Shown here in pieces: positions 1 to 64,000 of a stretch of DNA of 64,000 nt; within the stretch, counting starts at the first letter, position 1; each line of letters starts with the position of its first letter. The DNA is from Chrysoperla carnea (Eukaryota; Arthropoda; Insecta; Neuroptera; Chrysopidae), in the NCBI RefSeq assembly GCF_905475395.1, contig NC_058341.1:63557501-63621500 (forward strand), in the 5' to 3' direction. The notes beneath the pieces are model-generated. The model was not told the origin of the DNA and ran no database searches. It worked only from the letters and a program-made list of their open reading frames with translations. The position numbers and the translations under genes are program-made.

Positions 1-344
1 GTACATTAATGCAGATTTTTAAGAAAATATGAAAGGTAACAAAAAGTTTATATATTCAAATCGATATCAAATTTTACGCCCGATAACTGTGGATAGGCTT
101 ATTTTTATCTAAAATGCATAGTTTTCGGGTAAATTGCAAACAAAATTTTAGAAAAACGTGGAAAATCTTTAATTTTTCGGAAAACACCTTCCTTTTTCCT
201 TATGACAATTTTTGTTCTACAGGTAAAAAGCTAAAAATTGGCATATGTGACATTGTTGTTGTTATCAAAACTTCACTAAATCAAATGAAATTTCATCTAA
301 CTTGATAGGACTATATACTACAATTCCTATTTACAACTGTTTGC
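1..344. other. no recognisable feature
   Basis: AT-rich sequence with no coding signal, RNA gene or repeat that I could match elsewhere in the window. The 63-codon open frame here looks like chance. Confidence 0.5.
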
Positions 345-960
345 TTTCACAGAGAGTTACAAAACCATATTTCTTATAGGGTTTTTATAAATATTAGGTA
401 TCATTATATTTGCCTTTAAAACCCAAGTGGTCCTAGATAGTAAACAGTAAACTTTGAAAATAAAAAAACAAAATGCCGTATTTTTGATGCAAATGAGTAA
501 TACGTTATTAAATAAATTAACAAAATCTATTGAGTATGGTATCAAAATAAAAGAAATTTAAAGGGGATTTCTAAAATATATATAAGTTGTATATGTTTAA
601 ACTTAATTAGGAATAATATTTTGGATTTAAAGTTTTAATATAGTAAAGTGCTAGGACATTAAAAGTCAAAAATAAATTAAAAATCCCCACTGCGTTAAAT
701 AAAATCTGAAAAAAAGAAACAACTTCAGAAGTTTACAATGCGACTTTAACATTCGGGGCCAATTATTGGGCCCTTATGATTTGAGTCGATTTAAATTTTA
801 AGTCGTTAAACCGATTAGGTTTTAAACCCGACTGTTAATGCCACTATGTTAACTTCTGAACTTGTTGCTTTCTTTTCAGATTTTTATTTAACGCAGTCGG
901 GGTTTTTTATTTTAATTTTTAATTATTTATTTTATTCAAATTGAAATAATTCAAAATAAT
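345..960 (+). mobile_element. Family A foldback repeat, copy 1
   Basis: Two facing arms, about 673-730 and 845-910, are inverted copies built around CTGCGTTAAATAAAATCTGA and AGAAACAACTTCAGAAGTT. The element and its left flank (AAACCCAAGTGGTCCTAGAT near 420; TAGGAATAATA near 608) recur in the opposite orientation at 41,541-42,020. It has no coding capacity, so it is a non-autonomous foldback element or MITE. Outer borders are approximate. Confidence 0.7.
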
Positions 961-1318
961 ATCAGGTTTTATTGGAACCATAATTTTATAACGTTTGTGA
1001 TACTTGGACCAATAAGCACCGCGCCTTTGGTCAAAACGCAGTATCATTTATGCAGGAATAGTGTTGCAAAATTGAAAAACTCCAATATAAGCGGACAATA
1101 TAAAAGTTAGTTTGAAGAAGATAATAAAAAGCCCTTCGTTTTATCTTCGAATAATCATGGCACATAATTTTAGCACACTATGTAGGTTCTGTAAGTGTAT
1201 TATGTATTATACAAGGATATGGTTTTACCAAGCTTATGTTGTTATATGCTTGTTAAATATGATTAAATGGTACTTATCAATCTATAAATATATAGGAGAC
1301 TTTCTATAGATATAGATA
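961..1318. other. no recognisable feature
   Basis: AT-rich, unassigned. The 65-codon open frame at 1,112-1,309 has no recognisable domain and is probably chance. Confidence 0.45.
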
Positions 1319-1743
1319 GTCACTCATCACGATATCTCTGGAACTATAAGACCTAGAGACTTGAAATTTGGCAGGAATATTCCTTTTGCCAAGTAGAGGT
1401 CAGCTAAGAACGGATTTTACGAAATTCCACCCACAAGGGGGGTTGCGGGGGTGTTCATGAATAAAAAATTCATATTTTTCAATTATGGCTTTTAATAGTT
1501 CAAAACTTGGTCAGAATGTTTTAAATTACATTTAGAAATTTTTTTAACCTTCGGAGGGTAGAAAGGTGTAGCGAGAAAGTGGGAAGGAAATATCGAATAT
1601 TTACAAATATACCTAAGTGGGGTATCAAATAAAAGAGCATGACGTGTACATTACAAAACTGTTATCCAACGCAAGAAAATGTGGAGGGAGGGGTGCAAGT
1701 GGGGATGTTGCCCAGCAAAGCGGGTAGTTCCCAGCTAGTAATA
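1319..1743 (-). repeat. Family F interspersed repeat, copy 1
   Basis: The right part (1,545-1,743) is the reverse complement of the repeat at 7,068-7,555 and 24,459-24,942. It shares the head with GCCCAGCAAAGCGGGTAGTT (1,711 onward), the ACTGTTATCC block and the CACTTTCTCGCTACACC block. The left part (1,319-1,540) is not in the other copies and may be a longer variant or an unrelated neighbour. No coding potential. Confidence 0.65.
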
Positions 1744-3407
1744 GATATTGTAGGCAGCATAACTATAAAAATACAACAGATTATTTTTTATTAGGAGTAG
1801 GTAGCTATAGATTTTGTGATAAAAATTTTTGAATACATTTCCCTATTTATTTGGTTTGGTTCAGTAGAGGGTACAATTTGTACAATTTGCAATATATAAA
1901 CAAAAACGAATGAATTTTGAATTTTGTTTGATACGATTTTTTTGGTTTTGATTTCGTTATGTTATTTCTCATTATGAAAGTTAAGTAACTAGGTATAGAA
2001 TCGTAATAAAATTGCTGCATTCGTTATCTTAAAAGTCGTTATTATTCAAAATTTGGAAAACTAATTTTTTTTTCGGCAATCTTGCAAAATACACCCATAC
2101 TTATCACATCTCCTTGGATTCCGGCACTCCTTTTCTCTGAAATAAGCATTTTTAAGTTTCCGTCTGTCAACCATGACAACTGAAAGTTAAGAGTATCTAA
2201 AGTACTCTTGGTAGACATTTAGGAGGCATCGAGGCAATTTATGATTTAACAATTTTTTTAAATGGTGAAGGGGAAGGTGGAACAAAGTGAAAAAAAAAAT
2301 ATTATTGCTAGGAACAATATATTGGCTCAGTTTTTAAACTTGTGGTAAATTATTAATAGCTAATATTTTCAAAAGTATAAGAAATCTGCTTTTTAACATT
2401 TACTTTTAGGAAATCTGCCTTTTTTTACATTCAATTAATGATGTGGGTAGAGTCGGTTACTTCGTTCTTATCCGAGAGACGAAAGTGTGATCAATTTACA
2501 GCCCCATTAATTATAATTGTTCGGACTGCCGCTGCCTGGATTCGACAAGCAACCTAAGTCTAAGTAGTCCAACGCTTGAAGTCGATAGCGCCTTTACTCG
2601 CTCGGCCACTTAGCTTCTTGAGTCTGTTGCTTGTGCAAAATTTATAATTGGAGAGAGAAAATAAGAAATCTTATTATCTTAATCGTTATTGTTTAAAAAT
2701 TAAATACACTAAAGTTCTGCCAGCTCACTTCACGATCAAATAGTCTGCTAGCTGGAAGGGAAAAAAATGAATGTGGTAGAGCGTTGTGCAGTTCTTTTCG
2801 GGACGCCACTGTACAAAAAGAAGTTTAAAACATAACGTTTAATTTTGAGGAGGTAAAGCTTCTAGCGCAAAGATGTGTAGCTTTAATAAACACCATAATT
2901 GTTTCATTGATACATGGTGTCATGCATGCATTAAATTTAACAATTACAGCCTTGTTTTTTATTTTTCAATGGATTTCTAAGAGTATGTCTTCTAAAAATC
3001 TATAGAGTATGATAAAAAACTATCTAAAATATTTAGACAATCTTGTAGTTTATAATAATACCATAGAAATGTAAGGTGGCCGATGATTTTACAACAAAAT
3101 TTTATTTTAATTATATTAGTTAAAACACATCGAATATTTTTCATTTGATGAACAGAGACGACTGTAACTAGAATATTGATGGTTCAAGAGCGATATCTAT
3201 ATTATCAAAATTATAACACTTACACTCAATATATTATATATTTTAAATTTTTGTAGTTGCGTGGTATTGTAAAGCCAAAAATAACTCATTACTTGACTAC
3301 AAAGCATGTATTTGCTTTATATAGATGTACCGTGCAATAAACCAAAACTGTTTTACAATACTGCAGGTTATTATCGCCTTAAGTAGTTCGTTATTTTAAT
3401 TCTGATT
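1744..3407. other. unassigned AT-rich region
   Basis: Apart from the tRNA-like relic at 2,531-2,625, I see no gene or repeat here. There are no long open frames. Confidence 0.45.
2531..2625 (-). repeat. tRNA-Ser/Leu-like SINE relic
   Basis: On the minus strand there is a box A-like TGGCCGAGCGAGTAAAGG, followed about 50 bases later by a degraded box B (GTCGAATCC). The TGGCCGAG D-arm and long variable region suit a class II tRNA (Ser or Leu), but the acceptor stem does not pair and box B is split, so this is not a working tRNA. A similar box A piece lies at 32,643-32,700. Probably a decayed tRNA-derived SINE. Confidence 0.4.
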
Positions 3408-4072
3408 TAAAACAAGTGAAAAGAAACAATTTACTGAGTTAATTCTTGAAATACCATGCATAATCAGTGTTGATTTCTTTATCACATAACACATACAAAA
3501 ATGTATAGACAGTGTTGATGCGCAATCGTTTGTATTTTTGACGTCACGTAAATAACAAAAGATATTCACTTTTAAATAGACACACACACAACTGGTATTC
3601 CTATATTATACATAATATAAAATTTGCACCTAATTAACGCCTTCGTGGGTAAACAGTGATGTTTACAAAAAAATGTTTCAAACAAAAGTTTTTTATTTTT
3701 TTATAAGGAACATTTTTTACATTTTTTACATTTAAACTTTTGTTCTATCTCTAACGGTTTACAAGATGGGTCCTACGGACCTACAAGACCCAATTGACCT
3801 ATGATGCTCATTTACGAACTTGACCTCACTTTTTACGTCCTGAGTACGCTGTAAAAATTTCAGCTCGATATCTTTTTTCGTTTTTGAGTTATCGTGTCCA
3901 CAGACGGACGGACGGACAGACGGACGGACGGACAACCGGAAATGGACTAATTAAGTGATTTTATGAACAGCTATGACAAAATTTTTTTCCTAGCATCATT
4001 ATTTTTAAGCGTGGGTAACAAACTTGGGACTAAACTTAATATACTATGTATATTTCATATATGCATGGTATA
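3408..4072 (+). repeat. Family C interspersed repeat, copy 1
   Basis: Near full-length member of the commonest repeat here. Landmarks: start AACAAGTGAAAA; TAAACAGTGATGTTTAC near 3,652; a TTTACAAGATGGGTCCTACG block near 3,758; TTTTGAGTTATCGTGT near 3,882; a GGACGGACAGACGG run near 3,905; and an end ACTATGTATATTTCATATAT that folds into a small hairpin. No open frame and no terminal inverted repeat. Unclassified. Confidence 0.8.
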
Positions 4073-5457
4073 ATAACCTTTATTTAGCAAAAAAATAAAT
4101 TCGAATCAATTGCACTATTAAGCTCGCGAAAACACACTTTAAAATTGCTAATGGACAATGATATGATCACAATTTCCACTATTCTATTTTAATACATGGC
4201 CTAAAAACATATAATAGTCAATTTTAATTCTAAATACGACACCTTCCCCTACTATATGATTTGTAAATCAACGAATGACGGGCACAGGGTTATTTTAATC
4301 ATAGACAGAGATATGATAAAATATGATATGTATATTTTGTTCTTGTTTCGATGAAATAATATAATATTTGATAATATATCTATTATCCTAGCATAGTGAT
4401 GATGCAATTAACTATCTATTTAATTATTCACGATTTAATTTGATGTGTTGTAGGTACATAATAGTAAATTATGTTGTTATAAATATGTGTGGATATAATA
4501 TACATAGGCTGTCTTGTAACTTGGTACAAATACTGGAGGAGATTACCAGGGCTTTGCTTAAAATTTGATCTTTGAATGATTCTGGTATTTTACTTGGCCA
4601 TAGTTATGGCTAGAAGCCATAGTTTTATTTTGCACGTCATTTTTTTAATAAACTGTGGTGAATTAGAAAATTTTAAAATTGCGATAGCTTGAGTAGCGTA
4701 CAACTCAGTTTCCCTAGTTTAAATAGTCAAATTTCAGTTGCAATTAAGCTTTAGTACAAACCTACTCCAATCTTTGAATCGAGCTACCAGACTTTCTATG
4801 TATACAGAGTGGTCAATTTTAATCGGGGTATATATAAGTACACATAAAAATATGTTAACTAACTCAAGATATTAATTTTTGTAAATAGGTGATTTCATGC
4901 CAGATTTAGTCATTTAACTCCAAGATAGATAAAAAAGACGCATAAATAGAGTATAGAGCGACAACACAAGCTTGTACAAAATAGAATTAAAAACGAAAAA
5001 TATTTTTATTTATTTTTTTTAAACATTATAAAGCATGCAACATATTATACATTATATTCGCTCCGTGCGTGAGTTTCGTTTCCATGGTAACGATACACTA
5101 CTTTAATTATAGAATTGTATGGATGCATATATAATTGTATGGATTGCATTTAAAACTTACATTTAAAATTTAATATTCTTGTCCCATAAATTTAAATAAA
5201 TAATTATGATAATTTGCATTTGAAAAATAATATTTGTTCAATTTGATTTCTTATTTTCACAATTTTTAATGCATTAAGTTTAATTAATTCGTGTTTTTCA
5301 ATAATTTTAATTTGACATTTCTATTACATTAACATGTAAAGAATTGCAAATTAGTCATAACAGCCCCCTTTAACTCCAAAATTTTTCACTTAAAGCGCTG
5401 GCATCGATTTTATTGTCCCTTCCATGACTACGCACACAACGAATAGCATATAACTAA
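4073..5457. other. unassigned AT-rich region
   Basis: No gene, RNA or repeat match found on either strand. Confidence 0.45.
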
Positions 5458-5715
5458 ATTTTTGGCCTTTGCGTTCGCCCTGTGATCTACGGGTAGAGTT
5501 ATTATGGGTCTGCGGGTTTTTTGGACCTTGCGTTCATCCTGTGATTGAATTAACTCTGTAATCTACGGGTTGGCCATGCCTTTAATGGGATCGAGTTAGT
5601 ACAGGTCTGCGGGTTTTTGGTCCTTGAGTTCACTCTGTGATTGAAGTCACCCTGGGATGAACAGGTTGGCCATGCATTTAGTGTGGTCGAGTCAAGACGG
5701 GTCTACAGGTTTATT
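5458..5715. repeat. short tandem repeat array, about 98-bp unit
   Basis: Two and a half diverged copies of a roughly 98-bp unit. Each contains a CTTGCGTTC-like start, CTGTGAT, GGTTGGCCATGC and GGTCTGCGGGTTT. Unit starts lie near 5,459 (internally deleted), 5,519 and 5,617. GC content is higher than the surroundings. Confidence 0.65.
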
Positions 5716-6290
5716 CATTTTTAGGCTTGAAAATTTTAACCAAGAAAATTGAGCATATTTTCCTGAGTTAAAGAAAAACTGTAAGTTTCGGTATCTCCGC
5801 AGACAGATTCGTAATCTAGGTGAAAAGTGCTTGATGTTTTTTTCCTGATGTTCTAGGATGTTTTTTAAGGAAAAAGGCTTAAATTCCCTCCAACGTTTTC
5901 TTTGTGGAGCATTTGGTCCAAATGACTTGTTTTCAATATATTCATTAGCTTCTTCAGTATTTTGGAATTCCGAAATACCAATTTTATTTTATAACAAAAA
6001 AAAACTTTTTAATTTGACATTTAATTTGGCGGGTAAATTGCAAATCTAAACATTTTTACCAACTTCTTATAATATTAAAATGTTGTTGTTCATATTTAAA
6101 ATAATTTTACGTTATATAGCTGTAAATTAAATTTTAATGCTGTTAAATAACCATTATTGCAGTTTTTTTTCATACATAGATGTTCAATTTAATATTTTTG
6201 TGTGCATATTATATAAGAACTGTCCCCTCTTAATATCTGGCGTTAAAACACACTTTTTTGACCTGACTTTCACCTTTTTCGGCGTACATT
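5716..6290. other. unassigned AT-rich region
   Basis: Small open frames at 5,858-6,049 and 6,137-6,406 have no recognisable domain; the second runs into the adjacent repeat. Nothing else supported. Confidence 0.45.
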
Positions 6291-6985
6291 TAAATCGCAC
6301 CCATTTTAATCTATTTTGTCTAGTAGCTCGTCAGTTTGATAGGAGACATCATGTTCTGACATCAGATTGGACACAGTTATCCGGATTGCTTTATAAGTCA
6401 GTTTAGATCCTCATAGGTAAGAGATAATAAATGAGTTAGAAAGTGAATGCATAATTGCATTTAATCGAAAGAAAATACGCTGGCCTTAGAAAAATTTTTC
6501 AGATAAAAGTTATCAAGGACAATAAAGGTCATTCGTTTGTGTTAAACTGATAAGCCCAAGGTAATTTTCAAGATCATTTGAAGATCAAGATCGAATGACC
6601 TTTAAGCTAAAATTTAAGGTCAAAGTCATGGATATAGGGGAATGCCTTCTTTTTCTTTTGAAAACTTTTGACTAAAGAATTTTTCTGTAGTTAACATGTT
6701 TTCTTTCGATTAAATGTAATAACGAGAGTAATAACCGTTCTAAATAAAAAATTGTAAGTTTTTTCATGAGGGTCAACTTTCTTATTTAAAGTGTTGTTCT
6801 ATTTCTTACCTTTTAGGATCTAAATTGACTTTTAAAGCAAACCGGAGAACTAGGTCCAATCTGATGTCAGAACATGATGTCCAACATCAATCCCTGCAAC
6901 ATTTGTTTAAGTTATTTTTTGATTGGTAGCTGCGAAACCAACCTTTAGATAATGGATAATAGATTAAAATGGTCCATCCTGTAGA
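6291..6985. mobile_element. Family H foldback MITE, copy 1
   Basis: Facing arms contain GACATCATGTTCTGACATCA (6,343) and its inverse near 6,863, flanked by TTAATCTA/TAGATTAAAATGG ends. The centre shares AAAGAAAATACGCT with the better preserved copy at 39,797-40,477. Non-coding and diverged. Confidence 0.7.
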
Positions 6986-7067
6986 TTGGATCGTGTGCTA
7001 TCTACTAGATATGAAGATAGCTTCCATATAAATTTTATGATGTTATTTTGTATTTCAAATTATCTTC

Positions 7068-7555
7068 ATACTAGCTGTGAACTACCCGCTTTGCTGGGCA
7101 ACATCCCCACTTGCACCCCTCCCTCCACATTTCCTTGCGTGGGATAACAGTTTTGTAATGTACACGTCATGCTCTTTTATTTGATACCCCACTTAGGTAT
7201 ATTTGTAAATATTCGATAATTCCTTCCCACTTTCTCGCTACACCTTTCTACCCTCCGAAGTTTAAAAGTAGATAAAAACAATAGATCTTTGAAGCTGGTT
7301 GTATATCGTGTCAATATTTTAGCTTAATCGATGCACAACTTTTTTAGTTTTTGAAGCATATGCCTTTCAACCCCTATTTCAACCCCTTACTCTACTATAA
7401 TATGGATGTATTATACATAAAAACCTTCCTCTTGAATCACTGTATCTATTAAAAAAAACCGCATCAAAATCCGTTGCGTAGTTTCAAAGATTTATGCGTA
7501 CATAGGGACATAGGAACAGAAAAAGCGACTTTGTTTTATAATATGTAGTGATATT
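7068..7555 (+). repeat. Family F interspersed repeat, copy 2
   Basis: Starts ACTAGCTGTGAACTACCCGC, passes GCTGGGCAACATCCCC, and ends with AATCCGTTGCGTAGTTTCAA, a CATAGGGACATAGG run and GCGACTTTGTTTTATAATAT. It runs almost in parallel with 24,459-24,942. The 3' end resembles, from memory, a repeat widespread in insects. No coding capacity. Confidence 0.8.
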
Positions 7556-8600
7556 ATTGATTTTATCCAGATATGATGTTGCCAAAAAGAGAAAATAGGA
7601 CCAAGTGCTCGTCGCACATGCATAAATTTTCCAATTCCGTAATTTGTACAGGTAACAATTAACACTCAGTTAAAAGTTAAAACGAAGGAGTGACGATACT
7701 TTAGGTGTTTCTTCCCCTTCGATCGGATGGCACATTTATGGAGCTGCTAGCTCTAACAATTTTTAAGGAGTACAGTTATTTGGACGTTTATATAACTTTC
7801 TCCTCATTTTGAATAACGGATATAGCCTTGCAAACAATACGTTTCCGAAGGTAGAAAAGGTATTTTGGCGTTCTTTGTTCAAATCAACTATCCATGAACA
7901 GTTTCTTCCAGATATACAACACATGTTTGCTGGATTTCAGTCATTAAACATATTCAATGAGAACAAGTTCCTAGTGAACAAGACAGGGTGTGTTTCAATC
8001 ATAGATAGTCGTAACTGGGACACAGTTTCAAATAAGGCCCGGCTTCCAAAAAGAACCATACTATCATGAAAAAAACCTTTTCGTTGGTCATTCAGGTTAC
8101 CATTAATATAATACAAAAGAGAAGCAGATTCTTTAAGGCACTAGGCTTGATCCTGTATTGAATCAGATTTATTTGATGGAGATGAATTCGAGATTTTCGG
8201 TTAGACAAATAGAAAATAAGGAATTTTAGGACGTGGATAGCTATGCTGAAATTGTTATATTTGTAGAAAAGTCTGTAGCTTTAGCTAATCATAAGAATCA
8301 GTCAATAAATACAGAAGAAATTTAGATTTTCAAAAAAATCTGGTAAGAAATGATTGCTCTAGAAGCTTCAATAACTGAAAATATTGCGACCATTCTTTTA
8401 AATGACGTTATTTTACTCACTTTTAAATGATGCGATTGTAAATTCGCTACCGATAAGAGCATCGCAAATGCTTCTGATCAAAAGCTTTACCATTTTTATT
8501 CGAACTTGCTTTAGTTCGAATCCTTATCAGATTTTCATCAATGTATTTTGTCGTTAGATAAAACATGTCATTTTTATCAATGTTGTGGTAGTGTAACCAA
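7556..8600. other. unassigned region
   Basis: Contains an 86-codon open frame (7,809-8,069) with no domain I recognise; its base composition is slightly less AT-rich than its surroundings. I do not call it a gene. Confidence 0.4.
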
Positions 8601-8832
8601 CTCTGAGCGAGTTCGATTCCCGCCAACAAAAAGTAAGTTTAATTGATGGTCGTGATGGGCTGGTGTAATGCAAGGTATATGCATGGAAGAGGGACATTCG
8701 GCCTCTCAAAATAATTGAGGAGCTTATAAATGAAATAATTGACTGAATAAAGTCGTAAAAAACATATACTTATGGCATCACAAAGTGTGTATCTCGTGAA
8801 CAGCTAATATAACGAAACCTAACCCATCGTGG
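8601..8832 (+). mobile_element. tRNA-derived SINE (family D), 5'-truncated copy
   Basis: Begins just upstream of a box B motif (GAGTTCGATTCCCGCC) and then follows the SINE body: GTGATGGGCTGGTGTA, a GGTATATGCATGGAAG block, ATTGAGGAGCT and the tail AACAGCTAATATAACGAAAC ending in CTAACCC. Box A is missing. It is more diverged than the copies at 33 kb and 42-43 kb. Confidence 0.75.
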
Positions 8833-9434
8833 TAGTGTCTCGTCATGATTATATTATTAGGGATATTCTATTTCAAGCATTTTTTTCTCATTCCTTAGAT
8901 TTCAAGATTAACCCTTGTTTTTACTAAAATGAGTGTATTATAAGTCAAAATAATCACAAAACCACTCTAAGTGCTATAACTATAATATAACATTTAATTC
9001 ACATATAATGTTATAGTTGTAGAATGATAAAACACGTGTATCTTTTGTGACACAGAGTTACATTAAAGGAACATTGCGATAATGACAACCGTTGTTTCTT
9101 TTTATGATTTTACTCTTATTTTCATTTTTGTGTAATAAACGAAAAAATTATTAAACAACTTATAAGAGCGTGATACACATAATAATTTTCCAGAAATAAA
9201 AGCACAGATTTTACAATATGTATATATTTAAGATTTTACAGATATTATTACATCCTTTGTCAACGGTAAAATTTATATTTTAATTTAAACAAAATTTCAA
9301 ATTTTATATTTTAGAAGATAATCATAAAAAATCTAACTACAAAAAAATTTTGTGGATCTTATTTTTACAACTTTGCTTAAATTCAAAATTAATTAATTTT
9401 TGTTAAAATAATTAATTTTTATCACAAATTCATA
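8833..9434. other. unassigned AT-rich region
   Basis: Very AT-rich; no feature found. Confidence 0.45.
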
Positions 9435-9830
9435 TATGTACATGAAAGAATAATTCATGTTAAAGTATATTTAAGTAATTTTTTTTAAAATTAATAATTT
9501 CATATTGTTATTAATTAAAAACATTTATGTTTTTGAATAAAAAAAACGGCAGTGAATCGTTGAGGCTGTGAGCCAATCGGAATTACGCTAATTTACATTT
9601 TTCAGTTTGTTTCCTATGCGATGGCGTTGCTTAAACGTTTTCCGTGCTTTGGCGTTGCTAAAACGATTTGTTGACGTCACTGGCGTTTGAATTTATAGTT
9701 TAAAAAACATTTTCAATTATCAAATTACATTGGAAATCAATTTTAAAAAACTTTTTTTTTTCTTAGTTATTGTTAGTAAACTTTCGATAAAATTAAAATT
9801 AAAAAACATGCAACTTCTCTATTAGTCGGC
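9435..9830 (+). repeat. Family G interspersed repeat, copy 1
   Basis: Parallel to 48,262-48,712. It shares GAAAGAATAATTCATG, TGAGGCTGTGAGCCAATCGG, TGTTGACGTC with GCGTTTGAATTTATAGTTTA, and the end AAAAACATGCAACTTCTCTA. It lacks inverted termini and coding potential. An 80-bp stretch present in the other copy is missing or replaced here. Confidence 0.7.
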
Positions 9831-9884
9831 ATAGTGCTATAGAGAGTTTATACTAAATTGAAAAAATCATGTATTTCATAAAAA

Positions 9885-10502
9885 TAAACAAGGGAAAACA
9901 AACAATTAACCGAATTCATTGTTGAAATACCCTGCTGAATGTTAGTGTTTGTATTATTTTTAATAAATTAGGAAAGTATAAGAAACTAACACAATTATGG
10001 CGGCCGAAAGGCCGTTTGTTTTGATTTCGAAAATGTTTTCTAGAGTTTTTATTTCGAGAATCATTCTTTTAAGACCACTAGTTGAAAGCTACCTGCAAAT
10101 TTGCAACGCCTTATCTTGTATAGTTTTGAGGAAAAGGAACATCAAAGTTTTGTCCTAAAAATATTTCAAATAAAAATTGTTAATTTTTTTATTTGGAACA
10201 TTTTTTACGTTTAAACTTTTATTCTACCTCTAACAGTTTACAAAACTTTGACCTATGTTGCTCATTGAAATACATACACTCAGTTTTTACGTCTTCAGTC
10301 CGCTACAAAAATTCCCAATTGATATTTATTTTCGCTTTTAAGTTATCGTGTTCACAGACGGACAGACAAACAACCGGAAATGGACGAAAAAGGTGAACAT
10401 CCTATCATAAAAATTTGGTTTTACCATTATTATTTGTAAGCGATGCAAACTTGTGACTAAACTTTAAGTATACCTTCAGATATATTTCATCTGGTACTTC
10501 TG
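9885..10502 (+). repeat. Family C interspersed repeat, copy 2
   Basis: Subfamily variant with TGTTAGTGTTTGTATTATTT after the 5' head, also seen at 13,567-14,225. Retains TTTTACGTTTAAACTTTTAT, a shortened GGACGGACAGAC run and AACCGGAAATGGAC. The 67-codon open frame overlapping it is a by-product. Confidence 0.7.
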
Positions 10503-10654
10503 GTACTGCATACTCATTTTCGTATGCTTATTACACACTGTACACTTTATCTGTGCATATCATACAAAAAATCTAAAAATGGTTTAAACGAACATGGTTT
10601 TATTGTTTACCTCAAAGAGGTACAGAATTACTCGGTATTTTTTAGCCTACATTA

Positions 10655-11065
10655 TTTACTTTACGTTTACTCCAGTAAACGATGCTATAACCTCTAAATT
10701 CTTTCCCATAGCTTCGATTGATCTGAAAATTGGGATTAAGCTTTGCTCACTCACTAGATCAAAAGATATATGATGCGTAGTGGTGCTTTTGTCCAGGGAA
10801 TGGTAACCATCCCATCTAGGAGGTGGCAAAATATAAAATGGCAAGGGAAATCGGTAGAGCGGTGAAATCGAAGCAAAAAGTGTCATTTTAGTATATTTCG
10901 AAAATTCAATACCATCCGAGTTATTGGCTATTAAAATTAGGAGTATTTAACGTTAAACAACGGAAATATTTGATGTTTTTTTGAAAGAGTATATAACTTT
11001 TTAAAGTACTATAACACATCTTGAAAATGAAAAAAGTTTCGAGTCATTTGTACAAAAATTAACGA

Positions 11066-11103
<38 letters not shown>

Positions 11104-11965
11104 TCATTTGTCTTAAGATACATAATCTTATATAAAGAATCTGTCAGTCATTCTCTAAGAGTTATAATGAAAAGATAGTTTCGCGTACCGCATTCTCAGC
11201 ACATAAACTGATGACTTTACTACGGCACTAAAATTAATGCTTGCCGCTTTCTAATTTACTTTCTTTAAGTACTCACAACATGCTCAAAAAGTTTTAATAG
11301 TTTCTGATATATAGTTTTCGAAATATTTCAATTTAAATGCAAAACAAATTTTCGAAAAAACAAAAAATTTGTTCTCTATCGTTAAATAACTCGAAAAATA
11401 AGTCCTTATTATTTTTCGAGTTATTAAACAATAAAGACAGTAAACAATAAAGACAATAAAGAGAAACAAAAAGAGTTTTTGTGCTGAGTAAATAATAAAA
11501 AAAATGGAACCAGAAACACTCTTTTCATTTTAATTCCGTTAATTTTCATTCAAATGTCTTGAAATTTTTTTTATTTTTATCGTTTTTTATAGTACTTTAA
11601 AAAGTGTATGATAAAGTTTTTTAAGAAAAACGTACAATTTTTCAGTTATTTAACGTTAAATATTCCGAATCTCAATATAATTCGCTAATAACTCGGAAAG
11701 TATTGGCTTTTCGAAATATACTTAAATGATAATTTTTGCTTGTATTTTATCGCTCTATTTATTTCCGTTGCTATTTTCAATATATATTTTTACACCCCCT
11801 TAGTAGAATTGGCTCCCACCCCCTGAGCAAATGCTAGGCATAACCAGGAATCATATAACTTTTGATATAGAGGGTTTAAAAAAGTTTAATCCCAAATTTT
11901 GATCGAAATCGGTGCTATATGTCAAAATTTAGAGATTTATTCCTTTTTTCTCCTCGTTTATTGGA
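10655..11965. mobile_element. Large degenerate foldback element
   Basis: Two arms of about 400 bp, 10,660-11,075 and 11,535-11,960, are inverted and diverged. Shared pieces include TAGTATATTTCGAAAA, CCGAGTTATT, TATTTAACGTTAAA, TTTTTAAAGTACTATA and TTGGGATTAA. About 460 bp separate them, including a TAA microsatellite (11,068-11,098). The open frames inside the arms (10,656-10,886 and 11,284-11,469) are not conserved coding sequence. Confidence 0.65.
11068..11098. repeat. (TAA)n microsatellite
   Basis: About ten uninterrupted TAA units in the spacer of the foldback element. Confidence 0.9.
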
Positions 11966-12624
11966 GTATGAATGAATGTAGAAATATATACAAACTCATG
12001 AAAAGCACATCCGTCTTTTGAGGTATGGCGCAAAGAGCTTTTTATATTTGCCTACCACCGGAAGTGCGCTCGAGAGGAGGGGAAAACAACTTGAAAAAAT
12101 TAAATAAAATGAAAAATTTTGATGAGATTTCCGTGAAATCATGAATGAAGTCAAACTTTGGCGAAAACACAGGACGTCAAAAATTCTATCAAAGCCCTCT
12201 ATATTTTTGCAATGAAAATGCGTTTTCAAATATGTATCAAATTATTCGTATTCTGACAGTATTACCTGCGACAACAGCAACGAATTAACGCTTGATTTCA
12301 ACTTTGCGTCGTCTCAAAATTTATCTTTAATCGACAAAGAAGTAACAGAGTTTTGGAAAAGTTTTTTCTGTATCTCGCAGAATTAACTTAATAAAAAATA
12401 GTGACTGAATATCACATTTTGATATAATAAAATGATCTCTTACTCGAAAAAAGAGTTTGTGTTTTATCGCCCTTTTGACCTAACATGATGAACAAAAGTA
12501 TGAAAACCCTTCCTCCCTCAGATGATTTCTGCTCACAGGCCTGGTTTATACACAACATCAAACAAAAAATTGATGATTTTACTTTGTAATGGTTTATAAA
12601 AAACACACACTGATTTATGATAGT
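11966..12624. other. unassigned region
   Basis: No gene or repeat recognised. The 77-codon frame at 11,996-12,229 on the minus strand lacks any domain and is probably chance. Confidence 0.4.
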
Positions 12625-13040
12625 ACTAGCTATATACCCGCCCGCTTCAGTGGGCTTAAAAGTAAAAACCACCACTTTATAGCCCCCGCGTCGCTTGATC
12701 TCACTTTCCCCCTTCCAAAACACTTGAAGGGATTGTTTTACGCAGCTAAAAGATATGCACAGTTTTCAATGTTTTAAATTGTAAAATAGTCATAATTGAT
12801 TAAATATATCAGAAAAAGTGGCCATGATTTTTTTGACATTTACTGTTTTTTAATTTTTACAGAAATATTTAATTTATGGTTCAAAATTATGATCATTTTG
12901 CTTCATCTGCGATCACTATTTTGAACCATAAATTAAATATGTACTGATGTACCATTAGCTAGTTTTAGCGTGAAAGCGTAACAAACAAACAAACAAACAA
13001 ACACACTTACTTTCGCATTTATAATATATAGAGATAGAGA
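12625..13040 (+). repeat. Family B interspersed repeat, copy 1
   Basis: Head ACTAGCTATATACCCGCCCG, body with AAAACCACCACTTTATAGCC and TTGTTTTACGCAGC, end GCGTGAAAGCGTAACAAAC with an (AAAC)n run and TTTATAATATATAGAGATAG. An internal hairpin pairs TTTAATTTATGGTTCAAAAT (12,870) with its inverse near 12,920. Non-coding. Confidence 0.8.
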
Positions 13041-13566
13041 TTGGGATCGGAATTTGGTGTGTATTGTATATCGGAATACATACCTACAATGTGTACCTAT
13101 CATCCTGTTTGGTTTTGAAATGAATTGAATAAATTGCTGTAGGGCTTACAAAACACTGATTATAATATATTTGCATTTTGTTTTTGGATAAATTAACATC
13201 AAATAAAACACAATTTTTTTATTAATAATATTTCATAATTGTCACTAAAATTAATACTAATTTTTGTCATATTAATTTTATGTTTTAACGATATGAAAAT
13301 AACTGTGCCATTGTTAAATAAACAGTTTTGGTTCTCGTTATTAATTGAAAAAGATTTGTTCAGCAAAAAAATTATGTTCTTTTGTGCACATGAAACTTGT
13401 TGTTTTATCCACTATAAAAAAACGTTTTCTTTAGAGAATATAGTACTAACAAATGAAAACAAACAATAGATACATTTTACAGAAATTTTCGATACATAGT
13501 GCTAGAGATTTTGTACTAAATTGAAAATAACATGACGAATTATATCTTTGTTATTGTGACATAAAA
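13041..13566. other. unassigned AT-rich region
   Basis: A 76-codon open frame (13,239-13,469) has no recognisable domain. Nothing else found. Confidence 0.4.
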
Positions 13567-14225
13567 ATAAACAAGTGAAAAAAAACAATTAACTGAGTTT
13601 ATTGTTGAAATACCCTGTATAGAAAGTGTTTAATGTTAGTGTTTGCATTATTTTTAAAAAATTAGAAAAGTTTAAAAAAACCAACATAATTATTTAATCT
13701 GGTTTGGCCAAGGATATTCGAGCAACGCGGCTCCAAATAAGGGGGAGAGCCACATTACACCTATACCTATACAGGGCACACATACATAACTGATAATCCA
13801 ATATCAATTCATAATAAAATTGACATCTAATGATTGTCGTGAGTAAACAGTGATTTTTGCAAAAAAATGTTTCAAACAAAAGTTGTTTATTTTTTACATT
13901 AAAACTTTTGTTCTATCTCTAACAGTTTACAAGATGGGTCCTACGGACCCAAGACCCAATTGACTCTTTGTACGTCCTAAGTGCGCTGTAAAAATTTCAG
14001 ATTGATATCTTTATTCGTTTTTGAGCTAAGGTGTTCACAGGCGGACGGACGGACAGCCGAAAATGGACTAATTAGATGATTCTATACCAAAATTGTACCA
14101 AAATTTTGCTCGTTGCATCAATATTTTTAAGCGTTACAAACTTCGGACTAAACTTAATATACTACATATATTTCATATATACATGGTACAATAGGTATAT
14201 TTTATATACATATGGTATAAAAATG
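13567..14225 (+). repeat. Family C interspersed repeat, copy 3
   Basis: Carries the 5' head (AACAAGTGAAAAAAAAC), the TGTTAGTGTTTGCATTATTT variant, AGATGGGTCCTACGGACC, GGACGGACGGACAGCC and the 3' hairpin end near 14,158-14,205. Its central 5' part is replaced by a unique stretch (13,690-13,780). Confidence 0.75.
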
Positions 14226-14614
14226 AGGGGTTTTATATAATACTTTGAAAGTTAACCCTGCTCCAACCCAGAGATGCACGTATAAATAAGTTCGATTTTC
14301 ATTTCATAACATAGATTTAAAAAATTATTAGTCATATGTTTTTCCAAATTTCCCGAGTTCGTTGACTGTCCCCATATTTTGTGAATAGTGTATATGTAGC
14401 CAAAGCTTTGCGACCGAAATCGATCAAACCAAATTTTTTTTATGCAGCAGGTCGTATGTTAGACGGAACTTCCAAATTGAAGAACATCCAAATTTCGAGA
14501 TTAACCTCCCTGGGTTTTAAGGGCTGCTATAACATCGGTCGATAAACGACCTAATTTTATACGTTAAAGTGATAGTCAGTTCTAAGAAGTATTTGAATGT
14601 GATGATAATATTTA
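14226..14614. other. no recognisable feature
   Basis: Unassigned sequence between repeats. Confidence 0.4.
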
Positions 14615-15030
14615 TATAGGGTGCATTTTTTTTAACTTAACAGTTACAAAAAAACTAAAAAGTGAAACAAGGTACAAAATATTCCGAAAAGAAGAGTTTA
14701 ATCATTTCCAAATGCATGTCTATTTTAAGGTGGATAGGTTCTAGGTTTAATGTTTTTCAAATTAATTTTTTCAAATTAATCCTACATTTTTTGCAGGTCA
14801 TTCATATCTTTGATCTGAAAAAACAATTTTTTTTAATGCATATTTTTTGTGAAAAAATATAAAAAATAACAGATATTTGCATTTATTTCTTATACGAGAA
14901 TTGTTGTTTTCAAGAAAATTCGTACAATGTGAAAAACTGTTTTTTATTTTAACACGAAATCATTGAGAATTTTTCCAAACTTCTTTCATGCATTTGCAAA
15001 TGTCAAGTTAAAAAAGACATCCTTGTACAT
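14615..15030. mobile_element. Family I MITE, copy 1
   Basis: Inverted termini: ATAGGGTGCATTTTTTTTAA with CTTAACAG on the left, and GTCAAGTTAAAAAAGACATC with CTTGTA on the right. About 415 bp, non-coding. The terminus matches those of the elements at 27,114 and 39,167. Confidence 0.65.
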
Positions 15031-15563
15031 GCATCTACCATGAAATACCATGCATAGTCAGTGTTGATTTCTTTATCACATAACACATACATACATGTGA
15101 CACATACATAACTGATATCCAAGTATAGTACATACTATAAAATTTCCGCCTAATTGGCGCCCTCACGGGTAAACAGTGAGGTTTACGAAAAAATATTTCA
15201 AACAAAAGTTGTTTAATTTTTGATAAGGAACATTTTTTACCTTTAAACTTTTGTTCTATCTCTAACGGTTTACAAGATAGGTCCTACGGACCCAAGACCC
15301 AATTGACCTATGATGCTCATTTACGAACTTGACCTCACTTTTTACGTCCTGAGTACGCTGTAAAAATTTCAGCTCGATATCTTTTTTCGTTTTTGAGTTA
15401 TCGTGTCCACAGACGGACGGACGGACAACCGGAAATGGACTAATTAGGTGATTTTATGAACACCTATGACAAAATTTTTTTCCTAGCATCATTATTTTCA
15501 AGCGTTACAAACTTGGGACTAAACTTAATATACTATGTATATTTCATATATACATGGTATAAA
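15031..15563 (+). repeat. Family C interspersed repeat, copy 4
   Basis: Well preserved from GAAATACCATGCATAGTCAG through TAAACAGTGAGGTTTACG, ACAAGATAGGTCCTACGG, TTTTGAGTTATCGTGTCC and GGACGGACGGACAACCGG to the end ACTATGTATATTTCATATAT. The extreme 5' head is missing where it abuts the family I MITE. Confidence 0.8.
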
Positions 15564-15659
15564 AATTCAGCAGAGAGTAGAAGATTTGTGTATGGAGAGA
15601 TGTGTGTATTGTTTATATGTACATTAGCGAATTTTGAAATTCGATACTAAAAAAGTATA

Positions 15660-16112
15660 GAAATCTCAAAAAATCCTTCTGTTGGCCTATAAAGTAAATA
15701 CCACCGCGTTGTAGCCTACACCTCGCTTACTCTCACTTATGCCTCTTTCATAACACTCAAATAGGGGTAGGAATTGTTTTACACAGGTAAAATTTATGCA
15801 TGGTTTTATTAATCTATTTTTTTAAATGTATAATAGTCGTAATTATTCATTGAGTATATCAAAAAATATGACCGCGAAATATTTTATATTGACTATTTTT
15901 ACAGATATTGGTAATTTATGGTAATTTCAAATGATTTATGGTAATATCAAATTAAATTAATTAAAAAAAATATTTTTTTTAATTAATATTTATATTTCCT
16001 GTACAGTCTCATTAAAAACCATTCGTTGGTATTAGCGTGAAAGCGTAACAAACAAACAAACAAACAAATAAACATGCTTGCTTTCGCATTTATAATATAT
16101 AGGGATATAGAT
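15660..16112 (+). repeat. Family B interspersed repeat, copy 2
   Basis: Lacks the CCCGC head but keeps AAATACCACCGCGTTGTAGC, ACTCTCACTTATGCC, AATTGTTTTACACAGG and the end GCGTGAAAGCGTAACAAAC, the (AAAC)n run and TTTATAATATATAGGGATAG. Confidence 0.75.
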
Positions 16113-16138
16113 GTGTTATTCTGATGTATGAGCTATAT

Positions 16139-16256
16139 TATTGTTAAGTTTCATTCAAACCCAATCATTAGTTTTTGAGTGAAAGCGTAACAAACACGCA
16201 AACAAACAAACAAACATCCATACTTTCACATTTATAATATATAGGGATAGAGATAT
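16139..16256 (+). repeat. Family B 3' fragment
   Basis: Only the 3' part is present: TTTCATTCAAACCCAATC, GAGTGAAAGCGTAACAAAC, the (AAAC)n run and TTTATAATATATAGGGATAG. It directly follows copy 2 and could be a tandem extension of it. Confidence 0.75.
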
Positions 16257-17050
16257 CTGATATGTATTAATAAACAACAACAAAAAACTTTGAATTGCAA
16301 TAACTCGAAAAGACTTGCTTATGTAACACCATCTCAAAAACCGAGAAAACGGGCTTTCGATAGGACGATATAAATTTGGATGAGTTAATTTCACACACTC
16401 CACATCGCTGTATTGATTTTTCTTACGCCTGTATATCTTATTGCCCGCTCATTTTCTACCTTCGAAACGAAATAAAATTACTTTTTTATTCCTGGAAAAT
16501 GGTATTTATTTCTGCTCGTTTAAAAAGTATAGCGTTTTATTTCATGTATATAAAAAAAATTAATTTTATATATCTGTTTAAAACTATTCTGAGCTATTCC
16601 TTACAAACGCCATGTATTTTCATAATAATTGTATTCATTAAGTGGAAGTAATGTGACCTATATTTCATATCATATAATATGAGAGTTATTTTTAACACTA
16701 CTGAAAATGACACTTCTGACTTTTGAACTTTTTAATGATTTTCATTTATTTTTAACGTAATGTATGTATGTATGTAGCTGTTTGTTTGTGTGTGAAATTA
16801 GTAGTTTTTTTTGTAAACCATCCAATAAACTTTTTTACTAGCTATTAAAAACTTAATCCAAGTTTCAATGAAATCATTTTGGTCATTAACTTTTTCATGT
16901 ATCTTTGACAAATATTAACTACTAAAAATAAATTGTAATCTTTTTCATTTTTGTTAAAAATTACCATTCGTTTTGAATTCCCTATGGGTTTTTATTTATC
17001 TTTTGATAAATGTAAAAATTGTTGAATTCCGTGGGTATATTTTCAAACAT
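16257..17050. other. unassigned AT-rich region
   Basis: Holds a short ATGT-rich tract near 16,760 and open frames with no domain. No gene called. Confidence 0.4.
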
Positions 17051-17508
17051 ATTAGTATAGGAGCTCGCAACGTTTTCGAGGGAGAATTTTATTATTGCTG
17101 ATTTTATGATATGTTGTTCCCCTTGCTCTTTCTATTGGTGCTTGGGCGGTCTGGCTGCCAGAAGTGGTTGCGTTTAGTACTGCTTAAGATATATATTTAA
17201 CAAATGTAATTTATTTTTCATAACTTTTGCGCTTTTATTCAAGGTTTAGCAACCGAATTACCGTTTGGCAAATTAATTTTAGGTTTTTGTATACTTAAAT
17301 AACATAATATTAAAATTACATACATAATAAAATTCTTTTAAAATTTAGTATTATGACCTGTACATTTAGGCTGCGCAGTACTAAACGCAACCACTTCCAG
17401 CAGCCAGACCGCCCAAGCTCTAACAGAAAGAGCAAGGGGAACAAAATATCATAAAATCAGAAATAATAAAATTCTTTTTTTGCCGACGTTGCGAGCTCCT
17501 GTACCATA
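17051..17508. mobile_element. Foldback MITE, about 455 bp
   Basis: Ends GGAGCTCGCAACG and CGTTGCGAGCTCC are inverted. Arms also share TTTTATGATAT, GTTCCCCTTGCTCTTTCT, CTTGGGCGGTCTGGCTGC and GTGGTTGCGTTTAGTACTGC. The arms are highly similar and the centre is AT-rich. Non-coding. Confidence 0.85.
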
Positions 17509-18476
17509 TATTTCTGTGGCAGAGCTGTTATCAGGAAAACCGTTCGAAGTACGATCATGAAACTTTAACAATAACCAAATAATTTACGATCATTTGATGC
17601 CCTTCCTTCAATTTGGTCATTGAAATTGTTGATTTGTTGACAGGAACGTCTTTTTAGTGATAGCTAGGCTTACTAGTATATCCCGTCTCGAATGATGGCT
17701 GAAACTTTTCATATAATTTTATCTATTTTCGACTTATAAATTTTTCAGAAATTGTGAAAATGGCTCTAATCACGCGAGTACCTAAAGGTGTAAGCCAAAC
17801 ATTTTTTTTCGGAAATTTTGGAGCCTGTTCGTGTACTGTGTAAGTCTGACTCAGTAAATTATAAAAACTTATGATCAAAATATAATGAAATTATTTAAAA
17901 TGAATTTTCAAAAGTCATTCAAAAATCACGTAATCAAAGTATTTTTAATTAGCTAGTAAATTAAAAAATAAATTTATATAAAATCATGTAGAGGTTATAA
18001 TTTACAAAGTTAAAGAGTGTGCAGAACATGTGAGCAAATGTCTCTTCATGCGACAAAAGGTTATCGAACGATTAACGCAAGTGATGACGGGGTATTTTTT
18101 GTTCGGCAAAAGTTTAATTCGCTATGCTTGGGACAACTTTCAGAATGATTATCTATCATATATCATCGAGATGATACCCTAATGTAACTGGTCTAATAGA
18201 TATTATTTCACTTATGAGACTTCTTACTCCAAATTTAAAGAGTGAAAAAATAATTGATCCGCCGGAAATTGAATCCTTACCCCCACGATTTCACTTTAAC
18301 CAATTTTTAAGAAAAAAGATTGTCACCCTAAGCGGCTTTATTAACATCCAGTCTCGTGTGTTTGTCTGTCTTACAAAAATCATAACAGGCTCCAAATTAA
18401 GCCGTATTCGCTGCAACTGAGTGTTTATAAGTAGTTTTAAGCTTCTAATTAACAAAATAGCATGTTGTTAATTCAC
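17509..18476. other. unassigned region
   Basis: No gene, RNA gene or matching repeat found. The 68-codon frame at 18,214-18,420 has no recognisable domain. Confidence 0.4.
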
Positions 18477-19373
18477 TTTAAACAAGTGAAAACAAACAAT
18501 TGACTGAGTGAGTTGTTGAAGTACCATGTGTAGACAGTGTTGATGACGCAATTTTTTGTTTTGTGACATCACGAAAGTAAAGAAAGATATCCACTCTTAG
18601 ATAGCAACACATTCATAACTGATATTCCCATATTATACATACACAAACATGTTTCAAACAAAAGTTGTTAATTATTTTATTAGGAAAATTTTTTGCCTTT
18701 AAACTTTCGTTCTATCTCTAACGGTTTACAAGACCAATTGACCTATGTTGCTCATTTACGAACTCGACCTTACTTTTTACGTCCTAGGCACGGTATACAA
18801 ATTTCAGCTCGATATCTCTTTTCGTTTTTGAGTTATCGTGCTGGACAAACAGTAAATGGAGTAATTAGTTGATTTTATGAAAATCTATCCCAAAATGCAA
18901 CACTAAATATCTGGAACTTGGACAAAAAATAAAATATTAAATTTTCAAAATTATTCTCAACGTTTTGTTGGTTTATTTTGAACCTCGTCTGCAGATTATT
19001 TGAGTTTAATATTCAAATTGTGAAATCTGGTCCATGACACCAGAACAAATCAAATAAAAATTACATGAAAGAAATTGACAGTTTTCCAGATTTCCAGATT
19101 TCACAATTTGAATATTAAACTAAAATAATCTGCAGAATAATCTAAGTTGAAAATAAACTAGCGAAACATTGAGAATAATTTTGAAAATTTAATATTTTAT
19201 TTTTTGTCCAAGTTCCCGATATTTAGTTTTGCATTTTGTTATACAATTATGGATGAAAACAATCAGAATCGTATATCAAAATTTTGTTGGTAGCATCAAT
19301 ATTTTTAAGCGTTACAAACTTGGGACTGAACTTAATATATTATGATATATTTCATATATTTTTTGTCTTTAAA
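18477..19373 (+). repeat. Family C copy 5, split by a palindromic insertion
   Basis: The 5' part (18,477-18,890) runs from AACAAGTGAAAACAAACAAT to a GATTTTATGAAAATCTATCC block. The 3' part resumes near 19,241 and ends GATATATTTCATATAT. A palindromic MITE separates the two halves. Confidence 0.8.
18891..19240. mobile_element. Near-perfect palindromic MITE inside a family C copy
   Basis: About 350 bp. The left arm contains CAAAATGCA, GAACTTGGACAAAAAATAAA, TTCAAAATTATTCTCAACG, GTCTGCAGATTATT and TTCAAATTGTGAAATCTGG. The right arm is their inverse, ending TTTTGCATTTTG. The loop is only about 60 bp. Confidence 0.85.
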
Positions 19374-19675
19374 CTTATTGGACCAATGTTATCTGTTTCT
19401 AGCATTTCATCTAATTAATTAACAAAAATAGCATTTTCTTTCTTTAATATATGTTTATTAAAAAAAACGTTAAAATAATAATATGGTCGTACATAAAAAC
19501 ACCTTATAAAATTAATTTATCCAATTTTATTGGACATATAGTGTACTAATAAAATATAATAGACCATAAAAGCGCGTGTTTAATCGTAAATTTTTAGTGT
19601 AATATAAATATGAAAACCACATTGCAAATTGTTTATTTCCTAATAATCAAGGAAATAAATCCGAAAAAAACAGTC
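19374..19675. other. no recognisable feature
   Basis: AT-rich sequence with nothing supported. Confidence 0.4.
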
Positions 19676-19910
19676 TAACCAAAGAATTGTCTCCTCGCAG
19701 TTGATTTTTATGTAAGCTAGTGGAAAATGTTTGGCTGCGTGTACTCAACAAAGTCATATACATGCGTACTTGTGCTTTTTCGATTTACGCCTAAAGGATG
19801 GGGCAGAAGTACCCTACTTCCGGGCACCATATTCTCTTTATTTAACACTAAAAATCGTTAACGGATTCCATATTTTGAACAATTCTCAGTTTTTTTCCTT
19901 GACATTTTTT

Positions 19911-20215
19911 AACGTCACCCTTTTTAATCGACTTCAAACAAATAAGAAAGAGTATATTAATTCGACCGTATTATTATTTTTTAGATGCTTGTTACCTGAG
20001 AACTATCGACTTGGTGAAACAATTGCTAAGGTAGCAAACTATTCTGCCAGAGTTGTTTCCTTGGCTGACACCGACTCCAAATATAACAATAATTTTAACT
20101 ACATTATATTATTGTTATTTTTTTACTTTTTAGTGCAAATTAATTTGTTTTAAAAAAGTTTTTCTTTTGAAGTCGGTTTTCTTTTTGTTAAAAGTTTTTT
20201 TTTAATTTTGTGGTT
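19911..20215 (+). repeat. Family J interspersed repeat, copy 1
   Basis: Begins near TTTTTAATCGACTTCAAACA and ends near TTGAAGTCGGTTTTCTTTTT, so its two ends are inverted. Parallel to 22,829-23,445. From memory, the GACTTCAAA/GGAGGAGG type repeat is common in insects. Confidence 0.65.
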
Positions 20216-20542
20216 ATGGTAAAAAATTTAATTTGAAAGCAATTACTAGAAATTATATTTTTTACGATTTTAAGTATTTTTTGACTCGTGACAGTTATCA
20301 CTAAAACTCACCAATTTAGATATATAATCGTTTACAAAAAATATAGTACGGATTTTTTTCGAAAATTCGTCATTAACGTAATTAAAGATATTTTGTAGTT
20401 CCGGCCAAAATTTGATGTAAAAACTACATGACTTTTCGACAATTTTTTTTAACTCTTGACATTTTTTACCTTTCTTCCCCGTTTTCGATATGCTAGCGTT
20501 TGAAAAACAAAAATGAGAATGGTCGCCAACAACTCGTTTTTG

Positions 20543-20730
20543 GCGTAGGTTATATTGGCTGTCCACCATGGACACACTTACCACCTTTCCGCTGATAAAT
20601 TCATTTATCAGGTCCTCAATTTCAAAGCCTGAGTGCACCTCTTTCACGCATATACCATCGAACCCGCTACCTTAAGCATACCGCGGACGGAATTGGTTAT
20701 GCCTCAACCAACTGAGCTAGTTTTTGACGT
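20543..20730 (-). mobile_element. tRNA-derived SINE, internally deleted copy
   Basis: Read on the minus strand: box A-like TAGCTCAGTTGGTTGAGGC, GGTATGCTTAAGGTAGCGGG and GGTTCGATGG, then a jump of about 60 bp into the 3' body (TATGCGTGAAAGAGGTGCAC, ATTGAGGACCTGATAAATG) and the tail GACAGCCAATATAACCT. The deletion removes the second half of box B and the region after it. Confidence 0.75.
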
Positions 20731-20885
20731 AAATAAAGAATACTTTGGGGTCCTGGTAAAAAGTTTAATTTGAAATCAATTAGTGGAAATTATATTTTGG
20801 TCTTTGTTGATTAGACTCAGGCAAACGTTTTCCATCGGCTCCCATAAAAATCAACTAACGAGGAGACAAATTCCTTGGTCAATTG

Positions 20886-21610
20886 CTTCATTTCCTACAG
20901 TATAATACTACATGCTTCATTTAATTTGAAGCAAAACAAATAATAGAGGGAAATATAAGTGTGTACTTAAACTTTAGTTAATGGTGATGAAATTAATCTT
21001 TGTCTTTTACTCTCTGTAAAACTTTTTTGAGTAACGTAATTCAACTGATTTAAAATATACACCACAGTACCTGTTACGCAAAAAATGCTTGGTGAACATT
21101 AAATTACAAATGTTTTAAGGGGGTCCTCCTGTGTAACGGCCCATTTTTTAAGCATTTTTTGGGAAATATTTATGACGAACATTATAAAGATGGAACTTTG
21201 GGGTTTTTATAATTGATTTATTTTTATGTTAAGATTATGTAAAACAAATTTCAAATAAAAATGTTCATTAGAACGAAAGTTGTATTACTCTAAATACACT
21301 TGGGTAGAAAAAAGACAGTAACTTCCTCCATGATTTCGAATGATTGGCTTATTTGGAAGAAAAAATTGGTGCACAAAAGCTCCGTTACCTAAGCGGATTC
21401 TCTATAACGTGTACATTCAAAAACTGTAAGTTACATGAAAATTAGTTTAGCCGTTTAAAAGTTGTTTGAACTTTTTTATCGGAGATTTATCAATTTTCAT
21501 AAAATTTATTAGATACTTCTCATTTATTTCTAGGCAACCATACTTCCACACAGCGTGGCATGGTGGAGTAATGATTTTTTCCCAAAAATTACGGTTCCGC
21601 ACCAAAATAA
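20886..21610. other. unassigned AT-rich region
   Basis: No feature recognised. The 86-codon frame starting at 21,447 on the minus strand overlaps a repeat. Confidence 0.4.
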
Positions 21611-22265
21611 TAAAATGAACTATATCAAGGTAAACTAAGTTTAGTCTCAAGTTTATAACGCTTAAAAATATTGATGCTTCGAACAAAATTTTTATATAGT
21701 TGTTCATAAAATCACCTAATCAGCCCATTTCCGGTTGTCTCTCTGTCTGTCTGTCGTCTGTCTGTCCGTCTGTCATCACGATAACTAAAAAACGAAAAAA
21801 GATATTTACAGATAATTAAGTTGAAATTTTTACAGCGTGCTCAGGACATAAAAATTTCGAAAATGAGCAACATAGGTCAGTTTGGTCTTGGGTCTGTAGG
21901 ATCCATCTTTTAAATCATTAGAGAACAAAAGTTTAAATGTAAAAAATGTTCCTTATAAAAAAATAAACTTTTGTTCGAAACATTTTTTTGTTAACATGAC
22001 TGTTTACCCACGAGGGCGCAAATTAGATGCAAATTTTATAGTATTTATTATATGGGCATATCAGTTATGAATATGTGGCTCATTTTCGAAATCGACCTCA
22101 ATTTTTATGTCCTTCTAATTTATGGCTATCTAAAAGTGGATATCCTCCTTTACTTACGTGCCGTCAAACAAACTATTGCGTCATCAACACTGTTGTTACA
22201 TTAGGTATTTCAATAATTAACGCAATTGATTGTTTTCTCTTGTTATGGATTAAAGTTATTTTTCG
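21611..22265 (-). repeat. Family C interspersed repeat, copy 6
   Basis: Reverse complement of the family: TCAAGTTTATAACGCTTAAA, TCCGGTTGTCTCTCTGTCTG, a CCATCTTTTAAA block, TTGTTCGAAACATTTTTTTG, TGACTGTTTACCC, then ATTGATTGTTTTCTCTTG at its 5' head. Overlapping open frames are by-products. Confidence 0.75.
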
Positions 22266-22828
22266 AGTTTCAAGCATAAAAAGAAACCCTACAGGGGATA
22301 TACAGGGCATATGTATTATATGTTCAGTTTCACTTAAATACATAGATTCCAAAGATGTTTTTTTCGGAAAAAACCAGTTTTTTGATTAGGCCTGTTCTTG
22401 AGTCCAGATTATTGAGATTACTGCCTATAACATTTTAAGGATTTGCCGCCCCAAGTTTTTGCCACTCCACGCGGTTTTCCAGCCCCCCCCCCGGATCGGG
22501 CACTGGTTATATGAGAATGATCTTTGTATTTAAAATAAAGTTGCCCAGCAAAGTGGGTTGTTCACAGCTAGTATCTAGTATAAACCATTTAATTGCTCAC
22601 TTGTTTTCTTAATGTGAACTTTATAGCAGAGCTACTAGATATGGTTGATTACATTCAAAAATAAAATTTTCGGAAAGAATTTGCTATACCCTCTCAATTA
22701 TCACTTGCCATTTTGTTCACATTTTCAATATCCATAATTTCTTATATAATTAATTAAAATATGATTATTTGTATAAAATAAAAACGGTTACTTGTTATTA
22801 AAAGACAGTAAAAAAACTAATTACCTTT
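22266..22828. other. unassigned region with repeat scraps
   Basis: Includes a scrap matching the family I end (TCGAGTTTCAAGCAT near 22,264), a C-rich run (22,484-22,494) and a 45-bp minus-strand family F head (GCCCAGCAAAGTGGGTTGTT at 22,543). Otherwise unassigned. Confidence 0.5.
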
Positions 22829-23445
22829 TTAACCGACTTCAAACAAAAAAGGAGGAGGTAAATTCGATTGTATTCTTTTTAATGTGTGTTACGTCAGAAT
22901 TTTCGAATGGGTGAACCGATTTTGATGAATCTCTATCTATTTGAAATCTAGTGATTCGCCCGTGTGGTCCCATTTCATTTTGGTACAGTACTGACAACGA
23001 GATCCATGAGCAAACCATAAAAGTCTTGAATTTGCATTAAGTATGCACGACAAGAGGACGAATAACTCACACCAACCGATTTGGATGATTTCTTTTTTAG
23101 TAACAAATTAGTAAGTGTACTTCAGATTCACAAAAAATAAAAAAACTTTTTAAAAAAAAACAAAAAGAAAACCGACTTCAAAAGAAAAACTTTTTTAAAA
23201 CAAATTTATATGCACTAAAAAGTAAAAAAAATAACGATTATATAATGTAGTTAAAATTATTGTTATATCTGTCAGAGTTGTTTTCTTGGCTTACACCGAA
23301 TCCAAAAATAACAATAATTTTAACTGCATTATATTATCGTTATTTTTTTACTTCTTAGTCCATATTAATTTGTTTTGGAAATGTTTTTCTTTTGAATTCG
23401 GTTTTTTATTTGTTAAAAGTTTCTTTTTAATGTATATGTAGAGTT
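22829..23445. repeat. Family J interspersed repeat, copy 2 (foldback)
   Basis: Starts TTAACCGACTTCAAACAAAA with GGAGGAGG. The 3' half contains its own inverted pair: ACCGACTTCAAAAGAAAAAC (23,171) against TTTTCTTTTGAATTCGGTTT (23,385), with ATAATGTAGTTAAAATTATT facing AATAATTTTAACTGCATTAT. Non-coding. Confidence 0.65.
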
Positions 23446-24458
23446 TAACGTATAGTAAACATCATCGAACGCCATACCTATAATATTTTAATGGTGTATA
23501 CATAAGCTATAAGGATTAATTTAGAATATGGTATAGTACCGTTAAAAAGATTCCAAAAACTGGTTAATTAAGGAAAATGAAATAAACTTTTTACTCAAAC
23601 GCTCAGCCTAGCCGGTAAGTCACTTAAAGAGGCCGACTAGTTGGCCTAGCCGATGACGGTTTTTCGGGGGTATATTTCCGTGACGCTCCATTTACAACTT
23701 ATTTGCGCATAAGTCGCACGTAACCGCCGTCTGCAAGCCTTTCGAAACATGTCTAGTTTACTTCGTCTTGTTTCTAATTTCTTCTAACCTTGCATTTCTA
23801 CTTTCTTCTAACTTAATCTGACATTTTAAATAACAAAATACCATGCGTTTAAAATGTTTCCTGCCAATACAATGTAATTTTTAATTTTTTAGAAAATATA
23901 AAAAAAGCCTATAATATCATTACATTCAAAATTTAAAAGAAACCGCAAAAAATTTTTAATTTAAAAGAAAACAAAAATTAAACGAAACAGATTTTTTAAA
24001 ATTCGAAATAATTCACCCTTTGACTTTTCACTTTTATTTTTTTTAAACAAGAATATCGATGTCTGTGGTCTTCACAGACCACAATCAGTGCATGTTTTAA
24101 AAAACTTAGGTCAGTCACATTATGGTAACATAATAATTTAAAAAACACCCTGTCTTTTGAGAACACCATTAGTTTAATGATTTGGGAGTATTTGTGTGCA
24201 AAAACACAATCTATATGTCATTAATATATGAAGATTGATTGTAGTAACAAATTTGTTTTATTTGACATCGTAGTAAAATAATATTACTAAAAAAACACCA
24301 GCAATGCAGTTAGTCAGCAGTGGCGTAATGTTTGGGAGGGGGGAGGAGTGCATCATGCCCGGGCGCTACTCACAAAGGGCGTTAAATGGTCCGCAGAACA
24401 AAAAATTTTTGGATAATTTTTATTATTATTATAATTGATTTCGCAAAAATATATTTTA
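23446..24458. other. unassigned region
   Basis: Contains a short GC-richer piece (23,600-23,740) with inverted GCCTAGCCG/CGGCTAGGC-like motifs that I could not classify. No gene. Confidence 0.4.
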
Positions 24459-24942
24459 AACTAACTGTGAACTACCCGCTTTGCTGGGCAACATCCCCAC
24501 TTACACCCCTCCCTCCACATTTCCTTGCGTGGGATAACAGTTTTGTAATGTAAACGTCATGCTTTTTTATTTGATACCCCACTTAGGTATGTTTGTAAAT
24601 ATTCGATAATTATTTCCCACTTTCTCGCTACACCTTTCTACCCTCCGAAGGTTAAAAGTAGATAAAAACAATAGATTTTTGAAGCTGGTTGTATTCCGTG
24701 TCAATATTTGAGCTTAATCGATGCACAACTTTTTTAGTTTTTGAAGCATATCCCTTTCAACCCCTATTTCAACATGGGAGTATTATACATAAAAACCTTC
24801 CTCTTGAATCACTCTATCTATTAAAAAAAACTACGCATCAAAATCCGTTGCGTAGTTTCAAAGATTTAAGCGTACAAAGGGACATAGAGACATAGGGACA
24901 TAGGGACAGAAAAAGCGATTTTGTTTTATATATGTAGTGAAG
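24459..24942 (+). repeat. Family F interspersed repeat, copy 3
   Basis: Closest match to 7,068-7,555, sharing TGTGAACTACCCGCTTTGCT, GTGGGATAACAGTTTTGTAA, CACTTTCTCGCTACACCTTT, AATCCGTTGCGTAGTTTCAA and GCGATTTTGTTTTATAT. It has an extra ACATAGGG unit and a small deletion near 24,770. Confidence 0.8.
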
Positions 24943-25057
24943 TGTCAGTGGTCATTATAAATATGTAAAATAAATAATAGGTAAATAATCTTTTCAACTT
25001 ATTCTAGATGACCATATACATTTCAAAATCTAGTCTTGTTTTTTTAAGTCTAAATTT

Positions 25058-25480
25058 TTATACCATGTTTATAAATGAAGATAATATATTCCAAGTGTGT
25101 AACGCTTTAAAAGATTGATGCCACGAACAAAATTTAAGTATAGATGTTCATAAAATTTATTTCTAGTTGTCCGCCTGAATGTCTGTCTATCTGTCTGACT
25201 GTCTGTGGACACGAGAACTCAAAAACGAAAAGATATACCAAGCTGAAATTTTTACAGCGTGCTGAGGATGCAAAAAATGAGCCTAAGTTTGTAAATGAGC
25301 AACATTGGTCAATTGGGTCTTGAGTCCGTGACCCATCTTGTAAACCGCTAGAGTTAGAACAAAAGTTTAATTGTTAAAAAATGTTGATTATAAAAAAATA
25401 AACAACTTTAGTTTGAAAATTTTTTTATAAGTATTACTGTTTACTCGGGGGGGGGGGGGGTAAATTAGGATAGAACAAAT
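25058..25480 (-). repeat. Family C interspersed repeat, copy 7
   Basis: Reverse-complement copy: TGTAACGCTTTAAAAGATTG, CTGTCTGTGGACACGAGAAC, GAAATTTTTACAGCGTGCTG, a CCATCTTGTAAACCGCTAGA block and ATTACTGTTTACTC. A run of G (25,447-25,460) replaces the usual GTGAGGGCGCA segment. The 5' head is missing. Confidence 0.75.
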
Positions 25481-25516
25481 ATTGTGTGTATATATGTATG
25501 TGTTTGTTTATTACAA

Positions 25517-26010
25517 TACTAGAGTGATACCCACCCGCTTCGCTGGGTTTAAAAGTTTAAAAGATTGATAAAGATTGCTCTCGCGTATCCCCTTCTATAA
25601 CACTTGAAATAATGGTATGGATTGTTTTACACAGGTAAAATACATGTATGGTTTTCTATTTTTTTTAAATGTAAAATAATAATTATTCATTGAGTATATC
25701 AGATAAGATGGCCGTGAAATATTTTATATTGACTATTTTTACAGAAATCTGTAAATTATGGTAATGTCAAAGGACTACTTTTACAGAAATCTGTAATTTA
25801 TGGTACTGTCAAATGTCAAATTAAATTAAATTTATTTATTTTTTTAAATATATATTTATAAATTATAGTTCATGTGTTATTCTGATATTTCAGCTATATT
25901 GCTGTACAGTTTCATTAAAAACCATTCGCTAGTTTAAGCGTGAAAGCTTCACAAACAAACAAACAACCAAACCAACAAACATGCTTACTTTCGCATTTAT
26001 AATATATAGA
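25517..26010 (+). repeat. Family B interspersed repeat, copy 3
   Basis: Head ACTAGAGTGATACCCACCCG, then CGCTTCGCTGGGTTTAAAAG, TTGTTTTACACAGGTAAAAT, AGCGTGAAAGCTTCACAAAC and TTCGCATTTATAATATATAG. Contains a local duplication around TTTTTACAGAAATCTGTAA (25,736 and 25,780). Confidence 0.8.
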
Positions 26011-26035
26011 AATTCACTGAAGAAGTAAGAAGAAG

Positions 26036-26176
26036 GATACTCTCATTCTTTGTGTGTAAGAGTGGCTTTCTTTACTTACATAATGTAAAAAAACAAACGA
26101 ATACATAATCAACAATCTACACATGGTATTTCAACAATTAACACAATCTTAGTCAATTGTTTGTTTTTACTTGATT
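26036..26176 (-). repeat. Family C 5' fragment
   Basis: Reverse complement of the 5' part only: TTTCTTTACTTACATAATGT, ACACATGGTATTTCAACAAT, TTAGTCAATTGTTTGTTTTT. Confidence 0.7.
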
Positions 26177-26527
26177 GTCTCAAATTTAAAGCAAAGCTTG
26201 AGCTTATAACTTTATTAATTTTACTCTATTTATTTATTAATTTGCGACTATATTTTACATATAGTATTATCTCGTTTTCGAATGAGGAGAGGAGGGGCTA
26301 AAAAGGTATTGTGCCCCCGGCGCGAGTTAAGCTCGCTACGCCACTGAGTTAGTGTCAAGTTTCGTACAACAACTTTTCAAACTTTTAAATTTAATATGTT
26401 CATGTATTTAATTTACACTTTACGCTTGTGTGATTTTTGAAAGTAACAAAGTACACAAACGAATATTTAATTCATTCAAATGTCAATGTAAACAAATATT
26501 TATAACTGAGATATTTTGTTTCTTTTA
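26177..26527. other. no recognisable feature
   Basis: Short GC-richer piece near 26,310 in an AT-rich stretch; no gene. Confidence 0.4.
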
Positions 26528-26838
26528 TACCTTGCATATATGTAATATGCAAGGTATACTAAATTTAGTCCCAAGTTTGTAACGCCTAAAATATTGCTGC
26601 TATGAACAAAATGTTGGTATAGGCGTAAAATCACCTAAGTAGTCGATGTCCTTCCGTCCGTTTTTTTCGTAAACATCACTGTTTACCCTTGAGAGCGCAA
26701 ATTGTATAGTATGTATTATATGGAAATATCAGTTATACATGTATGTATGTGTATTTATGAGTAATCAACACTGTTAATGCATAGAATTTCATTAATTAAC
26801 TCAGTCAATTGTTTGTTTTCACTTGTTTATTTTGATTG
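26528..26838 (-). repeat. Family C copy 8, internally deleted
   Basis: The 3' hairpin end (ATACCTTGCATATATG and its inverse) and TAGTCCCAAGTTTGTAACGC are joined, after a deletion of about 250 bp, to GTAAACATCACTGTTTACCC and the 5' head TCAATTGTTTGTTTTCACTT. Confidence 0.75.
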
Positions 26839-27113
26839 TTTTGAGTTTTTCCCCATTTATCTCGATAGAAAACTAAAAGAGTTTGATAAATAGCGCATGC
26901 AGTGGCAAAAATGCGAGGCGGAAAATCTTAAAAATATGATATACAGTTATGTCGATAGTCGGGAATCAATAAAATCAGAGCTATTCCTAAAACTGGGATA
27001 ATATGGGCAAATTGCTTATAATTTATGAATAAGATAAACCACTAAAAAAACAATATTGGAATCTACGTATTTAAGCGAAGCTGTACATATAATACATATA
27101 CCCTGTATACAGG
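26839..27113. other. no recognisable feature
   Basis: Unassigned sequence between two repeats. Confidence 0.4.
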
Positions 27114-27747
27114 GTGCTTTTTTAACTGTCAACTTTTATCGATAAAAATGCTGCAAGCGAAAAATGTTGCGTGGAAGGCGCATATCTTTGGAAGAGGAAG
27201 GCGCATATCTTTCCTAGACATTAAACGTGGCCTAGGTTTTTAAGCTCACTTTACTCCATACCTGGTAATCGATAGATGAACATTTTAAATTAGAAAGTTG
27301 TTATTGATAAAAGTAACATTTTTTGTTTGAAACACTTTTCCTCAAACCGTACAGTTAAGACAAAAACGGACTGAAAAGTGTTACCTTAAATGGTTTTTTC
27401 GTATCAAAATTGTTTTTTCTATAAAGATCTTGTTTTTCAAATTTAATGAACAAACGCACAAAAAATAGATTTTTGTTATCAATTACAGTCTAAATTATTC
27501 TCTTTTCAAAAAGAACAACTTTCGCCAAGAATATAAAGAACAACTTTCTTATTGAAAGTGTTCATCTAATGTTTGTCAGTTATGAACCAGAGTCAGGTTT
27601 AAATTGAACCTGAAAACTTAGATCGAATTAGATGCCGGTATAAGATGTGTCCCTTTGAAACTAATATTTTTCGATTGAAAAATTTTCCTCGATTAAATTT
27701 ATGTATCGAGTTTCAAGCATGTGCCATCTTAAAAAAGACCCTATAAA
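27114..27747. mobile_element. Family I MITE, copy 2
   Basis: Left end ACAGGGTGCTTTTTTAACTG; right end CATCTTAAAAAAGACCCTAT is its imperfect inverse. The body is the reverse complement of 39,259-39,790, sharing AACGGACTGAAAAGTGTT and the TTTAAATTGAACCTGAAAAC block. A GGAAGGCGCATATCTTT piece is duplicated (27,175 and 27,198). Confidence 0.7.
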
Positions 27748-27950
27748 TGGGATTATTGTAAAGGGCGACAAATATTATTTTTGACTGGAGCGGGTTAATA
27801 GCTAGATCGAGCCCTGAGCGCATGTATTAGTTACTTTAGAGTGGGAAAGTGCAAAAAGAACTTGAAGAAATTTAAGAGTAAAAAATAATGTAAGTATGTA
27901 AAATTCCAAAATTTATACCTTACTACGAATCTAGTGCGTCTAATAGAATT

Positions 27951-28737
27951 CAGTATCACGCATTGAATGTAAATGCACAAAATATTAACAAAAATAGACG
28001 GGGGAAGTGCCTCCATGTTAAGGAAATCCGTTTTAGGCTATATCTCCATAACCGTGCACTTTAGACAAAAAATGGTAATAACTTTTATTGTAGATAATTA
28101 AATTACCTATCTTTTTTGTAAAATAATTTTTTTTTCTTTTTGTATCACTAACCTTGCATGAGTTATACGACTATGACGATTTACTTTTTGACTATTTGAC
28201 CGATATCTCTTCTAATATTTGTTTAAACAAGAATATGATAATAACTTAACTTTTAAATCTATAAATTTTCTAAAGCTTATACTTGAAACATTTTTTTCTA
28301 ATATTAATATTTATGACGTTATAACTCGTTTAATGTTACAACCACCAGGTACAAGGTTGATAAAAAAGAAGTATACATAGTGTAATGATAAAAAAAATAT
28401 ATGAAAAATGTTGATGTGAATAACATAATTAGCAATAAAAAATATATTTGCCTTCTTACCTGCAAAAGTAGTGACCACCTCTTGAAACTTTATTAAAGAT
28501 AAAAAAAAATGACTAAATGATAGAAAATTTAATTATCTACAGAAAAGATTATTACCATTTTTGGCTTAAAGTGTACGGTTACGGGGCTATAGGCCGTAAC
28601 GGTTTTTCTTAAAACGGCGGTTTCCCCCTCAAAACTTCGAATAAAGATTATTACCATTTTTGGTCTAAATGGAAGCACTTCCCCCGTCTATTTTTGTAAG
28701 GATTTTGTGCATTTACATTCAGTACGTGATACTGTAT
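27951..28737. mobile_element. Foldback element with an internal duplication
   Basis: Arms pair AATGTAAATGCACAAAAT (27,965), AAAAATAGACGGGGGAAGTG, AAAAATGGTAATAA and GTAGATAATTAAAT with inverses in 28,520-28,737. The right arm carries the ATTACCATTTTTGG segment twice (28,550 and 28,649), so one side gained a duplicate of about 90 bp. Non-coding. Confidence 0.8.
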
Positions 28738-29066
28738 CTATTTAAATAAAAAAATTAACTCCTGTAATTTAATTCAGAAAAATATTATCTGTAGTCTGAA
28801 GTAAATAAAATATGGTACTTTCTATTAAATTTTACAGTTTGATGTAACATCTATATCTAGAATTATCTAAACATATGCAGATTTGAATTGCTTACTTTGT
28901 TTTGTCAAATTTGCTTTAGGTTATCAAATTAATTATCAAAATAATGTCAAAACCAGATGTGGAACATGTTACATCTTTGACCCAGATAATATCAGAAATT
29001 ACCAACCTCATGTGTACACATATATAAATAAATGTATGTATGGTATATACATGTATATACATGTAT
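28738..29066. other. no recognisable feature
   Basis: A 79-codon frame (28,883-29,122) runs into the next MITE and shows no domain. Confidence 0.4.
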
Positions 29067-29637
29067 ATACACGGTGTTCTGTTATTGACTGCAGATCGTG
29101 GGCCTACAGAACAAGCTCATAAAGACGATGGAAAAAGTAATTTACCAATTTTGGATCTGAGCCCTAATTTGTGACGTAATTTGTTTTTTTACCAATTGCA
29201 TTTTAAGTTTTAATAATTTTGTTTATTTACGTTAAATTAAAAACACGCCTTTTGTGACGTAATTTGTTTTTTTTTACTAATAATCTAATATTTTCTTGCA
29301 AAAATATAATAAAAATATAAAAAGTAGGGATTTGACCAAAGAGAATGAAATAATTTTTTTAAATGTTTTTTCAAAATAATATAATCGAATGAAATCAGTT
29401 GATAACCCTTCTTAAGTTGAATATTATTAAACGAAATTTACTAATATCTACTGATTATCATTGGCTGCTGGTTATCGAATGATATTCAGTGAATGAACAA
29501 ATATATCAATTTTTGTCATACATGTAGCGCCCAAATTAAGGTTCAGATCCCAAATTGGTAAAAAACTTTTTCCATCATCTTTATGAGCTTATTATGTAGG
29601 CCCACGATCTGCAGTCAATAACAGAACACCGTGTAAA
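29067..29637. mobile_element. Foldback MITE, about 570 bp
   Basis: Termini ACACGGTGTTCTGTTATTGA and TCAATAACAGAACACCGTGT are exact inverses. Arms continue through CTGCAGATCGTGGGCCTA, AGCTCATAAAGA and TTTACCAATTTTGGATCTGA. The centre repeats TTTGTGACGTAATTTGTTTT twice (29,168 and 29,250). Confidence 0.9.
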
Positions 29638-29945
29638 ATGCTATATTGGAAGAAATTGTTGTTTAATTTGTGCAGAATATTATGCAAGGATTTACAAGAG
29701 AAAAGCATAATCAACAAAATAATAGAGTAGTAATTTGATTAAAATAAATAATAACAACACTATGTTCGGTTAGTAAAGATTTTGTAAGTCTTTTCTAGAC
29801 ATGTTTACAATTTATATTCATTACTTTAGAAAATAGAGCATGGAAAATTTTAGATTAAAGTTATCAGTAAATATATATTGAATAAACTCAAAATAAACTC
29901 TCTTAACTTTTGTAAGTGAGAAGTCGATATGAAAAAAAAGTTATT
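29638..29945. other. no recognisable feature
   Basis: Unassigned AT-rich sequence. Confidence 0.4.
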
Positions 29946-30107
29946 TTTATACCATGTATATGTGTAATATATATATCAAGATATACTAAGTTTAGTCCCA
30001 AGTTTGTAACGCTTAAAAATATTGAGGCCACATAGTAATCAACACTATCTGTACATGGTATTTCAACAGTTAACTTAGTCAATTGTTTGTTTTCACTTGT
30101 TAATAAT
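29946..30107 (-). repeat. Family C copy 9, ends-only deletion derivative
   Basis: Only the two ends remain: ATACCATGTATATGTG with TAGTCCCAAGTTTGTAACGC on one side, and GTAATCAACACTATCTG, ACATGGTATTTCAACAGT and TCAATTGTTTGTTTTCACTT on the other. Confidence 0.8.
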
Positions 30108-30411
30108 TTAATTTCAGCACCATAATTAATTCGTAAAAAAAGTCAAGTTGAAAAGTATTTAGAAAAGGTGGTCAAACATATTTACACTTTCCACCAACAT
30201 TACTGACTCTAGTATTATCCAACAATATTGTGATCATGAACAAAACTTCGTGAACATGCTTTGTTTTATACATTTTCTTTTTACAAAATTTTACTATTTT
30301 TGATATTTTGTCCAATTTTTCCTTTGGTAAGTAGTCGCATAAAGGAATACATAAAATAGCTATTCCTAGAAAGTAATTCAAAAGCAGCTCCGATTTTGAT
30401 GATTTTTTTAA
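30108..30411. other. no recognisable feature
   Basis: A 95-codon minus-strand frame (30,172-30,459) extends into the neighbouring foldback arm. I see no domain in it. Confidence 0.4.
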
Positions 30412-31188
30412 TTTTTGGAGGGGGGAAAGGCAATGTCTCGACTGGTATATCATCGCCAATCCTAAATCGCTAATGGTAAAAGTTTATAATTTGGAGAAGG
30501 TATTGATTAATGTAGGTGGCATTCCAAAAAAGATTTTTTGAAATTTATCCCCTAAAAAGGTGAAATAGGATATGAAAGTTTGTATAAAAATATATATACA
30601 AATCTTCATTTCTGTTTTTACTACTTAACCAATTTAAAAAAATTCTTCATCTATAGAATGCTACATTATCAGCAAGTTACATGAGCTGTATTTTATTTTC
30701 AAAAAAATTAGGATCCGCATCTAAACTAAAAATCCATTAATGAATCCAACATTTTTAAGTTCACTTCTTACTCAATTTTTAATTTTGCTTTTTTTTTGTC
30801 TTGTGGAAAAAAATTACGAAAGAGTGATTCTTTTATATAAGCTGCACAAATACTGTTTAAACAATATAAATAACTAGCAGATATCCATTTTATATCCTTC
30901 AATTCCCTTACCTTCATTTTTGTTAGTACTCTAATTAATGGATGTTAATTTTTAGTACAAATCCCTAATTTTTTTGAAAATAAAATGTGGCCATGTTGTT
31001 TGCTGATAATGTAGCATTCTATTGATGAAATAATTTATAAAATCGATTAAGTAGTTAACTCAAAAATGGCGGTTTGTATTTATTTTTATCTTCCTTTAGG
31101 CAATTTGTTTTCTTATTAAATGACACCTAAAGTATTATATCAATATTCGATTTACCAGTCGGGACATTGCCTTTCTCCCTCCAGATTA
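30412..31188. mobile_element. Foldback element, about 775 bp
   Basis: Outer ends GGAGGGGGGAAAGGCAATGT and the inverse GACATTGCCTTTCTCCCTCC. Inner pairs include AGAATGCTACATTATCAGCA against TGCTGATAATGTAGCATTCT, and TTTTCAAAAAAATTAGG against CCTAATTTTTTTGAAAA. Non-coding. Confidence 0.85.
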
Positions 31189-31224
31189 TTTCTCCCATCT
31201 GAATGTTTTCTGATTTTAAATAAT

Positions 31225-31470
31225 ATAGGTTAGGATAGGTTAGGTTATATTTGCTTTCCAACAAGGATAAAACTTAGGCTACAGAGCCCATCGTGATACC
31301 ATATGTGTTTTATCACCTTTTCTGCTGATAATTTCATTTATCATATCCTCAATTATTTTCAGAGGCAGAGTGCACCTTCTTCATAAATATACCATTCACT
31401 ACACCAGCTCATCACAACTATTAAATTAATTTTTGTTGTGACGGCGGGAATCGAACCTGCTACCCTTATA
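31225..31470 (-). mobile_element. tRNA-derived SINE, copy lacking box A
   Basis: The tail at the left is a TAGGTTAGGATAGGTTAGG run. The body reads ACCATATGTGTTTTATCACC, CTGATAATTTCATTTATCA and ACTACACCAGCTCATCACAA, up to box B (GGCGGGAATCGAACCTGCTA). The sequence stops just before the box A half. Diverged. Confidence 0.8.
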
Positions 31471-31989
31471 CAAAAAGAAACATTTAAAAAAATCGTTAAA
31501 TTCGGAGGTACTTTTGAGGAATTCCGAGTAAAAACATTTATTGATCCGATATAATAATATACCGTTCACATTACACAAAATAAATCAAACATATCATTAC
31601 TAGTTTATACATATTGACACGTAGCTATAGGTAAGTATATGTTTGTTAGTGAGCATTAATGCTGGTTGATGAAACAGCGCCCTTTTTTTTTCTTCTGTTT
31701 TTTACTCTTCTTGTTGCAAAAACTAACCAACAACCTTTGATGAAGCAATTAACTTTTATGAAACACTGATGTGCTGTTGTGTGAAGAGGAAAAAAAAGCA
31801 AAATATACCTCAAATAAACATAAAAAAAACATATACACAGGGAAGAACTTCCTCACCATCATTACCAACTATAACTACGACCCTCCCTCGAACACCTACT
31901 TTGGTAAACATAAACTACTGATTTTTATTCCATGTTCACACCTTATGTGTATATGGCATTCGTTTATTAGTACAGTTAAAGATGTTACA
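31471..31989. other. unassigned region
   Basis: The 89-codon open frame (31,771-32,040) has no recognisable domain. No gene called. Confidence 0.4.
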
Positions 31990-32428
31990 AATAACGGAAA
32001 ATGGAAGAAAGCTCGCATTTTGCTTCCAATGTATTTCTAAGCTGTCAAATATAGTAAAGCATGAGTTAGTAGCGTAAATGTTTCTATTTGTTTATAAATA
32101 ATAAATTAATAGTTCAATAGAAAGGTTAGTATTAAAGTTAACTTCCAAAATTAATAAATATGCAACTAGAATTACGTATACGTTATACATGTATAATAGT
32201 TTTCGATTATTTGACAAATACTTAACATTTACATCATACAAGTTGGCTAATTACTAATTTTTTAAATGAACTTTAACAATGATCGTTTCCAGGAATTAAC
32301 AATTTGTCAAACAGAAACATTTGCGCCACTAACTCATGCGTTACTAATGATAGTTGACACCTTAGAAACATATTCCATGAGGTTATAGCAAAATGCGAGC
32401 GGTTTCTTTCATTTTCATTTATTAGCCG
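31990..32428. mobile_element. Foldback MITE, about 440 bp
   Basis: Left arm GAAAGCTCGCATTTTGCT, TATTTCTAAGCTGTCAA, GCATGAGTTAGTAGCG and AAATGTTTCT face their inverses in 32,300-32,420. The centre is AT-rich. Confidence 0.8.
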
Positions 32429-32737
32429 ATTTTTTTAGCATCTTTTACTGTACTATATATCATCTTATCTCCTTTATTTTGATATGGACACAAAATACTG
32501 TAATTGATTTAGCTAACAACACTCATAAATTTATTGTGTCTTTTAGTGAAACGCTTTATTTGAAAATAAAATAAATGGTCATTTAAAACATCAAAAAACG
32601 TGACTAGCTTTGTAAAAATGTTAATTTTGGCATGCTTCAAATTCTTAGACCGCTCGGCCATTTAGGCAGTGTAAATCTGCTTGTGTATAATATATACACT
32701 AGCATACCGTTAGCATAAGATGTGAGGATATTACAAA
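32429..32737. other. unassigned, with a tRNA-like scrap
   Basis: A minus-strand piece at 32,643-32,670 reads CCTAAATGGCCGAGCGGTCT, a box A-like class II tRNA motif, with no box B nearby. It parallels the relic at 2,531-2,625. Otherwise nothing. Confidence 0.35.
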
Positions 32738-32866
32738 AACAAGCGAAAACAAACAATTGATTGAGTTAATTGTTGAAATACCATGTATAGACAGTGTTGA
32801 TGACGCAATCGTTTGTTTTTTGACCTCACGTAAATAAAAAAAGATATCCACTTTTAAATAGCCGTG
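32738..32866 (+). repeat. Family C 5' fragment
   Basis: The 5' head only: AACAAGCGAAAACAAACAAT, GAAATACCATGTATAGACAG, GATGACGCAATCGTTTGTTT, AGATATCCACTTTTAAATAG. Confidence 0.8.
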
Positions 32867-33604
32867 TTTTCACTTAAAACAATAATCACATCAGGTCATA
32901 GAGTTATTAAGAGTGTATACTTTTGAAATGATCAGACTGTATACCATAGTTTTGTGGCAAATGAACACGCAGAAACTTATCTAAAACTAGACTGCCTCAT
33001 TTCATTCATTCGCCTTTAGCCCAACTGCGCATCTATGGTAAAAGATTACTAAGAATAGTTTAAAAAAAAATTGTGTGTTCTATTAATCGTGAATAACTGT
33101 GGATGTGACTCACAGGAAAAGCAAAAGGTGCAGTACTTACTTTTGTTTTGTGATTGGTTTAGATACGAATAGCGAATAGTCATGTATTTTTTTTATATTT
33201 TTAATTCATTGTTTACACCATTATAACATAGAAAAAAATATAAATACCGTTTAAAAATGCTGTAATTAATTAAGTGTAAAATAATATTCAAAATAGATAA
33301 TGATTTTGAGATGATGGCGCTATCTGTTGATGATGTATTAATATGTGAAATGTCATTTTCTGACAGTTCAATTTACAGTTTACCGTAGGCGTAATACCCA
33401 AGTATGTAGTAATTATAGCATATATCCATATTCCATGGAATTACCATACAAAATATAAGTAATTAATACCATACAGTATGACAAGTCTGAAAAGCCCATA
33501 GAAGTAATAGCATAACCTCTTTGGACAAGCCACATACTATGACGTCACGTCCGTTTTAAAATTTGAACTACCGTTTTAGAAATTTGAATTTTCACCTTTA
33601 TTAA
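32867..33604. other. unassigned region
   Basis: No gene or repeat recognised. Confidence 0.4.
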
Positions 33605-33878
33605 TTAGGTTAGGTTAGGTTATATTGGCTATCTACGAAGGAAACGCTATAGAGCCCATTGTGATACCATATATGTGTTTTACCACCTTTCCGCTGATAT
33701 TTTAATTTATCAGCTCCTCAATTTCAGAGGCTGAGTGAACCTCCTTTATGCATATACCATGCACTACACCAGCCCATCGCAACTATGAGTTAATTTTGTT
33801 GCGACGGCGGGAATCGATCCCGCTACTCTAAGCATACCACGGGCGGAATTGGTTACGCCTCAACCAACTGTGCTAATA
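33605..33878 (-). mobile_element. tRNA-derived SINE, full-length copy
   Basis: On the minus strand: a box A-like region (TAGCACAGTTGGTTGAGGC), an acceptor-like segment, GGTATGCTTAGAGTAGCGGG and box B (GGATCGATTCCCGCCG), then the SINE body and a tail of repeated CCTAA. This is the standard Pol III internal promoter layout. The tail is three units of the insect telomere-like pentamer. Confidence 0.85.
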
Positions 33879-34190
33879 AGTCAAATTAATTAATTAATTT
33901 TAAGGAATTAAAAATATATAAATTACTAAATAAAATAATGGTTTAGTTCAAATGTCTAGCCAATAAAGTTACGGGGAAAAAATATTTGAACCAAATTTAA
34001 ATTTCAAGAATATTCCCTATTCGTCACAAATTCTAATTTTTTCTACTACGGAACAACTCAGGAATATACACAATTTCGTGAACATGGTCATTTCTACTGA
34101 GTGAATTAATTATCTCCCTCTTATTAATGACGCGAGTATTTAAGAGTCTAATCTTATTATTATTGTATTTTTTATGAGTGACTCTATTTT
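33879..34190. other. no recognisable feature
   Basis: Unassigned AT-rich sequence. Confidence 0.4.
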
Positions 34191-34191
34191 C

Positions 34192-34240
<49 letters not shown>

Positions 34241-34241
34241 T
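34191..34241. repeat. (ATT)n microsatellite
   Basis: About 17 uninterrupted ATT units. Confidence 0.9.
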
Positions 34242-34696
34242 AGACTTGTATTATTGTTTTGTATTTGCTTATTATTACTATTAGAATAATTTTTTATCAT
34301 TGTCATAGCTGCTTATTATTATTTTCATTATTTATTGTTGTGTATTGTTTGTAAAGCATATTTCAGGAGAAGATAAACCTCTTTGTACAAGATATAAAGA
34401 ACTTTAAACAAATAAACCTTATTATTATAGTGATAACCTCGATAACTCGAACCTCGTTGAGTTGTGATCATCAGTAAGTCGAATTCCCTTCCGCTGATCT
34501 CCTAAATACGGGGTATCTCGAATTATTTAGACTATGTAACTCGAACAAAATGTTATTTCCCTACGAGGTATTGATAATACATTTTAATACAATGTATCAT
34601 GCACACTTACTTGTTCTCCCGTCTTGTTTATGCCTTGAACACGTACAATGAATGACAACATGCAATAAATTTTTTGTTTCACGTGTCATTTTTATC

Positions 34697-35229
34697 ACCA
34701 TGTATATATGAAATATATCACGGTATATAAGTTTAGTCCCAAGTTTGTAACGATTAAAAATATTGATGCTACCAACAGAATTTGGTATGTGTATTCATAA
34801 AATCACCTTATTAGTCCATTTCCGGTTGTCCGTCTTATTGTCTGTCTGCCCGACTGTAACCACAATAATTCAAAAACAAAAAGATATATCGAGCTGAAAT
34901 TTTTATAGCATACTAAGGGCGTAAAATGTGAGGCCGAGTTCGTAAATAATAACATAGGTCAATTGGGTCTTGGGTCCGTACGATCTATCATGTAAACCGT
35001 TAGAGAAAGAACAAAAAAATGTTCCTTATAGAAACATGAACAAGGTTTGTTTCAAACATTTTTTCGTAAACACCACTGTTGTTGTAAACATTATTGTATT
35101 TGTGTGTAAGAGGAGTGGATATCTTTCTTTACTTACATAACTTAAAAAAACAACCGATTGCGTAATCAACACTGTCTATACATGGTATTTCAACAATTAA
35201 CTCAGTCAATTGTTTGTTTTCACTTGTTA
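34697..35229 (-). repeat. Family C copy 10, inside the pogo-like element
   Basis: Reverse-complement copy from ACCATGTATATATGAAATAT through TAGTCCCAAGTTTGTAACG, TCCGGTTGTCCGTCTTATTG and GAGCTGAAATTTTTATAGC to TCAATTGTTTGTTTTCACTT. Confidence 0.85.
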
Positions 35230-35293
35230 TGTCAATTAAAATTGTTGATAAGTGCACCTTATTTGGCTATAAACTGGCAACAATATTAATATC

Positions 35294-35509
35294 AAGATAA
35301 AACTAACAACTTTAACTTTTTGGGCAAAATTCGACGTTATCAATTCCGTAAAAAGTGGCATGAATAAAAAATACGTGAACGATCTATACGGAATACCCAC
35401 AATCACTCTGTCCACAATAATTAAGAAAAAAGTCAAAATGTTATTAAGATTCAAATTAACTAGCAGTTTGTCTTTCAAACGACAACGAAAACCGAGTTTC
35501 TTGACGTAG
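35294..35509 (+). pseudogene. pogo/CENP-B-type transposase N-terminal fragment
   Basis: A 71-codon open stretch on the plus strand reads like the first helix-turn-helix of pogo/CENP-B transposases. LTFWAKFDVINSVKSG is followed by YGIPTITLSTIIKKKVKML, where family members have a [LTF..KL.VI..VE.G] helix and a [YGIP.STLSTI.KN+.KIL] recognition helix. The second DNA-binding domain and the DDE catalytic core are absent: after 35,509 the frame ends and no D-D-E/D region is found before the right terminus. It is a dead relic of the transposase that once moved this element, or was carried in a deletion derivative. The longer open frame on the opposite strand (35,236-35,478) is its shadow. Confidence 0.7.
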
Positions 35510-35885
35510 AGTAATGCGAACTCGTTTGGTTTATGCAGTGTCGTGATGATAAGATAAGTCTATCTGGGCCTATCTTACACGATAAAATCACGCCTCTTAA
35601 GTTGAAATTTTAGCATTTAAATCCTCTGTATCCCGAACAACTACCTGTTAAGTCACAAACTCATTTTCTCGATTTTTTTGCATTTCCCTTGAGGTTCGAG
35701 TTATCGAGGTTCCACTGTATTATAATTATTATATTATTATAATTATTATATAAAAATATCGGAACCAAATCTCCGATATTAAGTACTTGCTAATTGGCAG
35801 GTAGAATTCTGATGGAAATATTAAATTAATATTGATCTTCTTCATTGTCTTTTAAAAAGACTTCAATTCTTAACTTTTATTCCTC

Positions 35886-36370
35886 ACTAGCTTGATACCC
35901 GCCCGCTTAACTGGGCTTAAAAGTAACAACCACCGCTTTATAGCCTTCGGCTCTCTTGATTTCACTTATCCTCTTTCCATAACACTCGAAGGAATTGTTT
36001 TGCACAGCTAAAATATACGCACAATTTTTTAATTTTTTAAGAATAAAATAGTCATAATTCATTAAGTATATCAGAAAAGATGTCCATGAATGTTTTTAAT
36101 TCATTTGATATTTTAAATTTTTACAGAAATCTTTAATTTATGGTTCAAAATGTTGATCAGATTAAATTTATTAATTTTTAAAATTTTTTTTTTTTAATAT
36201 ATCTTTATAAATGATTCTGATGTGGCTGTATAAATGATTCTCTGGTGGTGTGGATCTGACTTATGTGTTATTCTGATGTATGAGCTATCTTGTTGTACAG
36301 TTTCCTTCAAATCCATTCGGTAGTTTTTGCGTGAAAGCGTAAAACAAACAAACAAACACTTATAGGGAAA
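35886..36370 (+). repeat. Family B interspersed repeat, copy 4
   Basis: Head ACTAGCTTGATACCCGCCCG, then ACAACCACCGCTTTATAGCC, GGAATTGTTTTGCACAGCTA, GCGTGAAAGCGTAAAACAAA and a short (AAAC)n end. The final TTCGCATTTATAATATATAG is partly lost. Open frames overlapping its end are by-products. Confidence 0.8.
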
Positions 36371-37235
36371 TATATAAAATGTATATACTTTAAACAACCC
36401 GTTAAATTATGTATAGAGGCAGCATAGATGTAATCGGGATTATGAGAAAATAGTTCAGAATTTAAAGAAATTAGCAGAATTATTGTAACTCTCAAATGTG
36501 ACATGTCCTGCATGTTTAAAATGTATTGTATACCTATGGGTTCGCAGATATAACTAGTTCGATGTATTCATTCACCCTCACAAAATTTCACACTCATTAT
36601 GTACCAGGATTAATAAACTAACTTTTTATTTCCATACATTTTTTTGAAACCCGAACAGATTCGACATGGTGATGTAGCACAGTGTGAATGTTCCATATAA
36701 ACATTTAACTCCACAGTTGTTGACCCACAAAAATAACTGATGCGTGTAGCGAATGATATTATTACTAACTACGCTAATTTCATAGGAAAAATTTTATCCA
36801 CACAACAAGAATTAGTTATTTAATAGCTATAAGAATATTTATTTCTTTATAGTTAGATTCAGAATTGCCTTCTACGTCTGATTTTATTAAATTTCCTTCA
36901 CAAATGTAAATAACCGGAACCAAATTGTAGAAAACAAGCAGGGTAAATATTCATTTTATTCGAGCTGAAAATATTATATGTTTTATGAATTTTTAATATG
37001 AAATTTTTAATAACACAGATGAAGCAAATAAAATAGTATATGAAATAAAAAACACTGAGAAAGATGATTTAAATAAACAGCGGAACAGGAAACCAACAAT
37101 CAAATACACTTCCACTTTTGTTAACCTTTAAAAATTTTACTAACCTTTGATAACTGACGTGATTTTCTTTGACTCATTTAGCTTATATTCCTACAATTTA
37201 CTTTCAAACCAGCAAGTGAAAACTTTTTTAACTTC
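36371..37235. other. unassigned region
   Basis: No feature recognised. Confidence 0.4.
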
Positions 37236-37962
37236 CCAGTATAGGAAGTTATTGTAATGAGTCCGGTTTTTTAAATCCAAATTTTCAACATGTTAAGTTT
37301 CATGGTTTGGGCGAGGCATTAAGACCAATTTGGCGAAGAAGTATGTATGTGTGTGCAGTGTGTGTGTGTGTAAAAAGTGAAATCGACATCGTTGAGGTGT
37401 CGATCGAAGCGTATTAATAGAAATGATCCGAATGAAATTATCATTTAGTCAAGTCGTTCCGAATCGGAGGAGTTTCTTTTAACCTCATGGGAACCTGCCA
37501 CTCAGTTCATTTTTACATCACTTGATAACTTTCGTAATATGGGCCATTCATTTTGAATTTTAAATGACGAAAAATCACAAGCTTTAATATGTGCCAGGTA
37601 TAGGAAATTTTAAAAAACTATTAGGTTAACTTAATTGTTAAACTTTCAAATTAATAGTTTAGTATTCTACTCAAAATTTAAGAAAAACAAATTTTTTTCC
37701 ATTTGTCAATTGTGACCAACGGTTGTAACATATTTTGTCCCATATATGGGACAAAAAATATCATGAGGTTAAAATTATTTCCTGATCGATATCGTGCGAA
37801 TAAAACATGATATCGATTTCGTTGAGGTGACGATCAAAGCGTATTAACATATTATTCGACATATATAACATTCGGTCGAGTCGTTTCAAGTCGGCTGAGT
37901 TTTTAATTTTTGCTAAATTTTTATAAATTTTTATTATGCTGGGAAGTTATTCGTGTGGATCT
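37236..37962. repeat. Interspersed repeat with a direct internal duplication
   Basis: Starts near AGGAAGTTATTGTAATGAG, a motif I recall as common in insect repeats, and ends near GGGAAGTTATTCGTGTGGAT. A block with TCGTTGAGGTGTCGATCGAAGC (37,390) recurs in direct orientation near 37,817, together with AAGCGTATTAA and AGTCGTT. No coding frame. Confidence 0.55.
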
Positions 37963-38149
37963 CACGAGTCGCACCAGACTTTATCCATGGCTTGTTTTAT
38001 ATATACTTGGATATCAATACATTTAACAATTTAAAATTTCAACCAATGCACGTAATTTAATTTTATGGGGAATGAGTCTCATTTAATTGGTAGACAAGAA
38101 CCGCTTTTTACCCGACTGAGCAACGCAAAAAGTGGTAATGTGTTTTTCA

Positions 38150-38645
38150 GCTAAATATGTGTGTTCCTATATGGCTCAGTAGAGCCAAACGCGGTTTCTG
38201 ATTTTGAGGATTCAGACGTCAGTCGATTTGTCTTTACCCTGGAAGTGCTACTAACGATATGGCAATAATAAAAATTCAATATGGCGACCACCAGACGCTA
38301 TATTGCGAAAATGTGTGTTCCTATGTGGCACATTAGAGACCAAACCCGTGGACAGATTTTCATAATTCTGACGTCAATCGATTTTTTCTTAACCTTGCAA
38401 GTGCTACTGAAGATATAGCAGTAATGTAAATTCAATATGGCGCCCACCAGAAGCGATAAAGGGAAAATAATGTATAGGTCTTCCTATGTGGCGCACCAGA
38501 GATCAAACGCGTGAGCAAATATTGATGATTCTGACGTCAACCGATTTGTCTTAACCTTGCGAGTGCTACTGAAGATATGGCTGTCATAAAAATTCCATAA
38601 GGCTACCACCAGAAGGGATAAAGTGAAAAGAATGTATTTGTGTTT
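38150..38645. repeat. Tandem repeat, about 157-bp unit, three copies
   Basis: Units start near 38,152, 38,310 and 38,466, each with TGTGTTCCTATGTGGC-like starts, GACGTCA, TGTCTTAACCTTGC, AGTGCTACTGAAGATAT and CACCAGA. A fourth partial unit begins near 38,632. Divergence between units is visible. Confidence 0.8.
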
Positions 38646-38885
38646 CTATTTATAATAAACATTTTTGTTTGAAACATTTTTTCGTAAACATCACTGTTTA
38701 CCCGTGGGAGTGCAAATTATATAGTTTGTATTATATGGGAATATCAGTTAAGTGTGTATTTATGTATATTTGGCTATCTTTCTTTACTAATAGGACGTAA
38801 AAACAAACGATTGCGTAATCAACTCTGTCTTTACATGGTATTTCAACAATTAACTCAGTCAATCGTTTGTTTTCACTTGTTTATT
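38643..38885 (-). repeat. Family C 5' half, copy 11
   Basis: TTTGTTTGAAACATTTTTTC, GTAAACATCACTGTTTACCC, ACATGGTATTTCAACAATTA and TCGTTTGTTTTCACTTGTTT. The 3' half is absent. Confidence 0.8.
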
Positions 38886-39166
38886 ATACAATATTATAAA
38901 ATAACTCAAACAGTATATATTTGAAATTATTATTGGGTATTTATTTATATTTATATAATACACATATTACTTTATATAATACTATAAAATAAAAAAAATT
39001 TCAAATAAGCATTCACTGCTGGAAATAATGTTTATTTATAAGAGAATGTCCTTATAAAGAAAATTACAGATATTGCGTTTTGTACCGATGATGGTATTTC
39101 GTAAACATTTCATAAAAGGTCTATCGATTGCAAGATGCAATAAATTAACATCGTTGAAATTTGTAT
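38886..39166. other. no recognisable feature
   Basis: Unassigned AT-rich sequence. Confidence 0.4.
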
Positions 39167-39796
39167 ACAGGTTCTTTTTTTTAACTTGACATATGTATGA
39201 AACTCAAAATATAAGTTTAATAGCGGAAAATTCGAAACGAAAACGAAAAATGTTTGTTTCAGAGGCATACATCTTATATAAGTATTGAATTTCAAGTTTT
39301 CAGGTTCAGTTTAAACCTCACTATGATTCATTACTGGCAAACATTAGGCAAACACTTTAAATTATAAATTTTTTTTAAATAAAATTGCAAAAATTTAGCA
39401 TTTTACACGTTTCTTCATTCAATTTGAACAAAAACGATCTTTTTAGAAAAACAAATCACTTTTATTGGGAAATTCTTTTTGAAGAGTCAATTACACGAAA
39501 TAACATTCTTGGTGGGTACAAAATTTTGGCTATAACTTTTCAGTCCGTTTTTGCCTAAACTGTGCAGTGTGCGGAAAAATGTTTCGGATATGAAATATTA
39601 CTTCTTAATCCATAACAAGTTTCGAATTTAAAATGTTCAGCTGTGTATTACCAGTTACGGAGTACACTAATCTTTTCACTAAGCCCGAATACCTAGATCA
39701 AATTTAATGTCTGCGTAAAATTTGCGTCTAAGCATCCAACATTTTCTCGAAGCATTTATCGTTAAAAATTATTTTAAAAACAGCCCGAATAGTGTA
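39167..39796. mobile_element. Family I MITE, copy 3
   Basis: Left terminus ATACAGGTTCTTTTTTTTAA with CTTGACA. The body matches the reverse complement of 27,114-27,670 (CAGGTTCAGTTTAAACCTCA, CTTTTCAGTCCGTTTTTGCC). The right terminus is not clear and abuts the family H element. Confidence 0.65.
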
Positions 39797-40477
39797 CTGG
39801 GTGGGTCATTTTAATTTATAATGGCTAATAACCCGTTTTGTAGTTAACCAATCAAAAAATAAGTTAACCTAAATTTGCTGAGTTGCTGAGTTTGATGGGG
39901 GACATCATGTTCTGACATCAGATTTGGCCAGTTCTTCGGGTTGCATTAATAACCAATTTTAATTCTAAACGGTAAGAGATAGAATAACACTTTAAATTAG
40001 AGAGTTATTTCAAATAAAAAAACTAACAATTTTTGTTCAAAACATTTTTTCGAGAAACGTTAGCTTTCGGAGGAAATTCTACCTAAAAATATTGCATTTA
40101 GTCGAAAGAAAATACGCTTTAAATTTATCGATAATTGGCTACTTTCGGCTAAAGCATTTTTCCGTAGGTAGAGTAAAAATGGCATATTTTTAAGTCGCAT
40201 TTACTCCGAAAGTTATCGTTTTTCGAAAAAAAGCTTTTAACAAAAATTGTTAGTCTTTTTATGAGGATCAAGTTTCTACCGTTACCGTTTAGGATCTTAA
40301 TTGGCTATTAAAGAAACCCGAAACTATTAAAGAATTTGGTCAAATATGATGGCAGAACATGTTATTCCCCATCAAACTCAACAACTTTTGTTGCAGTTAT
40401 TTTTTGATTGGCTAACAACAAAACGAGTTATAAGGCATTACAAATTAAAATGACCCACCCTGTATATTGTATATATC
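39797..40477. mobile_element. Family H foldback MITE, full copy
   Basis: Termini CTGGGTGGGTCATTTTAATT and AATTAAAATGACCCACCCTG, each next to TA. Arms continue with CCAATCAAAAAATAA, TTTGATGGGGGACATCATGT with TCTGACATCA, and CGGTAAGAGATAGAA against less perfect inverses. About 680 bp, non-coding. Confidence 0.85.
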
Positions 40478-41540
40478 CAGAATGATATTTACAGAATAAA
40501 TATTTCTTTAAGGATGTGTTTTTGGAACAGAAGAATTGAGTGATTTTGTTTTAATTGTAACGACTTAAAATGTTACTTTGAATTTGATAAGAGTTAGAGG
40601 AAATAATATTCTTTACGAGAAAACATATTTTATTGGATGTTTATACGTTTAATACTCGTTGCCCCTTTAATAACCACAAATTGAGTCCACAATCTAGCGG
40701 CAATTAATTTCATCTATAAACAAGAATCGAAATATGTATCAAATAAAACAATTTTCAAAACGAAAAAATTATTTTGGATTTTTTAATCAATTTTTACGAT
40801 TATGCAAGATCGAACATTTAAGGAATTATAGATAAGATTTCTTCAATACTCTTACAATTTATCTAAGCTTACGCAGGTTCTGCATTACGGTCTATTTGTG
40901 AGTTTTTAAATAAGTTTTATTATAAAACAAAATTATTTGGAACTGTTTTTGTATTATGCTCATTATTCGTTCTTATTTTTCATATAATACATTTATTATA
41001 TTATTTTTATTTTTTTGAATAAAATATGGTATATCCCTAATAAATATGAATATTAGATAGATATTGTTATAACATAAAATGTACCACAATTGACCAAGTA
41101 GTGTGTCTTAGATTTGTTTATAATATTGAGTAAATGTGTCTTAAAATCAATATTTGTTGATAGATTGTGCGATAAATAAATGCTAAAAAAATGTATGTAT
41201 AAATACATTTTAATATATATGTTCAAATAAAAGTCATTTTTAGTAAAGAGTTGATTCTTTCTAGCCAGAGTAAACTCTTACTAAAATCATCAATAAAATT
41301 TGATTAAAAATGAGTAAATACACTTTTTAGGAAGAGTTAACTACACCTGCAATGGTTTAGTAAAAGTTGATTCACTGGGAAGTACAGCAGAGACATTATT
41401 AATTTGTGTTGTGATTGTGCGGTTGTTTAGTGATTGATATCTTGTTAACGAGAGACTCACGCTAAACTGGCATCACTGCACACTGGCCCTAGATCTATTG
41501 CCTGTCTTTTTGTTGGATAATAATTAATAATTTAAAAAAA
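40478..41540. other. unassigned AT-rich region
   Basis: No gene or repeat match. A few short TAGAGTAAACTCTTAC-type echoes near 41,240-41,370 are too short to call. Confidence 0.4.
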
Positions 41541-42020
41541 TTAAAAATTCGACTGCGTTTCATAAAATCTGAATAGAAAGAAACAAGTCCAGTAGTTTAC
41601 ATTGCGCCTTTAACAATCAGGGATCATTATTGGGAAGATTTGAGTCGGTCTAGATTTTAATGAAGCCCGGCTGTTAAAGTCAATGTGTAAACTACTGGAC
41701 TTGTTTCTTTCTTTTCAGATTTTATTTCACGCAGTTTTTTATTTTTTCAATTATTTATTTTATTTAAGACTTTTTAGTATCCCAGCACTAAGAAAACGAT
41801 CTTATTATACTCTCTTAAAACTTTAAAACCATTTTATTATTCCTAATTAAATTTAAACTTATATATATTTTTGTAATCTCCTCTAAATTTCCTTTATTTT
41901 GATACCCTACTCCCTATAGGTTTTGTAAATTTTTGCTACTAACGTACAACTATTTCGCTCCAAAAATCCGCCATTTTGTTTTGTTTTTTCTTACCTATCT
42001 AAGAACACTTGGGTTTTTAA
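41541..42020 (-). mobile_element. Family A foldback repeat, copy 2
   Basis: Facing arms AAAGAAACAAGTCCAGTAGT and ACTACTGGACTTGTTTCTTT, both ending on AATCTGA-type and CTGCGT-type sequence. The flank 41,780-42,015 is the reverse complement of the flank of copy 1 (ATTATTCCTAATTAAATTTA, ACACTTGGGTTTTTAA). Confidence 0.8.
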
Positions 42021-42633
42021 TATTAATATTATGACACCTTTAATGAAGAAATTCATTGACCCGTTAGGAATATAGATGGTAATAAAGAAATTGACAAACA
42101 ATTATACATACACACATAGATACATACATACAAGTTAGCAGTGAAAAACATAACCACTCCTTGACAGGTAAAAAGTTACATTGTCTCACTGTAAAAGGAA
42201 TAAATTTACACATAATTAGTAAAGTTTTGTAAAATATAATAAAATTTGCTGATATAAATAATGTATTAATTCTGTTTTATTTTTAGTACACTTGAAAACA
42301 AAAATAAATATTGACGGTTGTAATTACCATCTAGCTTCAAGGCAATGATCCAGGCATCTATAGCCACATCCACATTGACATCAGATGAGATGACGTACTG
42401 TGTTAATTTAACTTTAGTTAATTCTACACCAGAATCAACATTATTTATTCAATATGTAAATCGTGGTACAATACACTGAACTTGTTCTCATATTATCCCT
42501 AGAATCATACGTTCTTTTATATATTAGGTTTGTCTTTTGTTGACATTATATGGTAAGCCAATTTTATGCGTTATAGGGTGTGTCAATTTTTGTTTCCTTC
42601 AGAAGTTCTTTCCAAAAATGATGTATGTGCATG
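42021..42633. other. unassigned region
   Basis: No gene or repeat recognised. Confidence 0.4.
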
Positions 42634-42646
42634 ACACTCAATATTA

Positions 42647-42933
42647 AGTTAGGTTAGGTTATATTAGCTGTCCACGAAGGACACACTTAGGCTATAGAGC
42701 CCTTTGTGATACCATATATGTGTTTTACCACCTTCCCGCTGATAATTTCATTTATCAGCTCTTCAATTTCATGGTATATGCACCTCCTTCAGGCACTACA
42801 CCATGCACTACACCAGCCCATCACAACTATTAATTACATTAATTTTGTTGCGACGGCGAATCGAACCCGCTACCCTAAGCATACTGGGGACGGAATTGGT
42901 TACGCATTAACCAACTGAGCTAATAGAGCGACT
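42647..42933 (-). mobile_element. tRNA-derived SINE with 13-bp target duplication
   Basis: Full-length minus-strand copy. Box A-like TAGCTCAGTTGGTTAATGC and box B (GGTTCGATTCGCCG) are near the right end; the CCTAACCTAA tail is at the left. It is flanked by a perfect 13-bp direct repeat, ACACTCAATATTA (42,634-42,646 and 42,934-42,946). This shows LINE-type retroposition and fixes the borders. The 70-codon open frame inside is SINE sequence, not a gene. Confidence 0.92.
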
Positions 42934-42946
42934 ACACTCAATATTA

Positions 42947-43308
42947 CAATTAGACTTTTGTTTTGAGTTATGCTAAGTACAATGGCAGATTTCCATAAGG
43001 CAAAGTAGGGACACGCAAAGGAGGGCGCGAGTGGAAGTTTTTAAACAAACAATTAAGTATGCAAACAATTACAATACGGTGACATTGGCATTTGCACAGT
43101 TATTCAAATCTATGACAATCTAATTCATATAATTTCTGCAGAAAGGAGAAAATTTAATAAAAATGGACAGCACTTTGAAACTCTCAGTAGTCGAAAGAAT
43201 ATGAATAGAACACAAAGACGATATACGGAAGTGAATCTCGCAGCAGATGAGTCTGCCGAAGATTTTACTTCTTCTGGGAGGAAACATTCAGAGTGATAAT
43301 ATATCTAG
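42947..43308. other. no recognisable feature
   Basis: Slightly less AT-rich sequence between two SINE copies; no coding frame that I can support. Confidence 0.4.
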
Positions 43309-43318
43309 TAATTATAGA

Positions 43319-43597
43319 CAAGTCGCCCTATAAGTACAGTTGGTTAAGGCATAACCAATTCCGGTCGGCGGTATGCTTAGGGTAGCGGGTTCGATTCCCG
43401 CCATTGCAACAAAATTAATTTAATTAATAGTTGTGATGGGCTGGTGTAGTGCGTGGTATATGCATGAAGGAGGCCTCTCAAATTGAGGAGCTGATAAATG
43501 AAATTATCAGCGGAAAGGTGGTAAAACACATATATGGTATCACACTTGGCTCTATGACCTAAGTGTGTCCTTCGTGGACAGCCAATATAACCCAACT
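43319..43597 (+). mobile_element. tRNA-derived SINE with 10-bp target duplication
   Basis: Plus-strand copy: degraded box A (ACAGTTGGTTAAGGC), GGTATGCTTAGGGTAGCGGG, intact box B (GGTTCGATTCCCGCC at 43,388), body and tail GACAGCCAATATAACCCAAC. Flanking repeat TAATTATAGA at 43,309-43,318 and 43,598-43,607. The opposite-strand 83-codon frame is an artefact of this SINE. Confidence 0.92.
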
Positions 43598-43607
43598 TAA
43601 TTATAGA

Positions 43608-44751
43608 GAGAAAGTTGTTGAAATTCAAAAGAGACGAGAATTGTACAGCAAGTGTATTATTAACGATATATTCAGGTGATTTTAAAAAGTATTTTTTTAA
43701 TTAATGTATCCACCTACGTTCTTATTTTTTACCCCCGAATTTAAAAAAAAGGGGTGTTATAAGTTTGACCGCTATGTGTGTGTGTCTGTGTGTTTGCCTG
43801 TCTGTGGCAACGTAGCGCCTCAACGGAAGGACCGAATTTAACTTTTTTGGTTTCATTTGAAAGGGAATTTGGCGGAGAGTGTTCTTAGCTATGTTTTTCT
43901 GCGAGCTTAGAGTTCCGTTTTCGAAAAAAACTAAATAATTTGCGACGATCTTCAAAATCGATTCAGTTTGGAAAAGGCATGACGTTTAATTTTTACATAT
44001 AAATAATTACTATGGAAATTAATGGTCAAATAAACCTGGTTCAATTCATTTCGAAAAGTGAAATGGTAAAATTATTAGGTTATTCAAAACAATAATTCAA
44101 AAGAATAAACTCAACTGAAATATTTCAATTTCAATTAAAATATTTCCAAAAATTTGTCCCCAAAAATTATAGCTCTCTAACTATCCTATTTATCTTGTCT
44201 GATGTCCTTGACCATCACTTTGATTGAGAACATTTTGTAGCTTTCTTTCTTTTTAAAGTTTCCAAAAATCGGTTTACAAGGAATAAATCGCATTTGTCGG
44301 GGTTTTTTTAAATTTTGTAAATTTCGCTTGTATTACGATAGCTCGATACTGGCTCTAAGAGATAAAGAACCTGAAATCAAGCAACTAAAAAATTGGTCTT
44401 TATTCATAGATTTTTTTTGTTACGGGAGGCACAAATTTTCTAAAATCATCTGATATTAATCCGCCTCGACGAAACAACGATTATAGAAACAGAGTTGATT
44501 GGGTCGATCTCAGTCATATAACGACATTTCAATCAATTGCACCTGTCATGATATTCATGCAATAAGATTTAATGATAATAATAATTTAACATAAATAATT
44601 ATTATAAATATAATAAATAATATTTTACAAAATTTTATTAATCAATACTTTTAGTTTCTAGGCTCAAAATATCTATCTATATTTTGTATTAGCATAATGG
44701 AATCTATTAAAATTTGTACTTATCTCTTATACTCATATGAATATAATATGG
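43608..44751. other. mostly unassigned, with a common insect-type repeat
   Basis: The stretch at about 43,732-43,930 (GGGGTGTTATAAGTTTGACC, a TGTGTG run, GTGGCAACGTAGCGCCTCAA) resembles from memory an interspersed repeat widespread in insects. The rest is unassigned. Confidence 0.45.
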
Positions 44752-45285
44752 ACTAGCTTGATACCCACCCGCTTCACTGGGCTTTAAAGTAAAAACCACC
44801 GCTTTATAGCCTCCACATCTCTTAATCTCAGTTATCCCCTCCCATAACACTTGAAGGGATTGTTTTACGCAACTAAATGATATGAATAGTTTTCAATTTT
44901 TTAAATTGTAAAATAGTCATAATTCATTGTGTATGTTAGAAAAGGTAGCTCCGAATTGTTTGATTTTTACAGAAACCTTTAATTTATGGTTCAAAATGAT
45001 GTTCATAGATCTATCTTCTCCATCTATAATCATCGTTTTGAACCATAAGTTTAAGATTACTGTAAAAATTTAAAATAGTAAATGTCAGATTAAATTTAAT
45101 TTTTTTAATTTTTTTTTCTTCTGTTATATATCTTTATAAATTATAGCTCATGTGTTATTCTGATGTAAGAGCTTTATTGCTGTACAGTTTCATTAAAACC
45201 CATTCGCTAGTTTTTGCGTGAAAGCGTAACAAACAAACAAACAAACAAACATCCCTTCTTTCACATTTGTAAAATATAGGGATTT
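44752..45285 (+). repeat. Family B interspersed repeat, copy 5
   Basis: Head ACTAGCTTGATACCCACCCG, AAAACCACCGCTTTATAGCC, GGGATTGTTTTACGCAACTA, internal hairpin (TTTAATTTATGGTTCAAAAT against its inverse near 45,045), end GCGTGAAAGCGTAACAAAC, (AAAC)n and CATTTGTAAAATATAGGGA. Confidence 0.85.
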
Positions 45286-45762
45286 CTTTCGGTATTACAC
45301 ATTTTGATACTCAAAATGTAACTCAAATAAAATTTTCTGCAGAAAATTCATGTAATAAAATTTGAATGAATTTTCAATAAAGTGACGCAAAAACCCACTT
45401 TGCTGAACAATTTTCGAAATAATTTTTGAAATTTTTTAAATAAATTCGTATCATGTTAAAACATAAATTCCCTTCTAAACAAAAATAACAAATTTGGTAA
45501 ATTTAAAATAAATTTAAGAGCATTTTTACACATTATTTTGTAAAATATATTCTATTTAAAATATAATCATAAAATTATTTAAAATTTTCGTTCTTATTAT
45601 TCTGTACATACATGATGAATATAAAAAAATAATTGACGTCAAAAGCAGTGAGTAATAAAATGGTATATGCATTATTGATAAAGTAGAATATATGAAGTGA
45701 AAAAGTTATTTGATAAGTGGCTGAATATAATTCATACAAAAAAATGTATTTATGTATACAGG
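45286..45762. other. unassigned AT-rich region
   Basis: No feature recognised. Confidence 0.4.
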
Positions 45763-46284
45763 GTGTCTAGCTAAATTGGCTAGATATGGAAAACTTTTTT
45801 ATCATAAGGTTTACGAAAAAAGTTTATCCTTTATAAAAAGCTCTGCTTTCAAAACAATTAACATTCAGATATTCACTTTTGACATCGAATATACAGGATG
45901 TCAACAAATTGAGAAAGTTGGATAGGAAAGTTAATGGTCGTTTAAAATGTAATCCATTTTGAACAGATAATAAGGGAAAAGGTTCAAGAAATCACTCTCG
46001 AGACATGTAGGAGTGTATTTAAACGATTTTGTAAAATAACAATTACATGTATGGAACGCGAAGGTGGATACGTTGAGGCAAAAATAAACTGAAGATAACT
46101 GTGTAGGAATGAATTGTTAACGATGGGAATGTTTTTACCATCTCAATTATAAATTACTTATCCTACTTATAAAACACGTTATCTATTATCCAAATTAACC
46201 AGTTATGGAACTTAAAATTTGCTAATTTTAAACATTTAGAACAAAATAATTTATACAGAACATTAATTTTTCATACATAACGTT

Positions 46285-47469
46285 TTCATTCCTGAGCATC
46301 AATTTGGGTTCCGTGAGAAACATTCCACAATAGAACAAGTGCACCGTATAGTAAATACAATTACGAAAAGTTTTCAAGAAAAAAAATATTGTACAGCAGC
46401 ATTCCTTGACGTCAGCAAAGCCTTTGATAAATTATGGCATCCGGGCCTGTTGTACAAATTAAAACATCAAATCCCAAGTTCTTATTTCTGTGTTTTAAAA
46501 TCATACTTAGAAGACAGATACTTCCAAGTCAAAATTCAAGAAGAACTTTCTGACTTGTTTCCTATCCAATCTGGTGTACCTCAGGGCAGTGTTCTGGGCC
46601 CAACTCTTTATTTAATTTATACCGCGGATCTACCGGTCGATGACACAAACGTAACAGCTACATTTGCGGATGATACTGCGATCCTATCGATTGATATAGA
46701 TCCAAATTCAGCTACTCAAAAACTGCAGACAAGTATCGATAAAATACAACATTGGTTGAATAAGTGGCGTATTCAAGTTAACGAGATGAAATCCGTTCAA
46801 GTAACGTTCACTTTGAGAAAAGAAACGTGTCCAGCTGTTATAATGAACGGTGTCAGTTTTCCACAGTCAAATGAAGTCAAATATCTAGGTATACACCTTG
46901 ATAGAAGACTTACTTGGCGTAAACACATCTGGTCGAAAAGAAAACAGCTAAACTTGAAATTTTCTAATTTATACTGGCTCTTGGGTCAAAATTCTAAGCT
47001 ATCATTGAACAATAAAGTCTTAGTGTATAAAACAATACTTAAACCTGTGTGGACCTATGGCATTCAGCTATGGGGATGTGCTAGCAATAGTAATATCGAA
47101 ATCCTGCAAAGATTTCAATCAAAAGTGTTGCGAACAACTAGTGATTCCCCGTGGTATGTACACTCACTGTCAGAAAAAGTGCCACAGTTAAAACATTCTA
47201 AGCGTACGCATCATATGTTATGTTATAATAGTAACACTTAGAATGTTTTAAAACGAGCATTTTTTGTGACATTGAGTATACGTAATGACGATATTCACCG
47301 AAGTCTCGAAGTGACCACAGTGCGTGAAGAAATTGCGAGTTTCAGTGATAGATACCTGACACTCATTGAGCAGCATCCAAACTCTGAAGTGATCAAACTC
47401 TTGGACAAGTGTGACAGTGTGAACAGACTAAAGAGACAAAACGTGCTAGATTTAAAATTTAGGTTTTAA
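46285..47469 (+). pseudogene. Jockey-like reverse transcriptase, C-terminal part, interrupted
   Basis: The open frame starts in the reverse transcriptase fingers (PEHQFGFREKHST, 46,297 onward) and contains the A motif AFLDVSKAFDKLWH (46,402), the B motif SGVPQGSVLGPTLY (46,570) and the catalytic FADD box (46,663-46,674). The thumb region follows (KYLGIHLDRRLTWRKH; LWGCASNSNIEILQRFQSK). This order and the SGVPQGSVLGP and FADD motifs identify a Jockey/CR1-group LINE. The endonuclease and the start of ORF2 are missing through 5' truncation. At 47,161 a 118-bp MITE interrupts the frame and supplies a stop (47,239-47,241). The C-terminal tail (DDIHRSLEVTTVREEI onward) resumes in the same frame after it and ends at 47,469. 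Codons are otherwise open, so the copy is young. Confidence 0.9.
47161..47278. mobile_element. 118-bp mariner-like MITE in the LINE
   Basis: Inverted ends of about 41 bp: left CACTCACTGTCAGAAAAAGT through TTAAAACATTCTAAG; right CTTAGAATGTTTTAAAA through TTTTTTGTGACATTGAGTA. Flanked by TA on both sides (47,159-47,160 and 47,279-47,280). Element plus duplication is 120 bp, which keeps the downstream codons in frame. Confidence 0.85.
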
Positions 47470-47972
47470 CAGTCATTGTGAACAGACTAAACAGACAAAA
47501 TGTGCTAGATTTAAAATTAAGTTTTATTTAACATTATCACTAGATTAAGGCTATTCATATACTTAGTTTAAGCATATTAAGGTGCTCACTAGTAGGTAAA
47601 TTACCGTTCAAGTTAACGTTTTAGTCACTAGATCTATTCATAGTTCTTTTAAGAACTGATAATAGAAAATTAGGAATTATAAAAAAAAAAAATACATAAC
47701 GTTACAATTATTATTGTTGACGTAAGTAAAACAGTTATCTTCAGTTCGTTTTTGCCTCAACGTGTCCACCTTTGCTTTCCATACATGTAATTCTTTTTAA
47801 AAAAAAATTACATGTATTTGTGGACATTCTGTATATTCGATGCCAAAAGTGAATAGCTGAATGTTAATATTTTCAAAAGCAGAGCTTTTTATTAAAGGAT
47901 AAATTTTTTTCGTAAACTCTATAATAAAAAAGTTTTTCATATGTAACCAACTTAGCTAGAGATCCTGTATAG

Positions 47973-48261
47973 AGGATATCCCGTGACTCGATGGACTCCT
48001 ATGCTTTGGAAAATTTTGAGTCGAAAGTGTCTTATATACTTTTGTCTAAAGCCCAATAGTTAAGGAGCTATATGCACTATTATGTCCCCAAACATATAGT
48101 CAGAAAACTAAACTTAATAGTAAATTAATCTAGTGGGTCGTGTAATTGTTTTGCCATATTGTTGTTATGTTGGCATTTGATTGTTTGTGTTTTATATTTT
48201 TTAGTTGTAATTGTAAGATAAACTAAATGGCTACTTTTACAAATTCAGAATATGATTAATA
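47973..48261. other. no recognisable feature
   Basis: Unassigned sequence. Confidence 0.4.
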
Positions 48262-48712
48262 TACAAATGAAAGAATAATTCATCTAAAGTATATTTAAGT
48301 AATTTTTTTTAAATTTGTTAATTCCATTTTGTAATTAATTATTAATAAAAAAGAGTTATATTTTTGAATAAAAAAACGGTTGTGACGTATTTAAATCCGT
48401 GGAGGCTGTGGGCCAATCGGAATCACCTAAACTTACATTTTTTCAGTTTGTTAATATGGAACATTACACGTAATTAGACAAACAATTTATCATTCAGCAT
48501 GTTATTTTATCATTTTTCCGTGCAGTGGCGTTTCTACAACGATGTGTTGACGTCTCTGCCGTTTGAATTTATAGTTTAGAAAAACCGTTTTCAATTGTAA
48601 AATTACATGAAATCTCAATTAATAAAATTTTTTTTACATTTTTTTTAGTAAATTTTAGTAAACTTTCGAAAATAAAATAAAATTAAAAAACATGCAACTT
48701 CTCTATTTGACA
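48262..48712 (+). repeat. Family G interspersed repeat, copy 2
   Basis: Parallel to 9,435-9,830: GAAAGAATAATTCAT, GTGGAGGCTGTGGGCCAATC, GTTGACGTCT, CGTTTGAATTTATAGTTTAG, AAAAACATGCAACTTCTCTA. Confidence 0.75.
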
Positions 48713-50585
48713 TTTACTACAGCGTTTACATGTGAACAATGGAAAGGTATTCATATTTTAAATAAAACGCATGGTTTATTAAATTTTATAAGATCTGTTT
48801 CTTTCACCAATCCTCCCTGCTAATAAGTATGTCCGCGGACTGGAATCTTGAGTAGTTAAAAAATAAGATTGGTATCACAAAAAATTTATTAAAATGTACA
48901 AGGTGGTCAAAATTTAGAAAAACATGAAAATGCTGCAAGAGAAAAGTACATCTATTTTTTAGTTTATGGAAAAATTTCATTAGAACAAGTTGTTAACAAT
49001 CAAAATTAAAGTCAAAATATAAAATTATAAAAAAATATGTTAACTTCTTTTTCAAATAATTCGATGCCTGGAAGGCATGTAAGTAGACAAGTTTTATTAT
49101 ACTTTTATCAATGTCATTGCCAGATCGTAAAAATTGAACTAAAATTATGTTAACGTTAGCGCAAATAATTTACACAGCTTAATAATGGAAATGGAGAGTC
49201 ATGCGACCGTGTGGTAATAAGAAATTTCAACGAAAAATATTTAGAAGTTGCACCATTCACCTGATTCGCGAGTTTCAAGGGATGTGAGTTTTTAAGTTAA
49301 TAAAAATGAAAATACTTATGAAACGAACAACAGAGATCCATTTCATCAGATTGCTCCCGAGATAATATGATAGTTGGATAAATCTATCGAATTTTGATAA
49401 TAAATTCGAAAAGTTTTTGCAAATGGATAATTTGTTATAAATTTCTGCATCGACCGTGCTTGCTATCGAAGCCTGAACATAAATCAAATAACCTCAAAAA
49501 TCTCAAGAAAACCGAAATAAATAACCTCATTTTTTCGACTTCTTCTGATAACTTTTCGAAAAATGTAGGAATTAAAGGAAATTGAAGAGAAAAGAAACGT
49601 ATTCAAAACCTGAAAAAATTGGAAATTTTCAATTGCTGTATCTTGTATAATGATGCAAATATGGATTTTTCGAGTTTTTTGCATTTTTGTTTCGTGATTT
49701 GCACAAAAATTTTCTAGCACTAAAAAAACCAAATTTTATGTATTTCACAACGTAGAAAATAAAAGAACACAATTGTCATTTATCTTTAGAGAAACACAAA
49801 ACAGGGAAAAAAGCGAAAAACGAATAAGAAAAAAAAACACACGAAGAAAAAGTGATTTCTTTACTGTAATTAGATATAAAATAAAATACAATTAAATCTT
49901 TTATATGTTTTGTGTTTTCATATTATTTATCAAAATTAATGAAAAAACTTTTCTATTTCTGTTTTATTTCTTACCGGAAGTATTCCTCATTATTAAATTC
50001 TACATAATATAATATCTCTTATGGTATACCTATGTAGTTATGCGTACACTGAAAAAAAAATAATGACAACCTCATTCCGCAGTTGACCGTTTCATATTGA
50101 AATAAAGTAAAAATACTTTCAAACAATTGCCTAACGATTGGAAAAATTACAGCTAAATATTTGTATTTACAATAGAATGGGATTGAATTTCAAATATGAA
50201 TTCATTGATACAAAATCACTGAAGTTAAATAAACAAAATTATTACTTCTATGAAAGAGATTGATTTTAGTTTAAAGTCATGCATTTTATTGATGGAAAAT
50301 AAAATTGTACTTAGTTGGACTATATAATCGTGTTAATAAAGCGAATATACAAATTAAAATAACTTATCTTTACGTTTGCTTTAAATATAGAATTAGGTTA
50401 GTACGAAAACATATCTATCATGCCTAGTACATCTGTGATTGAGGCAACTTCCTGAAGATAGAGAATATTTTCCTGAATAGAGAGTTTGGAATGAACCTAT
50501 TGATCATTTTTATACGATTTAGTATATTTTTGGATGTATATGTAACTAGCTGCAACAGCGCAGTTCGTTAAGATGTAGATTTAAG
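48713..50585. other. unassigned AT-rich region
   Basis: Several open frames of 60-82 codons on both strands lack recognisable domains and overlap one another. No gene called. Confidence 0.4.
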
Positions 50586-50595
50586 ACACTAAAAT

Positions 50596-50655
50596 AATCC
50601 ATATGTCCATAACCATATGTCGCTAATCCATATGTCGGTAATCCATATGTCGCTG
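50596..50655. repeat. 15-bp tandem repeat, four units
   Basis: Four copies of an AATCCATATGTCGCT-like unit. Confidence 0.85.
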
Positions 50656-51060
50656 GCTCAAATCTGGCTTGAAGAAATCTATTTTTTTAAAGTAAACCTA
50701 TTACCGAGTATAAACCTTTTATTTTTTCTACTTGTTTGTGTAGTTGTGAAAATCACATCAGTATTTTGTTATAATATTAATATTGTTAAAAACAACAATA
50801 TTTCAAATTTGTTAGAAAATATATTACTTTCATACAAACAATTCATGCATTTGTGTCAACTTCACCACTCAATTCCGTAGGGTAGTTGTATCACATTCGT
50901 GGCACCATTCGCCGTATATGATCTCGCGATAACGTTGAGACAACCTCATATCGGTTGGTATAACGAATTTTATTTTCTGAGAGTAGAAGAGTCATGTATG
51001 TTCTGGGCCAGTTTGACCTCAAGTAACCCCGTTTTGATGGTACACTTTTCAAAAAAGGGC
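50656..51060. other. unassigned, flank of the PolB region
   Basis: An 87-codon open frame (50,617-50,880) includes the tandem repeat and has no domain. GC content rises toward 51,060. The left border of the PolB element may lie here, but I see no diagnostic terminus. Confidence 0.35.
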
Positions 51061-51099
51061 AAACCTAGGTGAATGTTGGAAACCTCGGAAGTTGGAGGG

Positions 51100-51500
51100 G
51101 ATAGATGACGTCATTGACCAATAGTAGCGCTGTAAAAATCAAGATGGCGTTGGGAGGTGTGGTGGGGGTGAGGAATGACATAAACGGGGCTTGACCAATA
51201 GTGATGGGCGTGGTTGACAGGAGTGTGTTTCTTGGAAGTGGGGCTTAAAGGGGGCGGGAATTGGACGTTAGATGAGATAATCGAGCCCACTTTCAATAGT
51301 AAATCAAGATGGCGTCGGGAGGTGTGGTGTTGGGGGATAATGGCTGCCTAAGCATTGATGACGTCATTGGCTTTGACCAATAGTAGCGCTGTAAAAATCA
51401 AGATGGCATCGGGAGGTGTGGTTGAATTGGTGGGGAGGAATGGCTGCCTAAGCATAAACGGGGGGGTGACGTCATTGGCTTTGACCAATAGTGGCGGAGA
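51100..51500. promoter_or_regulatory. GC-rich tandem module with CRE, CCAAT and GC-box motifs
   Basis: Near 50% G+C in a genome of about 30%. Three TGACGTCA palindromes (51,106-51,113; 51,359-51,366; 51,467-51,474) are each followed by an ATTGG or GACCAATAG motif within about 25 bp. GGGCGGG-like boxes lie at 51,253 and 51,511. ATCAAGATGGCGTCGGGAGG recurs near 51,138, 51,303 and 51,397, giving two clear tandem units of about 94-101 bp and one diverged unit. These are standard activator motifs (CREB/ATF, NF-Y, Sp1), so a promoter or enhancer, or a replicon end, is plausible. Function is inferred, not shown. The minus-strand open frames here are composition artefacts. Confidence 0.55.
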
Positions 51501-51530
51501 GTGAACGGGGGGCGGGACGTTGACATTAGT

Positions 51531-52190
51531 CAGCAATTTTCAAGAATATGTTAATTTGACCTTGAAAAATATGATATCATAATCCTGTTACAAGTTCAAA
51601 CTTGTTTGAAATAATTTTATACGTGACCGGATGTTAATATTTTTTTATGATTAAGCAATGTAATATGACACTTGAAATTTACATAATAAAAATACATGTT
51701 CAAACTTGTTTGAATGGACTTTGATCTTAAAATAATTTCACACGTGTCAGCAATTTTCAAGAATATGTTAATTTGACCTTGAAAAATATGATATCATCAT
51801 CTTGTAACAAGTTCAAACTTGTTTGAAATAATTTTACATGTGTCAAAACACGTGACCGGATGCTAATATTTTTTTATGATTAAGCAATGTAATATGACAC
51901 TTGAACGTGTTAGATAATAATTTGCAAATCTGAATTCCAAGAAAAGAATATTATGAGTCTGCAATTTTCAAGAATATGTTGAAATAGATATCATCTAACC
52001 TTGAAAAATATTGTAATTTGACACTTTAAGTAGACATGATAAAATTCAAGATACGTGACCGGATGTTAATATTTTTTTATGATTAAGCAATATAATATGA
52101 CACTTGAAATTTACATAATAAAAATACATGTTTAAACTTGTTTGAACTTGTTTAAACTTGTCTGAATTCCAAGAAAAAATAATTAGTTTG
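51531..52190. repeat. Tandem repeat, about 217-bp unit, outer part of the arm
   Basis: Three units starting at 51,531, 51,748 and about 51,958. Each has CAGCAATTTTCAAGAATATG, a GAAAAATATGATATCAT-like block, a CAAGTTCAAACTTGTTTGAA palindrome-like block and CGTGACCGGATGTTAATATT with ATGATTAAGCAAT. The third unit is internally shortened. It lies between the CRE module and the PolB promoter region. Confidence 0.85.
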
Positions 52191-52244
52191 AATTACGATT
52201 ATAAAAATATCAAATTACAACTTTTTTAGTGGTGGGGATAATGC

Positions 52245-52252
52245 TATAAAAA
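52245..52252 (+). promoter_or_regulatory. candidate TATA box of the left PolB gene
   Basis: TATAAAAA sits about 290 bases upstream of the inferred 5'UTR splice donor. It is the only clean TATA-like motif in the short interval between the tandem repeats and the gene. An arthropod-type initiator TCAGT occurs at 52,301, rather far downstream. Tentative. Confidence 0.35.
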
Positions 52253-52335
52253 GTGATGTACGTAGCTGTTGAAGTATCTCTTTTGAAATTCACCTTTGCT
52301 TCAGTTAGTTTTTTCCGCATATATTTTTTACGTTA

Positions 52336-52337
<2 letters not shown>

Positions 52338-52400
<63 letters not shown>

Positions 52401-52401
52401 T
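52338..52401. repeat. (ATT)n microsatellite in the PolB leader
   Basis: About 21 ATT/TTA units between the candidate promoter and the 5'UTR intron. Translated, it gives the poly-tyrosine of a spurious 75-codon frame. An identical mirror copy is at 63,099-63,162. Confidence 0.9.
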
Positions 52402-52595
52402 TGTTTTTGATATATTTATTATTCTAAACTTAGTCTATATATTTTATAAAAAAAACAAATATTACTCATTTGCCAGTTAACTCTAGTGTTGAACGGTTCG
52501 GTAACGTATATTTTGCTTAGTATTTGAAAATATAACGGTAAGTGTATAAATTTTTTAAATAATATTGTGAAACTTAAATATAATTTTTTTGAAAG

Positions 52596-55500
52596 ATGGA
52601 CACCTACGAACAAAATGTTATGCAAACGCTAAACGCGGTACCTCAAGGTGGTAGCACTGATATGATGAAGAAAGTGGAGAGAGCGTTGAGGCTCATCAAG
52701 ACGGTGGAGGAAGCTGAGCGATGGATGATACTTAATAAGCAGAACATCCGCTTATTCAAAAAGATGTTGATGTTAAAGAAAGAAAATCCTCTGCGTCTTG
52801 AAGCTAATATTGGACTTTGTAAATCATACCAGCGGCAACTTAACCGACTGCGATTAGATTTAGTTAAGCAAGGTGGTGGAGTCACCCAAAAACAAAATCG
52901 ACATCTAATCTGGGAGACAATTGAAACCCACCATCAGGGTAGGGTGAAGACTGGTATGATTACAAATTTGGATTATAAAGATCCAAATATATTTTTCAAC
53001 CGGGCATTTCCAATGTTTAGAAGACACGTTCGGCGTGAGCTAGTGAAGCATCCCCTCAAGGTAAGTAAAATTTAAGATTTATAATTTAAATAGTCTAATG
53101 AGATCTTGAATTTTTTTTCAGGTGTATATTATGTTCACGGGCAATTTTATTAAGCCCACCACCAAAGAGGAGGATTTGAAAACTTTTATAACGTCGGCCA
53201 AGGAAATGTATCTGACAACGGACATGCAGGAGTGGTACAATGATCATGTCAAAAACTATTTGCTGAAAAAATTGGAAGAATTCCAGGAACGCGATAGCGG
53301 TTGGGCTCTTGACATGATCATAAATATTCGAGTCCACATGAATAAGTACTCTCCGATCACAGCTGGAACATTTTGCGAACTACCATCTGCAATTAAATGT
53401 AGAAAAGCTGTGATCAATGTCCAGAATAAAGACCAGCATTGTTTTCTATGGTCGATAATGTCAGCACTTTACCCGGTTGAAAAGCATCCTCATCGTTTAA
53501 CTAAGTACCCGCACTATAAATATCATTTAAAATATGATGGATTAAAGTTTCCCATGTCTCTGGATCAAATTAATAAATTTGAAAAGATGAACCCGCAGCT
53601 ATCGATTAACGTGTACGGCTACAAAGTTACGTTTCTACGTGATTTAGAAATTTTCCCTGTACGCGTTAGTTCGAACACTGCGGGGAAGAAAATTCATCTA
53701 TTGGCTGTGGAGAATGGGAACAGTCACCACTTTTGCTGGATAAAAAATTTAGCAAAGTTGAGTCGATCGGGTGTAACAAAACACGTAGGTAAAATTTATT
53801 TATGTGATCGATGTCTCAACTATTTTGCTACAGAAGTCAAACTCCAACAGCATTCAGTAAATTGTGGTGAAAAAGAAGCGGTGCGGGTACGAATGCCTGA
53901 AACTGATGACGAGCGGTTCGTTGAGTTCAAAGATTTCAACAGCAAGGAACGTGTTGAGTATATGGTGTACGCTGACTTTGAGGCACTATTGGTACCACAA
54001 CATCATGAAGACATGGAAATGGATCATGGGTCTTATACAAAAAATATTCAAAAACATGTACCCTACAGTGTAGGTTACTATGTTCATTGTACCCATGATC
54101 CCAACCAATCGTTTTATAAGGCATACCGTGGTGCTGATTGTGTCAAGTGGTTTGTTCATGAACTGGAACAAGTAGCGTACTCATTAGAGCAAAAAATAAA
54201 ACACGTTAAACCAATGTATCCGCTCACCGTCGAACAAGAACTGGATTTTATGTCAGCAGAGAAGTGTCACATTTGTGGTAAAGATTTCGTATCCAATTCC
54301 ATACGTGTTCGCGACCATTCACATCGCACAGGTAATGCAGGTTATTTATTATTTTTTAATTTCATCTAATTTTATATTAATCTATTTTAGGTATCTACCG
54401 TGGAGCAGCACACCAATTTTGTAATCTGCATTATCAAGATTCAAAGGTGATACCTGTTGTGATGCACAACTTAAGTGGATACGATTCGCATTTTATTATT
54501 GAAGCTCTGCTGACGGAAATCGACGGTCAAGTTGATGTGTTGCCCATCAACAAAGAAAAGTACATCAGTTTCACAAAGCACGTCTCGGACATTCAATTAA
54601 GATTCATTGATTCCTTCCGATTTCTCGCAGACAAGTTGGAAAATCTGGCCTCATATTTAGATAATGATAAAAAATCCATTTTACATAAAGAGGTAAATGA
54701 TAAAAAATAATTAATTTTTAATACAGGGTTGTAATTTGTTTTTTAATTTTTTATAGGTCAGTAATGATGAACAATTTCAATTGCTAACGAGAAAAGGTGT
54801 ATTTCCATATGAATACATGAGTAGCTGGGGACGTCTCCAAGAGACAAAATTACCACCAAAGGAGGCGTTCTACAGTGTGTTAACAGATGAACACATAACG
54901 GATGAGGATTATAACCATGCGATACAGGTATGGAACACATTCAATTTACATACACTAGGTGATTATTCAGACCTGTATATGAAAACTGATGTGTTACTAC
55001 TTGCGGATATTTTTGAAAATTTCCGTAACACTTGTATTCATAGCTATAGTCTCGATCCTAGTCACTATTACACACTTCCTGGCTATACGTGGAGCGCCAT
55101 GTTGAAATACACCAATATCAAATTGGAATTGTTCACGGATATTGATGACTTGTTGTTTATCGAGAAAGGAATCAGAGGCGGTGTAAGTCAATGTTCTAAT
55201 CGCTATGCTAAGGCAAACAATAAGTACATGGAAGAGGGGTATGATAAAACTCAAGAAGATGTCTACCTTATGTATTACGATGTGGTGAACCTATATGGTG
55301 CAGCAATGTGTGGATACCTACCAACAGGAAATTTTAAGTGGGTCGACACACCAAACATCGAGGATGTTGCAGATGATTCACCAGTCGGGTACATTTTAGA
55401 AGTAGACCTTGAAATACCCCAACATCTACATGATAACTTTAGCGATTTACCGCCATGTCCGGAGACAACGAAACCACCTGGATCAAAACAAAAATATCTT

Positions 55501-56484
55501 CTGTCAACCCTTTACAATAAGACCAACTATGTCGTGCACTACAGGAATTTAAAACTGTATACACAACTCGGTGTTAAGGTAACAAAATACCACCGTGTGT
55601 TACAATTCGATCAATCTGCATGGTTGAAACCATATATTGAGTTCAATACCGAGATGCGCAAGAACGCCTCAAATGAGTTTGAAAAAGCATTATTCAAACT
55701 CATGATTAATGCCATCTTCGGTAAAACCATGGAGAATGTGAGGAAACATCGGGTTGTGTACATACGAAAAAATTGGGATGGAAAACATGGTGTGAAGAAA
55801 TTAATTGCCAAACCCAATTTTCACAGTATGATGGTGCTCGACAATGACGTCAGTATTGTTGAAATGAAAAAATCACAGATACGTTTCAACAAACCCATCT
55901 ACATAGGCTTCACAATTTTAGACATATCGAAAACGTTTGTGTATGACTTCCACTACAACTACATGTACCAACGGTATAACCCCACAAATGTCAGGTTATT
56001 ATACACAGACACCGATAGTCTAATTTATAGCGTGAGAAATACTGACGTCTATGAGGTCATGAAACAGGATATTAATCGTTTTGATACGGCTGACTATGCA
56101 CCCGACAACGTCTATGGTATACCACTACGTAATAAGAAAGTCAAGGGTTTAATGTCCGATGAAAATAATGGTGATGTTATGCTAGAATTTGTCGGATTAC
56201 GTAGCAAAATGTATGCTATTCGGGTGCAAAATAAAAAAGAGACTAAACGATCCAAGGGTCTCAAGAAGTCAGCTATCCGAAAACTTACTTTTGAGGACTA
56301 TAAGCGGTGTTTGCTTGAGAACCGTAACTTTTACCGTGTTCAGCAAAGCATCCAATCCAAGCGACACCGCTTACATACCATCAAACAGCAGAAAGTGGGC
56401 TTATCACCATTTGACCAAAAACGACACATTACTCACAATTCATGTGAAACAAAACCATGGGGCCACTATAGCATTATTTGTTGA
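52596..56484 (+). CDS. Family B DNA polymerase, protein-primed type, spliced (left copy)
   Basis: Predicted coding exons: 52,596-53,060; 53,122-54,331; 54,391-54,692; 54,757-56,484 (about 1,234 residues). Introns of 59-64 bp have GT...AG ends and keep the frame. Two more probable introns lie in the UTRs (52,538-52,595 ending at the ATG; 56,487-56,543 just after the stop). The product should be a DNA-dependent DNA polymerase with 3'-5' proofreading. Visible motifs: Exo I DFE (D440, E442), Exo II NLSGYD (D590), Exo III YMKTD (Y733, D737), Pol A DVVNLYG (D834), Pol [10 protein letters not shown] (K973-G981), Pol C DTDS (D1077, D1079). A C2HC zinc finger (C383, C386, H398, C402) and an endonuclease VII-like C..C...DHSHRTG...H..CN module (537-570) precede and overlap the exonuclease. 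This layout matches the DNA_pol_B_2 proteins of Polinton-like and virus-derived elements in arthropods. The N-terminal 380 residues have no motif I can name. Catalytic residues are intact. Confidence 0.92.
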
Positions 56485-56486
56485 GT

Positions 56487-56543
56487 GTAAGTATTTTATA
56501 TTTTATGTTTTTAATATTTAGCTAATTTTTGCTGTTGTTTCAG
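56487..56543 (+). other. probable 3'UTR intron of the left PolB gene
   Basis: GTAAGT donor two bases after the TGA stop; acceptor TGTTGTTTCAG at 56,543. At 57 bp it fits the other introns of the gene. The mirror copy is 58,957-59,013. Confidence 0.6.
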
Positions 56544-56724
56544 AAATGTGTCCTGCTGTTGTTGTGATGATCCTCAAAGTGGTTCGGTATTGTGATAGGT
56601 GTACAAACAATTGATAGAGTAGTGCGCATGAACAATTGATAGAGTAGTGGTGGGGGTGTCAAAAAATTGATAGTTAGGTTGAATTATTATAGAAAACAAT
56701 TTAGTGTTAGTTTAAACATACAAA

Positions 56725-57168
56725 ATGCAAGACTTTGGTAATCATAATAGTGATAACAACTGTATTGTTAATATGATTAAAGATAATTGTAGTTTAAGTA
56801 CTATAAACAATGTGTTAACAAAGTATTTTAAAACATCGGTTAATATGGCAATTAAATGTGGTCGACCGGAAACTTTAAACTACCTTATTGATAAGGTAGA
56901 ACAAATGGACTTAGAAGTGAAATTTTCCCCATCGTCAGACGATGAAGACAAACAAATTTGGAACTGGATTTTAAAAAATATCCACTCTGGACAAAAAGAT
57001 GGAATTGTAGGACTATCCATTTTTGAACAATCTTACTACAGTGTATTTACATCAGACGAGTTATATGACTATGTTCAAGTGAAAGAAATAATTGAAAATT
57101 ATCTTATGAAGAAAGATAATGATGATGATGATGATGATGATGATGACAATGGACACTTTTCAGAATAA
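56725..57168 (+). CDS. Small acidic protein of unknown function (left copy)
   Basis: 147 codons from the ATG at 56,725, about 240 bases downstream of the PolB stop and on the same strand. I recognise no family. The N-terminal half is predicted mainly helical. The segment MAIKCGRPETLNYLIDKVEQM (residues about 40-60, quoted in part: GRPETLNYLIDKV) resembles one half-degenerate ankyrin-type helix pair, which is weak evidence. Residues near 75-80 are DDEDK, and the C-terminus is a run of nine aspartates encoded by GAT repeats, then NGHFSE. No signal peptide, membrane segment or cysteine motif. Intact in both arms with no change that I noticed. It could be an accessory protein of the element, or part of the 3'UTR that is not translated. 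Confidence 0.6.
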   Translation: MQDFGNHNSDNNCIVNMIKDNCSLSTINNVLTKYFKTSVNMAIKCGRPETLNYLIDKVEQMDLEVKFSPSSDDEDKQIWNWILKNIHSGQKDGIVGLSIFEQSYYSVFTSDELYDYVQVKEIIENYLMKKDNDDDDDDDDDNGHFSE

Positions 57169-57176
57169 TAATTATA

Positions 57177-57515
57177 ATGTATTTTCGATAATTTATAAAT
57201 ATATATTTTTTAAATATTATTATAATACAACTCTGTTTTTATATGTTATAGATAAAATTTTACAATAAAAAAAATATTTTTACAATGTGATATTTTTTAT
57301 TTTTTTTTTTATAAAACACAAATATGTTCACAAAAGCGGTCCACTATGAAATAAGACTTTTTTTATCAATATATGAATCATGTAAAGAGTCGAACCCTAA
57401 CCACCGGACTTTAACTTTGGATCCATCATCATTTAAGGTAAATTATCATTATTTTGAATCAGAATTCATATTGATTCACAAACATCTTCTACACTAATAC
57501 CTGGGGTTGGGAAAA
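57177..57515. other. spacer between the acidic ORF and the minisatellite
   Basis: AT-rich, then a more mixed segment (57,320-57,510). No open frame of note and no clear polyadenylation signal beyond AATAAAA near 57,266. Confidence 0.5.
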
Positions 57516-57620
57516 ATTACTCCAAATTACTCCGATATTACTCCAAATTACTCCGATATTACTCCGATATTACTCCAAATTACTCCGATATTACTCCAAA
57601 TTACTCCAAATTACTCCGAT
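57516..57620. repeat. Minisatellite of ATTACTCCAA / ATTACTCCGAT units
   Basis: Ten units, five of 10 bp (ATTACTCCAA) and five of 11 bp (ATTACTCCGAT) in mixed order, 105 bp in all. It lies about 130 bp from the palindrome centre; the mirror copy is 57,880-57,984. Confidence 0.95.
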
Positions 57621-57879
57621 AATACTAAACAGGTCTGTATCTAAACAGGTCTGTATCTTAACAGGTCTGTTTCTAAACAGACCAGTATTAAACCGATCAA
57701 AACCAGTATTAAACCGGTCAAAAACAGTATTAAACAGACCTGTTTAGATACAGACCTGTTTAGATGTTAATACTGTTTTTGACCGGTTTAATACTGGTTT
57801 TGATCGGTTTAATACTGGTCTGTTTAGAAACAGACCTGTTAAGATACAGACCTGTTTAGATACAGACCTGTTTAGTATT
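57621..57879. repeat. Palindrome junction with 16-bp iterons
   Basis: The left side carries CTAAACAGGTCTGTAT twice, then CTTAACAGGTCTGTTT and related ACCAGTATTAAACCG units; the right side is the inverse. The non-palindromic centre (57,734-57,766, 33 bp) is two direct copies of ACAGACCTGTTTAGAT plus one G. The centre unit is the reverse complement of the arm iterons. This is either the end or origin region of the replicon joined to its copy, or the point where a strand snapped back. Confidence 0.9.
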
Positions 57880-57984
57880 ATCGGAGTAATTTGGAGTAAT
57901 TTGGAGTAATATCGGAGTAATTTGGAGTAATATCGGAGTAATATCGGAGTAATTTGGAGTAATATCGGAGTAATTTGGAGTAAT
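57880..57984. repeat. Mirror copy of the ATTACTCC minisatellite
   Basis: Inverse of 57,516-57,620, with the units in the same mirrored order. Confidence 0.95.
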
Positions 57985-58331
57985 TTTTCCCAACCCCAGG
58001 TATTAGTGTAGAAGATGTTTGTGAATCAATATGAATTCTGATTCAAAATAATGATAATTTACCTTAAATGATGATGGATCCAAAGTTAAAGTCCGGTGGT
58101 TAGGGTTCGACTCTTTACATGATTCATATATTGATAAAAAAAGTCTTATTTCATAGTGGACCGCTTTTGTGAACATATTTGTGTTTTATAAAAAAAAAAA
58201 TAAAAAATATCACATTGTAAAAATATTTTTTTTATTGTAAAATTTTATCTATAACATATAAAAACAGAGTTGTATTATAATAATATTTAAAAAATATATA
58301 TTTATAAATTATCGAAAATACATTATAATTA

Positions 58332-58775
58332 TTATTCTGAAAAGTGTCCATTGTCATCATCATCATCATCATCATCATCATTATCTTTCTTCATAAGATA
58401 ATTTTCAATTATTTCTTTCACTTGAACATAGTCATATAACTCGTCTGATGTAAATACACTGTAGTAAGATTGTTCAAAAATGGATAGTCCTACAATTCCA
58501 TCTTTTTGTCCAGAGTGGATATTTTTTAAAATCCAGTTCCAAATTTGTTTGTCTTCATCGTCTGACGATGGGGAAAATTTCACTTCTAAGTCCATTTGTT
58601 CTACCTTATCAATAAGGTAGTTTAAAGTTTCCGGTCGACCACATTTAATTGCCATATTAACCGATGTTTTAAAATACTTTGTTAACACATTGTTTATAGT
58701 ACTTAAACTACAATTATCTTTAATCATATTAACAATACAGTTGTTATCACTATTATGATTACCAAAGTCTTGCAT
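58332..58775 (-). CDS. Small acidic protein of unknown function (right copy)
   Basis: Inverted duplicate of the 147-codon ORF in the left arm, with the same length and the same predicted protein as far as I can compare. It is downstream of the right PolB gene and convergent with its left twin, with about 1.16 kb between their stop codons. Function unknown, as for the left copy. Confidence 0.6.
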   Translation of the reverse strand: MQDFGNHNSDNNCIVNMIKDNCSLSTINNVLTKYFKTSVNMAIKCGRPETLNYLIDKVEQMDLEVKFSPSSDDEDKQIWNWILKNIHSGQKDGIVGLSIFEQSYYSVFTSDELYDYVQVKEIIENYLMKKDNDDDDDDDDDNGHFSE

Positions 58776-58956
58776 TTTGTATGTTTAAACTAACACTAAA
58801 TTGTTTTCTATAATAATTCAACCTAACTATCAATTTTTTGACACCCCCACCACTACTCTATCAATTGTTCATGCGCACTACTCTATCAATTGTTTGTACA
58901 CCTATCACAATACCGAACCACTTTGAGGATCATCACAACAACAGCAGGACACATTT

Positions 58957-59013
58957 CTGAAACAACAGCAAAAATTAGCTAAATATTAAAAACATAAAAT
59001 ATAAAATACTTAC
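58957..59013 (-). other. probable 3'UTR intron of the right PolB gene
   Basis: Mirror of 56,487-56,543 with the same splice signals on the minus strand. Confidence 0.55.
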
Positions 59014-59015
59014 AC

Positions 59016-62000
59016 TCAACAAATAATGCTATAGTGGCCCCATGGTTTTGTTTCACATGAATTGTGAGTAATGTGTCGTTTTTGGTCAAATGGTGATAAG
59101 CCCACTTTCTGCTGTTTGATGGTATGTAAGCGGTGTCGCTTGGATTGGATGCTTTGCTGAACACGGTAAAAGTTACGGTTCTCAAGCAAACACCGCTTAT
59201 AGTCCTCAAAAGTAAGTTTTCGGATAGCTGACTTCTTGAGACCCTTGGATCGTTTAGTCTCTTTTTTATTTTGCACCCGAATAGCATACATTTTGCTACG
59301 TAATCCGACAAATTCTAGCATAACATCACCATTATTTTCATCGGACATTAAACCCTTGACTTTCTTATTACGTAGTGGTATACCATAGACGTTGTCGGGT
59401 GCATAGTCAGCCGTATCAAAACGATTAATATCCTGTTTCATGACCTCATAGACGTCAGTATTTCTCACGCTATAAATTAGACTATCGGTGTCTGTGTATA
59501 ATAACCTGACATTTGTGGGGTTATACCGTTGGTACATGTAGTTGTAGTGGAAGTCATACACAAACGTTTTCGATATGTCTAAAATTGTGAAGCCTATGTA
59601 GATGGGTTTGTTGAAACGTATCTGTGATTTTTTCATTTCAACAATACTGACGTCATTGTCGAGCACCATCATACTGTGAAAATTGGGTTTGGCAATTAAT
59701 TTCTTCACACCATGTTTTCCATCCCAATTTTTTCGTATGTACACAACCCGATGTTTCCTCACATTCTCCATGGTTTTACCGAAGATGGCATTAATCATGA
59801 GTTTGAATAATGCTTTTTCAAACTCATTTGAGGCGTTCTTGCGCATCTCGGTATTGAACTCAATATATGGTTTCAACCATGCAGATTGATCGAATTGTAA
59901 CACACGGTGGTATTTTGTTACCTTAACACCGAGTTGTGTATACAGTTTTAAATTCCTGTAGTGCACGACATAGTTGGTCTTATTGTAAAGGGTTGACAGA
60001 AGATATTTTTGTTTTGATCCAGGTGGTTTCGTTGTCTCCGGACATGGCGGTAAATCGCTAAAGTTATCATGTAGATGTTGGGGTATTTCAAGGTCTACTT
60101 CTAAAATGTACCCGACTGGTGAATCATCTGCAACATCCTCGATGTTTGGTGTGTCGACCCACTTAAAATTTCCTGTTGGTAGGTATCCACACATTGCTGC
60201 ACCATATAGGTTCACCACATCGTAATACATAAGGTAGACATCTTCTTGAGTTTTATCATACCCCTCTTCCATGTACTTCTTGTTTGCCTTAGCATAGCGA
60301 TTAGAACATTGACTTACACCGCCTCTGATTCCTTTCTCGATAAACAACAAGTCATCAATATCCGTGAACAATTCCAATTTGATATTGGTGTATTTCAACA
60401 TGGCGCTCCACGTATAGCCAGGAAGTGTGTAATAGTGACTAGGATCGAGACTATAGCTATGAATACAAGTGTTACGGAAATTTTCAAAAATATCCGCAAG
60501 TAGTAACACATCAGTTTTCATATACAGGTCTGAATAATCACCTAGTGTATGTAAATTGAATGTGTTCCATACCTGTATCGCATGGTTATAATCCTCATCC
60601 GTTATGTGTTCATCTGTTAACACACTGTAGAACGCCTCCTTTGGTGGTAATTTTGTCTCTTGGAGACGTCCCCAGCTACTCATGTATTCATATGGAAATA
60701 CACCTTTTCTCGTTAGCAATTGAAATTGTTCATCATTACTGACCTATAAAAAATTAAAAAACAAATTACAACCCTGTATTAAAAATTAATTATTTTTTAT
60801 CATTTACCTCTTTATGTAAAATGGATTTTTTATCATTATCTAAATATGAGGCCAGATTTTCCAACTTGTCTGCGAGAAATCGGAAGGAATCAATGAATCT
60901 TAATTGAATGTCCGAGACGTGCTTTGTGAAACTGATGTACTTTTCTTTGTTGATGGGCAACACATCAACTTGACCGTCGATTTCCGTCAGCAGAGCTTCA
61001 ATAATAAAATGCGAATCGTATCCACTTAAGTTGTGCATCACAACAGGTATCACCCTTGAATCTTGATAATGCAGATTACAAAATTGGTGTGCTGCTCCAC
61101 GGTAGATACCTAAAATAGATTAATATAAAATTAGATGAAATTAAAAAATAATAAATAACCTGCATTACCTGTGCGATGTGAATGGTCGCGAACACGTATG
61201 GAATTGGATACGAAATCTTTACCACAAATGTGACACTTCTCTGCTGACATAAAATCCAGTTCTTGTTCGACGGTGAGCGGATACATTGGTTTAACGTGTT
61301 TTATTTTTTGCTCTAATGAGTACGCTACTTGTTCCAGTTCATGAACAAACCACTTGACACAATCAGCACCACGGTATGCCTTATAAAACGATTGGTTGGG
61401 ATCATGGGTACAATGAACATAGTAACCTACACTGTAGGGTACATGTTTTTGAATATTTTTTGTATAAGACCCATGATCCATTTCCATGTCTTCATGATGT
61501 TGTGGTACCAATAGTGCCTCAAAGTCAGCGTACACCATATACTCAACACGTTCCTTGCTGTTGAAATCTTTGAACTCAACGAACCGCTCGTCATCAGTTT
61601 CAGGCATTCGTACCCGCACCGCTTCTTTTTCACCACAATTTACTGAATGCTGTTGGAGTTTGACTTCTGTAGCAAAATAGTTGAGACATCGATCACATAA
61701 ATAAATTTTACCTACGTGTTTTGTTACACCCGATCGACTCAACTTTGCTAAATTTTTTATCCAGCAAAAGTGGTGACTGTTCCCATTCTCCACAGCCAAT
61801 AGATGAATTTTCTTCCCCGCAGTGTTCGAACTAACGCGTACAGGGAAAATTTCTAAATCACGTAGAAACGTAACTTTGTAGCCGTACACGTTAATCGATA
61901 GCTGCGGGTTCATCTTTTCAAATTTATTAATTTGATCCAGAGACATGGGAAACTTTAATCCATCATATTTTAAATGATATTTATAGTGCGGGTACTTAGT

Positions 62001-62904
62001 TAAACGATGAGGATGCTTTTCAACCGGGTAAAGTGCTGACATTATCGACCATAGAAAACAATGCTGGTCTTTATTCTGGACATTGATCACAGCTTTTCTA
62101 CATTTAATTGCAGATGGTAGTTCGCAAAATGTTCCAGCTGTGATCGGAGAGTACTTATTCATGTGGACTCGAATATTTATGATCATGTCAAGAGCCCAAC
62201 CGCTATCGCGTTCCTGGAATTCTTCCAATTTTTTCAGCAAATAGTTTTTGACATGATCATTGTACCACTCCTGCATGTCCGTTGTCAGATACATTTCCTT
62301 GGCCGACGTTATAAAAGTTTTCAAATCCTCCTCTTTGGTGGTGGGCTTAATAAAATTGCCCGTGAACATAATATACACCTGAAAAAAAATTCAAGATCTC
62401 ATTAGACTATTTAAATTATAAATCTTAAATTTTACTTACCTTGAGGGGATGCTTCACTAGCTCACGCCGAACGTGTCTTCTAAACATTGGAAATGCCCGG
62501 TTGAAAAATATATTTGGATCTTTATAATCCAAATTTGTAATCATACCAGTCTTCACCCTACCCTGATGGTGGGTTTCAATTGTCTCCCAGATTAGATGTC
62601 GATTTTGTTTTTGGGTGACTCCACCACCTTGCTTAACTAAATCTAATCGCAGTCGGTTAAGTTGCCGCTGGTATGATTTACAAAGTCCAATATTAGCTTC
62701 AAGACGCAGAGGATTTTCTTTCTTTAACATCAACATCTTTTTGAATAAGCGGATGTTCTGCTTATTAAGTATCATCCATCGCTCAGCTTCCTCCACCGTC
62801 TTGATGAGCCTCAACGCTCTCTCCACTTTCTTCATCATATCAGTGCTACCACCTTGAGGTACCGCGTTTAGCGTTTGCATAACATTTTGTTCGTAGGTGT
62901 CCAT
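59016..62904 (-). CDS. Family B DNA polymerase, protein-primed type, spliced (right copy)
   Basis: Inverted duplicate of the left PolB gene. Coding exons on the minus strand: 62,904-62,440; 62,378-61,169; 61,109-60,808; 60,743-59,016. A probable 5'UTR intron is 62,962-62,905. All exonuclease and polymerase motifs listed for the left copy are present. The only coding difference I noticed is residue 814, asparagine in the left copy and lysine here (codon change at 60,279). It lies between Exo III and the Pol A motif, outside any named catalytic motif, so both copies may be active if expressed. Transcription runs toward the palindrome centre, against the left copy. Because the copies are nearly identical, reads will not map uniquely. 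Confidence 0.92.
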
Positions 62905-63098
62905 CTTTCAAAAAAATTATATTTAAGTTTCACAATATTATTTAAAAAATTTATACACTTACCGTTATATTTTCAAATACTAAGCAAAATATACGTTACC
63001 GAACCGTTCAACACTAGAGTTAACTGGCAAATGAGTAATATTTGTTTTTTTTATAAAATATATAGACTAAGTTTAGAATAATAAATATATCAAAAACA

Positions 63099-63099
63099 A

Positions 63100-63162
<63 letters not shown>
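63099..63162. repeat. (AAT)n microsatellite, mirror copy
   Basis: Inverse of 52,338-52,401. No length difference was noticed between the two. Microsatellites usually mutate fast, so this equality bears on the age or artefact question. Confidence 0.9.
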
Positions 63163-63164
<2 letters not shown>

Positions 63165-63247
63165 TAACGTAAAAAATATATGCGGAAAAAACTAACTGAA
63201 GCAAAGGTGAATTTCAAAAGAGATACTTCAACAGCTACGTACATCAC

Positions 63248-63255
63248 TTTTTATA
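63248..63255 (-). promoter_or_regulatory. candidate TATA box of the right PolB gene
   Basis: Mirror of TATAAAAA at 52,245-52,252. Same caveats. Confidence 0.35.
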
Positions 63256-63309
63256 GCATTATCCCCACCACTAAAAAAGTTGTAATTTGATATTTTTATA
63301 ATCGTAATT

Positions 63310-63969
63310 CAAACTAATTATTTTTTCTTGGAATTCAGACAAGTTTAAACAAGTTCAAACAAGTTTAAACATGTATTTTTATTATGTAAATTTCAAGTGT
63401 CATATTATATTGCTTAATCATAAAAAAATATTAACATCCGGTCACGTATCTTGAATTTTATCATGTCTACTTAAAGTGTCAAATTACAATATTTTTCAAG
63501 GTTAGATGATATCTATTTCAACATATTCTTGAAAATTGCAGACTCATAATATTCTTTTCTTGGAATTCAGATTTGCAAATTATTATCTAACACGTTCAAG
63601 TGTCATATTACATTGCTTAATCATAAAAAAATATTAGCATTCGGTCACGTGTTTTGACACATGTAAAATTATTTCAAACAAGTTTGAACTTGTTACAAGA
63701 TGATGATATCATATTTTTCAAGGTCAAATTAACATATTCTTGAAAATTGCTGACACGTGTGAAATTATTTTAAGATCAAAGTCCATTCAAACAAGTTTGA
63801 ACATGTATTTTTATTATGTAAATTTCAAGTGTCATATTACATTGCTTAATCATAAAAAAATATTAACATCCGGTCACGTATAAAATTATTTCAAACAAGT
63901 TTGAACTTGTAACAGGATTATGATATCATATTTTTCAAGGTCAAATTAACATATTCTTGAAAATTGCTG
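63310..63969. repeat. Tandem repeat of about 217 bp, mirror copy
   Basis: Inverse of 51,531-52,190. It contains one visible difference, ATTAGCATTCGGTCACG where the left arm gives the CCGG form (position 63,641). Confidence 0.85.
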
Positions 63970-64000
63970 ACTAATGTCAACGTCCCGCCCCCCGTTCACT

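Follow-up and report, generated by a model that had tools for sequence, protein, structure and literature searches.

The right-hand part of the window (by which we mean the whole 64-kb stretch of DNA that was analysed) holds a palindrome of at least 12.5 kb with near-perfect mirror symmetry, each arm of which carries an intact, spliced DNA polymerase gene (PolB), one small open reading frame (ORF) and several sets of repeats. By base-by-base comparison the inverted arms (51500-57733 and 57767-64000; 6,234 nt each) were found to align ungapped with three mismatches about a 33-nt spacer, in agreement with the first-pass annotation, which had described inverted copies of at least 6.2 kb centred near position 57,750. 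We stress that 6,234 nt is a lower bound for the arm length, as the pairing continues to base 64000, the end of the window. In the remainder of the window (1-51500) the longest inverted pair measured only 207 nt (among the 25 longest of 36 pairs), so that chance can be excluded as the source of the symmetry. The features of the locus are the following:

51100..51530: head repeats, G+C-rich imperfect direct repeats; the portion before 51500 is not part of the verified palindrome
51500..57733, + strand: left arm; 3 mismatches and no indels relative to the right arm; outer border outside the view
51520..52166: A+T-rich imperfect direct repeats upstream of PolB
52596..53060, + strand: PolB coding exon 1, left (155 aa); possible terminal-protein region
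53122..54331, + strand: PolB coding exon 2, left; candidate vOTU-like protease Cys/His, Exo I motif, zinc-finger-like stretch
54391..54692, + strand: PolB coding exon 3, left; Exo II motif
54757..56484, + strand: PolB coding exon 4, left; Exo III motif and polymerase motifs A, B and C
56725..57168, + strand: accessory ORF, left (147 aa); no family above cut-off
57516..57735: tandem arrays at the left inner end (21-bp, 16-bp and another 21-bp unit)
57734..57766: asymmetric 33-nt spacer (two 16-bp units and one base), its unit oriented like the 16-bp array of the right arm
57767..57986: mirror tandem arrays at the right inner end
57767..64000, - strand: right arm; ends at the window end
58332..58775, - strand: accessory ORF, right (147 aa); same protein as left
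59016..60743, - strand: PolB exon 4, right; one change (Asn to Lys)
60808..61109, - strand: PolB exon 3, right; one change
61169..62378, - strand: PolB exon 2, right; identical to left
62440..62904, - strand: PolB exon 1, right; identical to left

The three mismatches between the arms fall in the upstream repeats (51859/63641), in PolB exon 3 (54445/61055) and in PolB exon 4 (55221/60279, where the right arm has Lys in place of Asn). Two of these differences look derived on the right arm, judging from the sequences compared: for the first, all three copies of the affected repeat word are intact on the left, and of the right-hand copies two are intact and one is altered; the Asn affected in exon 4 is invariant in all four aligned PolB sequences. 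The direction of the exon-3 change cannot be polarised. Homopolymers of five or more bases number 60 per arm, and all 60 have equal lengths in the two arms; the same applies to the three longer tracts compared, and each arm has a 60-base ATT tract.

The polymerase gene and its relatives

The left-arm PolB gene (52596-56484) consists of four coding exons of 465, 1,210, 302 and 1,728 nt, amounting to 3,705 nt of coding sequence (1,234 aa) with the frame preserved. Its three short introns all have GT donors and AG acceptors, the splice letters are the same in both arms, and none of the left-arm exons (examined one at a time, not as a joined sequence) has an internal stop. Exons 1 and 2 are identical between the arms, so that a full spliced polymerase gene is present in each, as had been proposed from the first inspection of the DNA. 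What we take to be the exonuclease I-III and polymerase A-C motifs were found in the PolB of both arms.

Related PolB ORFs were recovered from three contigs: L001 (4.5 kb), L002 (17.4 kb, IMG/VR) and L003 (15.1 kb, IMG/VR). Exon 4 is 48%, 46% and 44% identical to them, respectively, and exon 2 matches them at E values of 2e-36 to 9e-39; exon 1 (155 aa) had no significant match to these relatives, and by its position only we consider it likely to hold a terminal-protein domain. An ordinary host polymerase was considered and rejected, since the PolB ORFs matched by exons 2 and 4 are those of virus-like contigs. The gene company of the relatives is virus-like as well: in L002 an rve integrase and a poxvirus-A32-like ATPase score above the Pfam cut-offs, and another ORF has a capsid match in Pfam that falls below the cut-off, while L003 has a phospholipase A2-like ORF and another that appears capsid-like by eye and has no Pfam match. 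Motifs, length and the gene company of the relatives support the view that the gene encodes a polinton-type protein-primed DNA polymerase, and the initial protein-primed reading is supported by the homology to the polymerase ORFs of virus-like contigs and by the motifs present in both arms.

Profile searches of the window PolB exons in Pfam, PHROGs and NCBIfam returned no polymerase family, and Pfam likewise gave none for the PolB ORFs of the three relatives. The sequence search against solved structures (PDB) had no PolB match, and the structure prediction for exon 4 (from 3 sequences) gave a mean pLDDT of 35.9 and an unusable model. A single-sequence PolB scan of viral contigs yielded nothing useful, broader PolB scans returned the same two contigs, and searches among plasmids and phages were uninformative.

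One Cys and one His are invariant in all four sequences of the exon-2 alignment and are present in both arms; following passages of PMC11071308 we assign them as the candidate vOTU catalytic pair. A match to endonuclease VII was below the Pfam cut-off in exon 2 of the window and above it in the PolB ORF of L001. This last contig (1-4552), which carries the related type of PolB, is titled as a Spirochaetes MAG and is probably a misbinned eukaryotic virus or element.

Gene content of the unit and known systems

The accessory ORF mentioned in the first-pass annotation was recovered in both arms as one and the same 147-aa protein. It has no family above the cut-offs of Pfam, PHROGs and NCBIfam, and nothing similar turned up in viral contigs. 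The protein displays an acidic Asp tract and has a below-cutoff match to DUF7401 (E 0.0015).

We made use of tblastn (E up to 1) to search the window with 10 of the 11 listed L002 ORFs (among them the integrase) and all nine L003 ORFs for genes missing from the unit. Significant matches were obtained for PolB only (over both gene copies), three remaining rows were at chance level (E 0.23, 0.54 and 0.94), and nine other L002 ORFs and eight other L003 ORFs had no window match below E 0.9. Hence, within the reach of this search (near homologues of the L002 and L003 genes, which diverged genes could escape), an integrase was not found in the window, and neither were a capsid protein and a packaging ATPase. 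Matches to the other genes are absent, and among the 25 longest of 46 inverted pairs those that join head and tail of a single unit are short and A+T-rich; a single arm therefore falls short of a complete polinton. Either the remainder lies beyond the fold (lost or unseen), or it was never present. Rfam and tRNA scans of the DNA gave nothing informative.

Polintons/Mavericks (Polintoviricetes) and adintoviruses resemble the unit in the large size of PolB, in its extended N-terminal region, and in the candidate vOTU Cys/His and the exonuclease and polymerase motifs. Unlike them, the unit has three short introns, is palindromic, shows no evident terminal inverted repeats within an arm and is without matches to the integrase, capsid and ATPase of its relatives (by tblastn, near homologues only). 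Bidnaviridae (Bombyx mori bidensovirus) and the bidna-like Vesanto virus infect insects and have small linear segments and a polinton-derived PolB, according to passages of PMC4938981, PMC8363768 and PMC11071308, the last of which describes the active-site Cys and His of the vOTU domain as replaced in bidnavirids. The window PolB keeps the candidate Cys and His, and differs on this point from the bidnavirids as described there. Within the papers searched, no palindromic or tail-to-tail polinton was found in print (which does not prove absence); in PMC12721341, 'tail-to-tail' denotes gene order.

Repeats at the ends of the unit and at the junction

The unit is bordered by repeats on both sides: at its head by the G+C-rich direct repeats and at its tail by the tandem arrays. 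Thus, of the terminal-type repeats described at first, the repeats themselves are real at both unit ends and their terminal nature is putative. The head repeats (51100-51530) hold three of the window's 12 occurrences of TGACGTCA (0.58 expected) and its only two of CAAGATGGCG, together with CCAAT and GGGCGG words; in our assumption these four words recall the control sites of adenovirus terminal repeats. Words resembling those of the head repeats (GACGTCA-like and CAATATGGCG-like) also occur in three copies of a 162-bp tandem unit at 38149-38628. A 19-nt match of a head-repeat word in contig L004, whose ORFs are tailed-phage-like by eye, was taken as chance.

The tandem arrays start about 350 bp past the last ORF, the centre of the palindrome lies about 570 bp past it, and the arrays likely belong to the element. 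Proceeding inward in the left arm, the 16-bp unit (about 3.5 copies) is followed by a 21-bp unit (about 2.6 copies) and then by the spacer with its two 16-bp units. Since the spacer continues the array with 16-bp units in the orientation of the right arm, we place the strand switch inside the array. In the simplest reading of the junction, copying would have proceeded through an array of the form A-B-A as far as the final A block and then reversed at B, the A block being left as the loop.

The centre of the palindrome was also considered as a pre-existing fold-back site. The spacer together with the left arm forms a hairpin of -41.2 kcal/mol, the lowest among 1,559 folding windows over 1-57766; without the spacer the end of the left arm folds at -15.7 kcal/mol, and a value of -19.1 kcal/mol was obtained for the right arm together with its own spacer. 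The strength of this hairpin depends on the inverted spacer, and we rejected it as evidence for such a site, regarding it as mostly a result of the inversion and not counting it as its cause.

Origin of the palindrome and surroundings of the locus

We tentatively favour, at somewhat less than an even chance, a fold-back duplication of a truncated element of polinton type, taking place in vivo within its terminal arrays. The starting unit would have been such an element reduced, within the window, to PolB and one small ORF. A strand whose end lay in these terminal tandem arrays would have folded back on itself, about 33 nt forming the loop, and then copied the whole unit (possibly by means of the element's own polymerase), giving a tail-to-tail inverted dimer with its heads outside, now chromosomal. 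By this route a one-ended unit would have become a molecule whose two ends are identical, the arms forming one giant inverted terminal repeat. Such a molecule could in principle be replicated by a protein-primed polymerase, with the head repeats as putative origins, and the dimer might conceivably still be active. The inverted arms and the short asymmetric spacer are what a fold-back with an unpaired loop would leave. Also in favour of this reading are the motifs and candidate protease Cys/His in both copies, and the fact that, among the 25 longest of 46 pairs, the inverted matches between the ends of one unit are short and A+T-rich. Against it, no target-site duplication was seen, near homologues of an integrase, ATPase or capsid protein were not found in the window, two of the three differences look derived on the right arm, and the available stretches of the three relatives show no comparable palindrome. 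Snap-back dimers have a parallel in the symmetric recombinants of adenoviruses. The nearest documented parallel may be the snapback defective genomes of AAV, described in passages of PMC8235507 as self-complementary dimers, some with an unpaired loop; AAV differs in being a parvovirus that is not protein-primed, and its snapback genomes are packaged DNA, as opposed to the chromosomal locus found here.

The same symmetry would arise from a library or assembly fold-back of a single copy, perhaps combining two haplotypes, one per arm; the chromosome would then hold one PolB unit and continue differently, and we consider this nearly as likely as a fold-back in vivo. The arms are near-identical, their slippery tracts are equal in length (which counts against the fold-back in vivo, as it also fits a single locus read twice), and the symmetry reaches the window end without a visible border. 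Fold-backs make up approximately 0.55-0.6% of ONT genomic reads in passages of PMC12870357, and 44-48% of the reads in two amplified Arabidopsis sets in excerpts of PMC6218980. Against such an artefact may count that the three PacBio samples of PMC12870357 showed virtually no fold-backs among HiFi reads. Moreover, a fold-back of a single molecule should yield no true substitutions. Errors in raw long reads are mostly indels, yet there are none between the arms, and three substitutions without a single indel, in spite of 60 homopolymers and the ATT tract, are hard to ascribe to long-read error. We stress that this argues against raw-read error and does not settle the question of an artefact. 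True substitutions would mean that the sequence derives from two molecules or loci; the palindrome would then be either true or a join of two haplotypes, and such a join would itself account for the three differences. Ageing sufficient for three substitutions should also alter slippery tracts; as these are unchanged, the palindrome, if real, would be young or kept alike by gene conversion. Of the tail-to-tail dimer suggested in the first-pass annotation, the fold-back origin fits the junction, and an event in the animal is not distinguished from one in the library or the assembly; the artefact that had been named there as the main alternative keeps nearly the weight of the biological reading, with the indel-free substitutions speaking against raw-read error.

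The remaining explanations concern the part played by the element. A host-driven inverted duplication (by breakage-fusion or template switching at a fork) could have included a passive PolB insertion by chance; events of this sort are a general mechanism, short spacers can result from them, and the palindrome border lies beyond the window, so host DNA may be included. We nevertheless regard it as improbable, because the tandem arrays in which the junction is situated start only about 350 bp past the last ORF and are likely the element's own. The idea, also put forward at the outset, of a stable class of minimal elements that normally exist as a giant palindrome made up of PolB and one ORF would accord with the intactness of both gene copies and with the lack of evident terminal inverted repeats in one arm (among the 25 longest of 46 pairs), and we judge it very unlikely: its support is limited to this one locus, and the available stretches of the three relative contigs are without a long inverted repeat (at most 31 nt in L001 and 48 nt in L002, none of 40 nt or more in L003). 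It is unlikely too that an animal chromosome here harbours a protein-primed replicon that is minimal yet self-sufficient, having lost the remainder of the polinton and regained its second replication end by snap-back. Such a replicon would comprise one small ORF and a PolB to which a terminal-protein region and a protease are fused, and its inverted terminal repeats would be the whole 6-kb unit.

If the palindrome is real, a chromosomal protein-primed element would have been preserved as a snap-back dimer, showing how elements of this kind could drop their capsid and integrase genes and keep two origin-bearing ends. Were the locus transcribed past its ends, it could by analogy yield hairpin RNA directed against the element. 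Mu killer of maize, according to PMC3440606, is an inverted duplication of a portion of a gene of an element and a proposed source of hairpin RNA; the likeness to the present locus lies in the inverted duplication of element gene sequence. If the palindrome is an artefact, the gene unit is real and the palindrome is not, and the case stands as a caution.

To the left of the palindrome, at 46339-47241, a 300-aa ORF with an FADD motif resembles, by eye, a non-LTR (jockey-like) reverse transcriptase. It points to an animal host, and in combination with the short introns and the base composition we would guess at an arthropod-like one. MITE-like repeats occur in 1-51500 as well: many inverted pairs of about 100 nt (among the 25 longest of 36 pairs), and a dispersed repeat of about 200 nt (93-97%) in at least three copies (1542-1748, 7069-7267 and 24451-24657).
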